Source: a virus. From it: 64,000 nucleotides of DNA. Positions 1-64,000 of the stretch are shown one piece after another (within the stretch, counting starts at the first letter, position 1; each line of letters starts with the position of its first letter). The notes under the pieces are model-generated. The model saw only the letters and a program-made list of their open reading frames with translations. It searched no databases and was not told the DNA's origin. The position numbers were made by a program, and so were the translations under genes. The DNA is taken from positions 62,001 to 126,000 of the IMG/VR virus record IMGVR_UViG_3300008262_000014. One strand, written 5' to 3'.

Positions 1-235
1 AATCAATTTTATAGGGATATTTTACTACAGTATCTTTATCATTTGGTGAAAATACTTTTTGATACGGAGTATTATTTAATCCAGTTAATTGATTAAAAGG
101 ACTATTATAATCAAACTCCGAATCACCAATTTGAAAATACGAAATAACAAAATTACCTTTTGCAATAGAATTTCTACCCTTTTTGGTAACTCTAGCTGTT
201 AAAAAATCTGAATTAAACTCACTTAAAAAACTCAT
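1..235 (-). CDS. Phage structural protein, N-terminal part (runs off window)
   Basis: The frame is open from an ATG at 235 down to base 1, giving the first 78 residues; the 3' end lies outside the window. The protein begins MSFLSEFNSDFLTARVTKKG and continues with a segment including RNSIAKGNF and FQIGDSEFDY. This pattern (a KKGR..IAKG motif followed by a hydrophobic strand and GDSEFDY) resembles the N-terminus of tail-associated proteins seen next to fibre genes in large marine myoviruses, but I cannot name the family. It is the last gene in the tail-fibre run and follows the 322-residue fibre-like gene. A TATTTATA octamer lies 6 bases before the start codon. Coding status is likely from the long clean frame and its context; the function is unknown. 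Confidence 0.7.
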   Translation of the reverse strand, partial: MSFLSEFNSDFLTARVTKKGRNSIAKGNFVISYFQIGDSEFDYNSPFNQLTGLNNTPYQKVFSPNDKDTVVKYPYKID

Positions 236-241
236 ATACTT

Positions 242-249
242 TATAAATA
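242..249 (-). promoter_or_regulatory. TATTTATA motif upstream of the 1-235 gene
   Basis: The plus strand reads TATAAATA, so the gene-oriented sequence is TATTTATA, ending 6 bases before the ATG. It is one of a set of identical or near-identical octamers found in the same orientation upstream of many genes here. Whether it acts in transcription or in translation initiation cannot be told from sequence. Confidence 0.35.
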
Positions 250-266
250 TTTAATAAATAAAATTT

Positions 267-1235
267 TTAATCTGGTATTATATTAAAATTAAGATCACAA
301 GGTATTACTATTTCAATGTCACATGGAGGTGGACATTTTTCAAAATTAGTAAAGAATATATTCCCTTCAGTAACAGTTACCGCGGACCACATTTTTGTGG
401 GTGGGTCACTAATTGGGTAATTGTTATCATAATCTAAATATGAATATAATGTTCCACTACCTAAACTATCCCTAATCTCCCATCTATTACTTGTACTTGA
501 CCAATAAGCAACATAATCATCACAACATATTTTATAATATGGTCTATCATTATAAACTCCGACAGGACTGTAAAGAGTATGTGTAAAACCCGTATCCCCA
601 CTACTACATTTATGATTAAAACAAACAGGACAACCAATAAAAACTACCTTAACTTGAAATCCTCCTTGTTTTTTAGGATCAATATTTGTGTTATTTTGTA
701 TACTTCCATCACCATGTTCTAGAAAAATATATACCGGTCTATGTGTTGGGGTAAAATTTTCAAATTCGTATACTATACCTGTTGTCGGATTTGTTGTTGC
801 TGTTGTTACAAAAGTAGATGCCGATATTTCATATGTTAAACCTGTATATACTCTATATGAGTTTGGTGTATTATTAATTACAGAGGAATGATTACCGTAA
901 TTAGTATTACCTGAATATGAATCATAAATTGTTACTGTTTTACCAGTACAAGTACCGCCAGTACTAACATTAAGGAAAAAATCTACAGTATCGTAACATT
1001 CAAAAATTTTACTTTCGTGAGTGTAGACGATAGTTACGGCGGATTTATTATCTACAATATCTGTTATTCTTATATAGTACGTTGTGTTAAATTCTAAATT
1101 TGTAATTACAACTGATGTGGTCGCACTGGAATATGTTCCACCAAAATATAAATAATTAGTATTATCGTTTTTACTATATTCAACTGTGAAGTTGTTCGGT
1201 ACATTTAAATTATTTAGTCTAACATTCAAACCCAT
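267..1235 (-). CDS. Fibre/adhesin-like tail protein with one Trp-rich beta module
   Basis: A 322-residue protein, probably part of the virion tail. Residues 1-60 look like a fibronectin III-type strand pattern (TSVVITNLEFNTTYYIRI). Residues about 225-280 hold one copy of a repeated module (GVYNDRPYYK, then YWSSTSNRWEI, then YSYLDYDNNYPIS and a final W) that occurs three more times in the 2199-residue protein encoded at 3614-10213. Cysteine pairs (CPVC, CC, CPPPC) flank the module. No enzymatic motif is visible. It sits at the distal end of the fibre gene run, so a role in surface binding is inferred from composition and neighbours. Family name unknown. Confidence 0.75.
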   Translation of the reverse strand: MGLNVRLNNLNVPNNFTVEYSKNDNTNYLYFGGTYSSATTSVVITNLEFNTTYYIRITDIVDNKSAVTIVYTHESKIFECYDTVDFFLNVSTGGTCTGKTVTIYDSYSGNTNYGNHSSVINNTPNSYRVYTGLTYEISASTFVTTATTNPTTGIVYEFENFTPTHRPVYIFLEHGDGSIQNNTNIDPKKQGGFQVKVVFIGCPVCFNHKCSSGDTGFTHTLYSPVGVYNDRPYYKICCDDYVAYWSSTSNRWEIRDSLGSGTLYSYLDYDNNYPISDPPTKMWSAVTVTEGNIFFTNFEKCPPPCDIEIVIPCDLNFNIIPD

Positions 1236-1240
1236 GATAC

Positions 1241-1248
1241 TATAAATA
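1241..1248 (-). promoter_or_regulatory. TATTTATA motif upstream of the 267-1235 gene
   Basis: Gene-oriented TATTTATA ending 5 bases before the ATG at 1235, in the short gap after the 108-residue gene. Same motif and orientation as at 242-249. Confidence 0.35.
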
Positions 1249-1286
1249 TAAAATATTAATTTTTTTAAATAAAGATTATAATATTA

Positions 1287-1613
1287 TTATGGTACTTCCG
1301 CTGGTGTTGTTAACCCAACAGCTTCCGCGTATTTTAGATATGTTTCAACACATGACGGTGTTGTAAAATCTTCTATATTAAGTCCCTTAACTTTCACTAT
1401 TAGATCTTCGCAGTGTTCTGAAACAAATCTCAAATAAAAATATTGTGTAAATGCACTTATTGACGTATCATATAATTCAAATGGATTTATATTAAATTGA
1501 AAATTAGTTGTTACACCAGACGCCACTAAAGTAGTTGTTGTTGCTGATGTTATACCATAATAAACATTAAATGGAACGTTAGAAGGTACTAATTGTATAT
1601 TTGTTATTATCAT
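1287..1613 (-). CDS. Small tail-region protein of unknown function
   Basis: A 108-residue protein starting MIITNIQLVPSNVPFNVYYG, Thr/Val-rich with alternating hydrophobic residues that suggest beta strands. It lies between the Thr-Pro-linker protein (13 bases upstream) and the 322-residue fibre-like protein. Its N-terminus (IQLVPSNVPFNVYYG followed by TSATTTTLVASGV) is similar in style to that of the 322-residue protein, where NVPNNFTVEYS is followed by a TSVVIT stretch, so the two may share an N-terminal fold used for attachment. No known family recognised. Confidence 0.6.
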   Translation of the reverse strand: MIITNIQLVPSNVPFNVYYGITSATTTTLVASGVTTNFQFNINPFELYDTSISAFTQYFYLRFVSEHCEDLIVKVKGLNIEDFTTPSCVETYLKYAEAVGLTTPAEVP

Positions 1614-1626
1614 ATATTATTAATTT

Positions 1627-2616
1627 TTATAGTCCACCACATTGATTAAATCTTTTTATTAAATATGTATTCGATCCCACTGTTATTGTTTGTGGATTTG
1701 ATATTATTGATATTGAGTTAACTTGTATTTGTGTTACTCTTAGAGTGGCGGTACCCGATGTTCTAGTTCCGAATGTAGTATTAGTACTAGTTGAACCAGA
1801 ATTAAGTGTTAATGTACCAACTTGAGATAGTGTACCATTAGTTGTTGAACAAATTCCATCATTATATTGTGTTATTACGCCAGATGAAAATGTTAAATTA
1901 TCTAATGTTGTACCAGATATTACATTTATAAGTAAATTAATTTGATTAGATATAACCGCATCTTCTTCAGGTATTAATTCAATTTCCGCTGTTGGTGTTG
2001 GTGCACTACAACTTTGACAAGCACCAATTACCGTTGCCACATTTGTACCATTTGTAACCACACTTACATATTGACCAGAATAAGTTAAAAATGTATTATA
2101 ACCTGGAACATAAGTACTAAATGATGGGTGAGTGAATGTTGTTGATGTACAGAATGTTGAGTTATTTCCGACGGAGTTCACCAATAAACTACCAATACCA
2201 AGACAAGCATTTAGAAATATTGATGAGGGGTTTTCAATTAATGTACCAATGAATAAAATTGTTGTGGTAGATGTAGGTGTTGGTGTTGTAGTTGTAGTTG
2301 GAGTTATTGTTGGAGTTATTGTTGGGGTTGTGGTTAATGTACTAGTAGGTGTAGATGTTATTGTTGGTGTATTAGTGGGTGTTGGAGTTGGGGTAATGGT
2401 AGGTGTGGATGTTGGTGAGACATATAAATTACATACAATATCTGAATTAGTTATTCCAGAAAATGTAATAATATATTGACCATTAATATACTCTGCAATA
2501 TATACATAAGGTATTACTTGTAACCCTAAATTAAATGTTCCACCGGTATCGGGATTATAAATTATTGATGCTGTATATCCTTCGAAATTTTGTGATGTTA
2601 TCGTTATATTTGGCAT
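1627..2616 (-). CDS. Thr-Pro-linker tail protein, paralogue of the 2635-3612 gene
   Basis: A 329-residue, probably virion-exposed protein. Residues 1-62 form a small beta domain containing YNPDTGGTFNLG. Residues about 65-117 are an extended Thr-Pro linker (repeats of TPTPT, TPTIT and similar). A second domain follows (FCTSTTFTHPSFSTY ... VTNGTNVATVIGACQSC), then a C-terminal domain of Thr/Ser-rich strands. The order and the conserved NGTN.A.V.G.C..C motif match the neighbouring 325-residue protein, so the pair arose by duplication. Such linkers typically join globular adhesin domains; receptor binding is an inference. The C-terminal domains of the two proteins differ, as expected for diversifying host-binding tips. 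Confidence 0.75.
   Translation of the reverse strand: MPNITITSQNFEGYTASIIYNPDTGGTFNLGLQVIPYVYIAEYINGQYIITFSGITNSDIVCNLYVSPTSTPTITPTPTPTNTPTITSTPTSTLTTTPTITPTITPTTTTTPTPTSTTTILFIGTLIENPSSIFLNACLGIGSLLVNSVGNNSTFCTSTTFTHPSFSTYVPGYNTFLTYSGQYVSVVTNGTNVATVIGACQSCSAPTPTAEIELIPEEDAVISNQINLLINVISGTTLDNLTFSSGVITQYNDGICSTTNGTLSQVGTLTLNSGSTSTNTTFGTRTSGTATLRVTQIQVNSISIISNPQTITVGSNTYLIKRFNQCGGL
2268..2415 (-). repeat. Thr-Pro codon repeat tract
   Basis: A degenerate repeat of GTTGGTGTT and GTAGGTGTT-type units on the plus strand encodes the Thr-Pro linker of the 329-residue protein. The antisense strand is also open and would read as Gly/Val-rich, but that is a shadow. Confidence 0.7.
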
Positions 2617-2634
2617 ATTAAAATTTTAATTTTA

Positions 2635-3612
2635 TTAAACACAAGCACCGTCTTGTAAAATTATTTCAACAATATCAGTTGATGATATGGGGATAGGTGA
2701 AAATGTGTCAGTAGTGGTATTAGTATACGTGTTACAATCAATAACAAATGAGTTAACAACTAATGATATATTAACTTGAGATGATGTTGTTACAGTATAA
2801 TCTATTCCGAGTGTTGTGCCGGCATGTGTTCCTTCCGCTTGTGACCCATTACTTACCGGTAATGATCCAACAGTTATTAAATAAAACGCAGGGGTTATTG
2901 ATCCAATAGAAGTTGCCGCTGTTGTGTTATTTATAACAAAGAAATTATTACCCGATGTTGGTGTACTAGTTGGTGTTGCGGTAGGTGTAATTGTTGGTGT
3001 TGGTGTAATAGTTAATGTTGGTGTAATAGTTGGTGTAGGTGTACTAGTTGACGTAGGTGTAAGTGTTGGTGTTGGACATGTTAAACATGGACCAAGTACT
3101 GATGCGGTATTTGTACCGTTAAATAATATACTAAAATATGTGGTCCCAAATCCAATAAATGTTTGAGATCCATTAAGGAATGAACTAAATGATGGATTTG
3201 TAAATGTTGTTGATGAACAGAATGTTGTACTATTACCCGTTACATTATATGTTGTCCCACTCCCCGCACAGATACCCAATTCATAATCTCCAGTATTTTG
3301 AACCACATCACCAACAAAATTACTTAATGTAGGTGTGGGTGTGTTACTTAATGTAGGTGTGGGTGTGTTACTTAATGTAGGTGTGGGTGTACTAGTTGGT
3401 ACAGGACTTAATGTATTATCAATTAATGTTGCAGAACATGTAACACCGACTCCAGAAAAATATAAAACATATGTCCCAAAAGTGTATTCAGAAGTGTATG
3501 TATAAGGTATTGTTTGTGACCCTAAATTAAATGTTCCACCGGTATCGGGATTAAATGTTATTACCGCCGTTTGTCCACTATAATTACTACTTGTTAATTC
3601 TACTGTTCTCAT
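2635..3612 (-). CDS. Thr-Pro-linker tail protein, paralogue of the 1627-2616 gene
   Basis: A 325-residue, probably virion-exposed protein. Residues 1-60 repeat the NPDTGGTFNLG domain of its neighbour; the underlying DNA is almost identical over about 35 bases in both genes. Residues 68-98 hold three LSNTPTPT units encoded by a 24-base tandem repeat. The conserved domain (FCSSTTFTNPSFSSF ... LFNGTNTASVLGPCLTC) follows, then a second Thr-Pro linker at about 179-220, and a distinct C-terminal domain (about 221-325) absent from the paralogue. It starts two bases after the 2199-residue gene ends, so the two are probably co-expressed. A modular adhesin is the likely role. Confidence 0.75.
   Translation of the reverse strand: MRTVELTSSNYSGQTAVITFNPDTGGTFNLGSQTIPYTYTSEYTFGTYVLYFSGVGVTCSATLIDNTLSPVPTSTPTPTLSNTPTPTLSNTPTPTLSNFVGDVVQNTGDYELGICAGSGTTYNVTGNSTTFCSSTTFTNPSFSSFLNGSQTFIGFGTTYFSILFNGTNTASVLGPCLTCPTPTLTPTSTSTPTPTITPTLTITPTPTITPTATPTSTPTSGNNFFVINNTTAATSIGSITPAFYLITVGSLPVSNGSQAEGTHAGTTLGIDYTVTTSSQVNISLVVNSFVIDCNTYTNTTTDTFSPIPISSTDIVEIILQDGACV
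2958..3078 (-). repeat. Thr-Pro codon repeat tract, shared with the 4098-4215 tract
   Basis: Encodes the second Thr-Pro linker of the 325-residue protein. Long stretches (for example GTTGCGGTAGGTGTAA and GTACTAGTTGACGTAGGTGT on the plus strand) recur exactly in the linker of the 2199-residue protein at 4098-4215. Confidence 0.75.
3319..3390 (-). repeat. Three tandem copies of a 24-base unit
   Basis: Copies at 3319-3342, 3343-3366 and 3367-3390 are identical except for the last base. Each encodes eight residues of an LSNTPTPT linker. Copy number could change by slippage or recombination without breaking the frame. Confidence 0.9.
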
Positions 3613-3613
3613 T

Positions 3614-6600
3614 TTATGTTGTAAAGTTTAAACAAATTTCATAATATGACCCAACATGGAATAATGGATCATCTGTTGTGAAATCAATAAATAATGTATG
3701 TGTTGTTCCTGCCGGTAATAAATATGGTCCTGGTACAATTATATTTTCAATAACAGGTCCCATAGCACAACCTTGATTTAGTTCTTGTGATGTTGCACTT
3801 GCAATTAATGTACCATCTAAATAGAATGCTATATTTTCATAATCGGTATTTTGTAATTCCGCCAAACCACTAAAACTTAAATTTAAGAAAGTATCAACAG
3901 GTCCAACAGTAATTGTTGCCGTTGCGGTACCTGTTTGTGTTATATTACATGTACCACCACAGTTGAATGAATCTGCAATGTTAAATCTAACACATAAATT
4001 ATCGGGTGATATAATCCATTCAGCGGTCTCACATCCTGTTACGCCAGATGTGTTCTTAGTTGTTGACCAAATTAAACCTGATACAGGTAATAAATAAGTT
4101 GGTGTTGGTGTTGCGGTAGGTGTAAGTGTTGGTGTAATAGTTGGTGTTGGTGTAATAGTTGGTGTAGGTGTAATAGTTGGTGTAGGTGTACTAGTTGACG
4201 TAGGTGTAGGCGTTGGTTCTAATTGTAAATTCACTGTGCAACACTCTGGTATTTGAGATGATCCATAAACTGTTAATGATGGAATTGTCTGTGTAAGTAT
4301 TGGTGTGTAAGGATATGTTAAAGGTATATTATATATTTTACCGTCCGAATTCGCAACATATAATGAACCATTATCTTGGAATATTCCATATGGTGATGTG
4401 GCAGTTGTATTTAAATTGGCACTTGTTTCAAATAATCCAGTGGTATAATCATATTGATTTAAAAATACCCCACCTGATTTTGTCACCGTAAATAAAACTT
4501 TGTTATTTGTTGTGTATACAATATCACCAGCAATACTTTCAGTTGGTGCTAAAGAGAATACTGTATTTACCGTTGCGACCGAAGATGAAATGTCTATTTC
4601 TATCATCTCATCTAATCCTGATACGGAATTATAATATGTAGATAATAATTTCGTATCATTTATCGCACATAACCCCGCACCGATGTTGTTTATTCCACTT
4701 GGTAGAGTTATTATCCTATTAAATGTTGTGGACCAAGGATTTAATGTAATATTCCATTCATATATTGAACTATTATATAACCACATTTTATTTGATGTAT
4801 GAGCGATATCAGGAGAAAATATAAATGTACCTAAATTAGTTTTAGTGTTTGAAGAATAATCATAATAATAAACGTCATTAGAATTATCATTAATTAAAAT
4901 ACTGCATTGTGGTAAAAATATTGATGATGGTATGACACATTCACCTATTACAGAGGTTCCCGATAATGGTAATGTTGAGCCGGTGTTACCTGACCATACA
5001 TTTATATCATCTGATAAGGGATAATAATCATTGTTAATTAGATATCCATACATTTGATTACTTGGTGGTGTACTAGGATTTAAATAATCATATGATTCCC
5101 ACATTTCCCATCTAGTAGTTCCACTATTCCATAAAACATATATTGGTGTTGTTGTTAATGATGGATTATTAATATAATATACTAATTTACCGTCATAATG
5201 TGTGGTTGGGAATCCTGAATATATATAGTTACTAGTACCGCCAGATGTTAAATAAAAACATACTTCTGGTGGACATTCATTTAATGATGAGTTAAGTAAT
5301 CCAACTTGTAACGAAATTCTATTCCATTGATATTCTGTACTACTTATTGGTGTGTTTCCACTATAATTTAAATACCCTATTGACGTGCCAGGTGTTTTGT
5401 TTGTTACGTTATATGAATTAACATATTCCCATCTTGTAGTTCCACTATTCCATACAACGGCACCAAAAACACAAGTAGTTGTACCTGTACCTGAGTTTGT
5501 GTAATTTAAACTATAGTAATATTTACCATTGTGATAACCGGCAGGGTACCTTAATTCAGTTGAAAGTACACAAGTAATCTCACCTGGATCGAAACTAAAA
5601 CAAACAGGATCTGGACAATTTTTTACTGTCGTTACGTATGCACCAAGTTCAGGATCATAATTATAAATCCATTGATATTCTGTACTACTTATCGGTGTGT
5701 TTCCGGTATAATTTAAATAAGAATATAAAGTACCTGATGTACCTAATGTTGTGTCAAAATTTTCCCAGTGTTCCCATCTATTTGTTCCGTTATTCCAAAT
5801 GATATAATAATCATATGTACCATCAGTAGATTTATAATAATTTCTATTATTATAAACACCTACTATTTGATATGTATATGATGTATATAATGTTGTTGAT
5901 GAATATGTACCAATTAAACAAATGTCGGCACATAACAAATCACCACAATCATCTTCGACTTCATCTATTGTTGGTGTTATAGGACAATCTTCAACATCTG
6001 TATAATATTGTTGTACACAATTATCATCACCGAAGAAATCATTTACATGAGTTTGATATTTGTGTTGTAATAGAACTTGATGCGTGTCATTACCATTAAA
6101 TACTATTAAATCGTTCCCGACAGGTATATTTCTACCAGATGTTTCAAAATTTAAATTATAGTATAAATTTGGTTCACAATAATTTAAATCTACCGCAATA
6201 ACTTCAATTAAAAATCCATCTACATTAATTAGATAATCACCATTGTTATCCAAATAATCTTCAGGATAAGGGCAACATGGGTCTATGGGTTCTTCACCTC
6301 TCACTTGTAAATGTTCCGGTATTCTTTCATCAAAAAAGTAATTTGTTTTTGTTATAATTTTACCATCAATAATTTTATTAGTATATACTTTTAATTTTGT
6401 TGTTGGTAATACTTCAATTACGGTTAATGATCCATTAGAGGTTAATCCACTAATAATACTTTTTTTAACTGAACCTAAACACTCTATACTTTTTACTTTA
6501 TTATAATCATACTCATAAGTGAAGGAATAACCATTAACATTAGCTATTTTAAAACTATTGTTTGAAAATCCTGAACATGGTAAATAATTAGCTGTTAATA

Positions 6601-9600
6601 AATTATCATCAATATTAATATCTTTTACGTCAATTATTTCAATAGCACCAACATTAATATATGACATTATTGCATTATAATCTATAGTACCATTTTGTAT
6701 TTGTATTAATGGAAATGAACTTATAATTCTAAGAGCCCTACTATTTGATAATAATCCGTAATTATATGACGGTCCATAACTTACTTTAGGTATTAAAACA
6801 CAATTTTGGAAATTATCAACAAATGTCACCGCGGTTTGTGATGATATATGTGTTAAACCAGTACAAGGTGCACATCCCAACCAAACACTTGTGCCAGAAA
6901 AATACGTATCTATCACAAATTCTTGATAGTAACTACTATCCACATCATGTTCATATTTTTTCTGAAAACCGTTAACAATTAACTTTGTTTCACAGTTTGC
7001 AGCATCGAAGAAATTAATTTGTATTTTTTCACCTAATGAAACCGCGGAGAATTGAATTGAGCATGGATCTATTTGTGTGAATGATATTCCGTTACTAGTG
7101 GTGCCAGATGATCCACTAAGTAATTCACAACCAGTATACTTATAAAAAGAAGAACCATCCCCACCTTTTTGTACTCCAACACCATTTGTTAAAGAAAAAA
7201 CTAAATCAACTTGTGGACAATAATCTGTTGGGCAATCACCAGAACTTATTGTAACATCGGCAACAAGACAGGTTGGGTTTATTGGTTTATATTCGGCGTC
7301 AAATCTATATAAAAAATAATCTTCGACCGAACAATCATTGAAATCATATTTTATTGAGGTGAATCTAACTTTTTCTTTCCCGTCAATATCGGTAAAATAT
7401 TCAAGTTTTAATTTTGGTTTATATTCCCAAGTATATGTTTGTCCTGTTGTATTTAAAAATGGTTGATAATTAACATATCCGGCAGTATATCCTGTTACAT
7501 ATTTGTTTACCACATTTTCCACCAAACCAGATAGTGCAATTTTCCACAAATCTTCGGCCTTATCAATATCAGGATCTAAATGATCTTTAAAATCACATAT
7601 CAACGGTATTCCTGTTGTACCACTATCAGGTATAATTGTACAACCTGTCATTGGTGCTGGATTAAATAATTTAACACTATTGTTTGTATTTGTCGCACCA
7701 CTAAATAAAATACAATATGATGATCCCGAAAAAACCTGTCCATCAATTTCTATTATAGGACAATACGTTATACCTGTTATATTAATTAATCCTCTGAAAT
7801 TTTCTTCTTCACCTAATATTGTTTCTAAATCTTCTGATATTGCTTTTTCAAAATCAGGATATAAATTTTCTTCGAAAGTTTTTGCTTGACACCCTATATT
7901 ATATTTGTATTTAGGTCTACCAAAAAAATTATTTGTTATCAAAACACCACCAGTCCATAATGTACTTGAAGGTATTAATTGATCTAAAACTTGCATCCAA
8001 TATGGACTCATTTTCTGAATAAATTCATGTGAGTCTATAAATTGGTATGGTGTAAATCCAATGGTATTAAAATAAGATGTGTAAACATCTTCTAAAGCTA
8101 TGTAATTTTTTTTGTATCTAATTACATGAGAATTTTTAAGTTGTGTGTGTATTGTTTTATCTAAAAATTCTGCGAATGTTACCCCTGTTTGTGGGTATAG
8201 TGTATTTGTTCCGAATGTTAATAATAAATCTCTAGATTTTCTCCAAATATCATAATCAATAGATCTACTTGGTGAAAGATACGCATCAATATTTTTTCTA
8301 TTTAAAATATATTGTGAATTGTCATTATTAAATTCTGACTTAACATTATCAATTGCGGGATCTAATCCATAACCAGTATCTAAACCAGGTAAAGTTCTAA
8401 AAACATCAAAATAATCTTCACCATACGTATATGATTTAGATTTTGTTTTTAATGTTTTTGTTCTACCTGTTAATATTGAATTTTCCTCATCAAGTATATC
8501 TACACTACGATGATTTAATGTCATGTCATACCATCCCGCACCTTTTTGGAAAAAAATATCACTAGTTTCATCAAATGCCCTTCTTGGTAATAATGTTGTT
8601 TCGTCAACCGGATAACCATCTCTATTGAAAGTTGTTAACCCTGTTATACTTTCTTTAGTATAACTAAATGTTGTTGGTGAAAATATACCTGTTGTTAAAA
8701 CTTTACTTCTTTGTAAAACATCATAAATATCACTTTCGAGATCGCTTGAATTTGGTAATGATACTACTTTATAAATGTATTCATTTACCACAATTAATGG
8801 ATCAGGAGCACCAAGAAATCTCAAAAAGAAGTTAATTGACGCTCTAGTTCCTTTTGATTTATATATCCATGCTAAGTTTACTAATAATCTTCTGTAAAAC
8901 TCATATTCCGCTTCTACTAAATTTTTACCACCATCTTGTCCTTGATAATTACTTTTAGGTCTATTATAAAATATGTCATCTAATTTTTTCTCATCAAATA
9001 AATCTACTGTTGTTATGCCTAAATTTTCTGCTAAATTTTTTAATAATATGTCGGGAAGATTATTTATACCATCATAACTTACATTTCTCATGTAAGCAAT
9101 ATTATCTATATATTTTTTAACTCTATCAAAGTTTTGTCCATATAACTGAAATACACTTTCGGCCTTTTTTTCGTCTGTATCAAATTCATATAATTGTGGT
9201 GATGTTAAAAATCTAATAAATAAATTAGATTTATAATCATCTATTTGATCTCCGATTTCTTTTAAATCTGCTAGATAAAAATCAAAATCAATGCCGTCAA
9301 TTTTTATATTCCATCCATCAACATATGTTGGCCAAGTAACTTCAACTTTTACAATATCGGTTGATGACCCATCAATTGTATCTTTTAAAACATTGAAATA
9401 TGCGGTATATTTAGGATTACTTTCTCTATTTAATAATTGTTGTTCAATCTCATCTAAATTATTATAAAATTCTTCAAAAATTGAATTACTTGGTCTAACT
9501 AAAATAGTTTGACTATACGCGGATAACCCTGAAAATGGATTACCTTTTATTTTGAATTTTATTTCATTTAAATTATTTGATTCCTGATAATCATCAATTT

Positions 9601-10213
9601 GATATGTTTGATTATTAAATTCAATAACATATTTTTTAAAAGATGAATAGAAATTTTTTATACTTAACTCTTCTTCAGGTGATTTAGGTGTTATTGGTTT
9701 TTTTAGTTCAATGTCAAGAGGATTAAATATCCTTGAACTTTCTACAGAAAATGATGTTATTTCTCTGTCTTTATCAAAAGTTATGTTATATAAAGTATAA
9801 GGAATAATATAATTAATTCTTTCTTTATCAATTAAAAAACCAGCAGGATATTTACTAATTATATTTTTTACAGATACCTCTAACCTTTTAGATAATGATC
9901 CATATAATGATTTACCTGCGTCATTTTTTGCACTTCTAAATCTTATTTTTTTATCCGCTTCTTTTTCTTTAGATAAATCAATACCAACATCGCTTAATTC
10001 TTTATTTTGATCAACTAATGTATCTAAAGTTAAAAATTCAGAAAAGGGACTTGTCCTAAAATTCTTACTATCTTTTTCAGGTATAATTCTATCTAAAGCA
10101 AAATTCGTATTAGTTAATTGACTAGATCCATCGGTAATTTGGACACCGACTAAACTATCACTAAATGTATCTTTTCCGCTTGACGCCTGACTTGGTACTT
10201 TATATTTTGCCAT
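3614..10213 (-). CDS. Giant baseplate-wedge/adhesin fusion protein
   Basis: A 2199-residue tail protein. The first ~500 residues look like a baseplate wedge component: DRVKKYIDNIAYMRNVSY and, near residues 440-470, RLLVNLAWIYKSKGTRASIN followed by FFLRFLGAPDPL. This resembles the conserved core of tail protein I/gp7-type wedge proteins. The middle is beta-rich with many cysteines. Three copies of a Trp-rich module occur at about 1448-1518, 1556-1631 and 1671-1741 (NG/NNRxYY ... WNSGTTRWE ... YSGNTPISS..W). Residues ~1766-1991 show repeating strands consistent with a propeller-like domain. A Thr-Pro linker (2000-2039) leads to a C-terminal domain. It may be the anchor joining wedge to receptor-binding parts; gp7 equivalence is tentative. 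Confidence 0.7.
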   Translation of the reverse strand: MAKYKVPSQASSGKDTFSDSLVGVQITDGSSQLTNTNFALDRIIPEKDSKNFRTSPFSEFLTLDTLVDQNKELSDVGIDLSKEKEADKKIRFRSAKNDAGKSLYGSLSKRLEVSVKNIISKYPAGFLIDKERINYIIPYTLYNITFDKDREITSFSVESSRIFNPLDIELKKPITPKSPEEELSIKNFYSSFKKYVIEFNNQTYQIDDYQESNNLNEIKFKIKGNPFSGLSAYSQTILVRPSNSIFEEFYNNLDEIEQQLLNRESNPKYTAYFNVLKDTIDGSSTDIVKVEVTWPTYVDGWNIKIDGIDFDFYLADLKEIGDQIDDYKSNLFIRFLTSPQLYEFDTDEKKAESVFQLYGQNFDRVKKYIDNIAYMRNVSYDGINNLPDILLKNLAENLGITTVDLFDEKKLDDIFYNRPKSNYQGQDGGKNLVEAEYEFYRRLLVNLAWIYKSKGTRASINFFLRFLGAPDPLIVVNEYIYKVVSLPNSSDLESDIYDVLQRSKVLTTGIFSPTTFSYTKESITGLTTFNRDGYPVDETTLLPRRAFDETSDIFFQKGAGWYDMTLNHRSVDILDEENSILTGRTKTLKTKSKSYTYGEDYFDVFRTLPGLDTGYGLDPAIDNVKSEFNNDNSQYILNRKNIDAYLSPSRSIDYDIWRKSRDLLLTFGTNTLYPQTGVTFAEFLDKTIHTQLKNSHVIRYKKNYIALEDVYTSYFNTIGFTPYQFIDSHEFIQKMSPYWMQVLDQLIPSSTLWTGGVLITNNFFGRPKYKYNIGCQAKTFEENLYPDFEKAISEDLETILGEEENFRGLINITGITYCPIIEIDGQVFSGSSYCILFSGATNTNNSVKLFNPAPMTGCTIIPDSGTTGIPLICDFKDHLDPDIDKAEDLWKIALSGLVENVVNKYVTGYTAGYVNYQPFLNTTGQTYTWEYKPKLKLEYFTDIDGKEKVRFTSIKYDFNDCSVEDYFLYRFDAEYKPINPTCLVADVTISSGDCPTDYCPQVDLVFSLTNGVGVQKGGDGSSFYKYTGCELLSGSSGTTSNGISFTQIDPCSIQFSAVSLGEKIQINFFDAANCETKLIVNGFQKKYEHDVDSSYYQEFVIDTYFSGTSVWLGCAPCTGLTHISSQTAVTFVDNFQNCVLIPKVSYGPSYNYGLLSNSRALRIISSFPLIQIQNGTIDYNAIMSYINVGAIEIIDVKDINIDDNLLTANYLPCSGFSNNSFKIANVNGYSFTYEYDYNKVKSIECLGSVKKSIISGLTSNGSLTVIEVLPTTKLKVYTNKIIDGKIITKTNYFFDERIPEHLQVRGEEPIDPCCPYPEDYLDNNGDYLINVDGFLIEVIAVDLNYCEPNLYYNLNFETSGRNIPVGNDLIVFNGNDTHQVLLQHKYQTHVNDFFGDDNCVQQYYTDVEDCPITPTIDEVEDDCGDLLCADICLIGTYSSTTLYTSYTYQIVGVYNNRNYYKSTDGTYDYYIIWNNGTNRWEHWENFDTTLGTSGTLYSYLNYTGNTPISSTEYQWIYNYDPELGAYVTTVKNCPDPVCFSFDPGEITCVLSTELRYPAGYHNGKYYYSLNYTNSGTGTTTCVFGAVVWNSGTTRWEYVNSYNVTNKTPGTSIGYLNYSGNTPISSTEYQWNRISLQVGLLNSSLNECPPEVCFYLTSGGTSNYIYSGFPTTHYDGKLVYYINNPSLTTTPIYVLWNSGTTRWEMWESYDYLNPSTPPSNQMYGYLINNDYYPLSDDINVWSGNTGSTLPLSGTSVIGECVIPSSIFLPQCSILINDNSNDVYYYDYSSNTKTNLGTFIFSPDIAHTSNKMWLYNSSIYEWNITLNPWSTTFNRIITLPSGINNIGAGLCAINDTKLLSTYYNSVSGLDEMIEIDISSSVATVNTVFSLAPTESIAGDIVYTTNNKVLFTVTKSGGVFLNQYDYTTGLFETSANLNTTATSPYGIFQDNGSLYVANSDGKIYNIPLTYPYTPILTQTIPSLTVYGSSQIPECCTVNLQLEPTPTPTSTSTPTPTITPTPTITPTPTITPTLTPTATPTPTYLLPVSGLIWSTTKNTSGVTGCETAEWIISPDNLCVRFNIADSFNCGGTCNITQTGTATATITVGPVDTFLNLSFSGLAELQNTDYENIAFYLDGTLIASATSQELNQGCAMGPVIENIIVPGPYLLPAGTTHTLFIDFTTDDPLFHVGSYYEICLNFTT
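4098..4215 (-). repeat. Thr-Pro codon repeat tract
   Basis: Encodes residues ~2000-2039 of the 2199-residue protein. Units such as GTAATAGTTGGTGTAGGT are repeated in tandem, and the tract matches the linker DNA of the neighbouring 325-residue gene. Confidence 0.75.
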
Positions 10214-11133
10214 TATATATCTGTAATCGTATCAAAATCTAATGCAGTATCTATATTTGTTTTCCTTTCTCTAACTTCGAATAATGTTTCATTAAATTCA
10301 TCCTTAACTTCATAGAGATTGTATTGTCTATAGATATTGTTATTATTATCATAAATTGTGTAAATACCTGGGGCAATCGCCTTAGTTTGATTACCATACA
10401 AGGCATGTGCTAAAGTATTTGCATCATGTTCAACCATTTCTATTTCTATAGTGGTTGGATTCATAAAAGTGTTTGTTAATATTATTTTTTGTGACGGACT
10501 ACCAATAAATGGAACCGTATTTGGTCTACTAGATGGTGCAGAGGATGGTGTTACAGTTAAAAACATTAAATTTGTTGCCTGATCTGTATATTGATATCTA
10601 ATCGCCTTTTGTGTTGTATTAGTTAAATTTGACACAATTGGTGTACAATAAAATGATGAAGTTACCACCCTATAAAAATTAGGAATTTTAGTGTTATCTG
10701 TTGTGTTTATGTATTCTATTCTATATCCAATTAATCCTTGAGGGGTGAATTTATTTCTATCTTCGGTTGGTACATTACTTAAATCTATAATTAATCCTCT
10801 AACAGACGGTAATGACACTAAAATTCCACAATCCGTTATTGTCGTTCTGATTTGTTTTGGTCTAATGTGTAAGGTATATATACCAAGTTCAGAAAAATCA
10901 TTTGAATTTAATTTTAGGTTATATAACCCACCTAAAATTTCATTATTTGGTGCGGTTGTGTCAGATGTCGTATTAACATTATGAAAAACCGGTGTTAAAA
11001 TATCAGCCGAATTTAACTTTTTTAGTGTTACTTCAGATGTACTTAACCTATCCTCAACATAATGATAATAAATTTCCACATCCTGTGGTGATATGTCCGA
11101 CGGTCTAATTATACCATATGATCCTACTGCCAT
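10213..11133 (-). CDS. Tail/baseplate-associated protein, unknown family
   Basis: A 306-residue protein starting MAVGSYGIIRPSDISPQDVE. It has strand-rich composition, an SAPSSRPNTVPFIGSPSQK loop, and a C-terminus (IYDNNNNIYRQYNLYEVKDE then FNETLFEVRERKT) that looks like a structural fold. Its start codon region overlaps the end of no other gene, but its stop is immediately adjacent to the start of the 2199-residue gene (shared base 10213), so the two are translationally coupled. The first ~45 residues (DVEIYYHYVEDRLSTSEVTL) resemble small virion proteins of large myoviruses, yet I cannot assign a name. Baseplate or fibre attachment is inferred from context only. Confidence 0.65.
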   Translation of the reverse strand: MAVGSYGIIRPSDISPQDVEIYYHYVEDRLSTSEVTLKKLNSADILTPVFHNVNTTSDTTAPNNEILGGLYNLKLNSNDFSELGIYTLHIRPKQIRTTITDCGILVSLPSVRGLIIDLSNVPTEDRNKFTPQGLIGYRIEYINTTDNTKIPNFYRVVTSSFYCTPIVSNLTNTTQKAIRYQYTDQATNLMFLTVTPSSAPSSRPNTVPFIGSPSQKIILTNTFMNPTTIEIEMVEHDANTLAHALYGNQTKAIAPGIYTIYDNNNNIYRQYNLYEVKDEFNETLFEVRERKTNIDTALDFDTITDI

Positions 11134-11145
11134 ATATTTTTATTT

Positions 11146-11153
11146 AATAAATA
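11146..11153 (-). promoter_or_regulatory. TATTTATT motif upstream of the 10213-11133 gene
   Basis: Gene-oriented TATTTATT in the 26-base gap between the 307-residue gene and the 306-residue gene, ending 12 bases before the ATG. Member of the TATTTATW set. Confidence 0.35.
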
Positions 11154-11159
11154 TATTTT

Positions 11160-12083
11160 TTATTGTTTTATTACATTAAAAAATCCATTTCCATAAATTT
11201 CCAATTCTCCCGTATTGTCAATTTCTGTTAATCTAAGATTATTTTCCATAACACTAAGTTTACCACGTTCAATAAAAATATCTGAATAAATTGTTGGTTC
11301 GTCTATAAAACCAAGAAAATGTTCGTTTCTTGTTAATATTTTATTAAAAACTTCTTCTTTTGTGTAACCGGTAGTATTACCCGTAATCATGGTATAACCA
11401 TCAGAATAGTCTTTATATACCAAATTGTCAATAGTATATGCACTAAAAATACCGACAGTATCTGTTCCAACGGTAACTCCACTATATAAATTTGATCCAT
11501 ATAATTTTAATTCATCAATTCTACTACCACCAATTGCAACATATTTAAATATTGTATGTCCTGTATTATTAGTATAATCTAAGTCATTTAAATAATCTTG
11601 TGAACCTAATGATGTTGTGTACGGTATCGTAAATCCACTAAATGTACCCAATGGATTGACCACTGTAAGATTTTGTGGTATTTTTACTATTTTTTTAAGT
11701 TCTTGTTTTGTCCATGGGCTATCCAATTTTATTGTTATAGTATATGAACTATATCCACTTAATGGGGTTGGGTATGTTTTAGTTGCGGTTGTTAATAAAT
11801 TATTTACATGTATTGGTAAATTATTACTTGTTCCGTCGCCCCAATTTATTGTGAACGTGGCTTCTTTTATATATCTGAATTTTTCAACAAATACGGTATT
11901 ATAAACTTGTACTGTTGATGCTGTTTGTGTATAACTAAAATTACAGAACTCTTCCACTTGTGTTATTTCACCATCAAATCCAACCATAATACCCATTTCA
12001 TCAACAGAATCATCTAAATATAATGGTATATTATAAGTTAATCCTGTATTGACTTTTAAAATACTATATTTTGTCTTTTTCAT
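11160..12083 (-). CDS. Tail protein with a PKD-like beta domain
   Basis: A 307-residue protein. Residues ~85-140 contain TFTINWGDGTSNNLPIHV followed by YTITIKL, the W/F-GDG(T/S) signature of PKD-type Ig-like domains, which are common in surface adhesins. The N-terminus (MKKTKYSILKVNTGLTYNIP) is followed by a short acidic segment, and the C-terminal part contains NKILTRNEHFLGFIDEP. It overlaps the upstream gene's stop at 12083, so translation is probably coupled. The location between fibre genes and the baseplate-associated proteins suggests a tail-attached, sugar- or surface-binding component. The PKD call rests on one motif; the rest is unrecognised. Confidence 0.65.
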   Translation of the reverse strand: MKKTKYSILKVNTGLTYNIPLYLDDSVDEMGIMVGFDGEITQVEEFCNFSYTQTASTVQVYNTVFVEKFRYIKEATFTINWGDGTSNNLPIHVNNLLTTATKTYPTPLSGYSSYTITIKLDSPWTKQELKKIVKIPQNLTVVNPLGTFSGFTIPYTTSLGSQDYLNDLDYTNNTGHTIFKYVAIGGSRIDELKLYGSNLYSGVTVGTDTVGIFSAYTIDNLVYKDYSDGYTMITGNTTGYTKEEVFNKILTRNEHFLGFIDEPTIYSDIFIERGKLSVMENNLRLTEIDNTGELEIYGNGFFNVIKQ

Positions 12084-12880
12084 TAACTTAGTGCTTGATA
12101 AAATTTTATTGGTTTATAACGTGTACCAACCTTACTTCCTGTCATTCCAGAATAACTATATACCTCATATGAATAGTCTGATTTATCTATTTCTAATTGA
12201 AAATATAAATCTCTATATTCTAAAATCTCGGTAGTAGGACTTAATGGTGAATTTGTAAAATTTAATATTTCGCCATCTTTTGCATTATAAAATCTAGCGG
12301 TAAACCAAAATGTATTTCCAGTTAATGATGTTTCCTCAAATGGTGTTTCATCTTTAAACCAAAAAAGATACATATTTTCTTTATTTCTATAATTTGAACC
12401 CGAAAAAACAGGTACTGATATGAATTTTAATAACCCCGTATAAAAATATTTTTCACCTAACGGCAATGATAAATTTTTTGAAAAAACTAATTTTCTATTT
12501 GATCTCTCAGGTCTTTCGTTGTTTGGTGTTTTATAAAATTCTAATCTAAAAAAACTTTCAGTAGATTGTTTTAAAAATTTTGCATTTTCTTGATGTGTTA
12601 TACCCACTAAACTATAATCTAAACCATTATTATATGTTGTACCAGTGGTAAAATAAAAATAAAACCATATTTCATTTTGTGTAAACGGAGTCGCACCTGT
12701 TATCGGATATTCTTTATGAATATATCTAACTGTTTCATAATTATCAATTGGATTAATGATCTTTAATAAACTTTCTCTTTCTAATTCTTGTGCATTCTCT
12801 TGCCATCCCAAATCAGTTTTGAAATCATTCTCGTTATTAATAACAATATTATTTGTCAAGTTGTTTCTTAATATTTTCAT
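12083..12880 (-). CDS. Tail-region protein, unknown family
   Basis: A 265-residue protein using the ATG at 12880 (MKILRNNLTNN); two upstream TTG codons are less likely starts. The ATG overlaps the TGA of the preceding gene by one base (TGATG), a clear coupling signal. The sequence has aromatic-rich strands (NEIWFYFYFTTGTTYNNG, GEKYFYTGLLKF, NTFWFTARFYNAKDG) and ends in a segment containing YRDLYFQLEIDKSDYSYEVY. This looks like a beta-sandwich structural protein. It sits in an uninterrupted run of late tail genes. No known family recognised. Confidence 0.65.
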   Translation of the reverse strand: MKILRNNLTNNIVINNENDFKTDLGWQENAQELERESLLKIINPIDNYETVRYIHKEYPITGATPFTQNEIWFYFYFTTGTTYNNGLDYSLVGITHQENAKFLKQSTESFFRLEFYKTPNNERPERSNRKLVFSKNLSLPLGEKYFYTGLLKFISVPVFSGSNYRNKENMYLFWFKDETPFEETSLTGNTFWFTARFYNAKDGEILNFTNSPLSPTTEILEYRDLYFQLEIDKSDYSYEVYSYSGMTGSKVGTRYKPIKFYQALS

Positions 12881-14634
12881 CAACAATCAATATTTAAATT
12901 TTTGGATTTTTTAATACCATCTTGTTTATTTGTCAAATCTTTTTCATTTAATAAATAAAAGTTAATGGTTTTTTGAATATAATGTGTGTTATTTAAAAAA
13001 GGAAAATTTGTTCCAAATCCATCAACGTCCACATATCCGTGATCATATAAATCTCTCCATTTCCATAGATTTTCGTTTTTATCGTAAATTAAATTTTCTG
13101 GTAAATTATATATATCATTTGTTTGAGATGTTTCTATATATGGTGATAATTCCCTAATTTTAACTCTATGATGTGGTTGGTATCCGATACCAACTAAATT
13201 ATTATTAGATGCTAATTTTAATGTTGTGTTTAAATTTTGTCCGTGATTAAATATGTTTAAAGGACTTGTTATTTTGTGAAACGCTTCACTAATAATTCTT
13301 TCCTTTAATTCTGTTTTATTATATTCAACAAATGCACCAGTTAAAATGGTTCCAATTGGTAATGAATTACCTCTATTAAATGTTATACCAGAATTTATAA
13401 AAGGTGTACTGGTTAATGTTGTTTCATTTGATGTTGTACCGCTAAAATGATTATCTACCCATGTATCATGAAAATGAAACCTATATCCAAGTTTGGGTGG
13501 ATAATTAAAATACCCATTATCATTTCTAAAAATTATTGTCACATATAATTCTGTAGGAGTGTAATTAAAATTATTTGTTATTCCACTTAATGTATATGGT
13601 TCCTTAAAATCAAAAAGAACCGCCTCCATTCTATTTTTCTCAACATAATAATCTATTATACCTTGTGAATTTTGAAATAATAATTTTCTTTCTTCTTCAA
13701 AAATTGGTGATTCAAATCCTGCTTTATCTAAAATATAGTTGTTTTGGTTAGTTAATGTTTTATGTTTATGTACATAATATTCAGATGTTGTTTCATCGAT
13801 TTTATTTATATTAATACATCTTTTTCCTATTATAACTCTATCTAAAATTAAAGATGGGTTAAATTGACTTCTTAAAATGTTAATAACATATTTTTCAGAA
13901 TTATACGTTTGATTACCGACAGTATTAACATAAAATGTTCTACCACTAGAAGGTACACCACTGTTTAGTGTACTTTCTAAAATTGTTAAATATTCTCCCT
14001 GTTTGATACCATGTTCAACAGGTGATGTGAATGTATAGTATTTTCCATTTATTCTCGCCCTAAATGGAATACCATCTTTTGCTTGAAATGAAAATGTACC
14101 ACCATCAGACAAAGTATATTTCATTGGATATGAAGTATCGGCACTATAAACATATGAGAGATAAAAATTCCAATTTTTATAGGGGGCATTAATTTGAGTA
14201 GTTCCTAAATGATCGGTAACACCATCAGTTAATGTTATTAATGGACTAAAATCAGATGGTGTCAAACCTGATAATGGTGTATTTTTTTCTCTTAATACAT
14301 CATTTCTTAAAAACGCAAATTCATTATAATTTATAAATCCTGTCCAATCAGAATTAGATCCATCATCTGATAATGATAAATTTCTTTGTAAAGGAGAATA
14401 TGTGGTATCGCCTGAATATGTATTTCTAAAAACCATTCTAACTTTACCAAATATTTTATAATTTTTACATTCGTTTCTTTCTTTATTAAATTGTTCTGAA
14501 ACATCCAATACAACATCTCTATCACCTTCCCTTAAAAGATTTTTAGATTCATCAAAATTTATCCTAAGAGATAAATTTTGATCTGGTGCTCTTTCATATA
14601 ATTTATTTGGTAGTACTAATATTTTCTTTTCCAT
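12880..14634 (-). CDS. Large tail/baseplate structural protein, unknown family
   Basis: A 584-residue protein starting MEKKILVLPNKLYERAPDQN. It contains Gly/Thr/Ser-rich loops typical of these tail genes (SGDTTYSP, SGVPSSGRTFYVN, SGTTSNETTLTSTP), a segment YNPTELYVTIIFRN-like with NGYFNYPPKLGYRFHFHDTW, and a C-terminus with NIDC. It begins at the stop of the 230-residue gene (TAATG overlap) and ends in a one-base overlap with the 265-residue gene, so the three are a translationally coupled set. Nothing suggests an enzyme. Likely a baseplate-to-fibre connector by position; that is an inference. Confidence 0.65.
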   Translation of the reverse strand: MEKKILVLPNKLYERAPDQNLSLRINFDESKNLLREGDRDVVLDVSEQFNKERNECKNYKIFGKVRMVFRNTYSGDTTYSPLQRNLSLSDDGSNSDWTGFINYNEFAFLRNDVLREKNTPLSGLTPSDFSPLITLTDGVTDHLGTTQINAPYKNWNFYLSYVYSADTSYPMKYTLSDGGTFSFQAKDGIPFRARINGKYYTFTSPVEHGIKQGEYLTILESTLNSGVPSSGRTFYVNTVGNQTYNSEKYVINILRSQFNPSLILDRVIIGKRCININKIDETTSEYYVHKHKTLTNQNNYILDKAGFESPIFEEERKLLFQNSQGIIDYYVEKNRMEAVLFDFKEPYTLSGITNNFNYTPTELYVTIIFRNDNGYFNYPPKLGYRFHFHDTWVDNHFSGTTSNETTLTSTPFINSGITFNRGNSLPIGTILTGAFVEYNKTELKERIISEAFHKITSPLNIFNHGQNLNTTLKLASNNNLVGIGYQPHHRVKIRELSPYIETSQTNDIYNLPENLIYDKNENLWKWRDLYDHGYVDVDGFGTNFPFLNNTHYIQKTINFYLLNEKDLTNKQDGIKKSKNLNIDC

Positions 14635-15326
14635 TATTTTTGGATATTAAATAAATAATTTCTTATAGATTTTAATAATGTATATGGTTGTTTATCACTT
14701 CTACAAATACCTTCTTCAACTGTTATTTTATTATATTCATACGCAACACCACATGTATCCCAATTAATTTCTTCACCTTCGTCTCTTCTTATAATTTCTA
14801 TAATTTGTTTTTCATCTCTAACAATACCGTTTTTACTTTTAGGTATCTTTGATATAATATTTTCACTATAACCCTTTTCTTTACATTTACATATTGTCAT
14901 TTTACCGTTTAATGAATATGATTTTTCCATTGCAGCAATTTCCATACCATCCATATATTCAGACATTTCAACAACTCTTCTATGTACAACACCACTAAAA
15001 CAAGTTGTAAACATAAATTTTGTTTCATTATTTATTATTGGTTTTAGTGCATCCATTAATTTATAAACTTTTAATTTATCATCCGTTGTCTGTACTAAAA
15101 ATTTACCAGTACCAAAACTTGTTATATTAATTTGTTTTAATTTATCAGGATATTTTTTTATAAATTTTTTAACATCTTCAATACATTTGTCAATTGAGCT
15201 ATATGGTCCAATACTATATGTTAATCTTGATAAAAGATTATATAAAAAAGATTCTTCATTATTATATAAAACATATATTATAAGATGTGTCGGTTTCCTT
15301 TTTTTAAAAATATCTAGTATGTTCAT
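14634..15326 (-). CDS. Unknown protein with possible caspase/CHAT-like fold
   Basis: A 230-residue protein that differs in composition from its structural neighbours (charged, alpha/beta-like). I start it at the ATG at 15326, just after the stop of the upstream gene; a TTG 15 bases further upstream would add five residues. Residues near 80-90 read INITSFGTGKFLV and, after a helix, KFMFTTCFSGVVHRRVV. This strand-turn-helix-strand-Cys order recalls the core of caspase-like and CHAT/DUF4347 folds, but the expected catalytic His (usually HG) is replaced by FG, so activity is doubtful. A second region holds KMTICKCKEKGYSENI. Its place in a run of tail genes gives no clear role. The fold suggestion is weak. 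Confidence 0.5.
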   Translation of the reverse strand: MNILDIFKKRKPTHLIIYVLYNNEESFLYNLLSRLTYSIGPYSSIDKCIEDVKKFIKKYPDKLKQINITSFGTGKFLVQTTDDKLKVYKLMDALKPIINNETKFMFTTCFSGVVHRRVVEMSEYMDGMEIAAMEKSYSLNGKMTICKCKEKGYSENIISKIPKSKNGIVRDEKQIIEIIRRDEGEEINWDTCGVAYEYNKITVEEGICRSDKQPYTLLKSIRNYLFNIQK

Positions 15327-15327
15327 A

Positions 15328-18300
15328 TTAAAATGGTCCAAAAAGTTCTATAAATTTATCAAAGGCGGTTTTTCCTTTTCTCAATCCAAAATAATAATGA
15401 AATGGTGTACCGATTTCCATTATATGTCTTCTTTGTCCTCCAACGGTATACTCTTTATAATTGTCATTATATTTTTTATTACCTGATCCATAATCTAAAC
15501 AATCTCTTATTGGTGGTATAACATATGGGTTAAAATAATCATCATCTGAATTAACGACAGGATTAGGGTCTGGATTTAAATTTGACTTCATTAACTGTAG
15601 TCTTTGTGAATAGATATTTGAATTATAAAATTGTTGATTTTCACTATTACCAATTGTTAAAGCTTCACCAAAACCATGTCCAAAAGTTTCCCACATGTAA
15701 TATGGTACTTTTTGTGATGTGTCACCTAGTCTTGATGGTTCATTTAAACATCTTCTAATTAATCCACCGTATCTTTCAGTAATTACTGTATCAGGATCAT
15801 CCTCACTAAAAACAAAATCTATACCTACAGCACCTCTACCATCAAAAATTGTACTATACTGTGCAGTGTAAGGTGAATCAAATTCTTCATATTCAAAAGG
15901 ATATATACCTGTTTGTGTATTAAAATTCATCAATTGTGCTATATCTCCATCAATTAACCCATATCCTCTAGCATCAAATAAGTCTTGTACGTCTAATTTT
16001 CCCCTTTCTTTTATTTCTTTTGATTGGATAACATACTCAATTAAATCGTCTAACCCTTTATATGATGTTGAACCGACACTTCTAGTTATAGAACAATTTA
16101 CATCAAGTTCAGGATCTACACATATTTCATTTATCCATGTATTTCTTGGTCCTAAATCAACAACCGCGGTTGGAAAATTTATTTCTCTTTTTGTTTTTAC
16201 TGACCCCTCATAATTATAAGTTCTTAATTGACCATAAAAACCTTTTGTTTTATTCATATAGTCAGAAGTTAAACTAGGATTAGCCGCAAGTTGGGTACCA
16301 GTTGCCGGATCATAATCATATTGTGTTTCAGAAAAAGTATAATTTGGATTATATGGTGTTGATCTATAATATAAATGAAGACCAGAAGAGTCGGTAAACT
16401 TATAAATACATTGTTTACATAATCTATCATTTTTACCTCTTTTCATAAATTGAAAAAAGTATAAAGATCCTATCAACCACGAATCGGTAAATAAATAAGA
16501 AACAACTCCACCACACATTAATTGACCAAATAGTTTTCTTCTCCTCCATGATTTTAACATACCAAAAGTCTTTCCCGCTAAAGGTACTATTGTATAAACA
16601 CCATCCCTAAATTCTGAAAATCCTGAATTTGTTCCTTGTGTTGTTAATGAATTGTCAACATAATAGGGTCCCTTTTTCTTTACTTCACCATAATATGCAC
16701 CATTTATAACACATTGTACTGAATTATTATCAAAACCACCAAATTTCATTGGCCATTTACAATGATAACTTAGAACGGCACCAACGTTATATGGTGTACC
16801 AGAAAAACAAGGATCAGGGTGTAAATTTAAAATACTTGTTGGGTAATTATTATCCCATGAATCACTTGGATAATATCCTGTAGAGTTACTACGTTGATTA
16901 TTTATCAACCATTGTCTCATGGTAGCATAATCAGGAAATCCTGCTAATGGAAAAACAAATCCCTTTAAATTCATTTTTCCTTCTCCACCATCTTCTGTCC
17001 ATTTTGTATCTATTATGAAATCATATTTATCACAACCTCTTTCAGGTGATCCCGCCGGTCTGGCATCAGGATCATTTGCTTTATTATTACAATCACCAGG
17101 AACTTCCCACATTTTTGAAATTAAAACGCAACGATGTTTATTATGTATCGTACCATTTATTGGTTGATCCATTTGTGTAGAATATTCTTCTTTTATTTCA
17201 TTAGCAATATCATCATAAAAACCACCACCTATTTTCCAATTATTTGTTGGTCCATATAATGATACATTTGGATTAAGTGAACTAGCAGGTCCATCCCAAA
17301 TTATTGGATATTTTGTTCCACATCCAATAGCAATTTGTTGAGTAGATCCATCATTAAAAATATCAATTTCAACAATATAACTTCTATTTAATTGTACACC
17401 GTTAAATGTGACACCTGTCCATGGAGCTAATTCATATCCACCACAAAATGCGGTAGAACCAGGTGTTACAGTTACACTTAAACCCGTTATTGATGGTGGT
17501 ATAGTAAATACGGTACCTTTTTTCGCGTAAAGTGTAACAAAAGTTACACCGGTTGATGGATTAGGGGCCGTTATGGTGATTGGTGGGGCTTGTTGATTGT
17601 CACAATTAGTATACCCAGTTATGTGATAATTTAACGATCCGATATGTGTAAATGTATATGTGTCACAAGGTACATTAAAATAAAGATCACCATCAAGATT
17701 GCCGTCTTGACATTTTGAAGAAGAACTTTCCGTATACGATAAACCAGTAAAGATTGGTGGTATCACCCATGATTGACTCGGTTGCCCACAAAATCTTCTA
17801 ATATAATTTGCTGGCATTTCTTCAGTAACAGAAACACCATCACAATCAGTATATGTAATTGAGTAACCGGTTAAACCAGTATTTGTAAATGTATATTCAC
17901 TACAGGGTGTTGATGATTTTCTTTTGGGTAAATATTTCTCACCAAAATTAATATTTGTTGCAATTGGTGGTCCACTAGTATAGTCTTGAGGATTTGGTGG
18001 AGTAGGTATTGTATTTGTATCTTTTAATTCATTATCTTCAGTACAATCATAACAATCGGGATATATAATTAACGGTAATTTAAATATTTGTTTAAACTGA
18101 TATTCTTTAGCCGCCTTATTTTGTTTGGCGGCGGCTTTGTTAACAACTTTGATTCCCGATAATGCATTTGCAAAACCAAATAACACTGCAGTAACAAATT
18201 CTTTAATAAAAAGATTAATAAACTTACCAATAAATTCTATATAATTTATTACTGTTATAATAAAAAATTGAAATCTATGATTTCTAACTGCATCATTAAC

Positions 18301-19827
18301 TGGAAAATAATTATTTACTCCCTCACAATCATCTTTTTCTTGTGGCCAATTTTCTTTAATGCCAATAAAAGATTCTCTTCTATCTTTCTTAAAAAAAGAT
18401 AAAACTCTTTCAAGAGCACTGGTTTTGTAATATTTGTTCATAAATTGACCAACAGTATAAATTCTACCATATCTAAATTGATAGAAATAATCTTGTGGTA
18501 TACCCAATTTATTTTCAGAAATCGCATCCACACTAGTACCCGCAATTTCTTTTCTGGCATCTTGTGGGTAATCATCTATATTATTACTAAATGAATATGA
18601 TTTTGGGTCAATTGTTGAAATACCTCCAACAAATGATGTATCATTTATATGATATTCTCTTGCATTTGGTATTAAAAATTTACCTGTGAATCTATTTCTA
18701 GCTCCAGTGTCTTCATTTAACGATAATCTGAATCTGTAATTTCCGGCCGTAGCAACACCAACATTTGGATCGTTTGTTTCATATATTTCTCCAAATTCAT
18801 TTGTTGCTATGTACTTCATGTTCATTGGAATTCTAAAAAAGAAAGCTCCGTTTTCATCAATAGTACTATCAATATCAAAAAACTCCATTATTGGTCTGTC
18901 CGGATTTGGGGTGCCTCCGGAAGTTTCTTCATATTCACCTGTAAATCTAATTGATTCAACATCCCCTTTAAAGGTTATCAATCTACACTTTTCCCCCATT
19001 TGATTATCCACATTACAGTTAACTCTTAACGCGTCTTTACCTGAATCAGTAAAACTACCACCAACCATAATTGCATATGGATTAATTTTAATTCCTTGTG
19101 AAGAAAGATCAAAATCTGTTCTAGTAATACCTATTTGACATAATTCCGGATTACCCCAAAAAGAATAAACTTCAATTGATTTATCAAAACTAACTATTTG
19201 TGGTAACGCATCTAAATCCGAAGAAGATGCATAAGTATACTTATTAACAAATTTTTCTTCAGATATCCCGTCATATATTAAATCATATGGAACCAATGAT
19301 TGACATCCCATATCTGAAAGATCTAAATCAATATGAAGTGTTTGTTTACCTAATGGTACTCCCCAAATCATAAAATCACCGGCATCATTTGTTTTCGCAG
19401 TATATTTGTAGAATTTTTCAAAAACTTCTAAATATTCTTCTCTATTTAAGATATCTTCTTGATCAGGAAATGTCCCTGTTGGTGTATGTCCTGTATGTTG
19501 TTTTCTTGATGGTAATAAATTATATCTATAGTTATTTTCGTTTTTTTCTTCGATAGATTTATATGGATATAGTGTAGAAATTACGGGATCATTTTCATCT
19601 ACTTCAGATATTGGGACAAATATAGAGACTCTAGCATTAGGTACACCAAGTCCATTATTAACTATAATTCTACCAACAACAACACCATAATCACCACAAA
19701 AAGATGAATATGCCTCTTGTTGTGAAAATTTTAAAGATAAAATTTCTAATAGGTCATAATCCTGTTTTAATTCTACTGTGACTTTTTGATCGACACCAAT
19801 GTTGGTATAAATTCTATGTTTTTGCAT
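15328..19827 (-). CDS. Giant baseplate-associated protein with carboxypeptidase-regulatory-like domain
   Basis: A 1499-residue protein between gp6 and the fibre genes. Residues ~46-70 (GVVVGRIIVNNGLGVPNARV then SIFVP) fit a carboxypeptidase-regulatory-like beta-sandwich, a surface or adhesion domain. Residues ~517-559 are strongly hydrophobic (FQFFIITVINYIEFIGKFIN then LFIKEFVTAVLFGF), followed by a Lys/Ala-rich helix, unusual for a virion protein. The central section has repeated beta modules (YTFTNTGLTGYSITYTDCDG; YTFTHIGSLNYHITGYTNCD). The C-terminal half has many Trp and Cys residues (FKSWRRRKLFGQLMCGG-like). In T4 this position holds wedge genes 7-10; a wedge or fibre-network role is inferred. 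A TATTTATA motif lies 9 bases before the start. Confidence 0.7.
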   Translation of the reverse strand: MQKHRIYTNIGVDQKVTVELKQDYDLLEILSLKFSQQEAYSSFCGDYGVVVGRIIVNNGLGVPNARVSIFVPISEVDENDPVISTLYPYKSIEEKNENNYRYNLLPSRKQHTGHTPTGTFPDQEDILNREEYLEVFEKFYKYTAKTNDAGDFMIWGVPLGKQTLHIDLDLSDMGCQSLVPYDLIYDGISEEKFVNKYTYASSSDLDALPQIVSFDKSIEVYSFWGNPELCQIGITRTDFDLSSQGIKINPYAIMVGGSFTDSGKDALRVNCNVDNQMGEKCRLITFKGDVESIRFTGEYEETSGGTPNPDRPIMEFFDIDSTIDENGAFFFRIPMNMKYIATNEFGEIYETNDPNVGVATAGNYRFRLSLNEDTGARNRFTGKFLIPNAREYHINDTSFVGGISTIDPKSYSFSNNIDDYPQDARKEIAGTSVDAISENKLGIPQDYFYQFRYGRIYTVGQFMNKYYKTSALERVLSFFKKDRRESFIGIKENWPQEKDDCEGVNNYFPVNDAVRNHRFQFFIITVINYIEFIGKFINLFIKEFVTAVLFGFANALSGIKVVNKAAAKQNKAAKEYQFKQIFKLPLIIYPDCYDCTEDNELKDTNTIPTPPNPQDYTSGPPIATNINFGEKYLPKRKSSTPCSEYTFTNTGLTGYSITYTDCDGVSVTEEMPANYIRRFCGQPSQSWVIPPIFTGLSYTESSSSKCQDGNLDGDLYFNVPCDTYTFTHIGSLNYHITGYTNCDNQQAPPITITAPNPSTGVTFVTLYAKKGTVFTIPPSITGLSVTVTPGSTAFCGGYELAPWTGVTFNGVQLNRSYIVEIDIFNDGSTQQIAIGCGTKYPIIWDGPASSLNPNVSLYGPTNNWKIGGGFYDDIANEIKEEYSTQMDQPINGTIHNKHRCVLISKMWEVPGDCNNKANDPDARPAGSPERGCDKYDFIIDTKWTEDGGEGKMNLKGFVFPLAGFPDYATMRQWLINNQRSNSTGYYPSDSWDNNYPTSILNLHPDPCFSGTPYNVGAVLSYHCKWPMKFGGFDNNSVQCVINGAYYGEVKKKGPYYVDNSLTTQGTNSGFSEFRDGVYTIVPLAGKTFGMLKSWRRRKLFGQLMCGGVVSYLFTDSWLIGSLYFFQFMKRGKNDRLCKQCIYKFTDSSGLHLYYRSTPYNPNYTFSETQYDYDPATGTQLAANPSLTSDYMNKTKGFYGQLRTYNYEGSVKTKREINFPTAVVDLGPRNTWINEICVDPELDVNCSITRSVGSTSYKGLDDLIEYVIQSKEIKERGKLDVQDLFDARGYGLIDGDIAQLMNFNTQTGIYPFEYEEFDSPYTAQYSTIFDGRGAVGIDFVFSEDDPDTVITERYGGLIRRCLNEPSRLGDTSQKVPYYMWETFGHGFGEALTIGNSENQQFYNSNIYSQRLQLMKSNLNPDPNPVVNSDDDYFNPYVIPPIRDCLDYGSGNKKYNDNYKEYTVGGQRRHIMEIGTPFHYYFGLRKGKTAFDKFIELFGPF

Positions 19828-19836
19828 ATTTCTTTA

Positions 19837-19844
19837 TATAAATA
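19837..19844 (-). promoter_or_regulatory. TATTTATA motif upstream of the 1499-residue gene
   Basis: Gene-oriented TATTTATA in the 57-base gap after gp6, ending 9 bases before the ATG at 19827. Member of the TATTTATW set. Confidence 0.4.
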
Positions 19845-19884
19845 GAAAAGTTTTAATTTTCAAATAATATAAAGAAAAATGTTT

Positions 19885-21717
19885 TTAAAATGTAGTCGAT
19901 CCTAATGTTTTAACCCTAACTTTTATATCTTTATTTGGGAATCTTATTTGAAATATTTGATTAGACTTCATAAAAATAGTCATATCAGATTGTAAAACTT
20001 CTTTTGTTATTGGGTCTTTATATTGTTGTGATACTTCAGATAATGAATATTCTCCACCTGTTTTTACAAAAACTCTAATATCAACAACATTTATAACACC
20101 ATTTTCATCACCAATTTCTTTAAATAAATTACCCAAAAATAAAGGATCTCCCATTTTTCTTTTATCTATTGAGAAATAGGATATTGTTTTAGTGATTGTA
20201 TTTTTTATAACATCAGTGCTATTTACATTTTTATCCAAGATCAAATCAATTTCAAGAGAAAAATCAATTACTTGACCACTAACAATATCAATAAAATCAT
20301 TTATCATCCTGAATTCCGATAAATAATTTATGATATTATTTTTTAATGTGTTAGAAACTGTTTCAGTTAAATTACCTTTATCATCATATGATAATAATTT
20401 AATTCTAACTTTATTATCTTCTTCCATTACATTAACCTTTGCGGGTGCTCCGTATGTTGATGGCATAGTTTCTATCAAAACTTTATAATCATTTAAAGTA
20501 ACTGCTCTATTTTGTGCCGCGAAATTATATGCAACTAAATTTCTTATTTCTTCTATTGTCGGTTGATCGGCACCTCCAATAGCGGGTGTTACATTATTAA
20601 CACTCAATGAATTAACTACTTGTGTATTTATACTACTATTAGGACCATTAACATTAAATTCAATACTATCAACACTTGTTATAACATTAACACCTAAATT
20701 ACTACTTTTACCACCACCAATTCTATATTTTATAAAAAGAGTACTATCTATTTTTGGTAATGCACCTAATGATAAATTATTTAAATAAACACCAAGATTA
20801 ACTTTCATGTTATTTGTCATGAAATTATCTAAATTATCTAAAGGATCGACATTGCCTGATCCAAATGTTATTGAAAAATAATTTTCTGGAGTATATTCTG
20901 TTACAAATTTATTTTTAACATCGATATATTTTCCAGATTTAAAATTTGGTCTATCTGATATTCCTGTCGGGTCTGGAACAAATACTTTATCTTGTATCAT
21001 TGTTTTTACTTCATACCATCTATTTTCTGATGTATTAAATTCTGCAGAATTTGGATTTGCGGTAAAATTTGTTCCTTCTTTATGTATGATTGATGTCACA
21101 CCTAAAACATTTTGTTCAGGTAAAAAAAGTTTTAAAAATGGTTTTTGATCTAATTGTGTAATAACTCTTCTAAAAATTCTAGTAACTCCATTAACTACAG
21201 GTTCTCTTTTCGTTATAGTATATGATACTAATTGATTATTACCATCAAAATTTGGAATTTTCAATCTATTTGGTTCTCCTCTATTATTAAATGGATTAGC
21301 AAAATCAATATCATCAGTAGTTTCAAAAATTTGTCCTCCTCCCGAAACTTGTGCTCCCGCTTTTAAAATTCCTTCATATCTATCATCATCTTTATCACCT
21401 TTAACAGGAACAACTATTGAAAAATCACACAATGCAACTGATGGTCTGTTTCCCGGTATTCTTATCCCATATGTTTTTGCGATGAAAAATAATGATTGTC
21501 TTTGTTGTGCAAAGTCTAACATTGTCTCCTGCCAAACTCTATCAATATGGTAATGTAAATTATCCGCAACCGCGGCATTTATATCTAATAAAACCGAAAA
21601 AATAGATGCATCATTTGTGTTCTTAATTAAATCGGGATAATAATTTCTAGTTAAATTAACTAATTCCTGTCTTAATCCAACAAAATCCCTTGTTGCGTAT
21701 GATATTTTTTTAGCCAT
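19885..21717 (-). CDS. 6: Baseplate wedge protein gp6-like (Baseplate_J family)
   Basis: A 610-residue homologue of T4 gp6 (660 residues), the dimeric wedge protein that forms the inner ring of the baseplate. The N-terminus (DFVGLRQELVNLTRNYYPDL, then NDASIFSVLLDINAAVADNL and HYHIDRVWQET) is the conserved Baseplate_J/gp6 signature. Residues ~395-420 contain the other typical segment (EIRNLVAYNFAAQNRAVTLN then DYKVLIE). The gene begins one base after the gp25-like gene stops, preserving the gp25-gp6 pairing common in contractile tails. The C-terminus (KSNQIFQIRFPNKDIKVRVK) is well formed. Assignment is confident. Confidence 0.9.
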   Translation of the reverse strand: MAKKISYATRDFVGLRQELVNLTRNYYPDLIKNTNDASIFSVLLDINAAVADNLHYHIDRVWQETMLDFAQQRQSLFFIAKTYGIRIPGNRPSVALCDFSIVVPVKGDKDDDRYEGILKAGAQVSGGGQIFETTDDIDFANPFNNRGEPNRLKIPNFDGNNQLVSYTITKREPVVNGVTRIFRRVITQLDQKPFLKLFLPEQNVLGVTSIIHKEGTNFTANPNSAEFNTSENRWYEVKTMIQDKVFVPDPTGISDRPNFKSGKYIDVKNKFVTEYTPENYFSITFGSGNVDPLDNLDNFMTNNMKVNLGVYLNNLSLGALPKIDSTLFIKYRIGGGKSSNLGVNVITSVDSIEFNVNGPNSSINTQVVNSLSVNNVTPAIGGADQPTIEEIRNLVAYNFAAQNRAVTLNDYKVLIETMPSTYGAPAKVNVMEEDNKVRIKLLSYDDKGNLTETVSNTLKNNIINYLSEFRMINDFIDIVSGQVIDFSLEIDLILDKNVNSTDVIKNTITKTISYFSIDKRKMGDPLFLGNLFKEIGDENGVINVVDIRVFVKTGGEYSLSEVSQQYKDPITKEVLQSDMTIFMKSNQIFQIRFPNKDIKVRVKTLGSTTF

Positions 21718-21718
21718 A

Positions 21719-22171
21719 TTATATATTAATAATTATAAAATCAGATGATGAAAATGTTCCATTATTTACAGTGTAATCTATTTTAACTTTTGCGGTATAT
21801 GGTTTAGTTGAAAAATCTGAAACTCTAAAAAGTCTATTATCCTCATCTTCCATAGAACCAACTAATCTATCGGGATCATCTTCAGCCGATGTAATACTAA
21901 TAGAATTAATATCTAAATTTGGTATATATTTTCTAACACTTTCTCTTATTTCATCTTCAATAAGATTATATGATACGACATCATTTTGTTCAAAAATATA
22001 CTCATATATTCTTGTTCCAAAATCAGGTAGATAATATCTACTACCTTTTCTTGTTAGTAAAAGATGTAATAAGTTTGCTCTAACTTCTCTTTCAGGAGTT
22101 TCAGTCATTCTTAAAAAGTCACCTTTTCTACTATCTCTAAATGGATAATCTATACCATATGTTACTGCCAT
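21719..22171 (-). CDS. 25: Baseplate wedge protein gp25-like
   Basis: A 150-residue homologue of T4 gp25 (132 residues), which connects wedge to hub and nucleates the sheath. Visible family features: an N-terminal YGIDYPFRDS, the middle EREVRANLLHLLLTRKGSRY, then YLPDFGTRIYEYIFEQND, corresponding to the conserved lysozyme-like-named but non-enzymatic GPW/gp25 fold. It is the first gene after the structured non-coding region 22211-22317 and is followed one base later by gp6. The leader has no Shine-Dalgarno sequence; a TATTTATT motif lies only 3 bases before the ATG. The start is fixed by alignment with the usual family N-terminus. Confidence 0.92.
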   Translation of the reverse strand: MAVTYGIDYPFRDSRKGDFLRMTETPEREVRANLLHLLLTRKGSRYYLPDFGTRIYEYIFEQNDVVSYNLIEDEIRESVRKYIPNLDINSISITSAEDDPDRLVGSMEDEDNRLFRVSDFSTKPYTAKVKIDYTVNNGTFSSSDFIIINI

Positions 22172-22174
22172 GAT

Positions 22175-22182
22175 AATAAATA
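22175..22182 (-). promoter_or_regulatory. TATTTATT motif just upstream of gp25
   Basis: Gene-oriented TATTTATT ending 3 bases before the gp25 ATG. This spacing is too short for a promoter core unless the transcript starts inside the gene, so a role in translation initiation or a chance match must be considered. Confidence 0.3.
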
Positions 22183-22210
22183 TAATGATATTCGAAATCT
22201 TTTTAAATGA

Positions 22211-22236
22211 AAAATCCAGACATATGTCTGGATTTT
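22211..22236 (-). terminator. Perfect-palindrome terminator after the reductase operon
   Basis: A perfect 26-base palindrome, left half AAAATCCAGACAT, right half ATGTCTGGATTTT, followed on the minus strand by further T residues (GGATTTTTCATTT). It closes the transcript carrying the reductase, DUF5522 gene and the GC-rich stretch, upstream of gp25. The T run is on the minus-strand side; the A run on the other side could allow bidirectional use. Confidence 0.8.
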
Positions 22237-22317
22237 GTCCATGTTAATTATGGTGGTTTGGTTTTCACCCCCTGTATAACCAATCCTTAGATGCTCAAGG
22301 TACGCCTTGACGACAGA
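22237..22317 (-). ncRNA. GC-rich candidate structured RNA
   Basis: An ~80-base non-coding stretch that is about 45-50% GC, against roughly 27% around it. On the minus strand it has a hairpin TCAAGG-CGTA-CCTTGA (22291-22306) and a second stem TTGGTT/AACCAA whose loop contains GGGGGTGA; GGTG in that loop can pair with a downstream CACC, giving a possible H-type pseudoknot. A strong terminator follows at once. No ATG-started frame covers it, though the frame after the DUF5522 stop stays open. It could be a small RNA, a 3'UTR element of the reductase operon or a leader element for gp25. I recognise no known RNA family and it does not fold as a tRNA. Confidence 0.45.
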
Positions 22318-22515
22318 CTAATCTTTGAGGGAGTCATCCAATCCTTTTTTTAAAGTGGTATTATTTTTTTCTCCTTTAGGTTCATATGGACAATGTCTAC
22401 ATCCATTACCTGATGATCCACAACAATACCCTCTTTCTATGTGATATCTTTCAGTGAAGATAACTTTATTACCATCAAGATAATAATGTGTTCCTTCAAT
22501 AAATTCATTACTCAT
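22318..22515 (-). CDS. DUF5522-like cysteine-rich small protein
   Basis: A 65-residue protein. It carries YHIERGYCCGSSGNGCRHCP followed by Y, matching the CCG..GC.HCPY pattern of DUF5522, a small cysteine-rich family frequent in Bacteroidota. The four cysteines and the His could bind a metal, but no function is established. Relative to the usual motif there is an extra SSGN insertion between CCG and GC. It starts 10 bases after the reductase gene ends, so both are on one transcript. The presence of this family in the phage supports acquisition from, or adaptation to, a Bacteroidota host. Confidence 0.75.
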   Translation of the reverse strand: MSNEFIEGTHYYLDGNKVIFTERYHIERGYCCGSSGNGCRHCPYEPKGEKNNTTLKKGLDDSLKD

Positions 22516-22524
22516 TTTATTGAT

Positions 22525-24798
22525 TTAGATACTGGTTATTTCACAAGATCCACCACTACAGGCCATACTAGCATAATCACTAATATCTTTATATTGTGGT
22601 TTGTCTAATATTTGACCAAAATCAACTTCTTTAAATTGACGAGTAACTGTTTCCCATTTATGGAAAAGATGAACATCTTTCAAACAATAAACCATCTTCT
22701 TAAGATCACCTTTGAAGTAATTCTTAGCAAATTTTTTGGCTCTTGTTATCCAATAATTTTTTAAAAGAACTTGTTCTCTTGTTCCAGTCACAGGAAGTGG
22801 TGAATCTGTTTGTGTACTAATTAAAGTATCACAAGCCATCCATAAATTATTTTCAAAATAGTGAAGACCGTCGATAACCAAACCAGATGCTAAAATAGAT
22901 CCTTTACCATATTCTTCGACTATTTCATTTAGGTTTAATACAGATGTAAATGGTGCTTGATTAAAATCTTTGTCACCATAATCTGACATGAAACTTACTG
23001 CAGTGAAATAATCTCTTTCATTCCAAATATATTCAACAATAGCATCTTTATCGTCAATGATAACAGTACAACTTGTATTATGATTAACGGGGCTATATGT
23101 ACATAATTCAGGATTGGTCCCTTCATTAACCCAATTTTGTTGTACCAATTTGATTAATTCAAGATGTTTAATACCTTTCATATCTTTCTTGAATAAACCT
23201 TGTTTTGGATTTTCTACAGGTACAAATACAACATAATCACTCTTAGTTGATGACCATACACTTTCTTCAAGTAAGAAAGACATATTATCTTGTAACCATT
23301 TAGCAGTATTACTTTCTTTGTTCAATTGCATAATTCTGAAATATTTCTCAGAATGTTCTGGATGAATACCGCTAGCCGTTCCTAATACAACTGAAGCGTT
23401 GCCCGATGGTTTAACACAAGTAGTTCTTGCCGCTTGATTAATTTCAATAATCTGAGCAACTTCTTTATTTGTTCTCTTAACCACCTCAGCACCTTCTTTA
23501 AGTAATTCAGCATTAAATAATTTAGGGTTGTTCATCCAACCTGTTATACTAACACCTAATAATGCCTCTCTTTCAAATATTTTTCTACTAGTTTCACCTA
23601 AATAAGGGAAATTAGTATAACCCGCTTGTAAAGTACCTAATGTTGAAGCATCTTTACATGCTTTAAAGAATTTTTCTTTTGTTGTACATTTTTCAGCATT
23701 AATTTCTGTTAAATTACAACCTTGAATTCCAAATTTATCATTATTAGTTTTAGTGAATTCCTCAATATCATCATAATGAATTTTTGAAAAATCAACATTC
23801 ATTAATACAGGTATCTTTAAAATCTCAAAACATGGGTTGAACATATCAAACCAACTATTAGCAAAAACGAATCCAATATCATTTGCACCATCGTTTAATT
23901 TAACCAAGTATTCAAATTGTTCTCTTTTAACTTCACTTCTCAATAATAACACTGAATTATTACTTCTACCTCTTTGTGGGTTTTCAACTCTCCAATTACC
24001 TGTTTTTGCGTGAATCATTTCATCGTCGTTTGGATCTACGATCATATTCAAAGCTGAACGACGAACACCTCCAGATAACACAGCGTCTGCCGAATGACAA
24101 ATAATATCAAAAGCTAATATAGGTCTAATTTCATTACCTTCTTTTTCAATCCATCTTTCAATTAATTGTTCTATTTTTTCCAAAGACTGTTTTAAACCTT
24201 CGGGACCAGGTGCTTTAAATCCACCACTAATAAAAGAACCTTTCTCTCTAATTTGAGAATAATCAAATTTAACTTCATAACCTGCGAACTCAGGAAAAGG
24301 TTGTCTGTCCACAAAGTAAGAAGACATTAACACCCCTAAAGCATCTGACCATCCTTCGATACTATCGTTGATAACGAATGTTTTAGTACCGTTTAATCTT
24401 TTCTGAATTCTACTCAAATTCTTAACAAATGGTTTTAATAATCCACCACCAAATCCACATCCGGATAAAGCTAAGTAAAAAATTTCTTGGAAGACTCTGT
24501 TTCTGGCAATGTGACCTGACGTACAATTAAACATTCTTGTGTTATGTTTCATTATTTGTTCGTGACGATACTGTAAGTTTCTTTGTGAAGCTAAAACCAA
24601 TTGGTCTTTCATACTTTCAAGTGCCGAATTGAAATATGGTAATAACTCATCTGTATATTTTTTATACTTTTTTCTGTGTCCATCCATGATGTTATCACAT
24701 GCGTCTTCCCATGTTTCGTACCTTCCTTTTTCTTCTAACCATTTAAAATAATCTGAATGTAACTTTAAGTCACTCAGAAATTTTTTACCTTTCTGCAT
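22525..24798 (-). CDS. nrdJ: Adenosylcobalamin-dependent (class II) ribonucleotide reductase
   Basis: A 757-residue monomeric-type class II reductase that converts ribonucleotides to deoxyribonucleotides using coenzyme B12. Visible features: CTSGHIARNRVFQEIFYLAL near residue 94, ending in SGCGFGGG; the active-site NPCFE near residue 320, holding the thiyl-radical cysteine; TCVKPSGNASVVLGTASGIH in the barrel; and the C-terminal redox pair in ACSGGSCEI. Cysteines of the substrate-reducing pair appear in place. There is no NrdB-like subunit gene nearby, consistent with class II. It follows the helicase gene by 26 bases and precedes the DUF5522 gene. The enzyme should need host cobalamin; no cobalamin riboswitch is seen in the short leader. 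Confidence 0.92.
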   Translation of the reverse strand: MQKGKKFLSDLKLHSDYFKWLEEKGRYETWEDACDNIMDGHRKKYKKYTDELLPYFNSALESMKDQLVLASQRNLQYRHEQIMKHNTRMFNCTSGHIARNRVFQEIFYLALSGCGFGGGLLKPFVKNLSRIQKRLNGTKTFVINDSIEGWSDALGVLMSSYFVDRQPFPEFAGYEVKFDYSQIREKGSFISGGFKAPGPEGLKQSLEKIEQLIERWIEKEGNEIRPILAFDIICHSADAVLSGGVRRSALNMIVDPNDDEMIHAKTGNWRVENPQRGRSNNSVLLLRSEVKREQFEYLVKLNDGANDIGFVFANSWFDMFNPCFEILKIPVLMNVDFSKIHYDDIEEFTKTNNDKFGIQGCNLTEINAEKCTTKEKFFKACKDASTLGTLQAGYTNFPYLGETSRKIFEREALLGVSITGWMNNPKLFNAELLKEGAEVVKRTNKEVAQIIEINQAARTTCVKPSGNASVVLGTASGIHPEHSEKYFRIMQLNKESNTAKWLQDNMSFLLEESVWSSTKSDYVVFVPVENPKQGLFKKDMKGIKHLELIKLVQQNWVNEGTNPELCTYSPVNHNTSCTVIIDDKDAIVEYIWNERDYFTAVSFMSDYGDKDFNQAPFTSVLNLNEIVEEYGKGSILASGLVIDGLHYFENNLWMACDTLISTQTDSPLPVTGTREQVLLKNYWITRAKKFAKNYFKGDLKKMVYCLKDVHLFHKWETVTRQFKEVDFGQILDKPQYKDISDYASMACSGGSCEITSI

Positions 24799-24824
24799 TT
24801 TTTTCTAATTTATGTTTATGTTTA

Positions 24825-26198
24825 TTATTTTTTTGACATCTCTTGTCTTCTTTGAAAAGCTTCTTTTGCTCTATTTCTTTCCTTCTCAATTTTTTGTTCT
24901 TCATGACCAAGTAATGTATTTTGAGATTCGGTATCGATAATCAAATATTCATTATCAAATCTACAATTTTGGAAAATAACACCATCAGCCCCAATACGTG
25001 ATTTTAATAAAGTTAATGTTGCCAATTTATGTTCTTTCTGTTCTATTGTTTTTCCGATCGATATAATTACATGACCTATTTGGGCTTTTTTAATTGATCC
25101 ACCCATTTGATCTGTTGTTACAACTTCAGAAGAAATAGAATTACGATTACCTTGTGTTGCGGTCCAAATGGCTATATCAAATTCAGTTGTCATCGCCTCT
25201 AAACTTCTCATTATTGAACCCTCACCTTTCCATTCTTCACCATCAGTAGATCTTTCAGGTGATAAACAATCAACATAGTCTATTATCAATAAATCTATGT
25301 TAAATCCTTCATTTTTGAATTTTCTAATTTTTGATTTTATTTCTGATATACTAACAGAATCACTTGGTAATTTTAAGATTTTAATTTCACCATTGGTATT
25401 TTTATTTACATCATTTACTTTTTCAATTACTTCAGATTCACGATCAGGTTGATCATCTGGTGCAATACCTGTCCATATAGTATAATGTTTTCTTTTTACA
25501 CTATTAACATTATCTTCGAAAATTATTTGTAAAACATTAAAACCATATATAAATGAAGTGTTCGCAATTTTTGTTAAGATTGTTGTTTTACCTGTACCTG
25601 TAGGAGCCAATACAACCCCTAATTCACCTCTACCTAATCCACCTTTTAATAAATTATCAATTCCATTTATACCTGTCGGTAATGGATGTCTATAGTCTTT
25701 TTTAAGAGCATCTTCTATATTATCAAAAACATCCACAGCATCTTCGTTACTAATACCAACTTGTAAAGCTTTTTGGATAATTTGTTCAATTTTATTATAT
25801 GATTCAAATTCTCCATTTTCAATTATTGTCGATACTTTCTTTAATTCTCTTTTTAAATTTTGTTGTTTACAGAATCTTAAAGCGGTATCTTGAACATATG
25901 AAGTATCTTGATCACTTTCTTTTATATTGTTTAAAGTATCTAAATGTATTTTACCTGTTTCATTAGTAGTATTTTCGGCCATTATTTTTTGACCTAATGT
26001 ATTATAATCGGGAATTTTATTGTATGTAACATATAATTCTTTTAAATTTTCCATGATATATTTAAAAGAATTATTATCAAAATACTTACTATCGATTACA
26101 TCTATAATTGTTTCTCCATATTTTTTATCCTCTATAATTGATTTAATCAGTGATTGTTGAAATGATGATCCTAAGTGCCCAAAGTTTTTTTCTTTCAT
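24825..26198 (-). CDS. 41: Replicative DNA helicase, gp41/DnaB-like
   Basis: A 457-residue RecA-fold hexameric helicase (T4 gp41 is 475 residues) that unwinds the fork and partners with primase. Residues 1-150 form a helical DnaB-type N-domain. The C-terminal motor has PLPTGINGIDNLLKGGLGRG, Walker A APTGTGKTT near residue 200, Walker B LLIIDYVD near 300, an ATQGNR motif, and QMGGSIKKAQIGHVI, all typical of gp41. The tail is highly charged (EKERNRAKEAFQRRQEMSKK). It lies between a small unknown protein and the ribonucleotide reductase. No primase or helicase loader is seen in the window. Confidence 0.9.
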   Translation of the reverse strand: MKEKNFGHLGSSFQQSLIKSIIEDKKYGETIIDVIDSKYFDNNSFKYIMENLKELYVTYNKIPDYNTLGQKIMAENTTNETGKIHLDTLNNIKESDQDTSYVQDTALRFCKQQNLKRELKKVSTIIENGEFESYNKIEQIIQKALQVGISNEDAVDVFDNIEDALKKDYRHPLPTGINGIDNLLKGGLGRGELGVVLAPTGTGKTTILTKIANTSFIYGFNVLQIIFEDNVNSVKRKHYTIWTGIAPDDQPDRESEVIEKVNDVNKNTNGEIKILKLPSDSVSISEIKSKIRKFKNEGFNIDLLIIDYVDCLSPERSTDGEEWKGEGSIMRSLEAMTTEFDIAIWTATQGNRNSISSEVVTTDQMGGSIKKAQIGHVIISIGKTIEQKEHKLATLTLLKSRIGADGVIFQNCRFDNEYLIIDTESQNTLLGHEEQKIEKERNRAKEAFQRRQEMSKK

Positions 26199-26209
26199 AA
26201 TAATTTTTA

Positions 26210-26656
26210 TTAAAGTTCGTATTGTAAATAAGTTGTTTCTGGTTGTGACATTGACAAAATTTCAGTCAAATCTGACAAAATTTCTTTAAGTCTTGGTCTA
26301 ATATCAACCGTGTACCTAACCTTTGGGTGATAATAGTGAGCCGGAAACGTTCTTTGAATAAATACATCGTCACCCAACTTAATTTGTAGTAAAAAATATT
26401 CTTCAACCTTCTCATTTACATCTTCCACATTATCGGAATTCAAAAAATAATTTTGATTTTCACACAGATAATCGGAACTTTTTATTTTTAAATCTTCAGA
26501 AATTTTATCCGAAATTTCTTTTACATAGTAATGTAAATCCATTGATTGTCTTGTTTTAGGATTGTGATCCTTTACATTAAAAAACCTTTGGCAGATAATG
26601 TTTTTTTCGAGTGTTAATAAAAACTCAAATTTTGTGATTTCTTGATTGTTAATCAT
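26210..26656 (-). CDS. Unknown protein with two internal repeats
   Basis: A 148-residue protein in the replication block, overlapping the exonuclease gene's end by 8 bases and ending 12 bases before the helicase gene. The two halves look duplicated: residues ~17-55 (KNIICQRFFNVKDHNPKTRQ then SMDLHYYVKEISDKI) and ~98-138 (DDVFIQRTFPAHYYHPKVRY then TVDIRPRLKEILSDL) share the order I-QR-F, a basic/HP segment, a strand with D, and a helix. I do not recognise the family. Position suggests an accessory replication factor, such as a helicase-associated protein, but this is only positional. Confidence 0.65.
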   Translation of the reverse strand: MINNQEITKFEFLLTLEKNIICQRFFNVKDHNPKTRQSMDLHYYVKEISDKISEDLKIKSSDYLCENQNYFLNSDNVEDVNEKVEEYFLLQIKLGDDVFIQRTFPAHYYHPKVRYTVDIRPRLKEILSDLTEILSMSQPETTYLQYEL

Positions 26657-27668
26657 TGTTTTTAATTTTAATTATTCTTTTATTTTTTTCTTTTCTGGTT
26701 AATCTTAGGAATGGATTAAAGAATACGGTCCAAGCGTCGTCTCTTTTTGGTAAAACCTGAAATAGACCATCTTCCATCATCATTTTTATTGTGTTTTTAT
26801 ATGATCTACCTTCAGGATCTAATGTCCCATTAATTAATGATTGTATGTCTTCGATTGATTCTTCGGTTAAGAATGGTTGATCTAAACTAACTACCTTGGT
26901 AGTTAATTCATAAAATTCTTCTTCTAAGATACCTTTTTTAGTTACCCCACCCAATAGATTTAATATTACCTTGTTGGTCTTATCATTTTCAAATAGAGTG
27001 TTGGTTTTTTCTCTAATTTCTTCTATTGTCAATGGAGTGTGTTTGATCTCAGGAAATATAGATAATAATCTTTTAATTCCGAAATTTCTGATACCGAAAA
27101 TATTATCAGACGAGTCACCACATAAAATTTTGGCAATCTTTACATTTTTAATGTGAATTTCTTCCTTTAGATAAAAAATTGTATCATTTTCTCTGTATAA
27201 CTTACCGTGACTTGGATTAAAAATTATTGTATTATCGGAAACTAATTGTGTTAAATCACCATCTGATGAATAAATAATTTTATTTTCTTTTGGGGAGTTT
27301 TGAACATAGTATGCAATACAATCATCTGTTTCACAATAATCATATTCACCTTGTCTAACATATACCTCTTCAAGATACTGTTTTATTCTATTCCTTTGAT
27401 AGTTGTACGAACCTATTTCCTCTTCGGATTTTAGTCTAGATCTTCTATTGTCTTTGTATCCTTCATAAATTCGTTTACGTTGAATAGAACCTTCGTGTCC
27501 ATCCCAAAAAACGACAATCTTGTCTAAATTATAGACCTCAAAAGATTTTCTAAGAGTATTAAGAAAATGGTAAATACCTCCGATATGTTGACCCTTATAG
27601 AAGTAATTTTTAACACCGTAAAAACCAATCGTAAGTAAATTGTCCCCATCAACAATGAGTGTTGACAT
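26649..27668 (-). CDS. rnh: 5'-3' exonuclease / RNase H-type (FEN family)
   Basis: A 339-residue homologue of T4 RNase H (305 residues), a FEN-family nuclease that removes RNA primers from Okazaki fragments. Metal-binding acidic motifs are visible: VDGDN at residues 6-10, VVFWDGHEG near 55, CETDDCIAYY near 115, SSDGDLTQLV near 135, and CGDSSDNIFG near 185, which starts the helix-hairpin-helix region (GIRNFGIKRLLSIFPE). All catalytic acidic positions appear kept. It lies 31 bases after uvsX and overlaps the next gene, within the replication block. Assignment to the T4 rnh-type branch follows from this gene order. Confidence 0.88.
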   Translation of the reverse strand: MSTLIVDGDNLLTIGFYGVKNYFYKGQHIGGIYHFLNTLRKSFEVYNLDKIVVFWDGHEGSIQRKRIYEGYKDNRRSRLKSEEEIGSYNYQRNRIKQYLEEVYVRQGEYDYCETDDCIAYYVQNSPKENKIIYSSDGDLTQLVSDNTIIFNPSHGKLYRENDTIFYLKEEIHIKNVKIAKILCGDSSDNIFGIRNFGIKRLLSIFPEIKHTPLTIEEIREKTNTLFENDKTNKVILNLLGGVTKKGILEEEFYELTTKVVSLDQPFLTEESIEDIQSLINGTLDPEGRSYKNTIKMMMEDGLFQVLPKRDDAWTVFFNPFLRLTRKEKNKRIIKIKNND

Positions 27669-27699
27669 TAAAATTTGTATTATTGGTTAAAAAATATTG

Positions 27700-28707
27700 T
27701 TACCCCTCAATTTCTTCTTCATCACTATATGAAGTTGACTCTACTAAATCAAAATCACCACCTAATTTTTGTGACCAAAATTCAGAATATTTTTTCTTAT
27801 ATTCTTCTTCAGCTTCTTTAGTATCAGGAATATATCCGTTATGTACTGCAATAATCTTACCATCCTTATACGTAAGACCGTTTACGTGATTTTTAATAAT
27901 AGAAATTTTAGTTCTAATGGCATATGCGATTTTTCTTCCATCTTTTCTTGCTTCAATAGGATTGATACCTGCTTTCTTTTGATTACCAAATAAGAAAATT
28001 AATGAAGACGCCAACCATAATGCTTCACCACCTTTTGCCTTAATTTCTGGTTGTCCAAATGGGTTATCCGGTAAGTCGACCCATGGTTGATTAACAACAA
28101 CCATCGTATTAATTAATGGGTTGTTTGCGGTTGGGTAATCTTCTTTTTTAGATTTAGAAATTCTTGAATGAATACCCATACCAATTTTATCAGATAATGC
28201 GGCTGCGTTATGCATTTTACCACCCTTCCCTTCAAAAGTCATTTTACATGGAATAGAACCAACAGAATCCCATAAAAATAATATTGATCTATCAATTTCA
28301 CCTTTTTCTTGTGCGTCTAATATTTCATTAATAAAATCAGTTGCTTGTTCAATATATTCAAAACTATCATTAAAAATGAAATCACCATCCCACTCACCAT
28401 TACTATCTTTTTCGGCCTGTAACCCCAATTCAACAGCGTGATCCCAACTCCATTTTTTTTCTGTTATAATAAAAACAGGTAAATGACCTTTTTTCTGAGC
28501 ATCAGCCGCAGCCAACACTAACGCAGTTGTTTTAGATGAATTTGAATGTCCTAAAAACATATTAATTCCTCCCATTACAGGACCAGGCAATCCACATGCA
28601 TTTAGAAACGCGTCACCACAATAGTAAAAATTTGTTTCTTTATATTTTGTTTTTGATGAAAATTTTTCTTTATAATTGAATTCTTTTTTCTTAATTGACT
28701 TGGCCAT
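27700..28707 (-). CDS. uvsX: UvsX-type RecA-like recombinase
   Basis: A 335-residue recombinase of the T4 UvsX/RecA type (T4 391 residues), which forms filaments on ssDNA for recombination-dependent replication and repair. The Walker A motif is GHSNSSKTT at 53-61, with Walker B in SILFLWDSVGSI near residue 150. A typical L2-adjacent segment reads NTMVVVNQPWVDLPDNPFGQ, followed by KAKGGEALWLASSL. The acidic C-terminus (ESTSYSDEEEIEG) is also usual. It follows gp32 after a strong terminator, so it probably has its own promoter in the ~30-base A/T-rich gap or depends on read-through. Confidence 0.88.
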   Translation of the reverse strand: MAKSIKKKEFNYKEKFSSKTKYKETNFYYCGDAFLNACGLPGPVMGGINMFLGHSNSSKTTALVLAAADAQKKGHLPVFIITEKKWSWDHAVELGLQAEKDSNGEWDGDFIFNDSFEYIEQATDFINEILDAQEKGEIDRSILFLWDSVGSIPCKMTFEGKGGKMHNAAALSDKIGMGIHSRISKSKKEDYPTANNPLINTMVVVNQPWVDLPDNPFGQPEIKAKGGEALWLASSLIFLFGNQKKAGINPIEARKDGRKIAYAIRTKISIIKNHVNGLTYKDGKIIAVHNGYIPDTKEAEEEYKKKYSEFWSQKLGGDFDLVESTSYSDEEEIEG

Positions 28708-28737
28708 TATATGTATATTAAAATATTATTATTAAAA

Positions 28738-28778
28738 AAGAACATAGACACTATGTCTATGTTTGTGTCTATGTTCTT
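28738..28778 (-). terminator. Strong intrinsic terminator after gp32
   Basis: Fourteen-base perfect stem: AAGAACATAGACAC at 28738-28751 pairs with GTGTCTATGTTCTT at 28765-28778. On the minus strand the stem is followed by CTTTTTTAAT. The loop contains a further copy of the stem sequence, so alternative foldings exist. It separates gp32 from uvsX and would allow a high, separate level of gp32 mRNA. Confidence 0.88.
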
Positions 28779-28784
28779 ATTGGT

Positions 28785-29615
28785 TTAGAACGGTAAATCA
28801 CTATCTACCTCATCATCTTGTGTATCTTGGGTTGTATGTGTGTTACCAATATTTGTTTCTTGTGTTGAATTGGAAACCCACTTTTTTGAATCTGAATCCC
28901 ATTTTGGGACTTCTCCATTTGCAACCATTTCAAGATATTCAAATGGTTTTTTAGAATAAACATCTGTCCATACCAAATCATCCTCTAACCATTCTTTTGA
29001 TAATTCAGCATCTGTACTAAGTGGTCCCGAATCTTCAGGAATAATTGAACTTATTGATGTATATTCTTTACCATTACCTGATTTTGTTAAAGATAAAGTA
29101 AGGATTAAATCACGACCCTTTTCAGAATCTGTAATATCACCTTTATTTCTCCAAATAGGGACGATTTTATCTAAAACCCCTTCTCCTTTTGTGTTATGTT
29201 TAAATCTCCAAAACTTAACTCCATCTTGTTCGTTTTCTCTATCGATTACTTTTACAATATAAAACTTTTTTGATCTATATTGTCTAGCCAATTCTTTATC
29301 TGAAGGATCTCCGGACATAACTAACCCTTCGGCGACTTCATTCAAAGGTGATCTACCACCTTCTTGTGCTGGATCGTATAATTTAACCCATTTTCCGTCA
29401 ACTTGAATTTCGTGAAATTTAACCTCAATAAATGGTGAAGACCCATCCTTTGTTGGAAGAATTCGAATTCTTTTTTCTTGTGTTTTAACTCCTTTTGGTA
29501 AAATAGTAGTAAAATACTTTTTCATTCTCTCTTCTTGTGAGACTTTGTTTACGTTGCCACCTGTGGCTTGTTTGTTTTTTTCGTACTGTGCGAGTACTGA
29601 ATCTAATGCTGACAT
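28785..29615 (-). CDS. 32: gp32-like single-stranded DNA-binding protein
   Basis: A 276-residue homologue of T4 gp32 (301 residues), coating ssDNA during replication and recombination. The N-terminus (MSALDSVLAQYEKNK) matches the cooperativity domain, and the OB-fold core holds VKTQEKRIRILPTKDGSSPF, VKFHEIQVDG and VKFWRFKHNTKGEG. The T4-type zinc site (His plus three Cys) is not present. The C-terminus is acidic and ends DDEVDSDLPF, which resembles the interaction tip of bacterial SSB more than the T4 gp32 tail. A strong terminator follows. Upstream lies a 104-base gap with a TATTTATA motif and the terminator of the Dps-like gene. Confidence 0.88.
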   Translation of the reverse strand: MSALDSVLAQYEKNKQATGGNVNKVSQEERMKKYFTTILPKGVKTQEKRIRILPTKDGSSPFIEVKFHEIQVDGKWVKLYDPAQEGGRSPLNEVAEGLVMSGDPSDKELARQYRSKKFYIVKVIDRENEQDGVKFWRFKHNTKGEGVLDKIVPIWRNKGDITDSEKGRDLILTLSLTKSGNGKEYTSISSIIPEDSGPLSTDAELSKEWLEDDLVWTDVYSKKPFEYLEMVANGEVPKWDSDSKKWVSNSTQETNIGNTHTTQDTQDDEVDSDLPF

Positions 29616-29655
29616 GTTTAAAAATTTAAATGTTTATAAAATGATTATGATAAAA

Positions 29656-29663
29656 TATAAATA
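29656..29663 (-). promoter_or_regulatory. TATTTATA motif upstream of gp32
   Basis: Gene-oriented TATTTATA, 40 bases before the gp32 ATG and just downstream (minus direction) of the 29668-29691 terminator. This spacing fits a promoter with a short untranslated leader. Confidence 0.45.
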
Positions 29664-29667
29664 AAAA

Positions 29668-29691
29668 AAACCAGATTAAAAAATCTGGTTT
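29668..29691. terminator. Bidirectional terminator after the Dps-like gene
   Basis: Stem AAACCAGATT / AATCTGGTTT with an AAAA loop, flanked by T runs on both strands. In minus orientation it ends the 29719-30090 gene. Confidence 0.85.
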
Positions 29692-29718
29692 AATTTTTTT
29701 TAAAAAATATCTTTTTAT

Positions 29719-30090
29719 TTATTCCTGTGTTAGTAAATATGACAATTTGTACATTTCCCCTAAAATTTCATCTCTAATATTTAACAAATTAGTATCTGTT
29801 TGGTCAAGTTCTTTTGTAAAATTAACCAATCCATTTGTTACCGCACTTATAAAGTTATTCACATCTAACTCATTCAAATTTAATAACTCTATTTTTTTAG
29901 TTTCTTCGTCTAAAATAAATCTACCATATTTACCCATTGCCTGCTCGACATACTCATCTATTAAATCATTTATTTTATTATATGTGTCACCAAAAGCAGA
30001 ATGTCTTGCATGGCCCTTAGTTTGCCAATGATTTATTTTTAATTGTAGTTGTAAACCTAAAAAAAAGTTTACATTAGAAGCTATATTCAT
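29719..30090 (-). CDS. Dps/ferritin-like protein (DUF5856-like)
   Basis: A 123-residue helical protein. Residues 19-45 read INHWQTKGHARHSAFGDTYN followed by KINDLIDE, close to the helix pattern of Dps and starvation-induced ferritin-like proteins (His-Trp ... Glu/Asp ligands), as found in phage DUF5856 proteins. It is shorter than bacterial Dps (about 160 residues), so the four-helix bundle may be minimal. It overlaps the PPPG-repeat gene by 17 bases and ends before a bidirectional terminator. Functions for this phage family are not established; protection of phage DNA or iron binding is an inference. Confidence 0.65.
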   Translation of the reverse strand: MNIASNVNFFLGLQLQLKINHWQTKGHARHSAFGDTYNKINDLIDEYVEQAMGKYGRFILDEETKKIELLNLNELDVNNFISAVTNGLVNFTKELDQTDTNLLNIRDEILGEMYKLSYLLTQE

Positions 30091-30736
30091 CTTCTTCTTG
30101 ATCTGGGTTAAAAGATTGTCTTATGGTGTCGTTTGAATAATTCTCAATTTCATCTTTTGTTAAAATGTATTCATTTTTTCCTGATTTTCTCATTTCGTCC
30201 TGTTTTTTAACAAAAAATTGTTGGGGGTTTTGATTAAATGGATATGAATCTAAGGAACGCATTTCTAATTTTTCTTCTGGTCTTTTTTCTCTAATAGAAT
30301 CAATTTTACCATCTAAAGAATTAATTCTATCCATTACTCTGTCCATTTGAGATAGCTTTTGTTCAAGATCATTTAATTTCGTGAATACATCTTCCATTTT
30401 TGTTAAAACGGCGGTGTGGTCTTGTTTATTATCTTCAATATCTTTTTTAACACTTTTAGTCATATTAACTAAATCTGTAATATCGATTTCTTCTGAATCG
30501 GCAGTAGTGTCACCACCAGATGGAGGTGGAGTAGCAGCACCACCCGGAGGAGGTGGAGGAGCACCTAAATCACCACCAGGAGGGGGAGGGGCAGCGGCAT
30601 CACCCGGGGGAGGTGGAGGAGCACCTAAATCACCACCAGGAGGGGGAGGTGCGTCTTGTTCCATTATTAGTTTATCTGCGTATTTATTAATACTTCTAAA
30701 ACGCTCTAATTCTTCTTGTAATTTTTTCTGTGACAT
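30074..30736 (-). CDS. Proline/glycine-repeat coiled-coil protein
   Basis: A 220-residue protein in three parts: a short N-terminal helix (KKLQEELERFRSINKYADKL), a PPPG-rich repeat (residues ~29-75, units of APPPPPGGDLG) encoded by tandem 60-base DNA repeats, and a C-terminal heptad-like region (DRVMDRINSLDGKIDSIREK) ending in EEDEYSF. The repeat is GC-rich in an AT-rich genome and resembles flexible linkers in virion proteins. It lies between a small unknown gene and the Dps-like gene, downstream of the baseplate hub. A structural or scaffold role is possible; the family is unknown to me. Confidence 0.65.
   Translation of the reverse strand: MSQKKLQEELERFRSINKYADKLIMEQDAPPPPGGDLGAPPPPPGDAAAPPPPGGDLGAPPPPPGGAATPPPSGGDTTADSEEIDITDLVNMTKSVKKDIEDNKQDHTAVLTKMEDVFTKLNDLEQKLSQMDRVMDRINSLDGKIDSIREKRPEEKLEMRSLDSYPFNQNPQQFFVKKQDEMRKSGKNEYILTKDEIENYSNDTIRQSFNPDQEEDEYSF
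30541..30660 (-). repeat. Two tandem 60-base repeats encoding PPPG units
   Basis: 30541-30600 and 30601-30660 differ at only a few positions (CCCGGAGGAGG versus CCCGGGGGAGG and the last ten bases). Each encodes about 20 residues of Pro/Gly repeat. Such a tract may expand or contract. Confidence 0.9.
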
Positions 30737-30740
30737 ATGA

Positions 30741-30944
30741 TTAATCTTGTAATAATTGTCTACCGTCTTCGGTAATATATTTTTTGTTTATTCTTTCAAC
30801 AATACCATCTTTTGATCTAATTACATAACATTCACCAGTCTGTAAATCACATTCTTCTTTTTCCATACCATCTTGTGAAATGTTCTTTATAACCTTTTTA
30901 TTTAAAAAGTTATCTACTGTTTTATTTAATCTATTATTATCCAT
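30741..30944 (-). CDS. Small unknown protein
   Basis: A 67-residue protein from the ATG at 30944 (MDNNRLNKTVDNFLNKKVIK). A further upstream ATG at 30986 would add 14 residues (MRIFVFIRYLYKKS), but that extension crosses the double TATTTATA site, so I prefer the shorter form. It contains CDLQTGECYVIRSKDGIVER with two cysteines and ends QLLQD four bases before the next gene. The function is unknown; it is transcribed with the PPPG-repeat and Dps-like genes. Confidence 0.6.
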   Translation of the reverse strand: MDNNRLNKTVDNFLNKKVIKNISQDGMEKEECDLQTGECYVIRSKDGIVERINKKYITEDGRQLLQD

Positions 30945-30954
30945 ACTTTTTTTA

Positions 30955-30973
30955 TATAAATATCTTATAAATA
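30955..30973 (-). promoter_or_regulatory. Double TATTTATA motif upstream of the 30741-30944 gene
   Basis: Two gene-oriented TATTTATA octamers at 30955-30962 and 30966-30973, three bases apart, in the 38-base gap after the hub gene. They precede the small-gene/PPPG/Dps transcript. Confidence 0.45.
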
Positions 30974-30982
30974 CGAATATTC

Positions 30983-33900
30983 TCAATATAATTTAAAATA
31001 AACAACGTCACCATCTAATAAGGACAATTCTTTCATTAATTTAGATGATAATGCAACTGCATATTTATTACCTGTAACATTACTACGAGTAGATTTAAGT
31101 GATGGACCAACGTGAACTGGACCTTTAACAAACTTAGGATCTGAATTAAGATTGATGTCAGGTATTATTTCAATAGATTTACTATTTCTAGGATTTAAAA
31201 ATGTTACTTTTGATGTAAATATATAATCTGCGGTAGCAACATTAAGTAAGAATCTGGTACCATAAAAATATGAATCTAATTTTGAAATATCACTCCATTT
31301 TAGTCTTTCATTAATATTTGTATCTTTAAAATTACTCACAATACCCATTGACATATTAGGTGATAATGGGTAATTAAATCCACCCATTTCAACAGATTGT
31401 GCTCTAAACCATTTATTGGTGCCGTCAGGTGCGGTAAAATTGGAATTTTCAACAAGTAAAATATATTTCTCATCTGAGAAACCGTTATATGGAACTCCAA
31501 ATATGTTTACTCCCGATTCATTTACCACAACTTCATTTGGTACTTGTTGTGATCCTGGATCGATTTCAAGAGAAATATTATCTTGTACTTTTAACTTTCT
31601 TTCAGTTGATGAAGGATTTGTTTCAAGTTCATTTGTTTTAACGAGTGCTTTATTTAAAATGGCGTCAAATAATGGTTTATATGATGCCATTGTTGATTCT
31701 TTGGGATCAGGTAATGAAGCGTATGGTATCCTCGTACCATTAAAAACAGTAGATATTGAATTTCCTTTAATTGAATGGGTTACATCTGTTATCCAATATG
31801 TACCTTTGAACATAGGGATATTTTTTAAATAAAAATACATTGTTGGTTGTATCATTACATTACCCATTGAAGATACCTGGCACGCGTATGATGATTGTCT
31901 ATATATATCAAATAAACCGATATCAACTTGATATGAGTTAGATCCTGACTCTGATCTACCCAAATTTTCCATCGCAACAAATGATTCTGTGGTATTTTTT
32001 AATGTACTTTGATCTAATTGAACAGATTTAAATATTCCTTGATTCTGGTCACCAAAACTAACCTCAAAGGCCACAACCCTATTTGATTTGTATAAATCTG
32101 GATCATTAAAAACGGCAGGTGACGTTATAATTAATGGATTATTATTTGGATCTTGTATGTTAAATCCATCATCCATAAATTTATAATCTTTACTATATTT
32201 GTTTAAATCTAAATGTTTAGATGTGGGTCCCACATATTGTAATATTACTTTTGGTGAAGATTCCTGATAGTCAACTTCTAAAAATGTTCCAAATAAATTT
32301 TTCGCCAAATTTTTAGATGGTATTGGTTTTGTTTTATTACTATAATTTGCACCATAGAAATTAACATATGACGGTAATGTTCTCATATCAAAACCAGTAC
32401 CTTGAATCAACATTGAAATAACACCATATAAATTTTGTTTTTGATTTTTAGGATTATCTAATGGTGTTAGTTTTTGTATATTAATATATGCTTCAGAACC
32501 AATATCTTTATTTGCCTTATCTAAAAATAGAAACTCCTCAAGTAGTAATCTTTGTCCTATTGAATTTCCTCCAACCCATTTATCATTAAAAGACTTAAAA
32601 ACATTATATAAATCTAATTTTAATATTTCATCACCAAATCCACTCGTTGGTGTTAATTTTCTGGGTCCTTCGGCAGTTGTTTCTAATTTTGATAATTTTG
32701 TTATTAAATTATCTAAAAATTTAGTATGGTTATCAGTTAGAGTTGATGTTTTGTCTACTCTAAAAACATCAGTTTCAATATATTTTATAAAATCATTTTT
32801 TAAAGGTGTCGGTGTATTAATATATTGACCCGCAAATATTTGTACCAATGATCTAAATTGTAAAACATTTTCTTCACTTAATTCAATATCATTTGTGGCG
32901 AAAAACTGTAAATATTTATTATCAATATCTTCACCTAAATATAAATCAATATAACGTGAATTAGACATTATTTGTGAAACATCAAAACTTCTATATGTAA
33001 ATGTACTATTTGGATATAGTTGTGCGAACCCACCATAAACATATGGATCAATTTCTTTTGGATTTGATATCGTAAAACTAATTAAATTTTCTTTACTTAA
33101 TATTTTAGTTGTGATATCTTCTAATTTAGTAGATTGTCTTGTTTTTATCTCATTAATGACTTGTTCGTTAATATTAGTTTCATCAGAACTTTCTTTTTTT
33201 ACTGTACAAATATCTCTTAATAAATCTTGAAAATTATAATATTCAACATTTTTAAATCTTTTATATGGAATTTCTTCTTCAATTTTTTCTTTTGAAAATT
33301 CTAAAAACATACTTTCCATATCTTCCAAAATTTTTGGACTGAATGTTCCAATCAAATCAAGTACTTTTCTAAAGTTATTATCTATTCCAAATATATTATC
33401 ATAGGTTGAACCGGAAACAAATGTTCTACAATATTCTGAATGTTTCGGAAATGTTATACCACTAAAATTATAATTTAATGTATCATCTTCCCATATTATT
33501 CTTGTATATCTTTGTTCTCTGGCGAAAAAATTATATGGTCTGGTATCTAAATTAAAACCGACCGATGGTAATATTGTTAACCTTTGGTCGTCACTTTGGT
33601 ATTTGGAATTATCAACAAATGTTGTCCAAAATCTCATCCCATCAATTTCAGATTTTTCTAAACCCCTGATACCACCTGCGTTTGCATTTACATTAAATGA
33701 ACTGGCGCCGGAGAAAACACTATAATGATTATATCCATTAAGGATTTGATGAAATATAGCATCATAATATGGGTGAATACCAATATCACTATTATTTGAA
33801 TATGTTATATTTGTTGAATTTAATGTAAATGTAAGTCCTGAATTATTATCGAAAAAAACAGAACCATTAAATGGTTTTGTCACATTTGATGTTGTTAAAA

Positions 33901-36757
33901 AACCATCTAATATATCTACATTATCTAATATTTTTCTTTTATATCTATGATAGATAGATCCCCATTTTAATAACAAATGATAAGGAATAAAATGTGTAGA
34001 TCCAATTTCTCTAAATAGAGAAGATACTCTAATACCATCTGAAAACACATCTTCCAAATCCTTAAATGGTAAAGAATTTAATAGTAAATAAGATGACCCG
34101 ACATATTTTTCTTGTCTATTACCTTTGTTGAAATCACTATATAATTGTTGGTGAAAATATGGTGTATTTAAAATGTTAATATTGTTAACTAATGGGCCAG
34201 CCAAACCTGTAAGATTTCTTTTAATTATTGTGAATTTATTTGAAAATAAATTAGTCGTAAAACTATTTTTAACCCATAATTCCGAATTTATTTCTGAAGT
34301 TATGAAACCATTTGATGTGTTAACTTTTAAAACGTTACCAAATTTTAATTCATCTGATGAAAAATTATTTTTGTTAATATATGATAAATAAGTTTTAGAA
34401 TTAAAAGGATAGATTTTTAATCTATGATTTTCGGGTTTATATTTTAATAAATTTATTGCTAATTCAGGATAAGAATCATCATTATCTACTGGTTTTGGTG
34501 CACCGTTAGGTAAATTATCAATATCATAATATTGTTCAAATTTAAATGGTGTTTCTAAAATACCATCGAGATATGTTACAGTTGGTAATCTGTCAACAAG
34601 ATATGGAAATCTATCAAACGTAGATGTTGATTTCATTAATTTAAATAAATCATTTATACTTCTTACCTCATCTTTTAATATGTCAATTAATTCATAATCT
34701 TCTTTAATACTTTCTTGTAAATTTTCAAATTCGATATCAGATAATTCAAGTATGGTATTTGGATTACTTGTACTGAAAGTATCAAATGTTGTGGCGTAAA
34801 AAGATCTTTCAAACATTTCATATAAAATAGATGATAATGTTTTTTCAGTATATGGTATGAAACCAAGTGATTTACCAAACCCATTTATCAAACCATCAAA
34901 TGAACTTATTTTTTTAATATTACTTTCTTCTAGATTACTTTCAAAAATATAATCAATTCTACCAACACCACCTTCTTTATCAGACAATGGATCATATTTA
35001 TTTGTTGCAATTGCAATATATTCTTCAACAAAATCTACTTCTGGCCATAAATTTTTATCATTCGATTTTAATTTTTCAATTAAATCTTTATCACCGGGAT
35101 ATGCAATTACTTTATGTTTTGATCCTCCACCAACACTTTTTTTAACTTCCGGCCAAGGATATATTGCACCGCCGCCAGGTGTTTCATCTGAAAAAGATTG
35201 AAGTATTTTTTTCCTATTTTCAGAATCTTTAAAAGCTTTAGTGTGCACATCTTTTAATAATCTAATATATACTTCGGCATTTGCTAATATTACTGCAAAT
35301 ATATTTCTTATTGTTGGTTCGAATCCTATACCTAATTTAGGATCTTTTATTATTCTATTTATCTCTTCTTCTATTTCAGTTTGTAATGTTTTCTTTTGTG
35401 AATTAAATTCATTCACCATTTTTTTGAAATCATCTTCTAATAAATCGACATTAATACCTACTAATTTACCACTTGTATAACCAACATAATCTTTTACATC
35501 TCTAATTCTATTACTTGACCTTAATGTACTAAAGTTTGATTTTGTTTTATTAATTAAGTTATTAGCAAATAATTTACTATTAAGTAAAATTTCTTTATAA
35601 TTTTTTAACCCAATTTCTAAAGTTTTTTTGTCTCCAAATATTTTACTGGTATCAGTTCTATCGTTACCTTTTAAATAATAAAATATGTCAACATTATTTG
35701 TGCCTCCACTAAAATTATCTATTGTTAAATTTTTTTTTATCCAAGTACTTAAAAAATCACCGAATTTAGATAAATTTTTCTCATATTCAACAACACCTGA
35801 AAATAGTCTGAAATCAACTTTGTTAAATATTTCATTTTCTAATATTACATCTAAAGTTTCAGAAATTGAAATTAATTCTCTTAGTGTTCTTACTGGAAAA
35901 TCTTGATCAATTAATCTCTTCTGTTTATATTCGTTATAAACAGAATTTAATATTGCATAACCTCTAGATGATTTTGAAATTTTCTTAACATACCTTCCTG
36001 TTCTTTCATTGAATTCAGCATCTTTTGTTGATTCAACTCTAAACATATATGGTGCATTTAACATACCATTTAATGGTATATCTGTTAAATGTGCATATGT
36101 TGACCCGATAAAATTAGTCACAACTTCAAAATTACCATTACTTTCATTAAATCTTGATGAGAATTTAACCAAGTGTAATCTATATCTTACAGCTTTACCA
36201 TAATATCCTTTAACTGTTAAATAAAATATTGGCCAAGGTAAATGAAAAAATGCTTTATATGGTGAATTTTCAGGTGAATCAAATAATGTTTTACCTCTAA
36301 CATCAATAAAATTTATTGTTACTTGTGGTATCGCATTAAATCCTTTTGTTGTTATATTAATACTATCAATACCAAAACTTTGTGCGGTACCATCAGATTG
36401 ATAATATTCACTCTCATTATTTAAATTTAAATCTTTTGTTTCTCTTGTTACTTCTATTTTATCAAAAAAAGCGTCGGTCCAAGTTGCATCATAATCTCCA
36501 CCTTTTTGATTTTTTAAAAAATTTAAAGTTCCTTTAGCGACAGAAAATAAAGTATTTTTATCATTTGATGAAATCAATGTTGATCTTGGAACTAGATCGG
36601 CTTCCAAATTAACATACATCATTAAATTTTCTGGTCTAATATTTCTAGGTTCTATTTCACCATCAACAACAATACTATTAGGATCAACATAAATTAAATT
36701 ATTTTGATCTACTTTAATTAATATTTCTTCATTATTTGATAAATCATTGTTTCCCAT
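30983..36757 (-). CDS. Baseplate hub protein, very large (gp27-type position)
   Basis: A 1924-residue protein between the gp53-like gene and the small-gene cluster. The N-terminal 250 residues read as a hub domain (AIPQVTINFIDVRGKTLFDS, FFHLPWPIFYLTVKGYYGKA, then RLHLVKFSSRFNESNGNF). The extreme C-terminus (about 1827-1924) has the pattern FTSKVTFLNPRNSKSIEI ... SSKLMKELSLLDGDVVYFKL, suggestive of an RlpA-like double-psi barrel without its usual catalytic Asp. No gp5-type lysozyme motif is visible. Between the two are long helical and beta segments I cannot assign. It overlaps the gp53-like gene by 14 bases. The hub role comes from position and N-terminal features. Confidence 0.6.
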   Translation of the reverse strand: MGNNDLSNNEEILIKVDQNNLIYVDPNSIVVDGEIEPRNIRPENLMMYVNLEADLVPRSTLISSNDKNTLFSVAKGTLNFLKNQKGGDYDATWTDAFFDKIEVTRETKDLNLNNESEYYQSDGTAQSFGIDSINITTKGFNAIPQVTINFIDVRGKTLFDSPENSPYKAFFHLPWPIFYLTVKGYYGKAVRYRLHLVKFSSRFNESNGNFEVVTNFIGSTYAHLTDIPLNGMLNAPYMFRVESTKDAEFNERTGRYVKKISKSSRGYAILNSVYNEYKQKRLIDQDFPVRTLRELISISETLDVILENEIFNKVDFRLFSGVVEYEKNLSKFGDFLSTWIKKNLTIDNFSGGTNNVDIFYYLKGNDRTDTSKIFGDKKTLEIGLKNYKEILLNSKLFANNLINKTKSNFSTLRSSNRIRDVKDYVGYTSGKLVGINVDLLEDDFKKMVNEFNSQKKTLQTEIEEEINRIIKDPKLGIGFEPTIRNIFAVILANAEVYIRLLKDVHTKAFKDSENRKKILQSFSDETPGGGAIYPWPEVKKSVGGGSKHKVIAYPGDKDLIEKLKSNDKNLWPEVDFVEEYIAIATNKYDPLSDKEGGVGRIDYIFESNLEESNIKKISSFDGLINGFGKSLGFIPYTEKTLSSILYEMFERSFYATTFDTFSTSNPNTILELSDIEFENLQESIKEDYELIDILKDEVRSINDLFKLMKSTSTFDRFPYLVDRLPTVTYLDGILETPFKFEQYYDIDNLPNGAPKPVDNDDSYPELAINLLKYKPENHRLKIYPFNSKTYLSYINKNNFSSDELKFGNVLKVNTSNGFITSEINSELWVKNSFTTNLFSNKFTIIKRNLTGLAGPLVNNINILNTPYFHQQLYSDFNKGNRQEKYVGSSYLLLNSLPFKDLEDVFSDGIRVSSLFREIGSTHFIPYHLLLKWGSIYHRYKRKILDNVDILDGFLTTSNVTKPFNGSVFFDNNSGLTFTLNSTNITYSNNSDIGIHPYYDAIFHQILNGYNHYSVFSGASSFNVNANAGGIRGLEKSEIDGMRFWTTFVDNSKYQSDDQRLTILPSVGFNLDTRPYNFFAREQRYTRIIWEDDTLNYNFSGITFPKHSEYCRTFVSGSTYDNIFGIDNNFRKVLDLIGTFSPKILEDMESMFLEFSKEKIEEEIPYKRFKNVEYYNFQDLLRDICTVKKESSDETNINEQVINEIKTRQSTKLEDITTKILSKENLISFTISNPKEIDPYVYGGFAQLYPNSTFTYRSFDVSQIMSNSRYIDLYLGEDIDNKYLQFFATNDIELSEENVLQFRSLVQIFAGQYINTPTPLKNDFIKYIETDVFRVDKTSTLTDNHTKFLDNLITKLSKLETTAEGPRKLTPTSGFGDEILKLDLYNVFKSFNDKWVGGNSIGQRLLLEEFLFLDKANKDIGSEAYINIQKLTPLDNPKNQKQNLYGVISMLIQGTGFDMRTLPSYVNFYGANYSNKTKPIPSKNLAKNLFGTFLEVDYQESSPKVILQYVGPTSKHLDLNKYSKDYKFMDDGFNIQDPNNNPLIITSPAVFNDPDLYKSNRVVAFEVSFGDQNQGIFKSVQLDQSTLKNTTESFVAMENLGRSESGSNSYQVDIGLFDIYRQSSYACQVSSMGNVMIQPTMYFYLKNIPMFKGTYWITDVTHSIKGNSISTVFNGTRIPYASLPDPKESTMASYKPLFDAILNKALVKTNELETNPSSTERKLKVQDNISLEIDPGSQQVPNEVVVNESGVNIFGVPYNGFSDEKYILLVENSNFTAPDGTNKWFRAQSVEMGGFNYPLSPNMSMGIVSNFKDTNINERLKWSDISKLDSYFYGTRFLLNVATADYIFTSKVTFLNPRNSKSIEIIPDINLNSDPKFVKGPVHVGPSLKSTRSNVTGNKYAVALSSKLMKELSLLDGDVVYFKLY

Positions 36758-37070
36758 AATATAACGTATACAATTCTACATTTCTTTTATAATCTTGTAA
36801 AGAGGTAACTAAAGGAAATGGTATTCTTAGAACAAAATTATCGGGAATTTCAAATTCTACACTACCAGCCAATGGATTAGCCATTAATATTAACCAACTA
36901 AATAACGGTGTTCCGTAATTTTCATCTGAAACCTTATCTAATCTTGTTTTATTTTTTTTATAAAAAATATATTTATCAGTTCTTTTTATCGGAATTTCAA
37001 TACCAGGAACAATTCTAAATTCCCCATTTTCTGTAAATTCTTGATATCTATCATAATAACTTCTACTCAT
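36744..37070 (-). CDS. 53: Baseplate wedge protein gp53-like with LysM-type fold
   Basis: A 108-residue protein (T4 gp53 is 196). The core, DKYIFYKKNKTRLDKVSDEN then YGTPLFSWLILMANPLAG, has the pattern of LysM-like gp53 proteins, in which Tyr/Gly/Thr and a Trp-Leu-Ile segment mark the domain. It ends with PFPLVTSLQDYKRNVELYTL. Short forms like this are common in large myoviruses. It overlaps both neighbours (gp48/54-like gene by 8 bases, hub by 14), so translation is coupled. The wedge role follows from the family. Confidence 0.75.
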   Translation of the reverse strand: MSRSYYDRYQEFTENGEFRIVPGIEIPIKRTDKYIFYKKNKTRLDKVSDENYGTPLFSWLILMANPLAGSVEFEIPDNFVLRIPFPLVTSLQDYKRNVELYTLYYGKQ

Positions 37071-40000
37071 TTCTATATAAATTTAATTTTTTACCAACTG
37101 GTACTTTTGGTGATTTTATTTTTCTAAGAGTTTCTTTTTCATTAGAATCGGTAATATCACTTTCTGATGATATTTTAAATCTAGTTTTGATAGTATCTTT
37201 TCTTTTAGGATATTTTTTTATTTTAAATTTAACCTTATCAGGTTTTTCTAAAAATTTATCAAGTGCCCTTTCTATTTTTTCCTTTTCTTTATTTGGTCTA
37301 AAAACTAAGGTATCTGTATATAAATTTAATATATCATTTTTACTATCTTTTAACAAAATAGAAATAATATATATTGCTTGATTGTCTGTTATTGTAGTTG
37401 GATTTAAAAAATTTAAATTATTATTTATTTTACTTGTTAATTTAGAATGATTTTCGGATAAAAATTCAACACAATTTGAATACTTATCATATAATTTATC
37501 ATAAGTAAAACCAGATAAATCTGCCTTAGTAAACTTTTCATTACTAACTTTACCATCATGTATGTAGTAAATTAAATAATTTAAATTATCTAAACTTTTT
37601 ATTAATTCATTTCTCTTTTTTTCTAAATCTTTTATCGGTGTAAATCCTGTTATATCGTCAACAATTGTTGATATTTTATTAATAATATACGGTTTTAATA
37701 TTTGATCTGAATTTGGTATTTTTGCATCTGGTAAATTTACATTTAACATATCTTTAGTTAAACTTGGTATTTTTTTATCTAATACCTCAATAAGTTTTTC
37801 TTTAAGAATACCTATTATAACATTTAATTCTTTACTTTTAGCATATTCACCTAACAATTCAATTGTTTCTACTTGTGTCCCATTAGGTGTTTTAAAAATA
37901 TCATATGTGTTTATTGGTCGATAATTTTTAGAATAAAATATTGCAGCAATATCTTCACCATATTTTAAAACACAATCGTTATATGAACTTTTATATTTTT
38001 CATAATAACCTTCCGTATTTGAAAACAGACTATCAATTAACTTGTCATAAAATAATTCTTTTCCAGATATTTCACCAATATAACCTTCTGATGGGTTACC
38101 AGGATTTTTTTCTTTTGATTCTTCTTTAGGTTCTTTAGGGTTATTCTGTATTTGTTCTAAAAAACTTTTAGTGAATAATTCCGCGTCAATACCATCTATT
38201 TTAGTATTAGTTGTTATTGATCTTTCATCGTACATTTCTGTATTTGCAAAAAAGTTTGACGATAATGCATTCTGTAATTTTTCAACAGGTTTTTCTAAAC
38301 CATGACCACCAATAAAACTAACTTGTAATTGAACAGTAGCCAACATTGGTTGTACACCAATTCCTTCAGGATTCAAATCCCATATACCTTCTTCAAAATT
38401 TATACTAAGATCTTTTATTGCCACTTTTGAATGATAAAAATCACCAATTCTAATTATACAAATTGGTGGTGGACCAAAGGTAGTATTTCGTGCATTTAAA
38501 TCAGTAACATCAGACAATCCTTTTATTGGTAAGGTGTCACCAGGTCTAACACACTGTTGTAAAAAAGTAAGTCTTGCATTTAATCCTTCAGGTGTCATAG
38601 AATGAAATGCTGGGTGGAAATATTTTAATTTTTCTTTTAATGATGAAAATTGTACAGGGGAATCTTCTTCTAATTTTTTAAAATAAAAACACTCTGATAA
38701 TGTTTTCATTATCAATCTTTTCATTATATCGATTGGTGGTTTTTTTATTTCTTTTTTTATTTTAACTTCCCCATTCGGTTGTAATGATGTTTTAGGTAAT
38801 TCTTTTGGTATTGTTTCTTCTTGTTTTGGTGGTGGATCTGATTTTGTAAATTTCATACTTATGATACTTGATCTACATTTTACAGATACAGGAGCATACT
38901 GATCTAAACTTTTTGCCGGATCTCCTTTTGGTACATTTTTATCATACGTAAATTTATTTTTTGAACACTCTGTTCCAGTACCATATGCAATACATTTAAA
39001 TTTTAATCTTCCTGTTCTATCGTAACCTATTGATTCAAAAGGTAATGGTTCAGAAATAAATGTGACTGGTGTACCGTTGTCAACAACATCTCCGTCACCA
39101 TTAACATTAAATTCCCATTTTAATTTTTCTTTAGTAAATGCGTAGATATCAGAAATATTTGTTTTTGATATATACTCAATAATATCAATAATTATGGAGT
39201 GTGTTCTTCTTAATGCTAAATTTAAATTATAATTTGGATTTTCAGTATTTAAAATAGATGATTTTGATTCTATTTGTACTAAAATTTCATTTATAGTTCC
39301 CGCGGATAATCCTTGTTTAATATTTTCTAAAAAAGAAACATATTCAGAAATATCATCATTAAAATCAGAATATATTTGTGTTAATTTACCTTTTTCTCTT
39401 TCAATTAAATCCACCTTATTGGTTGCATCTATATTTGGTTGATTAAAAATTCTTATTAAATCATTATCAATTGTATTTTTATATGTACCATATGTTGTTT
39501 GGTCCGCATAATCGTCTATCAATTGATTCAATGCCACCCCATATTCTGTTTTTGTATCTTCAAATGTATTTTTATAATCATCATATAGATTTTGATACTT
39601 GGCACTAGTATTATATTTTGTTGCATTAGCTGCCGGAAAATCATTTTGAAATAATAATTCAATATTTGTTATTTGTTCACTGTTTTGATTTGTTTCATCT
39701 TTACTGGGATTTTCACCTGTATTAACATCTTCAGTTACTTGTTTATATTGTTGTATTATTTCTGTTGAAACTCCTGAATTAAGATATCTTTGAATTAATT
39801 TTATATCACTTTCATTTAGTGTTGTAAATTTTTTTACTAAATCATATAAATCAACATCTTGACAGCCAGCAAAGAACGCTTTTATATAATTATCCGCTTC
39901 TTCATCAGACATAGTTTTGAAAAAATCTCTAACAAGTAGATTTAGTATACTTGGGTGATCGACTATAATTTTAAAAGATATTGTACCTGTTCTAGTTGTA

Positions 40001-41862
40001 TTAAGATATGTAAAAATAGGTTCAGGTCTACCTACAAAAGTATTTTCTTCCCATCTGGCATTACTCTGTTCATTAACTTTTAAATCATACGGTGGAAACC
40101 ACATAACTCTACCACCGTTAGGTCCTCTTTCACAATAAGGTAAATCTTGTACTGTAAATCCTTCTCTATTTGAAGTTTTCCACGCTAAATTTTCAATAGA
40201 AAACATATATTTTTTAGCGAAAAAACCACCACCAAATGGGTAATTTGGAAATATATTTGAAGAAGATTCAAATCCTTTATTTCCGTCTGACATTGGTGCT
40301 ATATTCAAATTATATGGTGTTGTTAAAACACTCCCATTAAATTTTCTAATATTTGTTGTTTTTTTCATTGTATCAGACATCGTAAAATATGGTCTATCTT
40401 TTGTCCATACCCTACAATATTCAACACCACTTTCTTCGCCAGTAAATTTATTTGTATATTTTATAGCGGAACCTCTTGATATCCTAACATCACCTTCTCT
40501 AAAAACTCTACTAGTCTGATCTATTGCATTTGCAATGTGTGCTCTCGCCTCACCACCATTAGTTGGTAAGGTATTTAAAATTTCTTGAGTAACACCTAAA
40601 ATTGAATCTTCTCTAAAATCATAATTATTAGATAATGATTCTTCATATTTTGATCTTTGTTCATTAAAAAATTGGTTATTTTCCCCTAATTTGTTTCTTG
40701 AATTTTTACTTATCCAAGTTAGTTTACCTGTTATTTCACCTCCTTGTGAAATATTTTTACTTGTATGAAATAATTCTGTAGATGTTTGATCAAACATTAA
40801 CATCATATAATAGTTACTTCTAACAGGTCTACCATTAAAATCATTCATTGAATACTTGACATCATTTCCTCTATCATCACCAATATACGCAATACCATTA
40901 GGTGCTTCGATACCTAAAATATTTTTTACACCTTCGGCCACGTTGTTAACAAAATTAAAAGTTTTTGAAGATTGTTGTGATCTCGCACTTGTAGTATAAT
41001 CTGGTGCGTATTTAGAATATGATATATTATCATATAACCTTTGTTTTTGACCACTCCCCATATACTCTATAAAAAGATCAGATGGTTTTCTTGATAATTT
41101 TGGTCTTCTTTGAATTCCAATTAAAGAACCTAAGGCACCTGTAACATCTTGAAAAATTGCACCTAATTCTGTTTTTGCTTCAGGTCTATAATTTACGGGG
41201 TTTGCCGGATTACTTAAATAATCACCAGGTATTTCTGTAAATGGAAATTCAACTCCCGATACTGTTTGTAAAAAATCAATTGCCTTACCCGCTAAACTTT
41301 TTGCAACTGTAATTTTATAATTAGGGGTTATTAATGGTTCTCTACCTGTAATTATATTAATAGCCGCAGATGTACTACCATTTAATGCAGCAATTAATCT
41401 AAGTCTACCCTCTGTTTCCGTTTTTAAATTTTGTTCTATTCTAGCATAAACAGGTCCTTTTTTGTTTTTATCTCTAATATATGATGCTGCAAATTTAAAA
41501 AGTTCAGATTCATTATCATAATTTGAATTAGACATTATTCCAACTAAATTATAATCACCAGTTCTAAAATATGGTGTACCATTATAGTATAACAATAAAT
41601 TTGCCCTTCTTGGAATGGTGTCTATAGTATCTTTTACAAAAAATTCTAAAGGTTTGTAAGTATTAAATCTTTGTGGATATTGTAAATCAAAATCTCTATT
41701 AGTATCTACCTCACCTGGATCAATATTTGAATATTCATTTAATTCTTGGACAACATAATTATTTTGATTAAATGTTTGTGGGCCAACAGGACTTGTTAAT
41801 GTTCTCCTTATTAGATCATTTCTAAAATCTTTTGTACTATTAAAATCTAAATATGTTGGCAT
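37063..41862 (-). CDS. Large baseplate protein with gp48/gp54-type tube-initiator features
   Basis: A 1599-residue protein between the tape measure and gp53-like genes, the place where T4 keeps its tail-tube initiators. The segment GRVMWFPPYDLKVNEQSNAR, then WEENTFVGRPEPIFTYLNTT and RTGTISFKIIVDHPSI, is similar to gp48-type and related tube-cap proteins, including a preceding AWKTSNREGFTVQDL. The N-terminal 170 residues include YNGTPYFRTGDYNLVGIMSN. The second half is rich in helices and charged residues (coiled-coil-like around 790-900) and has SKSSILNTENPNYNLNLALR. The C-terminus is basic (RFKISSESD, KKLNLYRNE). Probably a fusion that includes initiator functions; the exact match is uncertain. 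Confidence 0.55.
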   Translation of the reverse strand: MPTYLDFNSTKDFRNDLIRRTLTSPVGPQTFNQNNYVVQELNEYSNIDPGEVDTNRDFDLQYPQRFNTYKPLEFFVKDTIDTIPRRANLLLYYNGTPYFRTGDYNLVGIMSNSNYDNESELFKFAASYIRDKNKKGPVYARIEQNLKTETEGRLRLIAALNGSTSAAINIITGREPLITPNYKITVAKSLAGKAIDFLQTVSGVEFPFTEIPGDYLSNPANPVNYRPEAKTELGAIFQDVTGALGSLIGIQRRPKLSRKPSDLFIEYMGSGQKQRLYDNISYSKYAPDYTTSARSQQSSKTFNFVNNVAEGVKNILGIEAPNGIAYIGDDRGNDVKYSMNDFNGRPVRSNYYMMLMFDQTSTELFHTSKNISQGGEITGKLTWISKNSRNKLGENNQFFNEQRSKYEESLSNNYDFREDSILGVTQEILNTLPTNGGEARAHIANAIDQTSRVFREGDVRISRGSAIKYTNKFTGEESGVEYCRVWTKDRPYFTMSDTMKKTTNIRKFNGSVLTTPYNLNIAPMSDGNKGFESSSNIFPNYPFGGGFFAKKYMFSIENLAWKTSNREGFTVQDLPYCERGPNGGRVMWFPPYDLKVNEQSNARWEENTFVGRPEPIFTYLNTTRTGTISFKIIVDHPSILNLLVRDFFKTMSDEEADNYIKAFFAGCQDVDLYDLVKKFTTLNESDIKLIQRYLNSGVSTEIIQQYKQVTEDVNTGENPSKDETNQNSEQITNIELLFQNDFPAANATKYNTSAKYQNLYDDYKNTFEDTKTEYGVALNQLIDDYADQTTYGTYKNTIDNDLIRIFNQPNIDATNKVDLIEREKGKLTQIYSDFNDDISEYVSFLENIKQGLSAGTINEILVQIESKSSILNTENPNYNLNLALRRTHSIIIDIIEYISKTNISDIYAFTKEKLKWEFNVNGDGDVVDNGTPVTFISEPLPFESIGYDRTGRLKFKCIAYGTGTECSKNKFTYDKNVPKGDPAKSLDQYAPVSVKCRSSIISMKFTKSDPPPKQEETIPKELPKTSLQPNGEVKIKKEIKKPPIDIMKRLIMKTLSECFYFKKLEEDSPVQFSSLKEKLKYFHPAFHSMTPEGLNARLTFLQQCVRPGDTLPIKGLSDVTDLNARNTTFGPPPICIIRIGDFYHSKVAIKDLSINFEEGIWDLNPEGIGVQPMLATVQLQVSFIGGHGLEKPVEKLQNALSSNFFANTEMYDERSITTNTKIDGIDAELFTKSFLEQIQNNPKEPKEESKEKNPGNPSEGYIGEISGKELFYDKLIDSLFSNTEGYYEKYKSSYNDCVLKYGEDIAAIFYSKNYRPINTYDIFKTPNGTQVETIELLGEYAKSKELNVIIGILKEKLIEVLDKKIPSLTKDMLNVNLPDAKIPNSDQILKPYIINKISTIVDDITGFTPIKDLEKKRNELIKSLDNLNYLIYYIHDGKVSNEKFTKADLSGFTYDKLYDKYSNCVEFLSENHSKLTSKINNNLNFLNPTTITDNQAIYIISILLKDSKNDILNLYTDTLVFRPNKEKEKIERALDKFLEKPDKVKFKIKKYPKRKDTIKTRFKISSESDITDSNEKETLRKIKSPKVPVGKKLNLYRNE

Positions 41863-41876
41863 TTAACTACTTTATA

Positions 41877-43622
41877 TTAATTATCTTTTATTTCAAAATC
41901 TGAACCAAAAATGTAATCTCTTCTAATTAAGCTATTTGACATACTATTATTAGAAAAAGGTGAATTATTTGATGTTGATGGTCTTCCATTAGATATAATT
42001 CTACTACCATTTACATATCCATTAGTAAAAGCGTCTGTTAATTCTTGTGCTGTAAGGGGATTATTTGGATTATTTGCGTTATTAGTAGTTGTAACATTAT
42101 TAATCGTTGTTTCTACTTTAATATTTTCAATATCAGTCGCTTGACCTCTTATTATTTCTTCATCCGTTTTTGTTCTTAATTCGTCTTGATATGCTAAAAG
42201 TTGTTCTGCTTGTGTTTGTGTTAAATTTTCTAAGGCAATTTCTTTCGTGTCTTTATCTAAACCTAAAATTTCTCTCATTCTATCACTAACTTCAATCGTC
42301 ATTTTTCCATCTTTCATCTGTGCTAAATTTGTTAAAAATTCAGTCTGTTCATCTTCTAAAGTTAGTCCGGCCGCCATCATATCAGCAGCGGCACTAGTTC
42401 TTTCAGCAGCAGCGATCGCTCCCTTTGCTAATTCATCATAACTAATACCAAGTTGATTAGCCATTTCTTTTGCCCTTCTTAAATTAACACCTGTTATCTC
42501 AAATCTACCTTGTTCTTCATTATATGTCGCCAATGATTGTGCTGCATCAATTAAAGAATCCTGTAATCCTTCAACATTATTTGTTGCCATATACATCATT
42601 TTCAATGGATCATTAAAATCACCTATTGCACCACCTAAAACTTGTAAATTAGCGGCAAGTTCTAATGCCCCTTCAGGATTCATTACTTTATCTGCGATTT
42701 TAAAAACTTCACTCATTGACATTCTAAATTCAATTGATTTTTTTATCATTGTAGTTAATCCGTCAATTCCACTTTTAAAACCATATTCATTTAATTTTGA
42801 TATACTTGATCCGAGTTCTTTTGTTACATTTTTTGAATTGACACCTAATTTCATCACGTTTGAACCTGCTTCTTTTATACTTTCAATGGCGTCTCTAGCT
42901 CCAAGTCCTATGTCTTGAAATTCTGGTAACATATCTACCACGTCATCTAAATCTCCAACATATGCTTTAGCCGCTTTAGCCGCCTCCACCCATGTGTCTC
43001 TATTGTTCATTCTAAATAAACCTATTTCACTATTAAAATCTTCAGCGGCATCAACAAGATCATCAAAACTAATCCCCATTCTTAAAAGATATGGATTAGT
43101 TTCAGTTAGCTCGTCTCTAAAATCTTTAGAAAATTGACCGGTTAATTTCATTCCATTATTAACCCTGTCCAACAATACTGTTTGTTGTTCTAAATACGTT
43201 TCAACTTGTTCAAATGCCTTTTCAATAATAATCTTACCTATCTCATCAAGTTCTTTAAGTTTTCCTGTTGATTCATCAAAAAGTTGACCAGTAAGTTCAC
43301 TTACTTTAAATGTTTCATCTTCGTAAGTTGGCATTTGTGGATAAGATGATAGTTCTTGTGTTTTGGCTATTGCACTAATTCCACCAGTAACTGTTTGAAT
43401 AAATCCACCACTACCACTGCCACCACCACTTGTCTGAGTTTTATTATCGTAAGCGGTATTTATTTCATTAATTTCACTTGAAGTCGGTCTACATTCATTA
43501 TCGGTTGATGGTTTACCTTCACTATTACACCAATTCGCTAAATCTTCACTATACTTACTAATAGCGGTACCGGCATCACGATATCCTTTAGTGTATCTAC
43601 TTACATTTGGACGACTAGCCAT
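41877..43622 (-). CDS. Tail tape measure protein (gp29-like position)
   Basis: A 581-residue protein, nearly the length of T4 gp29 (590), which sets tail length. It is alpha-helical, with an N-terminal Gly/Ser stretch (TQTSGGGSGSGGF), long helices (KGLKELDEIGKIIIEKAFEQ-like), and a repeating hydrophobic pattern between 120 and 450 (SNVMKLGVNSKNVTKELGSS; EALELAANLQVLGGAIGDF). The C-terminal 60 residues are Asn/Thr-rich and unstructured-looking. It lies immediately after the gp26-like and chaperone-like frames, the canonical place for a tape measure. Small size fits a T4-length tail despite the large genome. No transmembrane segment is obvious. Confidence 0.7.
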   Translation of the reverse strand: MASRPNVSRYTKGYRDAGTAISKYSEDLANWCNSEGKPSTDNECRPTSSEINEINTAYDNKTQTSGGGSGSGGFIQTVTGGISAIAKTQELSSYPQMPTYEDETFKVSELTGQLFDESTGKLKELDEIGKIIIEKAFEQVETYLEQQTVLLDRVNNGMKLTGQFSKDFRDELTETNPYLLRMGISFDDLVDAAEDFNSEIGLFRMNNRDTWVEAAKAAKAYVGDLDDVVDMLPEFQDIGLGARDAIESIKEAGSNVMKLGVNSKNVTKELGSSISKLNEYGFKSGIDGLTTMIKKSIEFRMSMSEVFKIADKVMNPEGALELAANLQVLGGAIGDFNDPLKMMYMATNNVEGLQDSLIDAAQSLATYNEEQGRFEITGVNLRRAKEMANQLGISYDELAKGAIAAAERTSAAADMMAAGLTLEDEQTEFLTNLAQMKDGKMTIEVSDRMREILGLDKDTKEIALENLTQTQAEQLLAYQDELRTKTDEEIIRGQATDIENIKVETTINNVTTTNNANNPNNPLTAQELTDAFTNGYVNGSRIISNGRPSTSNNSPFSNNSMSNSLIRRDYIFGSDFEIKDN

Positions 43623-43628
43623 AATATT

Positions 43629-43778
43629 TTATTTTTCTAATAAAAGATTCACATAAAATCTTCTTATATAAATAGGCATATTTAAAATATCAGAATAGCT
43701 AAATCCCTTTTTAACTAAAAAAAGAATCTCATATAGTATATTTTTACTATAATCCGTAGAAAGCGCGAAAAAATTCAA
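43629..43778 (-). CDS. Small tail assembly chaperone-like frame overlapping the gp26-like gene
   Basis: An open frame too short for standard lists, running from near 43778 to a TAA at 43629-43631. It encodes NILYEILFLVKKGFSYSDIL followed by NMPIYIRRFYVNLLLEK, a pattern like tail assembly chaperones that precede tape measure genes. It has no ATG near its start; the only candidate is a TTG at 43778, giving 49 residues. Otherwise it could be reached by +1 frameshift from the gp26-like gene at GAA TTT TTT C. A TATTTATA match at 43667-43674 falls in its codons, so is not counted as a promoter. Strong amino acid pattern, but expression mode unknown. Confidence 0.6.
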   Translation of the reverse strand: MNFFALSTDYSKNILYEILFLVKKGFSYSDILNMPIYIRRFYVNLLLEK

Positions 43779-44496
43779 CCCCAAATCCTATATTATATTG
43801 GATTTCTTCTCCTGATGGGGTTTTTGCTTTTTGTAATAATGTTAATGATGGTTTATTTTCATTAACAAATTTTCTAAAATCTTGTGAATCTTTAATTGGT
43901 AATTTTTCTATAAAATTTTTTATAAACATAGGATCTCTGTTATCATTAACAGATTTTATCATAAATTCAAGTCTTTTTGTCATTATTGGGGGAGGACCAA
44001 CACCATTCCAATTTTTTTGTATTTCTTCTATTTCGTTTTCTTGTTTTTTGTTTATAAATTTAAATGTAATGTTGGTATTTGATTTTTGCATATAATATTT
44101 ATATTCCCCTCTTTCATCCGAATTTAAATTAAAATCTTTAATTTTAACAATACTTAAATCACATGTGGTTTTAAATTCATTACCTGTTTTTGGGTCTATT
44201 AATGTAACAATATAATCTGAACCAAAAGATGTATTCCTTAAAAATATTAAAATAGCGTTAACATCATCGTCAACTAATTCATCAACACTAATATCTTTAT
44301 CGAGTACTTTTCTTTTTAATAATTCATAAACAATATCTTTTGTTTTTGTTAAGTTTGGAGATGATAATATATTTTCGTCTGCCGCTGTTAGGTATGCCAC
44401 TCTTACGGATTTTTTATTATTTTCATAATATATTCCTTTAGATGGTAATTCAACAACATCATATGCAATTGTTGGATCGATTTTAAATTCACTCAT
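43747..44496 (-). CDS. T4-type baseplate hub assembly protein (gp26/gp51-like, PF12322-type)
   Basis: A 249-residue protein. The N-terminus (YDVVELPSKGIYYENNKKSV then RVAYLTAADENILSSPNL) has the ELPSKG..Y and LTAADE.IL.SPNL pattern of the T4_baseplate family (PF12322), which includes the hub-assembly chaperones. Length equals T4 gp51 (249). The C-terminus (EFFRAFYGL) ends with a TAG inside the next frame, followed by the chaperone-like frame 43629-43778. In tailed phages this pair precedes the tape measure and may be linked by frameshifting. The role is a non-structural assembly factor by family. Confidence 0.72.
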   Translation of the reverse strand: MSEFKIDPTIAYDVVELPSKGIYYENNKKSVRVAYLTAADENILSSPNLTKTKDIVYELLKRKVLDKDISVDELVDDDVNAILIFLRNTSFGSDYIVTLIDPKTGNEFKTTCDLSIVKIKDFNLNSDERGEYKYYMQKSNTNITFKFINKKQENEIEEIQKNWNGVGPPPIMTKRLEFMIKSVNDNRDPMFIKNFIEKLPIKDSQDFRKFVNENKPSLTLLQKAKTPSGEEIQYNIGFGVEFFRAFYGL

Positions 44497-44531
44497 TTTT
44501 TTATATTTTGTTTTAATTATTATTAAATAAA

Positions 44532-44557
44532 AATTCCCATATAATTATATGGGAATT
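44532..44557. terminator. Palindromic terminator after the tail tube gene
   Basis: Perfect 26-base palindrome with left half AATTCCCATATAA and right half TTATATGGGAATT, followed on the minus strand by TTTTATTTAATA. It closes the tail tube transcript and separates it from the gp26-like gene. Confidence 0.82.
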
Positions 44558-44587
44558 AGTAAAAAATGTAAATGATAAAATAAAATA

Positions 44588-45076
44588 TTAATATACTAAT
44601 ATACAACGATCCATTCTTAATGATGTTGATATGTTTGCAATATCATCTCTAGAATAATCTAAATCACCAAAATTCAAATCAGTTAAAAAACAACCTTGTA
44701 ATATCCATTTTTCAACAACAACACCTGTTGGATCTAACATCTCCAATTCAACATCTTTTTTATACCCAGCCGCATAACCCATACGTCCAGTAACTGATTC
44801 TGCATGTAAACGAAACCATTCCATTAATGCTTGAGCCGCCGATGGTCCAATTGGATCTTTAAATGTTACTTTAATTTCATTCCATTCAAATCTACCAGCA
44901 ACATATGTTGATGTATTAATAAATGGAATTGCAACTGAATTTATTTTAGCACTTGGTCTTGATGATGAAACAACATACCATTCATTAATACCTAAAGACG
45001 AATCAAATCTTAAGATAAATCGGTTTACTCTCTTCGGTTCAAATGGAACCGGCATTTTCATTAGTAAATCTGCCAT
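44588..45076 (-). CDS. 19: Tail tube protein gp19-like
   Basis: A 162-residue homologue of T4 gp19 (163 residues), the protein that stacks in hexameric rings to form the inner tail tube. Conserved features: a short basic N-terminus, RVNRFILRFDSSLGINEWYV, VAIPFINTSTYVAGRFEWNE, IKVTFKDPIGPSAAQALMEW, and a C-terminus ending in LRMDRCILVY, all of gp19 type. It is separated from the sheath gene by a 312-base gap containing a terminator and from the gp26-like gene by a palindromic terminator, so it probably has its own strong transcript. A TATTTATA motif is 34 bases upstream. Confidence 0.93.
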   Translation of the reverse strand: MADLLMKMPVPFEPKRVNRFILRFDSSLGINEWYVVSSSRPSAKINSVAIPFINTSTYVAGRFEWNEIKVTFKDPIGPSAAQALMEWFRLHAESVTGRMGYAAGYKKDVELEMLDPTGVVVEKWILQGCFLTDLNFGDLDYSRDDIANISTSLRMDRCILVY

Positions 45077-45110
45077 GTTTTTTTTATTTTTTTAGTTTTT
45101 TTATCTTTAT

Positions 45111-45118
45111 TATAAATA
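45111..45118 (-). promoter_or_regulatory. TATTTATA motif upstream of the tail tube gene
   Basis: Gene-oriented TATTTATA, followed by ATAAAG, 34 bases before the tail tube ATG. The same context (GATATTTATAATAAA) occurs before the tail sheath gene. Good candidate for a late promoter core. Confidence 0.5.
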
Positions 45119-45340
45119 TATCGTTATTTAAAAATATTTTTTTTATTTAAAAATTGATAATATCAAAAATTTTTCGTAGTTTTTTACTCCAGTATTACTA
45201 GTTCCAGAATAACTACTTAAATAAATATCAAATAAAATAAAATATAAATAAAACTAGTATATAGCATCCAGTATACTGGGTAGGATATAAGTTTATAAAA
45301 ATTATAATATTTTTGTTTCTCGTGAAACATTTTTTCCACA
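45119..45340. other. Intergenic region with an open C-terminal-like frame and palindrome
   Basis: Gap between the tube promoter motif and the sheath terminator. On the minus strand a frame without any start codon runs from a TAG at 45254-45256 to a TAA at 45143-45145, including SYSGTSNTGVKNYEKFLIL. It might be a remnant of a lost gene. A 12-base palindrome CCAGTATACTGG is at 45268-45279. An ORF beginning inside the sheath end covers part of this gap, but has no support. Otherwise A/T-rich. Confidence 0.35.
45314..45329. other. parS-like near-palindrome
   Basis: TGTTTCTCGTGAAACA differs at one position from the bacterial ParB-binding consensus TGTTTCACGTGAAACA. It also forms a short hairpin (GTTTC-TCGT-GAAAC). 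It lies just beyond the sheath terminator in minus orientation. No ParB gene is in the window, so the match may be chance or mimicry. Confidence 0.3.
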
Positions 45341-45370
45341 AAAAAAGTGGTCGATTTTGACCACTTTTTT
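45341..45370. terminator. Terminator after the tail sheath gene
   Basis: Stem AAAAAAGTGGTC / GACCACTTTTTT with loop GATTTT. The minus strand has a T run after the stem. It lies 18 bases after the sheath stop codon. Confidence 0.88.
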
Positions 45371-45388
45371 ATTTCTTTTAATAATTGA

Positions 45389-48220
45389 TTATATGTTTTC
45401 AAATGAAGCACCTGTAGGTGTAATTATGAATTGTAAATCAATAAATTCAAGAGATCTAGTTGGTTTTATGTAAATTTTACCTCTTAAAGTATTTGAATCC
45501 AGATCTTCAGGATCGTTTGATACTGTTACACGGAATTCATATAAACCTCTTTCCTTCTTGATAGATTCAAGTATTGGATTCACTAATCTCAAGAATTCAT
45601 TTCTTACTTGTTCGTCATTTTGTTCAAATAACAATCTAATTGCAACAGCGGATATTAGTTTTCTTGCTCTTAATAATAATCTTCTAACATTAATTCTATC
45701 CAATGCAGATTCTCTTACTTGTAAAGTTTTATTACCCCAAATTATGGTTCCGGTATCAGAAAATGTTGCAATTGGGTTAATTCTATTCTTATACAATAAA
45801 TCTCTTTCATCTAAAGTTAATTTTTTAAATGCTTTAATTGAATTAACTAAACCTCTAGAATAACCGGCAACCGCGAACCAAGGATATGAAACATTATCAG
45901 TTAATGCGATATTTCTAACCACTTCACCTGTTGGTGGGATGTAAATTTGGGTAGCATTATCCCCATCTCTAATTTGTATCCAAGGCCAGTATGTTGCAGA
46001 ATAGTTACTATCATAACCTAAATCTTCTAACATACCCACAACTTCTTCCGCATCACCAACATTTGGTGTGTTAATGATATATAAAGAATCCGCTCTATCT
46101 TCTTCAACCATATCAATCGCTTGATTTGTTAAAGAATTATGGTCATAAAAGTTCAATCCAGGTGTTGCGAATACATTTATATTTACCGCTTCAGGATTTG
46201 AAAATGTATTAATACCATTTAAGTAAGCGTAATAGTCAGAATTACCCTCATTTGTGTTAAAAACACCACCATTTGTTGTCCAGTTAGAAACATAGGTATT
46301 TTTACCAAAAATATACTGATCGGTATTTGTTTTTACATTTCTGTATATATCCCAACCATCAAATCCACCATATGCTGCGAATGTGAATTTACGGAATGTA
46401 ATATTTTGAAATTTACCTTTATTTAATCCTTCTAAATCATATGGTGTTGTTTTATATGTGGTACCAGTTATTGATGCTGCGTTTACTGATAAATGGAAAC
46501 CATGAGTTGTTGTATCTTCAGAACTTGATCCTTTGTATTTAAATAAATCTTCATCATATTTAAACCCAACTTGTGAAGATAAACCTAAAGAAACTTTTCT
46601 AACTTTATCTCCATTTGTTGTTTGTGGTGCACCATTAGATTCATAATAAACAATGTCTCCAGCATCAAAATATTCAGTTTTATACATCACACTACCTAAT
46701 GTAGAATTTGTACCAAATGAAGTATTACTTGCAAACCCTTTAAATCCAGCAGGAACCGCATCAATAGGTGCGTTTTCCATCATTTCTAACATTATATATT
46801 TTGATTTTAATTCATATTCCCCATCACTCGTACCTATTCTTTTGGCAATATAACCAGGTAAATCAGGATCCATTGAACATCTTGAAAATTTCTCAATTCC
46901 AACAACATTTTCATCGGTGTCGTAAAAATCACGTACAATTATATCAAATTCTTTAGTGTCTAAATTTATGTTTTGTATTGATATTTTTACTTGTTCGTTT
47001 GACGCTTCACCATCAGATATTGTTATAACTTTGAAAAGATCAGCAACTTTACCACCACGTACTTCAGATACTACTGTTGGTGATAATGCTGTCCCCCATC
47101 TTTCTACGAAATCATCACCATCTATGTTATAAACATCTGTTGTACTTAAACCTCTAACAAGACCCTGTTGATACAAGTTTTTCAATAAATTAGGATATGA
47201 TTCATGTACATATACAGGGAAGTCAACATATGATTTATCAAAAACAGAATTACCTAAAACTTTTGTAATGAATTTAGATGATGTGGTATCTAAACTACAG
47301 TCAAATGATTTTAAACCACCAGTTAAACCATTAACAACAATTTTAAATTCACTTAAGGGATCAGTATCAATTGTGGATGAAACAATACTAAAATTAGTTG
47401 AATTTGTTACCTCTAAAGTTAATGTTTGACCAACATACCTACCTCTAGATCTAAGTGCCACAACAATTACGTTTGCATATTCTGTGTTTAAAGATGCGGG
47501 GTATTTAAATCTTGTTATATTAAATGTACTTGTTGATTGGTTATATACAAAAAGATATGAATAAACACCATCAATTGTTGCATCATTACCTGGAGTAGTT
47601 TCTGTATAATAAATGTTATACCAATTCTTTTCATTGTAAATACCAATAGGTGAAACTAAACTAGTACCTGTCAATGGTACTGTTGCAGATGTTGGTACAG
47701 GACCAATTGTAAAGTAATCACCATTAGTAAATGTTGTTCCACTCACATATGATGGTATTGTAATACCATCGGTATTTAATTTATCTGATAATTCAGTATA
47801 ATAAGAACTACTAGTAACCGCTGTTGTAGACATCGTACTAGATCCCGATGTTGGTGTTGCGGTGGTATCAACTGTAACACCACCTAATGTTCTAATACCA
47901 AATGTATTATATGGTTTATAACCAGTTAAACCTAAAACTCTTGTTACAAATAATTGATTTGATTCTTGTAAATATGCTTTTGCGACATATCCCAATTCAT
48001 ATTTTGGATTACCATTACCATCTTTTTCTGGTGATGTTGTACCGAAATACGTTCTAAATTCATCAAAATTTGTTATTAAAACTGGTTCGAAAGCGGGTCC
48101 TTTTAAAGTTTCACCCACTAAACCTAAAGTAGTCACACCAACGCTCTGTGCGACAAATGTTAAATCTAATTCTGAGGTATATACACCTGGAGACACAAAT
48201 ACTCTGTTTGAAGTAGCCAT
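45389..48220 (-). CDS. 18: Tail sheath protein gp18-like
   Basis: A 943-residue contractile sheath protein (T4 gp18 is 659). The N-terminus is typical (NRVFVSPGVYTSELDLTFVA then QSVGVTTLGLVGETLKGPAF), as is the C-terminal core (EDLGYDSNYSATYWPWIQIR, PPTGEVVRNIALTDN, PWFAVAGYSRGL, and RARKLISAVAIRLLFEQNDE, then DPEDLDSNTLRGKIYIKPTR). The extra ~280 residues sit in the middle as surface domains (Thr/Ser-rich, residues ~100-450), as in other large myoviruses. A terminator follows directly, and a TATTTATA motif lies 39 bases upstream. Start at MATSNRVFVSPGVY matches the family. Confidence 0.93.
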   Translation of the reverse strand: MATSNRVFVSPGVYTSELDLTFVAQSVGVTTLGLVGETLKGPAFEPVLITNFDEFRTYFGTTSPEKDGNGNPKYELGYVAKAYLQESNQLFVTRVLGLTGYKPYNTFGIRTLGGVTVDTTATPTSGSSTMSTTAVTSSSYYTELSDKLNTDGITIPSYVSGTTFTNGDYFTIGPVPTSATVPLTGTSLVSPIGIYNEKNWYNIYYTETTPGNDATIDGVYSYLFVYNQSTSTFNITRFKYPASLNTEYANVIVVALRSRGRYVGQTLTLEVTNSTNFSIVSSTIDTDPLSEFKIVVNGLTGGLKSFDCSLDTTSSKFITKVLGNSVFDKSYVDFPVYVHESYPNLLKNLYQQGLVRGLSTTDVYNIDGDDFVERWGTALSPTVVSEVRGGKVADLFKVITISDGEASNEQVKISIQNINLDTKEFDIIVRDFYDTDENVVGIEKFSRCSMDPDLPGYIAKRIGTSDGEYELKSKYIMLEMMENAPIDAVPAGFKGFASNTSFGTNSTLGSVMYKTEYFDAGDIVYYESNGAPQTTNGDKVRKVSLGLSSQVGFKYDEDLFKYKGSSSEDTTTHGFHLSVNAASITGTTYKTTPYDLEGLNKGKFQNITFRKFTFAAYGGFDGWDIYRNVKTNTDQYIFGKNTYVSNWTTNGGVFNTNEGNSDYYAYLNGINTFSNPEAVNINVFATPGLNFYDHNSLTNQAIDMVEEDRADSLYIINTPNVGDAEEVVGMLEDLGYDSNYSATYWPWIQIRDGDNATQIYIPPTGEVVRNIALTDNVSYPWFAVAGYSRGLVNSIKAFKKLTLDERDLLYKNRINPIATFSDTGTIIWGNKTLQVRESALDRINVRRLLLRARKLISAVAIRLLFEQNDEQVRNEFLRLVNPILESIKKERGLYEFRVTVSNDPEDLDSNTLRGKIYIKPTRSLEFIDLQFIITPTGASFENI

Positions 48221-48259
48221 TGATTTTTAATTTGATTAAATATTTTTATTACGTTTTAT

Positions 48260-48267
48260 TATAAATA
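48260..48267 (-). promoter_or_regulatory. TATTTATA motif upstream of the tail sheath gene
   Basis: Gene-oriented TATTTATA within GATATTTATAATAAAACG, 39 bases before the sheath ATG. On the plus strand the same site reads TATAAATA, in T4 late orientation, 69 bases before the small plus-strand gene at 48337; so it could serve either. Confidence 0.5.
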
Positions 48268-48298
48268 TCTTTATTTTTACCAAAGATTTTTGTATTTT

Positions 48299-48335
48299 AA
48301 AGATAAAAGATAATAAAATATCTTTTTTTATCTTT
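48299..48335. repeat. Inverted repeat before the small plus-strand gene
   Basis: AAAGATAAAAGATA (48299-48312) can pair with TATCTTTT (48319-48326) and TATCTTT (48329-48335), with a two-base bulge. It ends one base before the ATG at 48337. It may be a weak terminator for the gp15-like transcript or an operator/translational control element for the small gene. Confidence 0.5.
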
Positions 48336-48336
48336 T

Positions 48337-48498
48337 ATGATAAATAAGAAATCAAAAAATATTAAGATAAGTGAATTACATCATGAAATGTTAAAAAAAC
48401 ATTGTGAAAAATATGGTTTAAAAATTCATAAAATAGTTGAAAAAATGATTGATGAATTATGTAAACCAAAGAAAAAAGATATATACGGTGAATCTTAA
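48337..48498 (+). CDS. Small basic ribbon-helix-helix-like protein
   Basis: A 53-residue plus-strand gene. The sequence NIKISELHHEMLKKHCEKYG followed by LKIHKIVEKMIDELCK has the strand-helix-helix pattern (KI.. then two amphipathic helices) of ribbon-helix-helix DNA-binding proteins; the tail is Lys-rich. It is the only small gene on the plus strand here and its last bases overlap the end of the gp15-like gene by four. The inverted repeat directly before its start could be its own operator. Role as a regulator is inferred. Confidence 0.6.
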   Translation: MINKKSKNIKISELHHEMLKKHCEKYGLKIHKIVEKMIDELCKPKKKDIYGES

Positions 48499-49739
48499 TA
48501 AACGTATGTAATACTTATTTTTGACCCAACAACTGGTGTGTAATTTAAAGTAACGTCATTTGTTCCTGTAACACTAAATCCAATATCATCACTTTCAACT
48601 AAACCATTTATTGTAAATGTTATCACATCTGTAATAGGATTTGCGGTAGTGAATGTTAAAGAAGATCCATCATATATAAAATGTTCTGTTGTTACATTTA
48701 AAATTAATCCTTGTGAATTAACTAAATTTATACCCTGTGTTCCTCTATAATAAGTTATTGTTATAACACTCCCATTTGGTGGAGGACTCGCAAAAGTTAT
48801 TTTTGACGTACCTGCAATATGAAAATAATCAACACCTAACTGTTGTACTAAACCATTAATTGCAACATTAAATAAAATAGTCATAGATTCACCCACACCA
48901 AATACTGTTTTTATTCCATCTGCAATTGACGTTGAAATAATTATATCAATATTTTTTTGAACTACTTTTTTACTTACTGATTTTGTATCAACAAATTCTG
49001 TTAATATAACAGATCTATTAATTGCTGGTTTTACTTCAAATTCCTCAGAATCTATTAAAAATCCAAGTAATATAAATTGATAATTTTGTATATAGAACCT
49101 TCTACCATCTAAGGTATCCATTGGTGTGTTATCCTCTATTCTATCTAAAACCAATGGAACAAAATGACCCTTTATTGTTGTATAATCCTGTCTAGAACAA
49201 AAGTTCTGCATGACCATTTTATTAAATTTATTTAAATCTCTAAATTTGTGACAAACAATTGTAACATCGTAACTTATATCAACGGCGATTGGTTGTGGTA
49301 TTTTATATACATCCGCACCCATCATCCCATTTTCGTCGGCTTTTTTTACTGTTGAATAATGAAATCTTTGTCTATCTGGTATTGTTCTTTGTACTGATGG
49401 ATTTGTACCAGGTTGTACATCAGGTTTTCTAATTACTGAAATAAATGGTATCTGTATATTACCTTCTTCATCAACGTATTCCCATGTATTTGTTAATTCA
49501 CCCCATCTTTGAATCGTTAAGATTCTCGGTATTATTGGTATTTTTTTACCATCTGACACAACTACAAAATTTTTTTCAACATAATCTAACATACCCCTAT
49601 CTAAATCATCATGTAAAATGCTATCAGGGAGATATGGATCTGATTTTGTTATAAAATCTAATAATTCTTGTCTTCTTGGTAATAATTCTTTACCAAGATA
49701 AACATTAATATTATTTTTGAATTTTTTACGTACATTCAT
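48495..49739 (-). CDS. Tail terminator/completion protein gp15-like with two C-terminal beta repeats
   Basis: A 414-residue protein (T4 gp15 is 272). Residues ~120-250 (PIAVDISYDVTIVCHKFRDL then NKFNKMVMQNFCSRQDYTTI, and DGRRFYIQNYQFILLGFLID) fit the gp15 pattern of strand, helix and reduced beta end that caps the tail tube and sheath. Residues ~276-336 and ~346-414 are two similar beta modules (VAINGLVQQLGVDYFHIAGT and TFTINGLVESDDIGFSVTGT, each closing with ITITYY or ISITYV), absent from T4 gp15, probably surface decoration. It lies between the gp14-like and sheath genes, the T4 gene order 14-15-18. The gp15 call is based on pattern plus position. Confidence 0.6.
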   Translation of the reverse strand: MNVRKKFKNNINVYLGKELLPRRQELLDFITKSDPYLPDSILHDDLDRGMLDYVEKNFVVVSDGKKIPIIPRILTIQRWGELTNTWEYVDEEGNIQIPFISVIRKPDVQPGTNPSVQRTIPDRQRFHYSTVKKADENGMMGADVYKIPQPIAVDISYDVTIVCHKFRDLNKFNKMVMQNFCSRQDYTTIKGHFVPLVLDRIEDNTPMDTLDGRRFYIQNYQFILLGFLIDSEEFEVKPAINRSVILTEFVDTKSVSKKVVQKNIDIIISTSIADGIKTVFGVGESMTILFNVAINGLVQQLGVDYFHIAGTSKITFASPPPNGSVITITYYRGTQGINLVNSQGLILNVTTEHFIYDGSSLTFTTANPITDVITFTINGLVESDDIGFSVTGTNDVTLNYTPVVGSKISITYVY

Positions 49740-49741
49740 TT

Positions 49742-50254
49742 TTATACTCCTCTAAATTGTCCTTCTTGTACATACGCACAAGTTATTGTTCTATAATGTG
49801 GTTTATAACCATACATTTTATGTTTACCGTCTGATGTTACTCTACCATCATTTGTTACCATATAATATCTTATTTTGGTTTCTGATTCAGGATAACCAAT
49901 GTAGTCACCATATTTTATATCAACTTTTAATTCTTCTAAATGTCTAATATAAACTGATATTGTAATATTTCCGTGTTCATTATAACGAACTAATCCACTC
50001 TTATATGATGTATTTTTTGGTTCATCTATTTTAACTAATGCGTTTATTTCAACAGGAGGTAAAAATTTTATTTCATCAGACCCAACTTCAGCATATACAT
50101 TATCAATATCAGTTTTTCCCCTATCCACACGATATACCACAAGTTTCATGTTTAAATCACCATGAAGATATTCTTGACCTAAATCTAAGTTAAAATCATA
50201 GTCTTCTTGTGAAAAGAACTTATTAATTCTTGTAATTGGTAATTTATTATCCAT
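49742..50254 (-). CDS. Neck protein, gp14-like
   Basis: A 170-residue protein starting MDNKLPITRINKFFSQEDYD. It contains LVVYRVDRGKTDIDNVYAEV, EIKFLPPVEINALVKIDEPK, a YNEHGNITISVYIRHLEELK strand-helix, KYGDYIGYPESETKIRYYMV and KMYGYKPHYRTITCAY. This fits neck/head-completion proteins that lie before gp15 in T4-like phages. T4 gp14 is longer (256), so the match is partial. It ends two bases before the gp15-like gene starts, giving coupled translation. The intergenic space to the plus-strand helicase gene holds a divergent promoter region. Confidence 0.5.
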   Translation of the reverse strand: MDNKLPITRINKFFSQEDYDFNLDLGQEYLHGDLNMKLVVYRVDRGKTDIDNVYAEVGSDEIKFLPPVEINALVKIDEPKNTSYKSGLVRYNEHGNITISVYIRHLEELKVDIKYGDYIGYPESETKIRYYMVTNDGRVTSDGKHKMYGYKPHYRTITCAYVQEGQFRGV

Positions 50255-50259
50255 AATAT

Positions 50260-50267
50260 AATAAATA
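50260..50267 (-). promoter_or_regulatory. TATTTATT motif upstream of the gp14-like gene
   Basis: Gene-oriented TATTTATT ending 5 bases before the ATG at 50254, inside the divergent 50-base gap. Member of the TATTTATW set. Confidence 0.35.
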
Positions 50268-50304
50268 GTTTAAAAATATATTCTATTTAACTATATTAGT
50301 TTAT

Positions 50305-52056
50305 ATGCAAAAAAATATACCAGAAATTGAGGCTAAAGAAATATTATCCACTTACGAAGGGTATAATAATCAATTATTAGAATGGAAAGATAAATTTATT
50401 AATTTAAAAAATTTTAAATTAACAAGACCACAATCCGATTATGTAATAAAATACCATATGATAAAACCTAAGGTCGCTAAAAAATATTTAAATTTAGTAC
50501 CAAGTTTTGGTGAAAAAATAAGAGAAGATAAATTATTACCTAAAGTACCTGAAAAAATTTGGTGTGAAAAATTATTATGCGAAACAGAAAAAGCTTATCA
50601 TATTTGGGGTAAAATTTTAGACACCGAACAAAATTACGCATTTTGGTTACCTAAAGGTGCGATACTACAAGAAGAAAAAAAATTAGATAGAGTTATTGAT
50701 TATTCTAAATACGAAAAAAGACCACCTATGGAACATCAGAAAGTGGCAATTGAAAAATTATTGGCGAATAATAAATTTATTTTAGCGGATGATATGGGGT
50801 TGGGTAAAACTACGTCTGCTGTGATCGCCTCATTAGAATCTGAAGCAAAAAAAATACTGATTGTTTGTCCCGCATCACTTAAAATAAATTGGGAAAGAGA
50901 AATTAAAAATTATAGTGATAGAAAAATATTAATTGTTGAAGGTCGTAAATGGGGATCAACATTTGATTATTATATCATAAATTATGATATTATTAAAAAT
51001 TATCACACAACAGAAAATGGTGAAAATAGTGACGATTATAAATTATTAGAAAACGCGGGTTTCGATTTAGCAATAGTTGATGAAGCACATTATATATCAA
51101 ACAATACAGCACAAAGAACAAGATTATTAAACGATATTCTTGGAAAAATACCAAAAGTTTGGTTATTAACGGGTACTCCTATGACATCAAGACCAATAAA
51201 TTATTATAATCTTCTAAAACTTGTTGATTCACCATTAACATTAAATTGGCAACATTATGTTTACAGATATTGTAAAGGTTATCAATTTAGGGTGGGTAAT
51301 AGAAAAGTCTGGAATACAAGTGGAGCTAGTAATTTGGATGAATTACGTGAGAGAACAAAAAATATTGTTTTAAGAAGAATGAAAACAGATATTCTTGATC
51401 TACCTGAAAAAATAATAACTCCTGTTTTCTTAGATCTAAAAAGTACTTTCTATAATGAAGAATTAGAAGAATTTATGAGGATCAGTAAAGAAAACAAAAA
51501 AGAAGAAAGTTTGAGTGTTACAATAAATCGTTTAATGAAAGTTAGACAAGTTATTGCTCAAGAAAAAGTACCATACACTTGTGAATTAATTGATAAGTTT
51601 TTAGAACAAGACAAGAAGGTAATTGTGTTTACAAATTTCACAAATACTTTAGAAATGATACAAGAAAAATACAAAAAAAATTCAGTTATTTTAGATGGTC
51701 GTATGTCTAAAATAAAAAGACAAGAAAGTGTTGATAGGTTTCAAAATGAAGATAAAATAAAGGTTTTTATTTCAAATATTGTCGCTGGCGGTGTGGGAAT
51801 TACATTGACTGCGGCGGAAGGTGTTATTATGAATGATTTATCATTTGTACCCGCTCATCATTCACAGGCGGAAGATAGGGCATATAGATATGGGCAAAAA
51901 AATAGTGTTCTCGTATATTATCCAATATTTGAAAATACTATAGAAATGATAGTATATAATATTCTAAATAAGAAAAAAGGTATTATAGATCAAGTTATGG
52001 GTGATGGTGAATATTCCGAAAACTTTACTACTGAACTTTTAAGCTCAATTCTTTAA
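50305..52056 (+). CDS. SNF2-family DEAH helicase
   Basis: A 583-residue SNF2-type helicase on the plus strand. Motif I is DDMGLGKTT (about 162-170), motif II VDEAHYI (about 258), motif III LTGTPMTSRP (about 288), motif V VFISNIVAGGVGITLTAAEG, and motif VI QAEDRAYRYGQ (about 521-531); the last is the SNF2 signature. The arrangement resembles SMARCAL1/ZRANB3-type annealing helicases and is unlike T4 UvsW in its motif VI. It is transcribed with the gp13-like gene and probably handles fork remodelling or recombination. A small minus-strand ORF overlaps its 3' end. Confidence 0.88.
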   Translation: MQKNIPEIEAKEILSTYEGYNNQLLEWKDKFINLKNFKLTRPQSDYVIKYHMIKPKVAKKYLNLVPSFGEKIREDKLLPKVPEKIWCEKLLCETEKAYHIWGKILDTEQNYAFWLPKGAILQEEKKLDRVIDYSKYEKRPPMEHQKVAIEKLLANNKFILADDMGLGKTTSAVIASLESEAKKILIVCPASLKINWEREIKNYSDRKILIVEGRKWGSTFDYYIINYDIIKNYHTTENGENSDDYKLLENAGFDLAIVDEAHYISNNTAQRTRLLNDILGKIPKVWLLTGTPMTSRPINYYNLLKLVDSPLTLNWQHYVYRYCKGYQFRVGNRKVWNTSGASNLDELRERTKNIVLRRMKTDILDLPEKIITPVFLDLKSTFYNEELEEFMRISKENKKEESLSVTINRLMKVRQVIAQEKVPYTCELIDKFLEQDKKVIVFTNFTNTLEMIQEKYKKNSVILDGRMSKIKRQESVDRFQNEDKIKVFISNIVAGGVGITLTAAEGVIMNDLSFVPAHHSQAEDRAYRYGQKNSVLVYYPIFENTIEMIVYNILNKKKGIIDQVMGDGEYSENFTTELLSSIL

Positions 52057-52237
52057 ATTTTTCTTCTAACATATTTTTAAGATTTTTATCTGTATCATCA
52101 CATATATTAATCAAAACTTCATCATCTCTTAGATTAACATAATTTTTAGATCCTGAAGTCTGAAATGACAACCCAATTTTGTTTTTACCACAAAATTGTA
52201 AAAACTCCATTAAAATGTTAGTGACATTATTATTCAT
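52028..52237 (-). CDS. Small unknown protein
   Basis: A 69-residue minus-strand frame, MNNNVTNILMEFLQFCGKNK followed by IGLSFQTSGSKNYVNLRDDE. Starting at the ATG at 52237; a TTG 9 bases upstream would add three residues. It overlaps the 3' end of the SNF2 gene by 29 bases and faces the divergent gp13-like gene. The amino acid content looks protein-like, but there is no recognised family and no clear promoter, so coding status is moderate. Confidence 0.45.
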   Translation of the reverse strand: MNNNVTNILMEFLQFCGKNKIGLSFQTSGSKNYVNLRDDEVLINICDDTDKNLKNMLEEKFKELSLKVQ

Positions 52238-52254
52238 AATAAGCAAATATAAGA

Positions 52255-52262
52255 TATTTATT
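52255..52262 (+). promoter_or_regulatory. TATTTATT motif upstream of the gp13-like gene
   Basis: Plus-strand TATTTATT in GATATTTATTATAAAATAAG, 16 bases before the ATG at 52279. This plus-strand gene shows the motif in gene orientation, as do the minus-strand ones. Confidence 0.45.
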
Positions 52263-52278
52263 ATAAAATAAGAAATCT

Positions 52279-53400
52279 ATGTCAGCAACTATAATATCAC
52301 CATCAGAAAAAGAAAAATTATTTACACAAGTTCTACATCTTTTAGGTATGCCAGTTAGAGGTGTGGAATTAACTGAAGAACAAATGAATAGTTTTTTAGA
52401 AATGGCCATATCTGAATATGAACAATATGTTAGTGATTGGTTAATAGAATCACAATGGTCATCTTTAGCTAATTTAGATGTCGATACAAATTCATTAACC
52501 AGAGCTTTCACAAACAGAAGTTTAGATTATGAAACTCAATATACTTACGCGTACTCTAAAATAGTTGGATTACAAGCGGGTGGTCCTTGGGAGCTAAAAA
52601 AAGATTATTTTGATTTGGAAAGAAATCAACAAACATACGTTATCCCTGCTGGTCGTGAAATAAATGAATTATTATGGTACACAAGAGCAACATTAACAGA
52701 TTCAATTGTTGACCCATTTTTAGGTGGATTTGGTGGTCTTGGTGGTGTTGCGTTTGGTGGTGTTGGTGGTTTTGCACAAGTAGGTGCGGCCGGTTCATAT
52801 TTCTTATTACCTGCATTTGATTTATTACTAAGAATGGGTGACAGGAATATTAAAAACAGATTAATCGGTGGTGATTTAACATATAGAATAACAGCGGGTC
52901 CAAATGGAACTAAAATTGTACATTTATTAAATGTACCTGGAGGTAAGTTTGATTTTGGATCAATACAGAATAATCGTCAAAGAGTTTGGTATTGGTATTA
53001 TGATGCCGGTGACAATAGAGATGAATGTTTAGAAAAAAATAAAGATATTATTAGATTACCTTCAGATGTTATGACTGAACCATTAGTATGGGAAGATTTA
53101 AATAAACCATCACAAAACTGGGTTAGAAAATATTTTATTGGATATTGTAAAGAAGGATTGGCCAGAATTTGGGGTAAATTTTCTGGAGACCTTAAAGTAC
53201 CTGATAGTGAAGTTAAACTAGATTATAGTTCATTGTTAACTGAAGGTAAAGATGAAAGATTAAAATTAGTTGAAGAATTAATGGCACGTTTAGAAAGAAT
53301 GCGTCCCGATAAACTTTTGGAAAGAAAGAAAAACGAAGCGGAATTTCTTAACGGTTCATTGAAATATAGACCTATCCAATCTTTGATAAATGTGATCTAA
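52279..53400 (+). CDS. 13: Neck protein gp13-like
   Basis: A 373-residue protein (T4 gp13 is 309). The C-terminal half matches the gp13 pattern: RVWYWYYDAGDNRDECLEKN followed by KDIIRLPSDVMTEPLVWEDL, then QNWVRKYFIGYCKEGLARIW and GKFSGDLKVPDSEVKLDYSS, and EFLNGSLKYRPIQSL at the end. A Gly-rich, mostly hydrophobic loop (residues ~148-175, FGGLGGVAFGGVGGFAQVGA) is a local insertion. It is on the plus strand, unlike the gp14-, gp15- and gp18-like genes, so the neck operon is split between strands. Convergent with the DNA polymerase gene (4-base overlap of ends). Confidence 0.78.
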   Translation: MSATIISPSEKEKLFTQVLHLLGMPVRGVELTEEQMNSFLEMAISEYEQYVSDWLIESQWSSLANLDVDTNSLTRAFTNRSLDYETQYTYAYSKIVGLQAGGPWELKKDYFDLERNQQTYVIPAGREINELLWYTRATLTDSIVDPFLGGFGGLGGVAFGGVGGFAQVGAAGSYFLLPAFDLLLRMGDRNIKNRLIGGDLTYRITAGPNGTKIVHLLNVPGGKFDFGSIQNNRQRVWYWYYDAGDNRDECLEKNKDIIRLPSDVMTEPLVWEDLNKPSQNWVRKYFIGYCKEGLARIWGKFSGDLKVPDSEVKLDYSSLLTEGKDERLKLVEELMARLERMRPDKLLERKKNEAEFLNGSLKYRPIQSLINVI

Positions 53401-56294
53401 CTTTCTACTGAATGAAATGAGTAATCGTTTCCATTAGTTTCTATAATTTCATCTTCATTAGACATAATACTATTTTCTTGGTGTTTAACCACTTTTCTAT
53501 TATGTTCTATCCAATGTTGGTCAACTAAGTTAAGACTATCTTCCACATACATAAAATATGGATCACGATTAACCCTATTCCAAAATAATACTTCACTATC
53601 GGAAAGTGTCATTACTTCATTGAAATTATCCTGTCCACCTTCTTTTAATGGATGTCCACTAATCAATTCACATTGTGATTTAGTGAAGTATTGACGATCT
53701 TTCGGATCTTCTATTAATATATCTTCTCTTATTTCAGGTTTAAATACAACTAATAATGGTTCTATTCTTTTATTGAAATTATTAAGATAACGAGGTACAT
53801 TATAATCACCAGTCATGTTAGGGTTATTCTGAATATCTTTTTCTGAAACCATGTAACAATTAACTTCTATAAAATCATTAGGCATTTCCACACCATATTT
53901 TTTAAGATATTCTTCTTGTTGTTTTTTAGTTGGTTTAGTTATTTTTTGTACATCACCAGATGATTTTTTAATACCATTATTGATATAGTATATTGTTTCA
54001 CCCAAACCGGCAGGGTAGTTATTTTGAATAACTAATTCCATATGCGCCTGTCTTGACATTAATGATCCCGCTTTAGTTGTTTTCTTTATGTGTTTTTTAT
54101 AATCTTCCACACTTTGTTTTACACGTGATTTGTTCGCTATTTTAGATAATGGAATTTCTTTATTATGTATCTTTTCAACATACGAATAATATAATTCAAC
54201 AAATGAATGTCCATCACCATTTAACAAATATTTTAAACCTTCATCTAAAAACTCAACAATATATTGTTGTAATTTTTTTGATTTAATTGTATTGCCTGTT
54301 AACTTTATTTTTTCTTTACCTTTCTTAATTAATTTAATGATATAGTTTTTCCTCGATACATTTATACAGGACGGAGCAACATAATCAATATCTAACCCCA
54401 TCTCATTCCTCATAAAAATATCGTTAAACTCCGCAGTATCCGCTTCAATACCTTTATATTCTTTTCCTTCTGTAACTAATTCATTTAATCCTTTACCAAT
54501 ATAAACGTGATCGTTAATGTCTTCTGGTGTTTCAAAGTTAACACCATCAGTATCCATAACAAGAGGTTTATATCCTTTCTTCATAAAAAACATAATCATC
54601 ATACGAAGACATTGTCTACCTACACATGTAATAGTTTCACCCATATTCATATCACCCCATGGAAATACCTGTGGCGCCGACAGTGAACCAAAATATGCGT
54701 TGATGAATATTTTAATTGGTAATTGTTTTCTATCGTACATTTCTGATTCAACAGGATTTGTTTTAGCAAGTTCACCGGCAAGTCTTTTATATTTGATACG
54801 AATGTTACGGAAATATTTTAACATTGATTTTTGTACACCCATAACATCACAATCAGGAAATACATCATATACAAGTTGAATTGATGGATAAAGAGATGCG
54901 TAGTCAAACTTAACAATATTCTTTGCATAGCCCACATTTAACAATCTTGACAATCCACCCGTGATTGCTCTTTTTTCATCTTTTTCGGGTATTGCCAAAT
55001 TATTTTCATAAGACCATGCCAACATTATTATTTTCCATAATGTTGCAGTGCCCATTGTTGCAACTCTTTCATAAGTTGTCGGTACTAATTTAGATAGTAA
55101 AAATGTCGATTGACTAAAAGAATCATCAACAATCATTGTTTCATAAAGATCATCATCCAAATATTGTTCCACAATTCTTTTACCTGGCCATATTTCGTAT
55201 TTACCAGGATATTTCTCTAATAAACCCTCAGTACCTTTTTCACCAATTTTTTTGTAATTACCCGTTTTTGGATTTAGATAATATAATTCATTGTCTAAAT
55301 AAATTTTAGAAATGTATGCACCATCAACGTATACACGATTTTCTTTTTCTTTTTCAAGATATTTCGTAATATATTTCAAACCCCAAGATTTAATCTCAGA
55401 ATTTATTGCTTGTGCTCTTCTTACAGAATGAGCAATATCGATTATATTAAATCCCCAAATAACGTGTTGAGTATACGGTTCGATCTCATTGGCGAGTTTT
55501 AGTATTCCCTCTTTTTCTTTCATTCCCTGTGACGTTAAAATACTTGTCAATTCATCAACATTAACACCAAGTATTTCCGCTCTTTTCAGTATAAAAGGGA
55601 AGTCAAATGATGCAGAATTATAACCACCGATTATTGTTGGTTTTAATTCTCTTATTGTTTTAAAAAATTCCTCAATACATCTTTTTTCACCATCATCACC
55701 AAAAGCGTCGATTGTTTTAACCAAACCACGATTATCTTTCATACCGATTAAGATTATCTTATTGGTTTCAGGTTCAAGACCCGTTGTCTCAATATCGAAT
55801 ACAAGTCTATGTACACCACTATAATCATCAATACCCTTGAACAATCTTTTTTTCTTTTGAATTAGATATTGTTCAACAGGTGATAATATTGTAAAATATT
55901 TTTTAGTTTCATCACCCCAAGGATTTAACCCACCGAATCTAAAGAAATTAATTAATTCGGTATAACCTTTAATACTTTTAACGAGAAACTTCATCCCGTT
56001 TTCTAATCGTTCGTTACCATGGGTTTCTAACTTCTCAATGATAATACCAAACTCACCCATTTTTTTCTTTTGGGTCATTTTACTATTATTGTAGAAATTT
56101 AAACCATTTAGATCGGAAACCCATAAAAATGGAGTAAAAGTGTCGGGTACAACAATTTTACCCTTTTGAGGGTCTTGTATAATTTTATAAATCTTATTTG
56201 TGGGATAATCGTATTCTACACCAACGATAAACTCTTCGGGATCTGCACCGTTTAGGAAGTTCTCGATAACTTCCTGAGAAATAACTTCTTTCAT
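53397..56294 (-). CDS. 43: Family B DNA polymerase, gp43-like
   Basis: A 965-residue replicative polymerase (T4 gp43 is 898). The 3'-5' exonuclease motifs are present: Exo I VFDIETTGL (~166-174), Exo II YNSASFDFPF (~223-232), and Exo III later with Tyr and Asp. The polymerase motifs follow: A FDYASLYPSIQ (~462-472), B KIFINAYFGSLS (~528-537) and C MDTDGVNF (~579-586). Active-site Asp residues are kept, so it should be active with proofreading. A six-base hairpin is found 31 bases before the start. Its gene end overlaps the convergent gp13-like gene. It stands apart from the other replication genes. Confidence 0.93.
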   Translation of the reverse strand: MKEVISQEVIENFLNGADPEEFIVGVEYDYPTNKIYKIIQDPQKGKIVVPDTFTPFLWVSDLNGLNFYNNSKMTQKKKMGEFGIIIEKLETHGNERLENGMKFLVKSIKGYTELINFFRFGGLNPWGDETKKYFTILSPVEQYLIQKKKRLFKGIDDYSGVHRLVFDIETTGLEPETNKIILIGMKDNRGLVKTIDAFGDDGEKRCIEEFFKTIRELKPTIIGGYNSASFDFPFILKRAEILGVNVDELTSILTSQGMKEKEGILKLANEIEPYTQHVIWGFNIIDIAHSVRRAQAINSEIKSWGLKYITKYLEKEKENRVYVDGAYISKIYLDNELYYLNPKTGNYKKIGEKGTEGLLEKYPGKYEIWPGKRIVEQYLDDDLYETMIVDDSFSQSTFLLSKLVPTTYERVATMGTATLWKIIMLAWSYENNLAIPEKDEKRAITGGLSRLLNVGYAKNIVKFDYASLYPSIQLVYDVFPDCDVMGVQKSMLKYFRNIRIKYKRLAGELAKTNPVESEMYDRKQLPIKIFINAYFGSLSAPQVFPWGDMNMGETITCVGRQCLRMMIMFFMKKGYKPLVMDTDGVNFETPEDINDHVYIGKGLNELVTEGKEYKGIEADTAEFNDIFMRNEMGLDIDYVAPSCINVSRKNYIIKLIKKGKEKIKLTGNTIKSKKLQQYIVEFLDEGLKYLLNGDGHSFVELYYSYVEKIHNKEIPLSKIANKSRVKQSVEDYKKHIKKTTKAGSLMSRQAHMELVIQNNYPAGLGETIYYINNGIKKSSGDVQKITKPTKKQQEEYLKKYGVEMPNDFIEVNCYMVSEKDIQNNPNMTGDYNVPRYLNNFNKRIEPLLVVFKPEIREDILIEDPKDRQYFTKSQCELISGHPLKEGGQDNFNEVMTLSDSEVLFWNRVNRDPYFMYVEDSLNLVDQHWIEHNRKVVKHQENSIMSNEDEIIETNGNDYSFHSVES

Positions 56295-56324
56295 TATTAT
56301 ATTTTTAAATGTGACACATTAGCT

Positions 56325-56339
56325 TACCGAAAATCGGTA
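56325..56339 (-). promoter_or_regulatory. Hairpin in the DNA polymerase mRNA leader
   Basis: Stem TACCGA / TCGGTA with a three-base loop, 31 bases before the gp43 ATG. T4 and RB69 gp43 repress their own translation by binding a hairpin in the leader, but that hairpin overlaps the start region, whereas this one is farther upstream. A similar operator role is possible but unproven. Confidence 0.4.
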
Positions 56340-56354
56340 GTTTGCCTTAACATC

Positions 56355-56362
56355 AATAAATA
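56355..56362 (-). promoter_or_regulatory. TATTTATT motif upstream of the DNA polymerase gene
   Basis: Gene-oriented TATTTATT, 60 bases before the gp43 start and upstream of the leader hairpin, so the hairpin would be in the transcript if this is a promoter. Confidence 0.35.
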
Positions 56363-56383
56363 TAATTAAAAAATAAGGTTAAA

Positions 56384-56752
56384 TCAAAAAATGTTAATAA
56401 AAAGTTTTTCTTTTAGAGGTACGATTAATTTTGTTGTGGGATTTGAATTTGTGTCTAAAAACTGAATGGTGATAACACCTTCGAATTTACCCTTTACTGA
56501 AGTACCTTCTTCCGTGAATCTATAAGTAATATAATATTCATCAGTTGTTTGATCGTATTTTTTTGTTCTTGTTGTTAATAAACATTGACCATTTAAAATT
56601 TGTGGTTCCTCCGTTTTTACATCAAACATGTCAAATGTTATGTCACAACTTTCCAACATATCATTGAAAGATGACTTATCATTTTTTCCGTCATCAATCA
56701 ATCTTAACTTTAAAATAGGTTCTGTGGCTCCCTGTCTGATATTAAACTCCAT
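56384..56752 (-). CDS. Small beta-rich structural protein (BppU-N-like)
   Basis: A 122-residue protein starting MEFNIRQGATEPILKLRLID. The pattern RQGAT.PIL.L.L.D followed by CDITFDMFDVKTEEP, GQCLLTTRTKKY, then YRFTEEGTSVKGKFEGVITI is like the N-terminal Ig-like domain of the baseplate upper protein BppU family (PF10651), usually fused to fibre domains; here it stands alone. A TATTTATT motif ends 12 bases before the start. It sits between the polymerase and the sugar-modifying genes. Family match is moderate. Confidence 0.55.
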   Translation of the reverse strand: MEFNIRQGATEPILKLRLIDDGKNDKSSFNDMLESCDITFDMFDVKTEEPQILNGQCLLTTRTKKYDQTTDEYYITYRFTEEGTSVKGKFEGVITIQFLDTNSNPTTKLIVPLKEKLFINIF

Positions 56753-56764
56753 TTATTCTTTTAC

Positions 56765-56772
56765 AATAAATA
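56765..56772 (-). promoter_or_regulatory. TATTTATT motif upstream of the BppU-like gene
   Basis: Gene-oriented TATTTATT ending 12 bases before the ATG at 56752. It lies just beyond the inferred extended 3' end (56779) of the preceding gene. Confidence 0.35.
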
Positions 56773-56778
56773 TTCAAA

Positions 56779-59038
56779 CTAGGATTCTTTTCTTAATTTA
56801 CCATCATAAAAATCAAATCTATTGTGTTCTGTTGGGGTTAATAACAATAATGTTTTTATTACCTGTTTTACTAACAATTTGTGGCCAATTACAATAATAT
56901 ACTTCACCAGTTACATATGAAAGATTTTCTGATGTGAAAATATTTTTAAAATTAGTTCTGGGGGCATTGGGATCTAACCCTATTTTAGGTAAATTTCTCT
57001 TGTTTGGCCAGAACTTTTCTCTTATATTTTGTGGTACATTGTACCATGACCATTGAGTACCGTTATCTCCAAAAAATTCACTATAGTTTAATTTTAAAAA
57101 ATCAAAATTATTTTTATGTGTAATTTTAAGTGACTTTTTAAATAAATCTTTTACGTATCTATTGAATCCATTTCTACAAACCTCACCTTCTTTAGGATAA
57201 AAAAACATATCGTCTTCAAAAAATAACATGTAATCACTATCACTTTCATCGAAATGTTCTGCAATCCATTGTCTTCCACCACAAATTCCTAAATTATCTT
57301 TTTTTATGTGTTCAAATCCATACTTTTCACATAATTCGATATATTTTGGTGTTGTTGATGAATCGGTAGAATTATCTAACAAATATTTTTTTGTCTTTTT
57401 AATATAGTTTATATCATATTCTTCCATTGATTTTAGAAGTGTCTCAAATTGATTTGGACTATTGAATGTTATTACATATAGTGAAACTTTATTAATATCC
57501 AAATCATTTTCTATTACTGTTTCATCATCTGCAATGTGTGTTATTTTTTCAGATTTAACAACTAAATTATCATTTTTTAAATCCTCAAAAAATTTAGAAA
57601 CTAATCCATTACCATTTATTTCTGAATATGTTATTGATTGAGGGTATTTGTAAGTCATAATTGTGAAAATACTCTCTTCTGTCCCCATTAAATTATTATT
57701 TAATGTTTCTTGTAATAATCCATAATAAATCGAGTTTATTTCACTTATACTTTCTTTTAATCCACCAAAAAACCCACCTCTAGCCACTTTATTAACTTTT
57801 GATCCTGAATAATTATTCATTTCAGAAATTTCAAATCCATGTATTTCTGTTGTTGTTTCATATGGGAAACAAATAAAATGAAAATTATTAACATATTTTG
57901 GTAGTTTTTCTAAAACATTATCGTGTGTAAAATAACCCATATGAACAGTATTCGCTAAACCCGCATCAATCCAAAACAAATATTCAGAATTAAATTTATC
58001 TAAAATTTTTGCATCGTGTAATAAAAAAACTTTAGACATCACTAATGGATTATACAACTCTAATTTTGCCTGTGTTGAATCTTTCAACCAACCTACTTGG
58101 TTAAACCAATTTGGATTATTTCTTATTTTTTGAATCTTATCGAAAAATTCGTTATTCTTGAACCAAGATAAATCTCTTAAAATAAATTGAGTGTTTTTAC
58201 CACTTCTTTTTGAAAAAACAAATTTTTGTAATTCTTCATCACCAAAAACAATTAAATTTTCTTTTATTTCTAATAATTTAGAAAATTTATCTAAGTAGTG
58301 ATCATAAGATCTTGACCATCCTTCAGTTAAATTAGATCGTCCTAAATCCCACAAACCTGTTACTAATGTAACACCACCATTTTTAACAAAGTAGTTTTCA
58401 TCCATTTTTCTATTTTTTCTATACACACCAACATGTTCAACTATTTCTTTTGTTGTATTGTCAACATTTTTACTTTTAAGAAAATCATCTATTGCCAATT
58501 TTACACCAGGTAAGTCATGTCTGTTATAATCATGAAAACATATATAACCACCATCCGAAACCCTATCCCAAATTTTTTCCAAACTATCGTATATTGAAGT
58601 ATAAAAATCACCATCTAAAAATGCGAAAGAAATTTTTTCAGGTAGATTATCTTCAGGTATATCTTTAAACCAATTTTTATTTATTATTGGGATTGGAAGA
58701 TTATTTTTTTGAAAATTTTGAATTAACACTTGTTGTGTTGTTTTTAATGTCCCTGCTCTCCATCCCGTATTTTTTTCTATTTCTGACAACTCCGGTAACC
58801 CCTCAAAAGAATCATATACATATAAATTTTTATTTGATGAGGTCTCTATTAATGTTTTCATCAAGTATTTACTTGATTCACCAACGTAACATCCTAATTC
58901 AACGACATCACCATCAACATTATCTTCTATTGTGTGTAATAATAAATCAACCAATAATTCTATCTGTGAAAAAGAAATTATAGATGCGTCTACACGAACG
59001 TTATCAAAATTTAATATTTTTTCTCTAACTAAACTCAT
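56779..59038 (-). pseudogene. Methyltransferase-glycosyltransferase fusion with a probable 3' frameshift
   Basis: A three-domain protein. Residues ~25-205 are a TylF-type SAM methyltransferase (VVELGCYVGESSKYL; AFLDGDFYTSIYDSLEKI). Residues ~220-466 fit the HtrL/YibB-WlaTC family (GGVTLVTGLWDLGRSN; YLFWIDAGLA). Residues ~517-730 are a GT-A-type glycosyltransferase with the EDDMFF motif near 610. The undisturbed frame stops at a TAG at 56819 after 739 residues, ending NPNRTQ. Skipping one C in the minus-strand run CCCC (56834-56837) extends it by RFDFYDGKLRKES to a TAG at 56779-56781, a natural-looking end. This could be a sequencing error, a real mutation or a phase-variable tract. The enzyme should still be near complete. 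Confidence 0.6.
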
Positions 59039-59048
59039 AATATTTTTT

Positions 59049-60578
59049 TTAATTGAAATACCCTAATTTATAAAAATAATTTTTATTATCATCAATGTTT
59101 TCTGATCTAAAAAGATTACAACCACCTTTTTCGTTTGGTACTGCACTTATAATTGGAAACGATTCAACAACAGGATTAAATTTCCTGTCATTTATATAAT
59201 TCATCACTATTCTTTTTATTTTGTTTTTACCTAAATGTGCGGAAATTACAATATCATCACTCCATGATTTACCAACAAAATCAGTAAAAAAATCTTCGGT
59301 AAAAAATCTTCTTTCTACTGATACTGTTTTATATCCCTCAAGAATTCTAACACTCGTATCTTTATTTAATGTTGTACATAAATGACACGTATTGTCATAT
59401 GAACTTATTCCCGCAAAACCTAAAGCAGTATCTGGATATATTTCTTTTTTCATTAAATGATATTCAATAAAATAATCCATATAATTTATATCATCATCTA
59501 CAATTATTATTATCTGATTTGGATCTAAAATTCTTTTAAGTGTCGGAACAATCTTTGTTATTGAACCATAATCATCACATCTAAAAATTTTTAGTTTTTC
59601 TACAGTTCTTTCCATTTCTAATAACCACTCAGGTATAATATATTCTTCACCTGTCTTAACATTTATATATGGAATATTAAAATGTATTTCATAATTCTCA
59701 TAAGATAGAGTGGTTAATCTCTCTATAACCGATTTAACCCCCCAATCCTGTCTTGTTTCATTTAATCTAGATGGTATAGTAGATAATGTTAAAATAACTT
59801 TAGGTTTATTTTTTAATTCAATCTTTGTGATATCTAAGTTTTCTAAAATGATTTCTTTATTTTCTATAAAATTAAAATCGGACTCTAATGTTTTAACATT
59901 TGTTGTGTTTATTAAAATTGTTTGTCTACCATTTACAAGAGGTATATAACCATTCTCTATTAGATGCGGTGTTAATAGTTTGTCTTTACCTCCATCTTCT
60001 GTAATGAAATCAGTATCATCAATAATAATTAAATGAACATCAGATAATTTATCTTTTGCCGCTAAAAATGCTTCTAAATGTTTTTCTGCATATTGTGGAG
60101 TACCCTTATCCCAACCATCTAAAAAAAGAATATCTATTTTTTTATCGAAATTTTTTAAGAATGATATTCCGTCATTTGGGATGTGTACATTTAAGTTATC
60201 TGGCTGTTGTTCCCCAATATTTGAATATGACCAAGATATTGATGTTTTACAATTTTCATCAATATCTACAGTGTGAACATCAAAACCATATTTTGACCAA
60301 AAAAAAGTTGAATGTCCGTCACTACAACATGGTGGAGATACCAAAGGATTTGGTTCTAAATTGAAATAATCAATACATTTTTGTGTGACAGAATATCTTG
60401 AGCTACCAATCTCAACCACTGTTTTTAAATCTAGTTTTTTTCCTAATAATATACCTAATTTTAGATATGGTGCGGATTTAGATCTAAAATTTACGTGATC
60501 ATCACCTGTTAAATTATCAAAGTCCCAAAATTTTTTATCTATCTTAAAATTATTAATTAACTTATAAATTTCTCTCAT
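59049..60578 (-). CDS. Methyltransferase-glycosyltransferase fusion
   Basis: A 509-residue, two-domain enzyme. The N-terminal ~230 residues are a class I SAM methyltransferase: TVVEIGSSRYSVTQKCIDYF, DVHTVDIDEN, DILFLDGWDKGTPQYAEKH and LIIIDDTDF. Residues ~258-509 are a GT-A-type glycosyltransferase (KPKVILTLSTIPSRLNETRQ; the metal-binding IIIVDDDINYMD near 355-366; CHLCTTLNK). Linked domains suggest successive sugar transfer and methylation on the same glycan. It ends 11 bases before the next gene downstream and starts two bases after the 288-residue gene, so the cassette is one operon. Substrates are unknown. Confidence 0.75.
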   Translation of the reverse strand: MREIYKLINNFKIDKKFWDFDNLTGDDHVNFRSKSAPYLKLGILLGKKLDLKTVVEIGSSRYSVTQKCIDYFNLEPNPLVSPPCCSDGHSTFFWSKYGFDVHTVDIDENCKTSISWSYSNIGEQQPDNLNVHIPNDGISFLKNFDKKIDILFLDGWDKGTPQYAEKHLEAFLAAKDKLSDVHLIIIDDTDFITEDGGKDKLLTPHLIENGYIPLVNGRQTILINTTNVKTLESDFNFIENKEIILENLDITKIELKNKPKVILTLSTIPSRLNETRQDWGVKSVIERLTTLSYENYEIHFNIPYINVKTGEEYIIPEWLLEMERTVEKLKIFRCDDYGSITKIVPTLKRILDPNQIIIIVDDDINYMDYFIEYHLMKKEIYPDTALGFAGISSYDNTCHLCTTLNKDTSVRILEGYKTVSVERRFFTEDFFTDFVGKSWSDDIVISAHLGKNKIKRIVMNYINDRKFNPVVESFPIISAVPNEKGGCNLFRSENIDDNKNYFYKLGYFN

Positions 60579-60579
60579 T

Positions 60580-61446
60580 TTACAAAAGTTCTTTTATTTT
60601 ATTTTCATTTAATATTTCATTTAATATATTGACATTAGATTCTACCGTTCCATTTTCTTTAAACCATTTATACCCATTTTCAGATATAAAAGTTAACAAT
60701 TCAATATCATCTTTAATTGAATTAAATTTATCTAAAATTATTTCTGTTTGTATTTTTGGATTTGAATTATATTCAAAAGAAATATAATGATAATCTGGCA
60801 CTAAATCATTATGAAATTTTTGGGATAATAAAGGACGTAATAATACTGATCTTGAACTTAAGATCTCCATGTCGCGATTACAAATTTCGGCGGCACCATT
60901 TAAAGATAAATTAATCCTATTGTTTGTTAATTCGTTGAAATAATTCTCTATTGGAAAATTTTTTTTATCTGTAATATTTAAAATACCATGATTTTTTAGA
61001 TTTAATCTATCACCATACAAATATCCTCTAAACATCAAATCATTATTTTCTTTTTCTGACATATGTTTTGCCGTGTTATGTATTTCATCAAATATTAAAT
61101 CATAACACAAATAAGAAGAAGGTATATTATCTATATTGTATTTATTACCACAAGAAGATATTATCCCTTTACATAAATCAAATTTCCAACCATGTACTGA
61201 ATACGTTAAATCTATCATATGGTCCCAATATGATATGACAAAATATTTTTCAGTATCTTTATTTTTTATTGTCATTAAATGTGGTGAATATATACCACCG
61301 GGTTCACCATTATATTTAGAACCAAATTCAATATAATCAAATTCAAAATAATTAAATTTTTCTTTTATTTTTTCATGTAACTTTTTAAAAACATGAAAAA
61401 CAGACCACCTTGTGTGAGGATGTTGATATCCTATTTCTACTTTCAT
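60580..61446 (-). CDS. Putative glycosyltransferase (GT-B/CAP10-like)
   Basis: A 288-residue protein. The region NRINLSLNGAAEICNRDMEI followed by LSSRSVLLRP resembles the GT-B type glycosyltransferase end of CAP10/GT90-like enzymes (NG..E..NRDxEIxSSGSVxL). An earlier segment reads HMIDLTYSVHGWKFDLCKGI. Assignment is from pattern and genomic setting in the sugar cassette, not from a complete motif set. It begins two bases after the upstream gene and ends two bases before the 509-residue gene. Acceptor and donor are unknown. Confidence 0.55.
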   Translation of the reverse strand: MKVEIGYQHPHTRWSVFHVFKKLHEKIKEKFNYFEFDYIEFGSKYNGEPGGIYSPHLMTIKNKDTEKYFVISYWDHMIDLTYSVHGWKFDLCKGIISSCGNKYNIDNIPSSYLCYDLIFDEIHNTAKHMSEKENNDLMFRGYLYGDRLNLKNHGILNITDKKNFPIENYFNELTNNRINLSLNGAAEICNRDMEILSSRSVLLRPLLSQKFHNDLVPDYHYISFEYNSNPKIQTEIILDKFNSIKDDIELLTFISENGYKWFKENGTVESNVNILNEILNENKIKELL

Positions 61447-61447
61447 T

Positions 61448-62254
61448 TTATCTTTCTGTTGCGTGTTGTACTAATGCTCTTGGACCTACTTTATAACCAT
61501 TCGCGGTAAAAACTTTACCCCAAACAAAATGATGCCAACCAATATCAAATGGTTTAAATCCAGCAACTAATGCGGAAACACCAATTTCAAACCCTTCCGC
61601 CCATGTACCATAAGAAAAATCTTTATTTACTAAATAATCATGAAACCATTTCCATTGATCTACCATTTTTCTTAATTTTTTGTCTCTATTTACAAAAATT
61701 AATAAATATTCTGCCGGCAATGATGCATCGTCCCATTCTGATTTTTGATTTTTATCTAAATCATAGTTATATATTTTGTGCCAAAAAATACCATGATCTC
61801 TTTTATTTTTTTCATTATAATCCTTTATGAAGTCCCCCCAACGATAATCGGTTCTCGGACCAAAAAAGTCATATCCTTGATCTAACTTTTCTTTAGTAAA
61901 ATCTAATACCATATTTTCATCCCACCAATCAAAAGAATTATCACAATCTGTAAAAATTACTATTGTGTCGTCTAAATCCATAACAGGAATTAGAGATAGG
62001 TATCTCATATTAAAATTAAAATCATTACTCAATTTATTTTCACCAATAGGTATTCTGATTTTAACATCATCCCTATTCATTTTATTTATCTTAATTCTTT
62101 CATTGTCACCAAATTTTTCTTTAATTATATCTTCACAGTCTGTTGTGATATAAAAGTCTATATTACTAAGTCTCAATACATCTTCTATCATCCTACATGT
62201 ATAGTCTTTTGTATAATTTTTACCAAAACTTAAAGTTGTTAATGCAATTTTCAT
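61448..62254 (-). CDS. Putative GT-A-type glycosyltransferase
   Basis: A 268-residue protein. It has an N-terminal nucleotide-binding pattern (MKIALTTLSFGKNYTKDYTC) and a DxD motif in IVIFTDCDNSFDWWDE (~103-105). A region DYRWGDFIKDYNEKNKRDHG, then PAEYLLIFVNRDKKLRKMVD and GFEIGVSALVAGFKPFDIGW, is like GT6/GT8-type enzymes. It overlaps the methyltransferase gene by 4 bases. Metal-dependent transfer is expected from the DxD. Donor sugar unknown. Confidence 0.6.
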   Translation of the reverse strand: MKIALTTLSFGKNYTKDYTCRMIEDVLRLSNIDFYITTDCEDIIKEKFGDNERIKINKMNRDDVKIRIPIGENKLSNDFNFNMRYLSLIPVMDLDDTIVIFTDCDNSFDWWDENMVLDFTKEKLDQGYDFFGPRTDYRWGDFIKDYNEKNKRDHGIFWHKIYNYDLDKNQKSEWDDASLPAEYLLIFVNRDKKLRKMVDQWKWFHDYLVNKDFSYGTWAEGFEIGVSALVAGFKPFDIGWHHFVWGKVFTANGYKVGPRALVQHATER

Positions 62255-62802
62255 AATTGTTTTTTCTTTTTAAATGCACAATAATAATATGTTTTATCAC
62301 CCACGTCAATTCTTTTTTTGTAGTTAAAATTTTTATATTCAATTAATTCTAACATTGGATAAAATGTTGACATAATTTCATCATCTAAATCTGGTTGTAA
62401 GTGTATTTCGTATTTGTTTCCAAATACTTCATTTTGGGGTAAATAATAAGGAACTACGACTATTAATTCATTACATTTATCTTTTAATTTATGTAATAAC
62501 TTTATTCCGTCCTCTCTAGATAAATGTTCTAATATATCTCCCATGATTATTATATCATAATGATCAAAATTAAAATCTAATATATTAATATTGAATACAT
62601 TATCATACATTTTTTCTAAATCATATTCTTTTATGTATGGTTCCCATATTTCAACCGCATCAAACTTTTTAAAATGATGATTTAATAATTTATAATAAAA
62701 ACCATGACCACAACCAATATCTAATATTGAACAAGAGTCATCATAGTTTTCACATAAGTATTCTTTAATTTCTGTGGATAAGTATCCCCAATTTCCTGGC
62801 AT
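62251..62802 (-). CDS. Class I SAM-dependent methyltransferase
   Basis: A 183-residue methyltransferase with the SAM-binding motif I SCSILDIGCGHGF (~24-35), motif II-like FDAVEIWEPYIKEYDLEKM, motif IV DIIIMGDILEHLSREDGIKL and later KCNELIVVVPYYLPQNE. The size fits small-molecule or sugar methyltransferases. It overlaps the glycosyltransferase gene by 4 bases and so is probably part of the glycan cassette. It may instead act on a protein or a base; nothing in sequence decides this. Confidence 0.75.
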   Translation of the reverse strand: MPGNWGYLSTEIKEYLCENYDDSCSILDIGCGHGFYYKLLNHHFKKFDAVEIWEPYIKEYDLEKMYDNVFNINILDFNFDHYDIIIMGDILEHLSREDGIKLLHKLKDKCNELIVVVPYYLPQNEVFGNKYEIHLQPDLDDEIMSTFYPMLELIEYKNFNYKKRIDVGDKTYYYCAFKKKKQL

Positions 62803-62809
62803 ATAATTA

Positions 62810-64000
62810 TTAATTTAATTGTCCTGTTATCCTTTCACACCAACCTTTTGATTCACTATGTGGCCAAACAACCCAATATTTTGGTTTATGTGAAGTCTGA
62901 AATTCCCTCCAAATTTTACAATATTTATCAGGATCATTTAACATTCTATTTATTTCAGATTTATCGGCATCTTTTCTAAATATTGTTTCGTCTTTGTCAT
63001 TGTGAAATGCCACTACCCAAAAATCGTAATCTTTTTCAGGAACCTGATTGTAATTTATATCTATACAATGTTTAAATATTTTTGCAAAACTTTTCTTCCA
63101 ATCTTCTTCATTATCAAATTCGTATGGGTTTGGTGGATATTTTTTATCTAATGTGTGTTGTTGTACTGATCTTTCACTAAATAATAATCCGGTATACTTT
63201 TCATAATCTCTTAATGTTCTTTCATTACCAAACCCATATATTCCAAATTCTTCCGAATTAAAAATTTCACCATCCATACCAAACAATCTTCTGTTTTTTA
63301 GATGGGACCTTTTATTTTTATCTACCCAAGACCTATCATCATCCCATTGTTTTGTTCTACCCTTTCTTGTATATTCGTGCCAAATAACAACTCTATGTGG
63401 GTGAAATAAATCATATCCATGTGTATATGCCCTTGCGGCAATTGATATTTCCTCACCGTGAAAATAAAATTCAGGATCATGTTGAACTTCTTTAGAAAAC
63501 GAACCCAAAGTAAAACAAAAATGTGCAGAATAAAATCTAGCAGGTATCGGTTCATTTAAATCTCTCCAACCAGGAATTGTTTCAGGTAAAAAAAACACCG
63601 CTCCCTCTGGTATAAACCTATCAAAAACCATTCTCCAAGGATCTTTAACTCTACCATTTGGGTCATTATCTGGATCAAATGATGATACATATCCTGTTAA
63701 TAGTGGTTTTTTATGTCCTTTATCCTGTAATTGTTTAATCATTCCGATTAACATCTCATCCCAGTCTTTTTCAAAACGCATATGGGAATCTATTTGTAAT
63801 GTATACTCTTCCCCATCATATTGTTGTTGTGTTAAATTTCTAGCCCAACAAACACCTTTTGATTCTGTATACGGAATATCAATTACTTTAAATCTTTCAT
63901 CTGTTTTAAATTCAGATAGATCGTCAAAATTATCGTCTACATGGTATTGTCTCGCAATACTTAAACGTAAATTTTCAGGAAATTTTGAATTTTCCAACAT
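62810..64000 (-). CDS. Glycosyltransferase, GlcNAc-transferase family (PF11397-like), partial
   Basis: At least 396 residues; the frame stays open to the window edge, so the N-terminus is probably missing and base 64000 is not the start. Features: VCWARNLTQQQYDGEEYTLQ then IDSHMRFEKDWDEML (the DSH-type metal motif), KKPLLTGYVSSFDPDNDP, ARFYSAHFCFTLGSFSKEVQ, and FYFHGEEISIAARAYTHGYD, which is the typical GEE segment of Skp1-type GlcNAc transferases (PF11397) common in large phages. Part of the glycan cassette, 7 bases before the methyltransferase gene. Target unknown. Confidence 0.75.
   Translation of the reverse strand: MLENSKFPENLRLSIARQYHVDDNFDDLSEFKTDERFKVIDIPYTESKGVCWARNLTQQQYDGEEYTLQIDSHMRFEKDWDEMLIGMIKQLQDKGHKKPLLTGYVSSFDPDNDPNGRVKDPWRMVFDRFIPEGAVFFLPETIPGWRDLNEPIPARFYSAHFCFTLGSFSKEVQHDPEFYFHGEEISIAARAYTHGYDLFHPHRVVIWHEYTRKGRTKQWDDDRSWVDKNKRSHLKNRRLFGMDGEIFNSEEFGIYGFGNERTLRDYEKYTGLLFSERSVQQHTLDKKYPPNPYEFDNEEDWKKSFAKIFKHCIDINYNQVPEKDYDFWVVAFHNDKDETIFRKDADKSEINRMLNDPDKYCKIWREFQTSHKPKYWVVWPHSESKGWCERITGQLN

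Follow-up and report, generated by a model that had tools for sequence, protein, structure and literature searches.

The question raised by this locus is whether a short GC-rich stretch between a ribonucleotide reductase operon and the baseplate gene gp25 of a virus encodes an RNA and, if so, what such an RNA would do. The window, that is, the whole stretch of 64,000 nucleotides analyzed here, covers positions 62001-126000 of the 127,871-bp IMG/VR virus record IMGVR_UViG_3300008262_000014. A first-pass annotation, made from the letters alone, had read the stretch as a structured phage RNA followed by its own terminator, either a small RNA or a riboswitch-like element. What it had observed is partly confirmed below, and its reading as a structured phage RNA with a terminator is supported by comparison with relatives.

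The element in the window and its fold

On the minus strand, the order is class II RTPR-like reductase, DUF5522, RNA element, terminator and gp25, with the following parts.

22525..24798, minus strand: nrdJ, RTPR-like class II ribonucleotide reductase (NCBIfam TIGR02505, 125.9 bits, below the cut-off of 340; a Pfam search of this reading frame at 0.001 gave no match)
22318..22515, minus strand: upstream gene DUF5522 (PF17653; Pfam, 54.1 bits), its 3′ end inside the RNA element
22255..22340, minus strand: structured RNA element with the core P1-pseudoknot-P2-P3, 5′ end at about 22340, defined by its nhmmer and cmsearch family and by covariation
22335..22340, minus strand: P1 5′ arm TGGATG, overlapping DUF5522 codons; double changes in relatives
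22329..22334, minus strand: pseudoknot 5′ arm ACTCCC, overlapping DUF5522 codons; partner GGGGGT at 22272-22267
22295..22310, minus strand: P2 hairpin TCAAGG-CGTA-CCTTGA, covarying in relatives (TTAAGG/CCTTAA, GCGG/CCGC and others)
22288..22293, minus strand: P1 3′ arm CATCTA, partner of TGGATG at 22340-22335
22278..22286, minus strand: P3 5′ arm GGATTGGTT, eight of its nine positions pairing with 22263-22255
22264..22277, minus strand: P3 loop ATACA-GGGGGT-GAA, holding the pseudoknot 3′ arm (22272-22267); the flanks ATACA and GAA are mostly conserved
22255..22263, minus strand: P3 3′ arm AACCAAACC, with double changes at all seven P3 pairs modelled in alignment A2
22211..22236, minus strand: intrinsic terminator, a perfect 26-base palindrome (-14.3 kcal/mol, z -5.9)
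21719..22171, minus strand: downstream gene gp25, baseplate wedge (Pfam PF04965, 47.9 bits)

The GC content of the element (22255-22340) is 46.5% against 28.8% for the whole window, a level reached by 0.4% of all 86-mers, and the 26-base palindrome is exact, as had been described. The terminator begins 18 nt 3′ of the fold. When the terminator was removed, the element alone folded no better than shuffled sequences (z -0.45), so that GC content and folding are weak evidence by themselves and only comparison can decide. The annotated location was right as to a structured RNA with a terminator and wrong as to its start, which had been set at 22317; the true start lies at about 22340, within the last codons of DUF5522, which the 5′ part of the RNA overlaps. 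The reading frame that stays open after the DUF5522 stop had been noted as a possible coding tail. We rejected this possibility, as the distance between the pseudoknot arms is not codon-phased, falling 20/15/11 over the three frames in 46 distinct relatives. Translational readthrough at the reductase stop was rejected as well, since in L014, judged by eye, an in-frame TGA comes a few codons later and would make any extension trivial. The core appears, by eye, to resemble the 3′ end of 16S rRNA and Shine-Dalgarno pairing. Many relatives have TTATATTTAT, or a near form of it, immediately before the gp25 start, the window copy being at 22172-22191 on the minus strand. The sequence TATATTTAT occurs six times in the window on both strands, against 12 expected from shuffles; in three of the six cases, a minus-strand ORF starts no more than 20 nt to the 3′ side.

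Alignment with relatives bore out most of the proposed helices. The TCAAGG/CCTTGA hairpin (22310-22305/22300-22295) covaries and corresponds to P2, and the TTGGTT/AACCAA stem (22283-22278/22263-22258) covaries as part of P3. Relatives do not retain the GGTG/CACC pseudoknot that had been suggested; the pseudoknot conserved among them pairs ACTCCC (22334-22329) with GGGGGT (22272-22267). Alignment A1 (MAFFT, 16 sequences, 25 pairs in four helices including the pseudoknot) was not fitted to structure; 97.0% of its cells are paired, with 18 double-change cells compared with 5.3 ± 2.0 in shuffles. Alignment A2 contains 36 sequences, more distant relatives included, and was aligned by model R1, which comprises P1, P2 and P3, favors these helices and leaves the pseudoknot outside; 93.7% of its cells are paired and 105 are double changes, compared with 29.1 ± 5.5 after shuffling. 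Double changes occur in A2 at all seven modelled P3 pairs, and 20 columns carry one letter in at least 90% of the 36 sequences. In A3 (82 sequences, 74 distinct), likewise fitted to a model that favors P1, P2 and P3, the pairs scored were P1, P2, the pseudoknot and one tertiary pair; 97.0% of the cells are paired and double changes number 130, compared with 31.7 ± 4.1 in shuffles. One pseudoknot arm was set by the search pattern, so that the pseudoknot columns of A3 carry little information. Further pair types were not above shuffles (34 versus 33.2 in A2, 24 versus 22.4 in A3). The sequence is conserved between relatives, its conservation is not in codon phase, and covariation is present, all of which leaves the RNA reading standing.

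The relatives thus show a common fold, kept by covariation, that consists of P1, a pseudoknot whose 5′ arm comes right after the P1 5′ arm, the hairpin P2, and P3 or an equivalent closing helix. The pseudoknot is found as ACTCCC/GGGGGT, GCTCCC/GGGGGC, ACTTCC/GGAAGT and ACCTTC/GGAGGT, with shorter arms (GCTCC with GGAGC or GGGGC) in six A2 sequences (L279, L281, L282, L295, L296 and L297) and one mismatch in L153. The RNA is closed in two ways. In the window variant, the pseudoknot 3′ arm lies inside P3; many members associated with tmRNA form P3 as a small local hairpin, and there the RNA as a whole is closed by an additional helix such as AAATCAC/GTGATTT. A second subtype, described below, also has a tertiary pair between R of AATR and Y of the P2 loop (AATR...YGA), which is A-U in 61, G-C in 18, G-U in one and A-C in none of 80 scorable sequences out of 82, the search pattern having allowed all four R-Y combinations. 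Five P2 stem sequences occur with both the A-U and the G-C pair. In the window's subtype this tertiary pair was not identified.

Relatives between ribonucleotide reductase genes and gp25

To the 3′ side of a reductase gene, the element has a recurrent place. Among 80 gp25 loci compared (the best 80 of 433), 38 carry it at nhmmer E ≤ 1e-4 and 42 do not, two of the latter having little upstream DNA. The reductase gene ahead of it is of one of three types (NrdJ with DUF5522, a long NrdA or a T4-like NrdA), and each type is also found without the element. In close relatives, the three types stand at the one place beside gp25 (L003-L082), as if exchanged by recombination. The long NrdA (L051 286-3801 and L179 201-3701) holds an apparent large intein, about 363 aa in L051, located by eye from the translation between WINQCF and HNGGKRKGS. 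A DNA pattern scan that was independent of gene context returned 62 stretches, and gp25 lies directly downstream in 56 of 57 distinct nhmmer loci, the exception (L175) having 34 bases after the element. Terminators of differing sequence stand at this place both where the RNA is present and where it is absent. Decayed or truncated copies are also present (L280, L319 and L268). What is left of a truncated element in L280, L377, L389 and L397 is the 5′ arms of P1 and of the pseudoknot together with P2, whose hairpin runs directly into a T-run, as if it had been made into a terminator.

Searches of whole records gave a similar picture. Model R1 matched 17 of 19 records, at one strong place each; weak second matches (E 0.0115 to 3) were taken as chance, and the place in G015 looks coding. 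Fourteen of 15 records reached via DUF5522 loci had no match at E ≤ 0.01, the fifteenth having a weak one (G705 46122-46187, 22.9 bits, E 0.0057). The five gp25 records searched came from loci whose state, RNA present or absent, had been seen before: three match, at sites known to carry a variant, and two, known to lack it, do not.

Elements beside tRNA and tmRNA genes

The core pattern of the second subtype, GGCTCCCTTAATRG...GGCYGACC, occurs in at least 120 viral stretches, with 80 distinct loci among the matches; of 80 matches listed, 19 are from contigs longer than 100 kb. Its near-constant core is partly due to the search pattern; the window's subtype and LR756504 differ in it. Two metagenomic phage records, LR756504 (636 kb; weak in blastn, E 0.05; 37.0 bits with model R2) and LR756500 (462 kb; weak in blastn, E 2; 32.6 bits with R2), presumably come from a huge-phage survey. 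Used as a blastn query against named phages, the window element hit 15 records, each with less than 31% coverage and E ≥ 0.3.

The family extends beyond phage records. A Candidatus Beckwithbacteria MAG, which we take to belong to Patescibacteria, scored 18.4 bits with R1 and 49.6 bits with R2, the latter model having been built with that sequence included. Two of 286 sampled genomes of that MAG's phylum match, namely the MAG itself and G141, whose sequence is not in the model and scored 72.1 bits with R2; samples around G141 (73 and 373 genomes including it, with stricter filters) returned G141 only. By eye, the ORFs on the G141 contig include gyrA, folD and a proton-pumping pyrophosphatase; the element there follows a gene that resembles DNA repair exonucleases of phages (phrog_7339) and a small ORF. 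AT-rich and GC-rich phages both have the fold, as does a Patescibacteria chromosome. In phage L355, a gene judged by eye to be phosphoesterase-like stands 215 nt ahead of the element, and such a gene also precedes it on the Patescibacteria chromosome L352/L499, where two similar phosphoesterase-like genes stand in tandem near an HTH-type ORF. The L352 element had no match at E ≤ 1 in phages or plasmids, and the L386-type element none in plasmids.

The RNA is mostly present once. One match was found in 18 of 20 large positive records and two in the other two, the 20 including near-copies and possibly fragments. In G388 and G392, two elements of differing sequence lie about 13.5 kb apart in the same phage record. 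HNH_3 homing-type endonuclease genes were seen 6 nt upstream of one element (L416) and 426 nt downstream of another (L357); beside the L349 element there is a transposase-like ORF start, recognized by eye in a 31-aa piece that has no Pfam match.

To describe the contexts, we used 82 distinct elements, namely the 80 distinct pattern loci less the truncated L377, which makes 79, plus L352, L474 and L475. The tmRNAs were called by Rfam in 12 loci, and the calls were then extended with an nhmmer profile made from those 12. Among the matches listed, seven of the 82 elements are internal to a tmRNA gene, another 24 precede a tmRNA by at most 300 nt (23 of them at 15-22 nt) and 19 have a tRNA within 300 nt (13 of them at 0-7 nt). 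The remaining 32 of those listed have neither within 300 nt in the DNA at hand, which also holds for the window site; five have a tRNA further off in the locus and in 27 none is seen. For these 27, again among the matches listed, the 3′ side has fewer than 150 bases in seven, and a reductase C-terminus lies upstream in eight, by eye. In L373, L391 and L398, no tmRNA reached the Rfam gathering score, and that of L391 was then found by the profile; in L408, the element sits within the PK2 part of an otherwise recognizable tmRNA (104.6 bits, poorly aligned there). In the 19 tRNA-group loci listed, every tRNA found is on the strand of the element. The arrays hold as many as 31 tRNAs per locus, and the element takes varying places in them: at one extreme 28 tRNAs lie upstream of it and three downstream, at the other three upstream and 18 downstream.

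A promoter-like TAnnTTTG, which we assume to be the Bacteroidota -7 box, occurs within 40 nt 5′ of 23 of the 24 tmRNA-upstream elements listed, which are related to each other; the background is 97 of 4100 40-mers. Elsewhere among the matches listed, it occurs in five of 19 tRNA-group, none of seven tmRNA-internal and five of 32 other elements. Terminator-like hairpins within 75 nt on the 3′ side were found, among the same matches listed, for one of 24 tmRNA-upstream, three of 19 tRNA-group, five of seven tmRNA-internal and ten of 32 other elements, those of the tmRNA-internal group being probably parts of the tmRNA.

What the RNA may do, and its known counterparts

Comparison establishes a new family of noncoding RNAs, tRNA-sized and pseudoknotted, that large tailed phages encode, and its fold; as to function, we tentatively prefer the explanation that the feature, as a member of this family, is a trans-acting gene product linked to translation. 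Such an RNA would be a product in its own right and not a cis switch. It would be transcribed together with others, here at the 3′ end of the nrdJ-DUF5522 transcript and elsewhere with tRNAs or tmRNA, and its knotted fold would let it survive. Its target in trans would be a host component shared in similar form by many bacteria, most probably a part of the translation or tRNA/tmRNA apparatus. That the gene encodes a trans-acting RNA is suggested by the single copy per positive record, the lack of a fixed neighbor gene and the placement in stable-RNA transcripts; a conserved host target is suggested by a fold kept across unlike phages, and a role in translation by the tRNA and tmRNA neighbors. 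Against this explanation, 32 of the 82 elements listed, and likewise that of the window, have neither a tRNA nor a tmRNA within 300 nt, the placement in the tmRNA ring could be that of a passive filler, and close relatives live without the element (42 of the best 80 of 433 gp25 loci and 14 of the 15 records reached via DUF5522 loci). To judge from sequence, phages may use an unrecognized RNA during translation. A compact fold found with tRNAs and tmRNA across very different large phages and in two Patescibacteria would point to an RNA role in phage takeover of translation, for which we found no report in the open literature. The RNA is small, readily transcribed and available in many natural variants, so that its cleavage, ribosome binding and structure are readily testable.

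The same placements could instead reflect a domain acting in cis on maturation or stability, the knotted fold blocking exonucleases or marking a processing site in its host transcript, be it the 3′ end of a reductase mRNA, the 5′ end of pre-tmRNA, a site between tRNAs or the tmRNA ring. We consider this rather unlikely. It would explain why the element sits at transcript ends or between processed RNAs in so many contexts, such as before the terminator here, just after a promoter-like box ahead of tmRNA (23 of the 24 listed) and at a distance of 0-7 nt from tRNAs (13 of the 19 tRNA-group loci listed); however, such a domain would hardly be expected only once in 18 of 20 positive records that have many transcripts and up to 31 tRNAs per locus, nor at array positions that shift from 28 up and three down to three up and 18 down. 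A more specific proposal, argued by analogy, is that of a new class of self-cleaving ribozyme that matures phage tRNAs, tmRNA and mRNA 3′ ends, with theta-like action and another fold, and that could also cut the tmRNA ring, where natural two-piece tmRNAs break. The pseudoknot, the covariation and the 20 near-constant columns are features sought in small ribozymes according to the accessible part of PMC10085705, even though the core of about 86 nt exceeds the 50-80 nt given there; the closeness to tRNAs parallels theta ribozymes as far as PMC10879173 describes them, and two-piece tmRNAs exist in nature (PMC10085705, in part), which makes a cut in the ring conceivable. Nevertheless, the junction before the pseudoknot 3′ arm has no invariant cytosine, 18 of 20 positive records hold one copy, and ten candidate RNAs did not cleave in the portion of PMC10085705 at hand, and we regard the proposal as improbable. 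The bolder form of it, in which large phages would carry a new small catalytic RNA class that cuts its own transcript beside tRNAs and tmRNA, and that in one lineage replaced a tmRNA pseudoknot to give a two-piece tmRNA, is a shade less probable still; if true, it would add a second phage ribozyme for tRNA and tmRNA processing beside theta ribozymes, structurally unrelated to them.

Three further explanations were weighed. Phage tRNAs are thought to offset tRNA cleavage, and an RNA carried with them, patchily present between close relatives, might be a decoy that mimics the target of anti-phage RNases attacking tRNA or tmRNA, or that soaks up an RNA-binding defense protein. Defense targets usually change fast, however, whereas this fold is kept across very different phages, which renders a decoy quite improbable. 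A mobile or parasitic insertion settling in harmless non-coding places is very unlikely: its scattered, patchy presence and the HNH_3 genes near the L416 and L357 elements, along with the transposase-like ORF start by L349 (by eye), would suit it, but not the low copy number, the selection on structure and the shared strand with neighboring tRNAs. Lowest in our estimation, and highly improbable, is a riboswitch or a terminator-coupled regulator of the gp25 or reductase operon. Its appeal comes from the fixed place between reductase and gp25 in one clade and from the terminator 18 nt after the fold; yet terminators vary in sequence with no corresponding change of the fold and persist when the RNA is absent, the element follows three different reductase types, and relatives lie before tmRNA, between tRNAs or inside tmRNA, with no downstream protein gene there to switch. 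Of the two readings offered in the first-pass annotation, the small RNA therefore fits better than the riboswitch.

The RNA family is apparently new, a statement that rests on Rfam 15 and open papers and leaves aside the supplementary motif sets of PMC8040213 and PMC10085705. As the annotation had found no known family, so the Rfam 15 covariance models gave no match at gathering score in the whole 64-kb window, and over element-bearing loci no match overlapping an element reached that score. Searches of the window element and L349 at E ≤ 10 and of 12 further element loci at E ≤ 1 returned no HDV family (in one Rfam set, one of the seven loci, L203, holds no element). Lines for RgsA, rli38, microRNA, SNORD36, STnc430, MicA, Yfr8 and BSnc120 were far below their gathering scores and were dismissed. 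In the open-access literature, no paper describing the RNA was found, also when searching with short core strings, which returned unrelated papers only.

Among known RNAs, the tmRNA pseudoknots PK2-PK4 are suggested as counterparts by the seven of 82 elements listed that lie within a tmRNA gene, where, in L387 and L408, only tmRNA models match around the element. In contrast to those pseudoknots, 75 of the 82 listed are outside tmRNA, and the fold is larger than a simple H-type knot. That the window element is itself a tmRNA (RF00023, tRNA-like ends, tag ORF) was rejected, no tmRNA having been found in the window. The T4 annotation places the stable RNAs rnaC and rnaD in the phage tRNA cluster, a setting like the tRNA arrays in which our family often occurs; homology was discarded, as model R2 over T4 69500-73500 with filters off gave at best 7.8 bits (E 0.79). 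ROOL and GOLLD are structured RNAs of phages and prophages with unknown function, often near tRNA islands, and both form nanocages, as stated in the accessible part of PMC12286853. Like them, the element is phage-encoded, structured and often near tRNAs; unlike GOLLD, which often exceeds 800 nt (PMC12286853, same part), its core is about 86 nt, and neither Rfam model matches. The family is relevant to the question why stable RNAs without a known function, such as ROOL, GOLLD and T4 rnaC/rnaD, are retained by large phages.

HDV-like ribozymes, to which theta ribozymes belong, were also compared. Their fold is a nested double pseudoknot in which P4 is closed before J4/2 and the P2 3′ arm, a helix order that the local-hairpin variant of the element resembles. 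The window variant differs, as there the pseudoknot 3′ arm lies inside P3, whose seven modelled pairs all show double changes. The catalytic cytosine of HDV-like ribozymes is the first position of J4/2 (PMC10879173, in part). In the element, the junction before the pseudoknot 3′ arm is mostly TATACA or AATACA and also TATATA, CATATA, AATAAA, TATATT or AATAAC; an HDV-like or theta ribozyme was thus rejected, with no invariant C at any junction position and no Rfam HDV match. Theta ribozymes are described in the accessible part of PMC10879173 as minimal HDV-like ribozymes of gut phages, often beside tRNAs. Both they and the element are small, pseudoknotted phage RNAs that often lie next to tRNAs, and by this analogy, as far as that source goes, theta ribozymes are the nearest functional analogue of the element.
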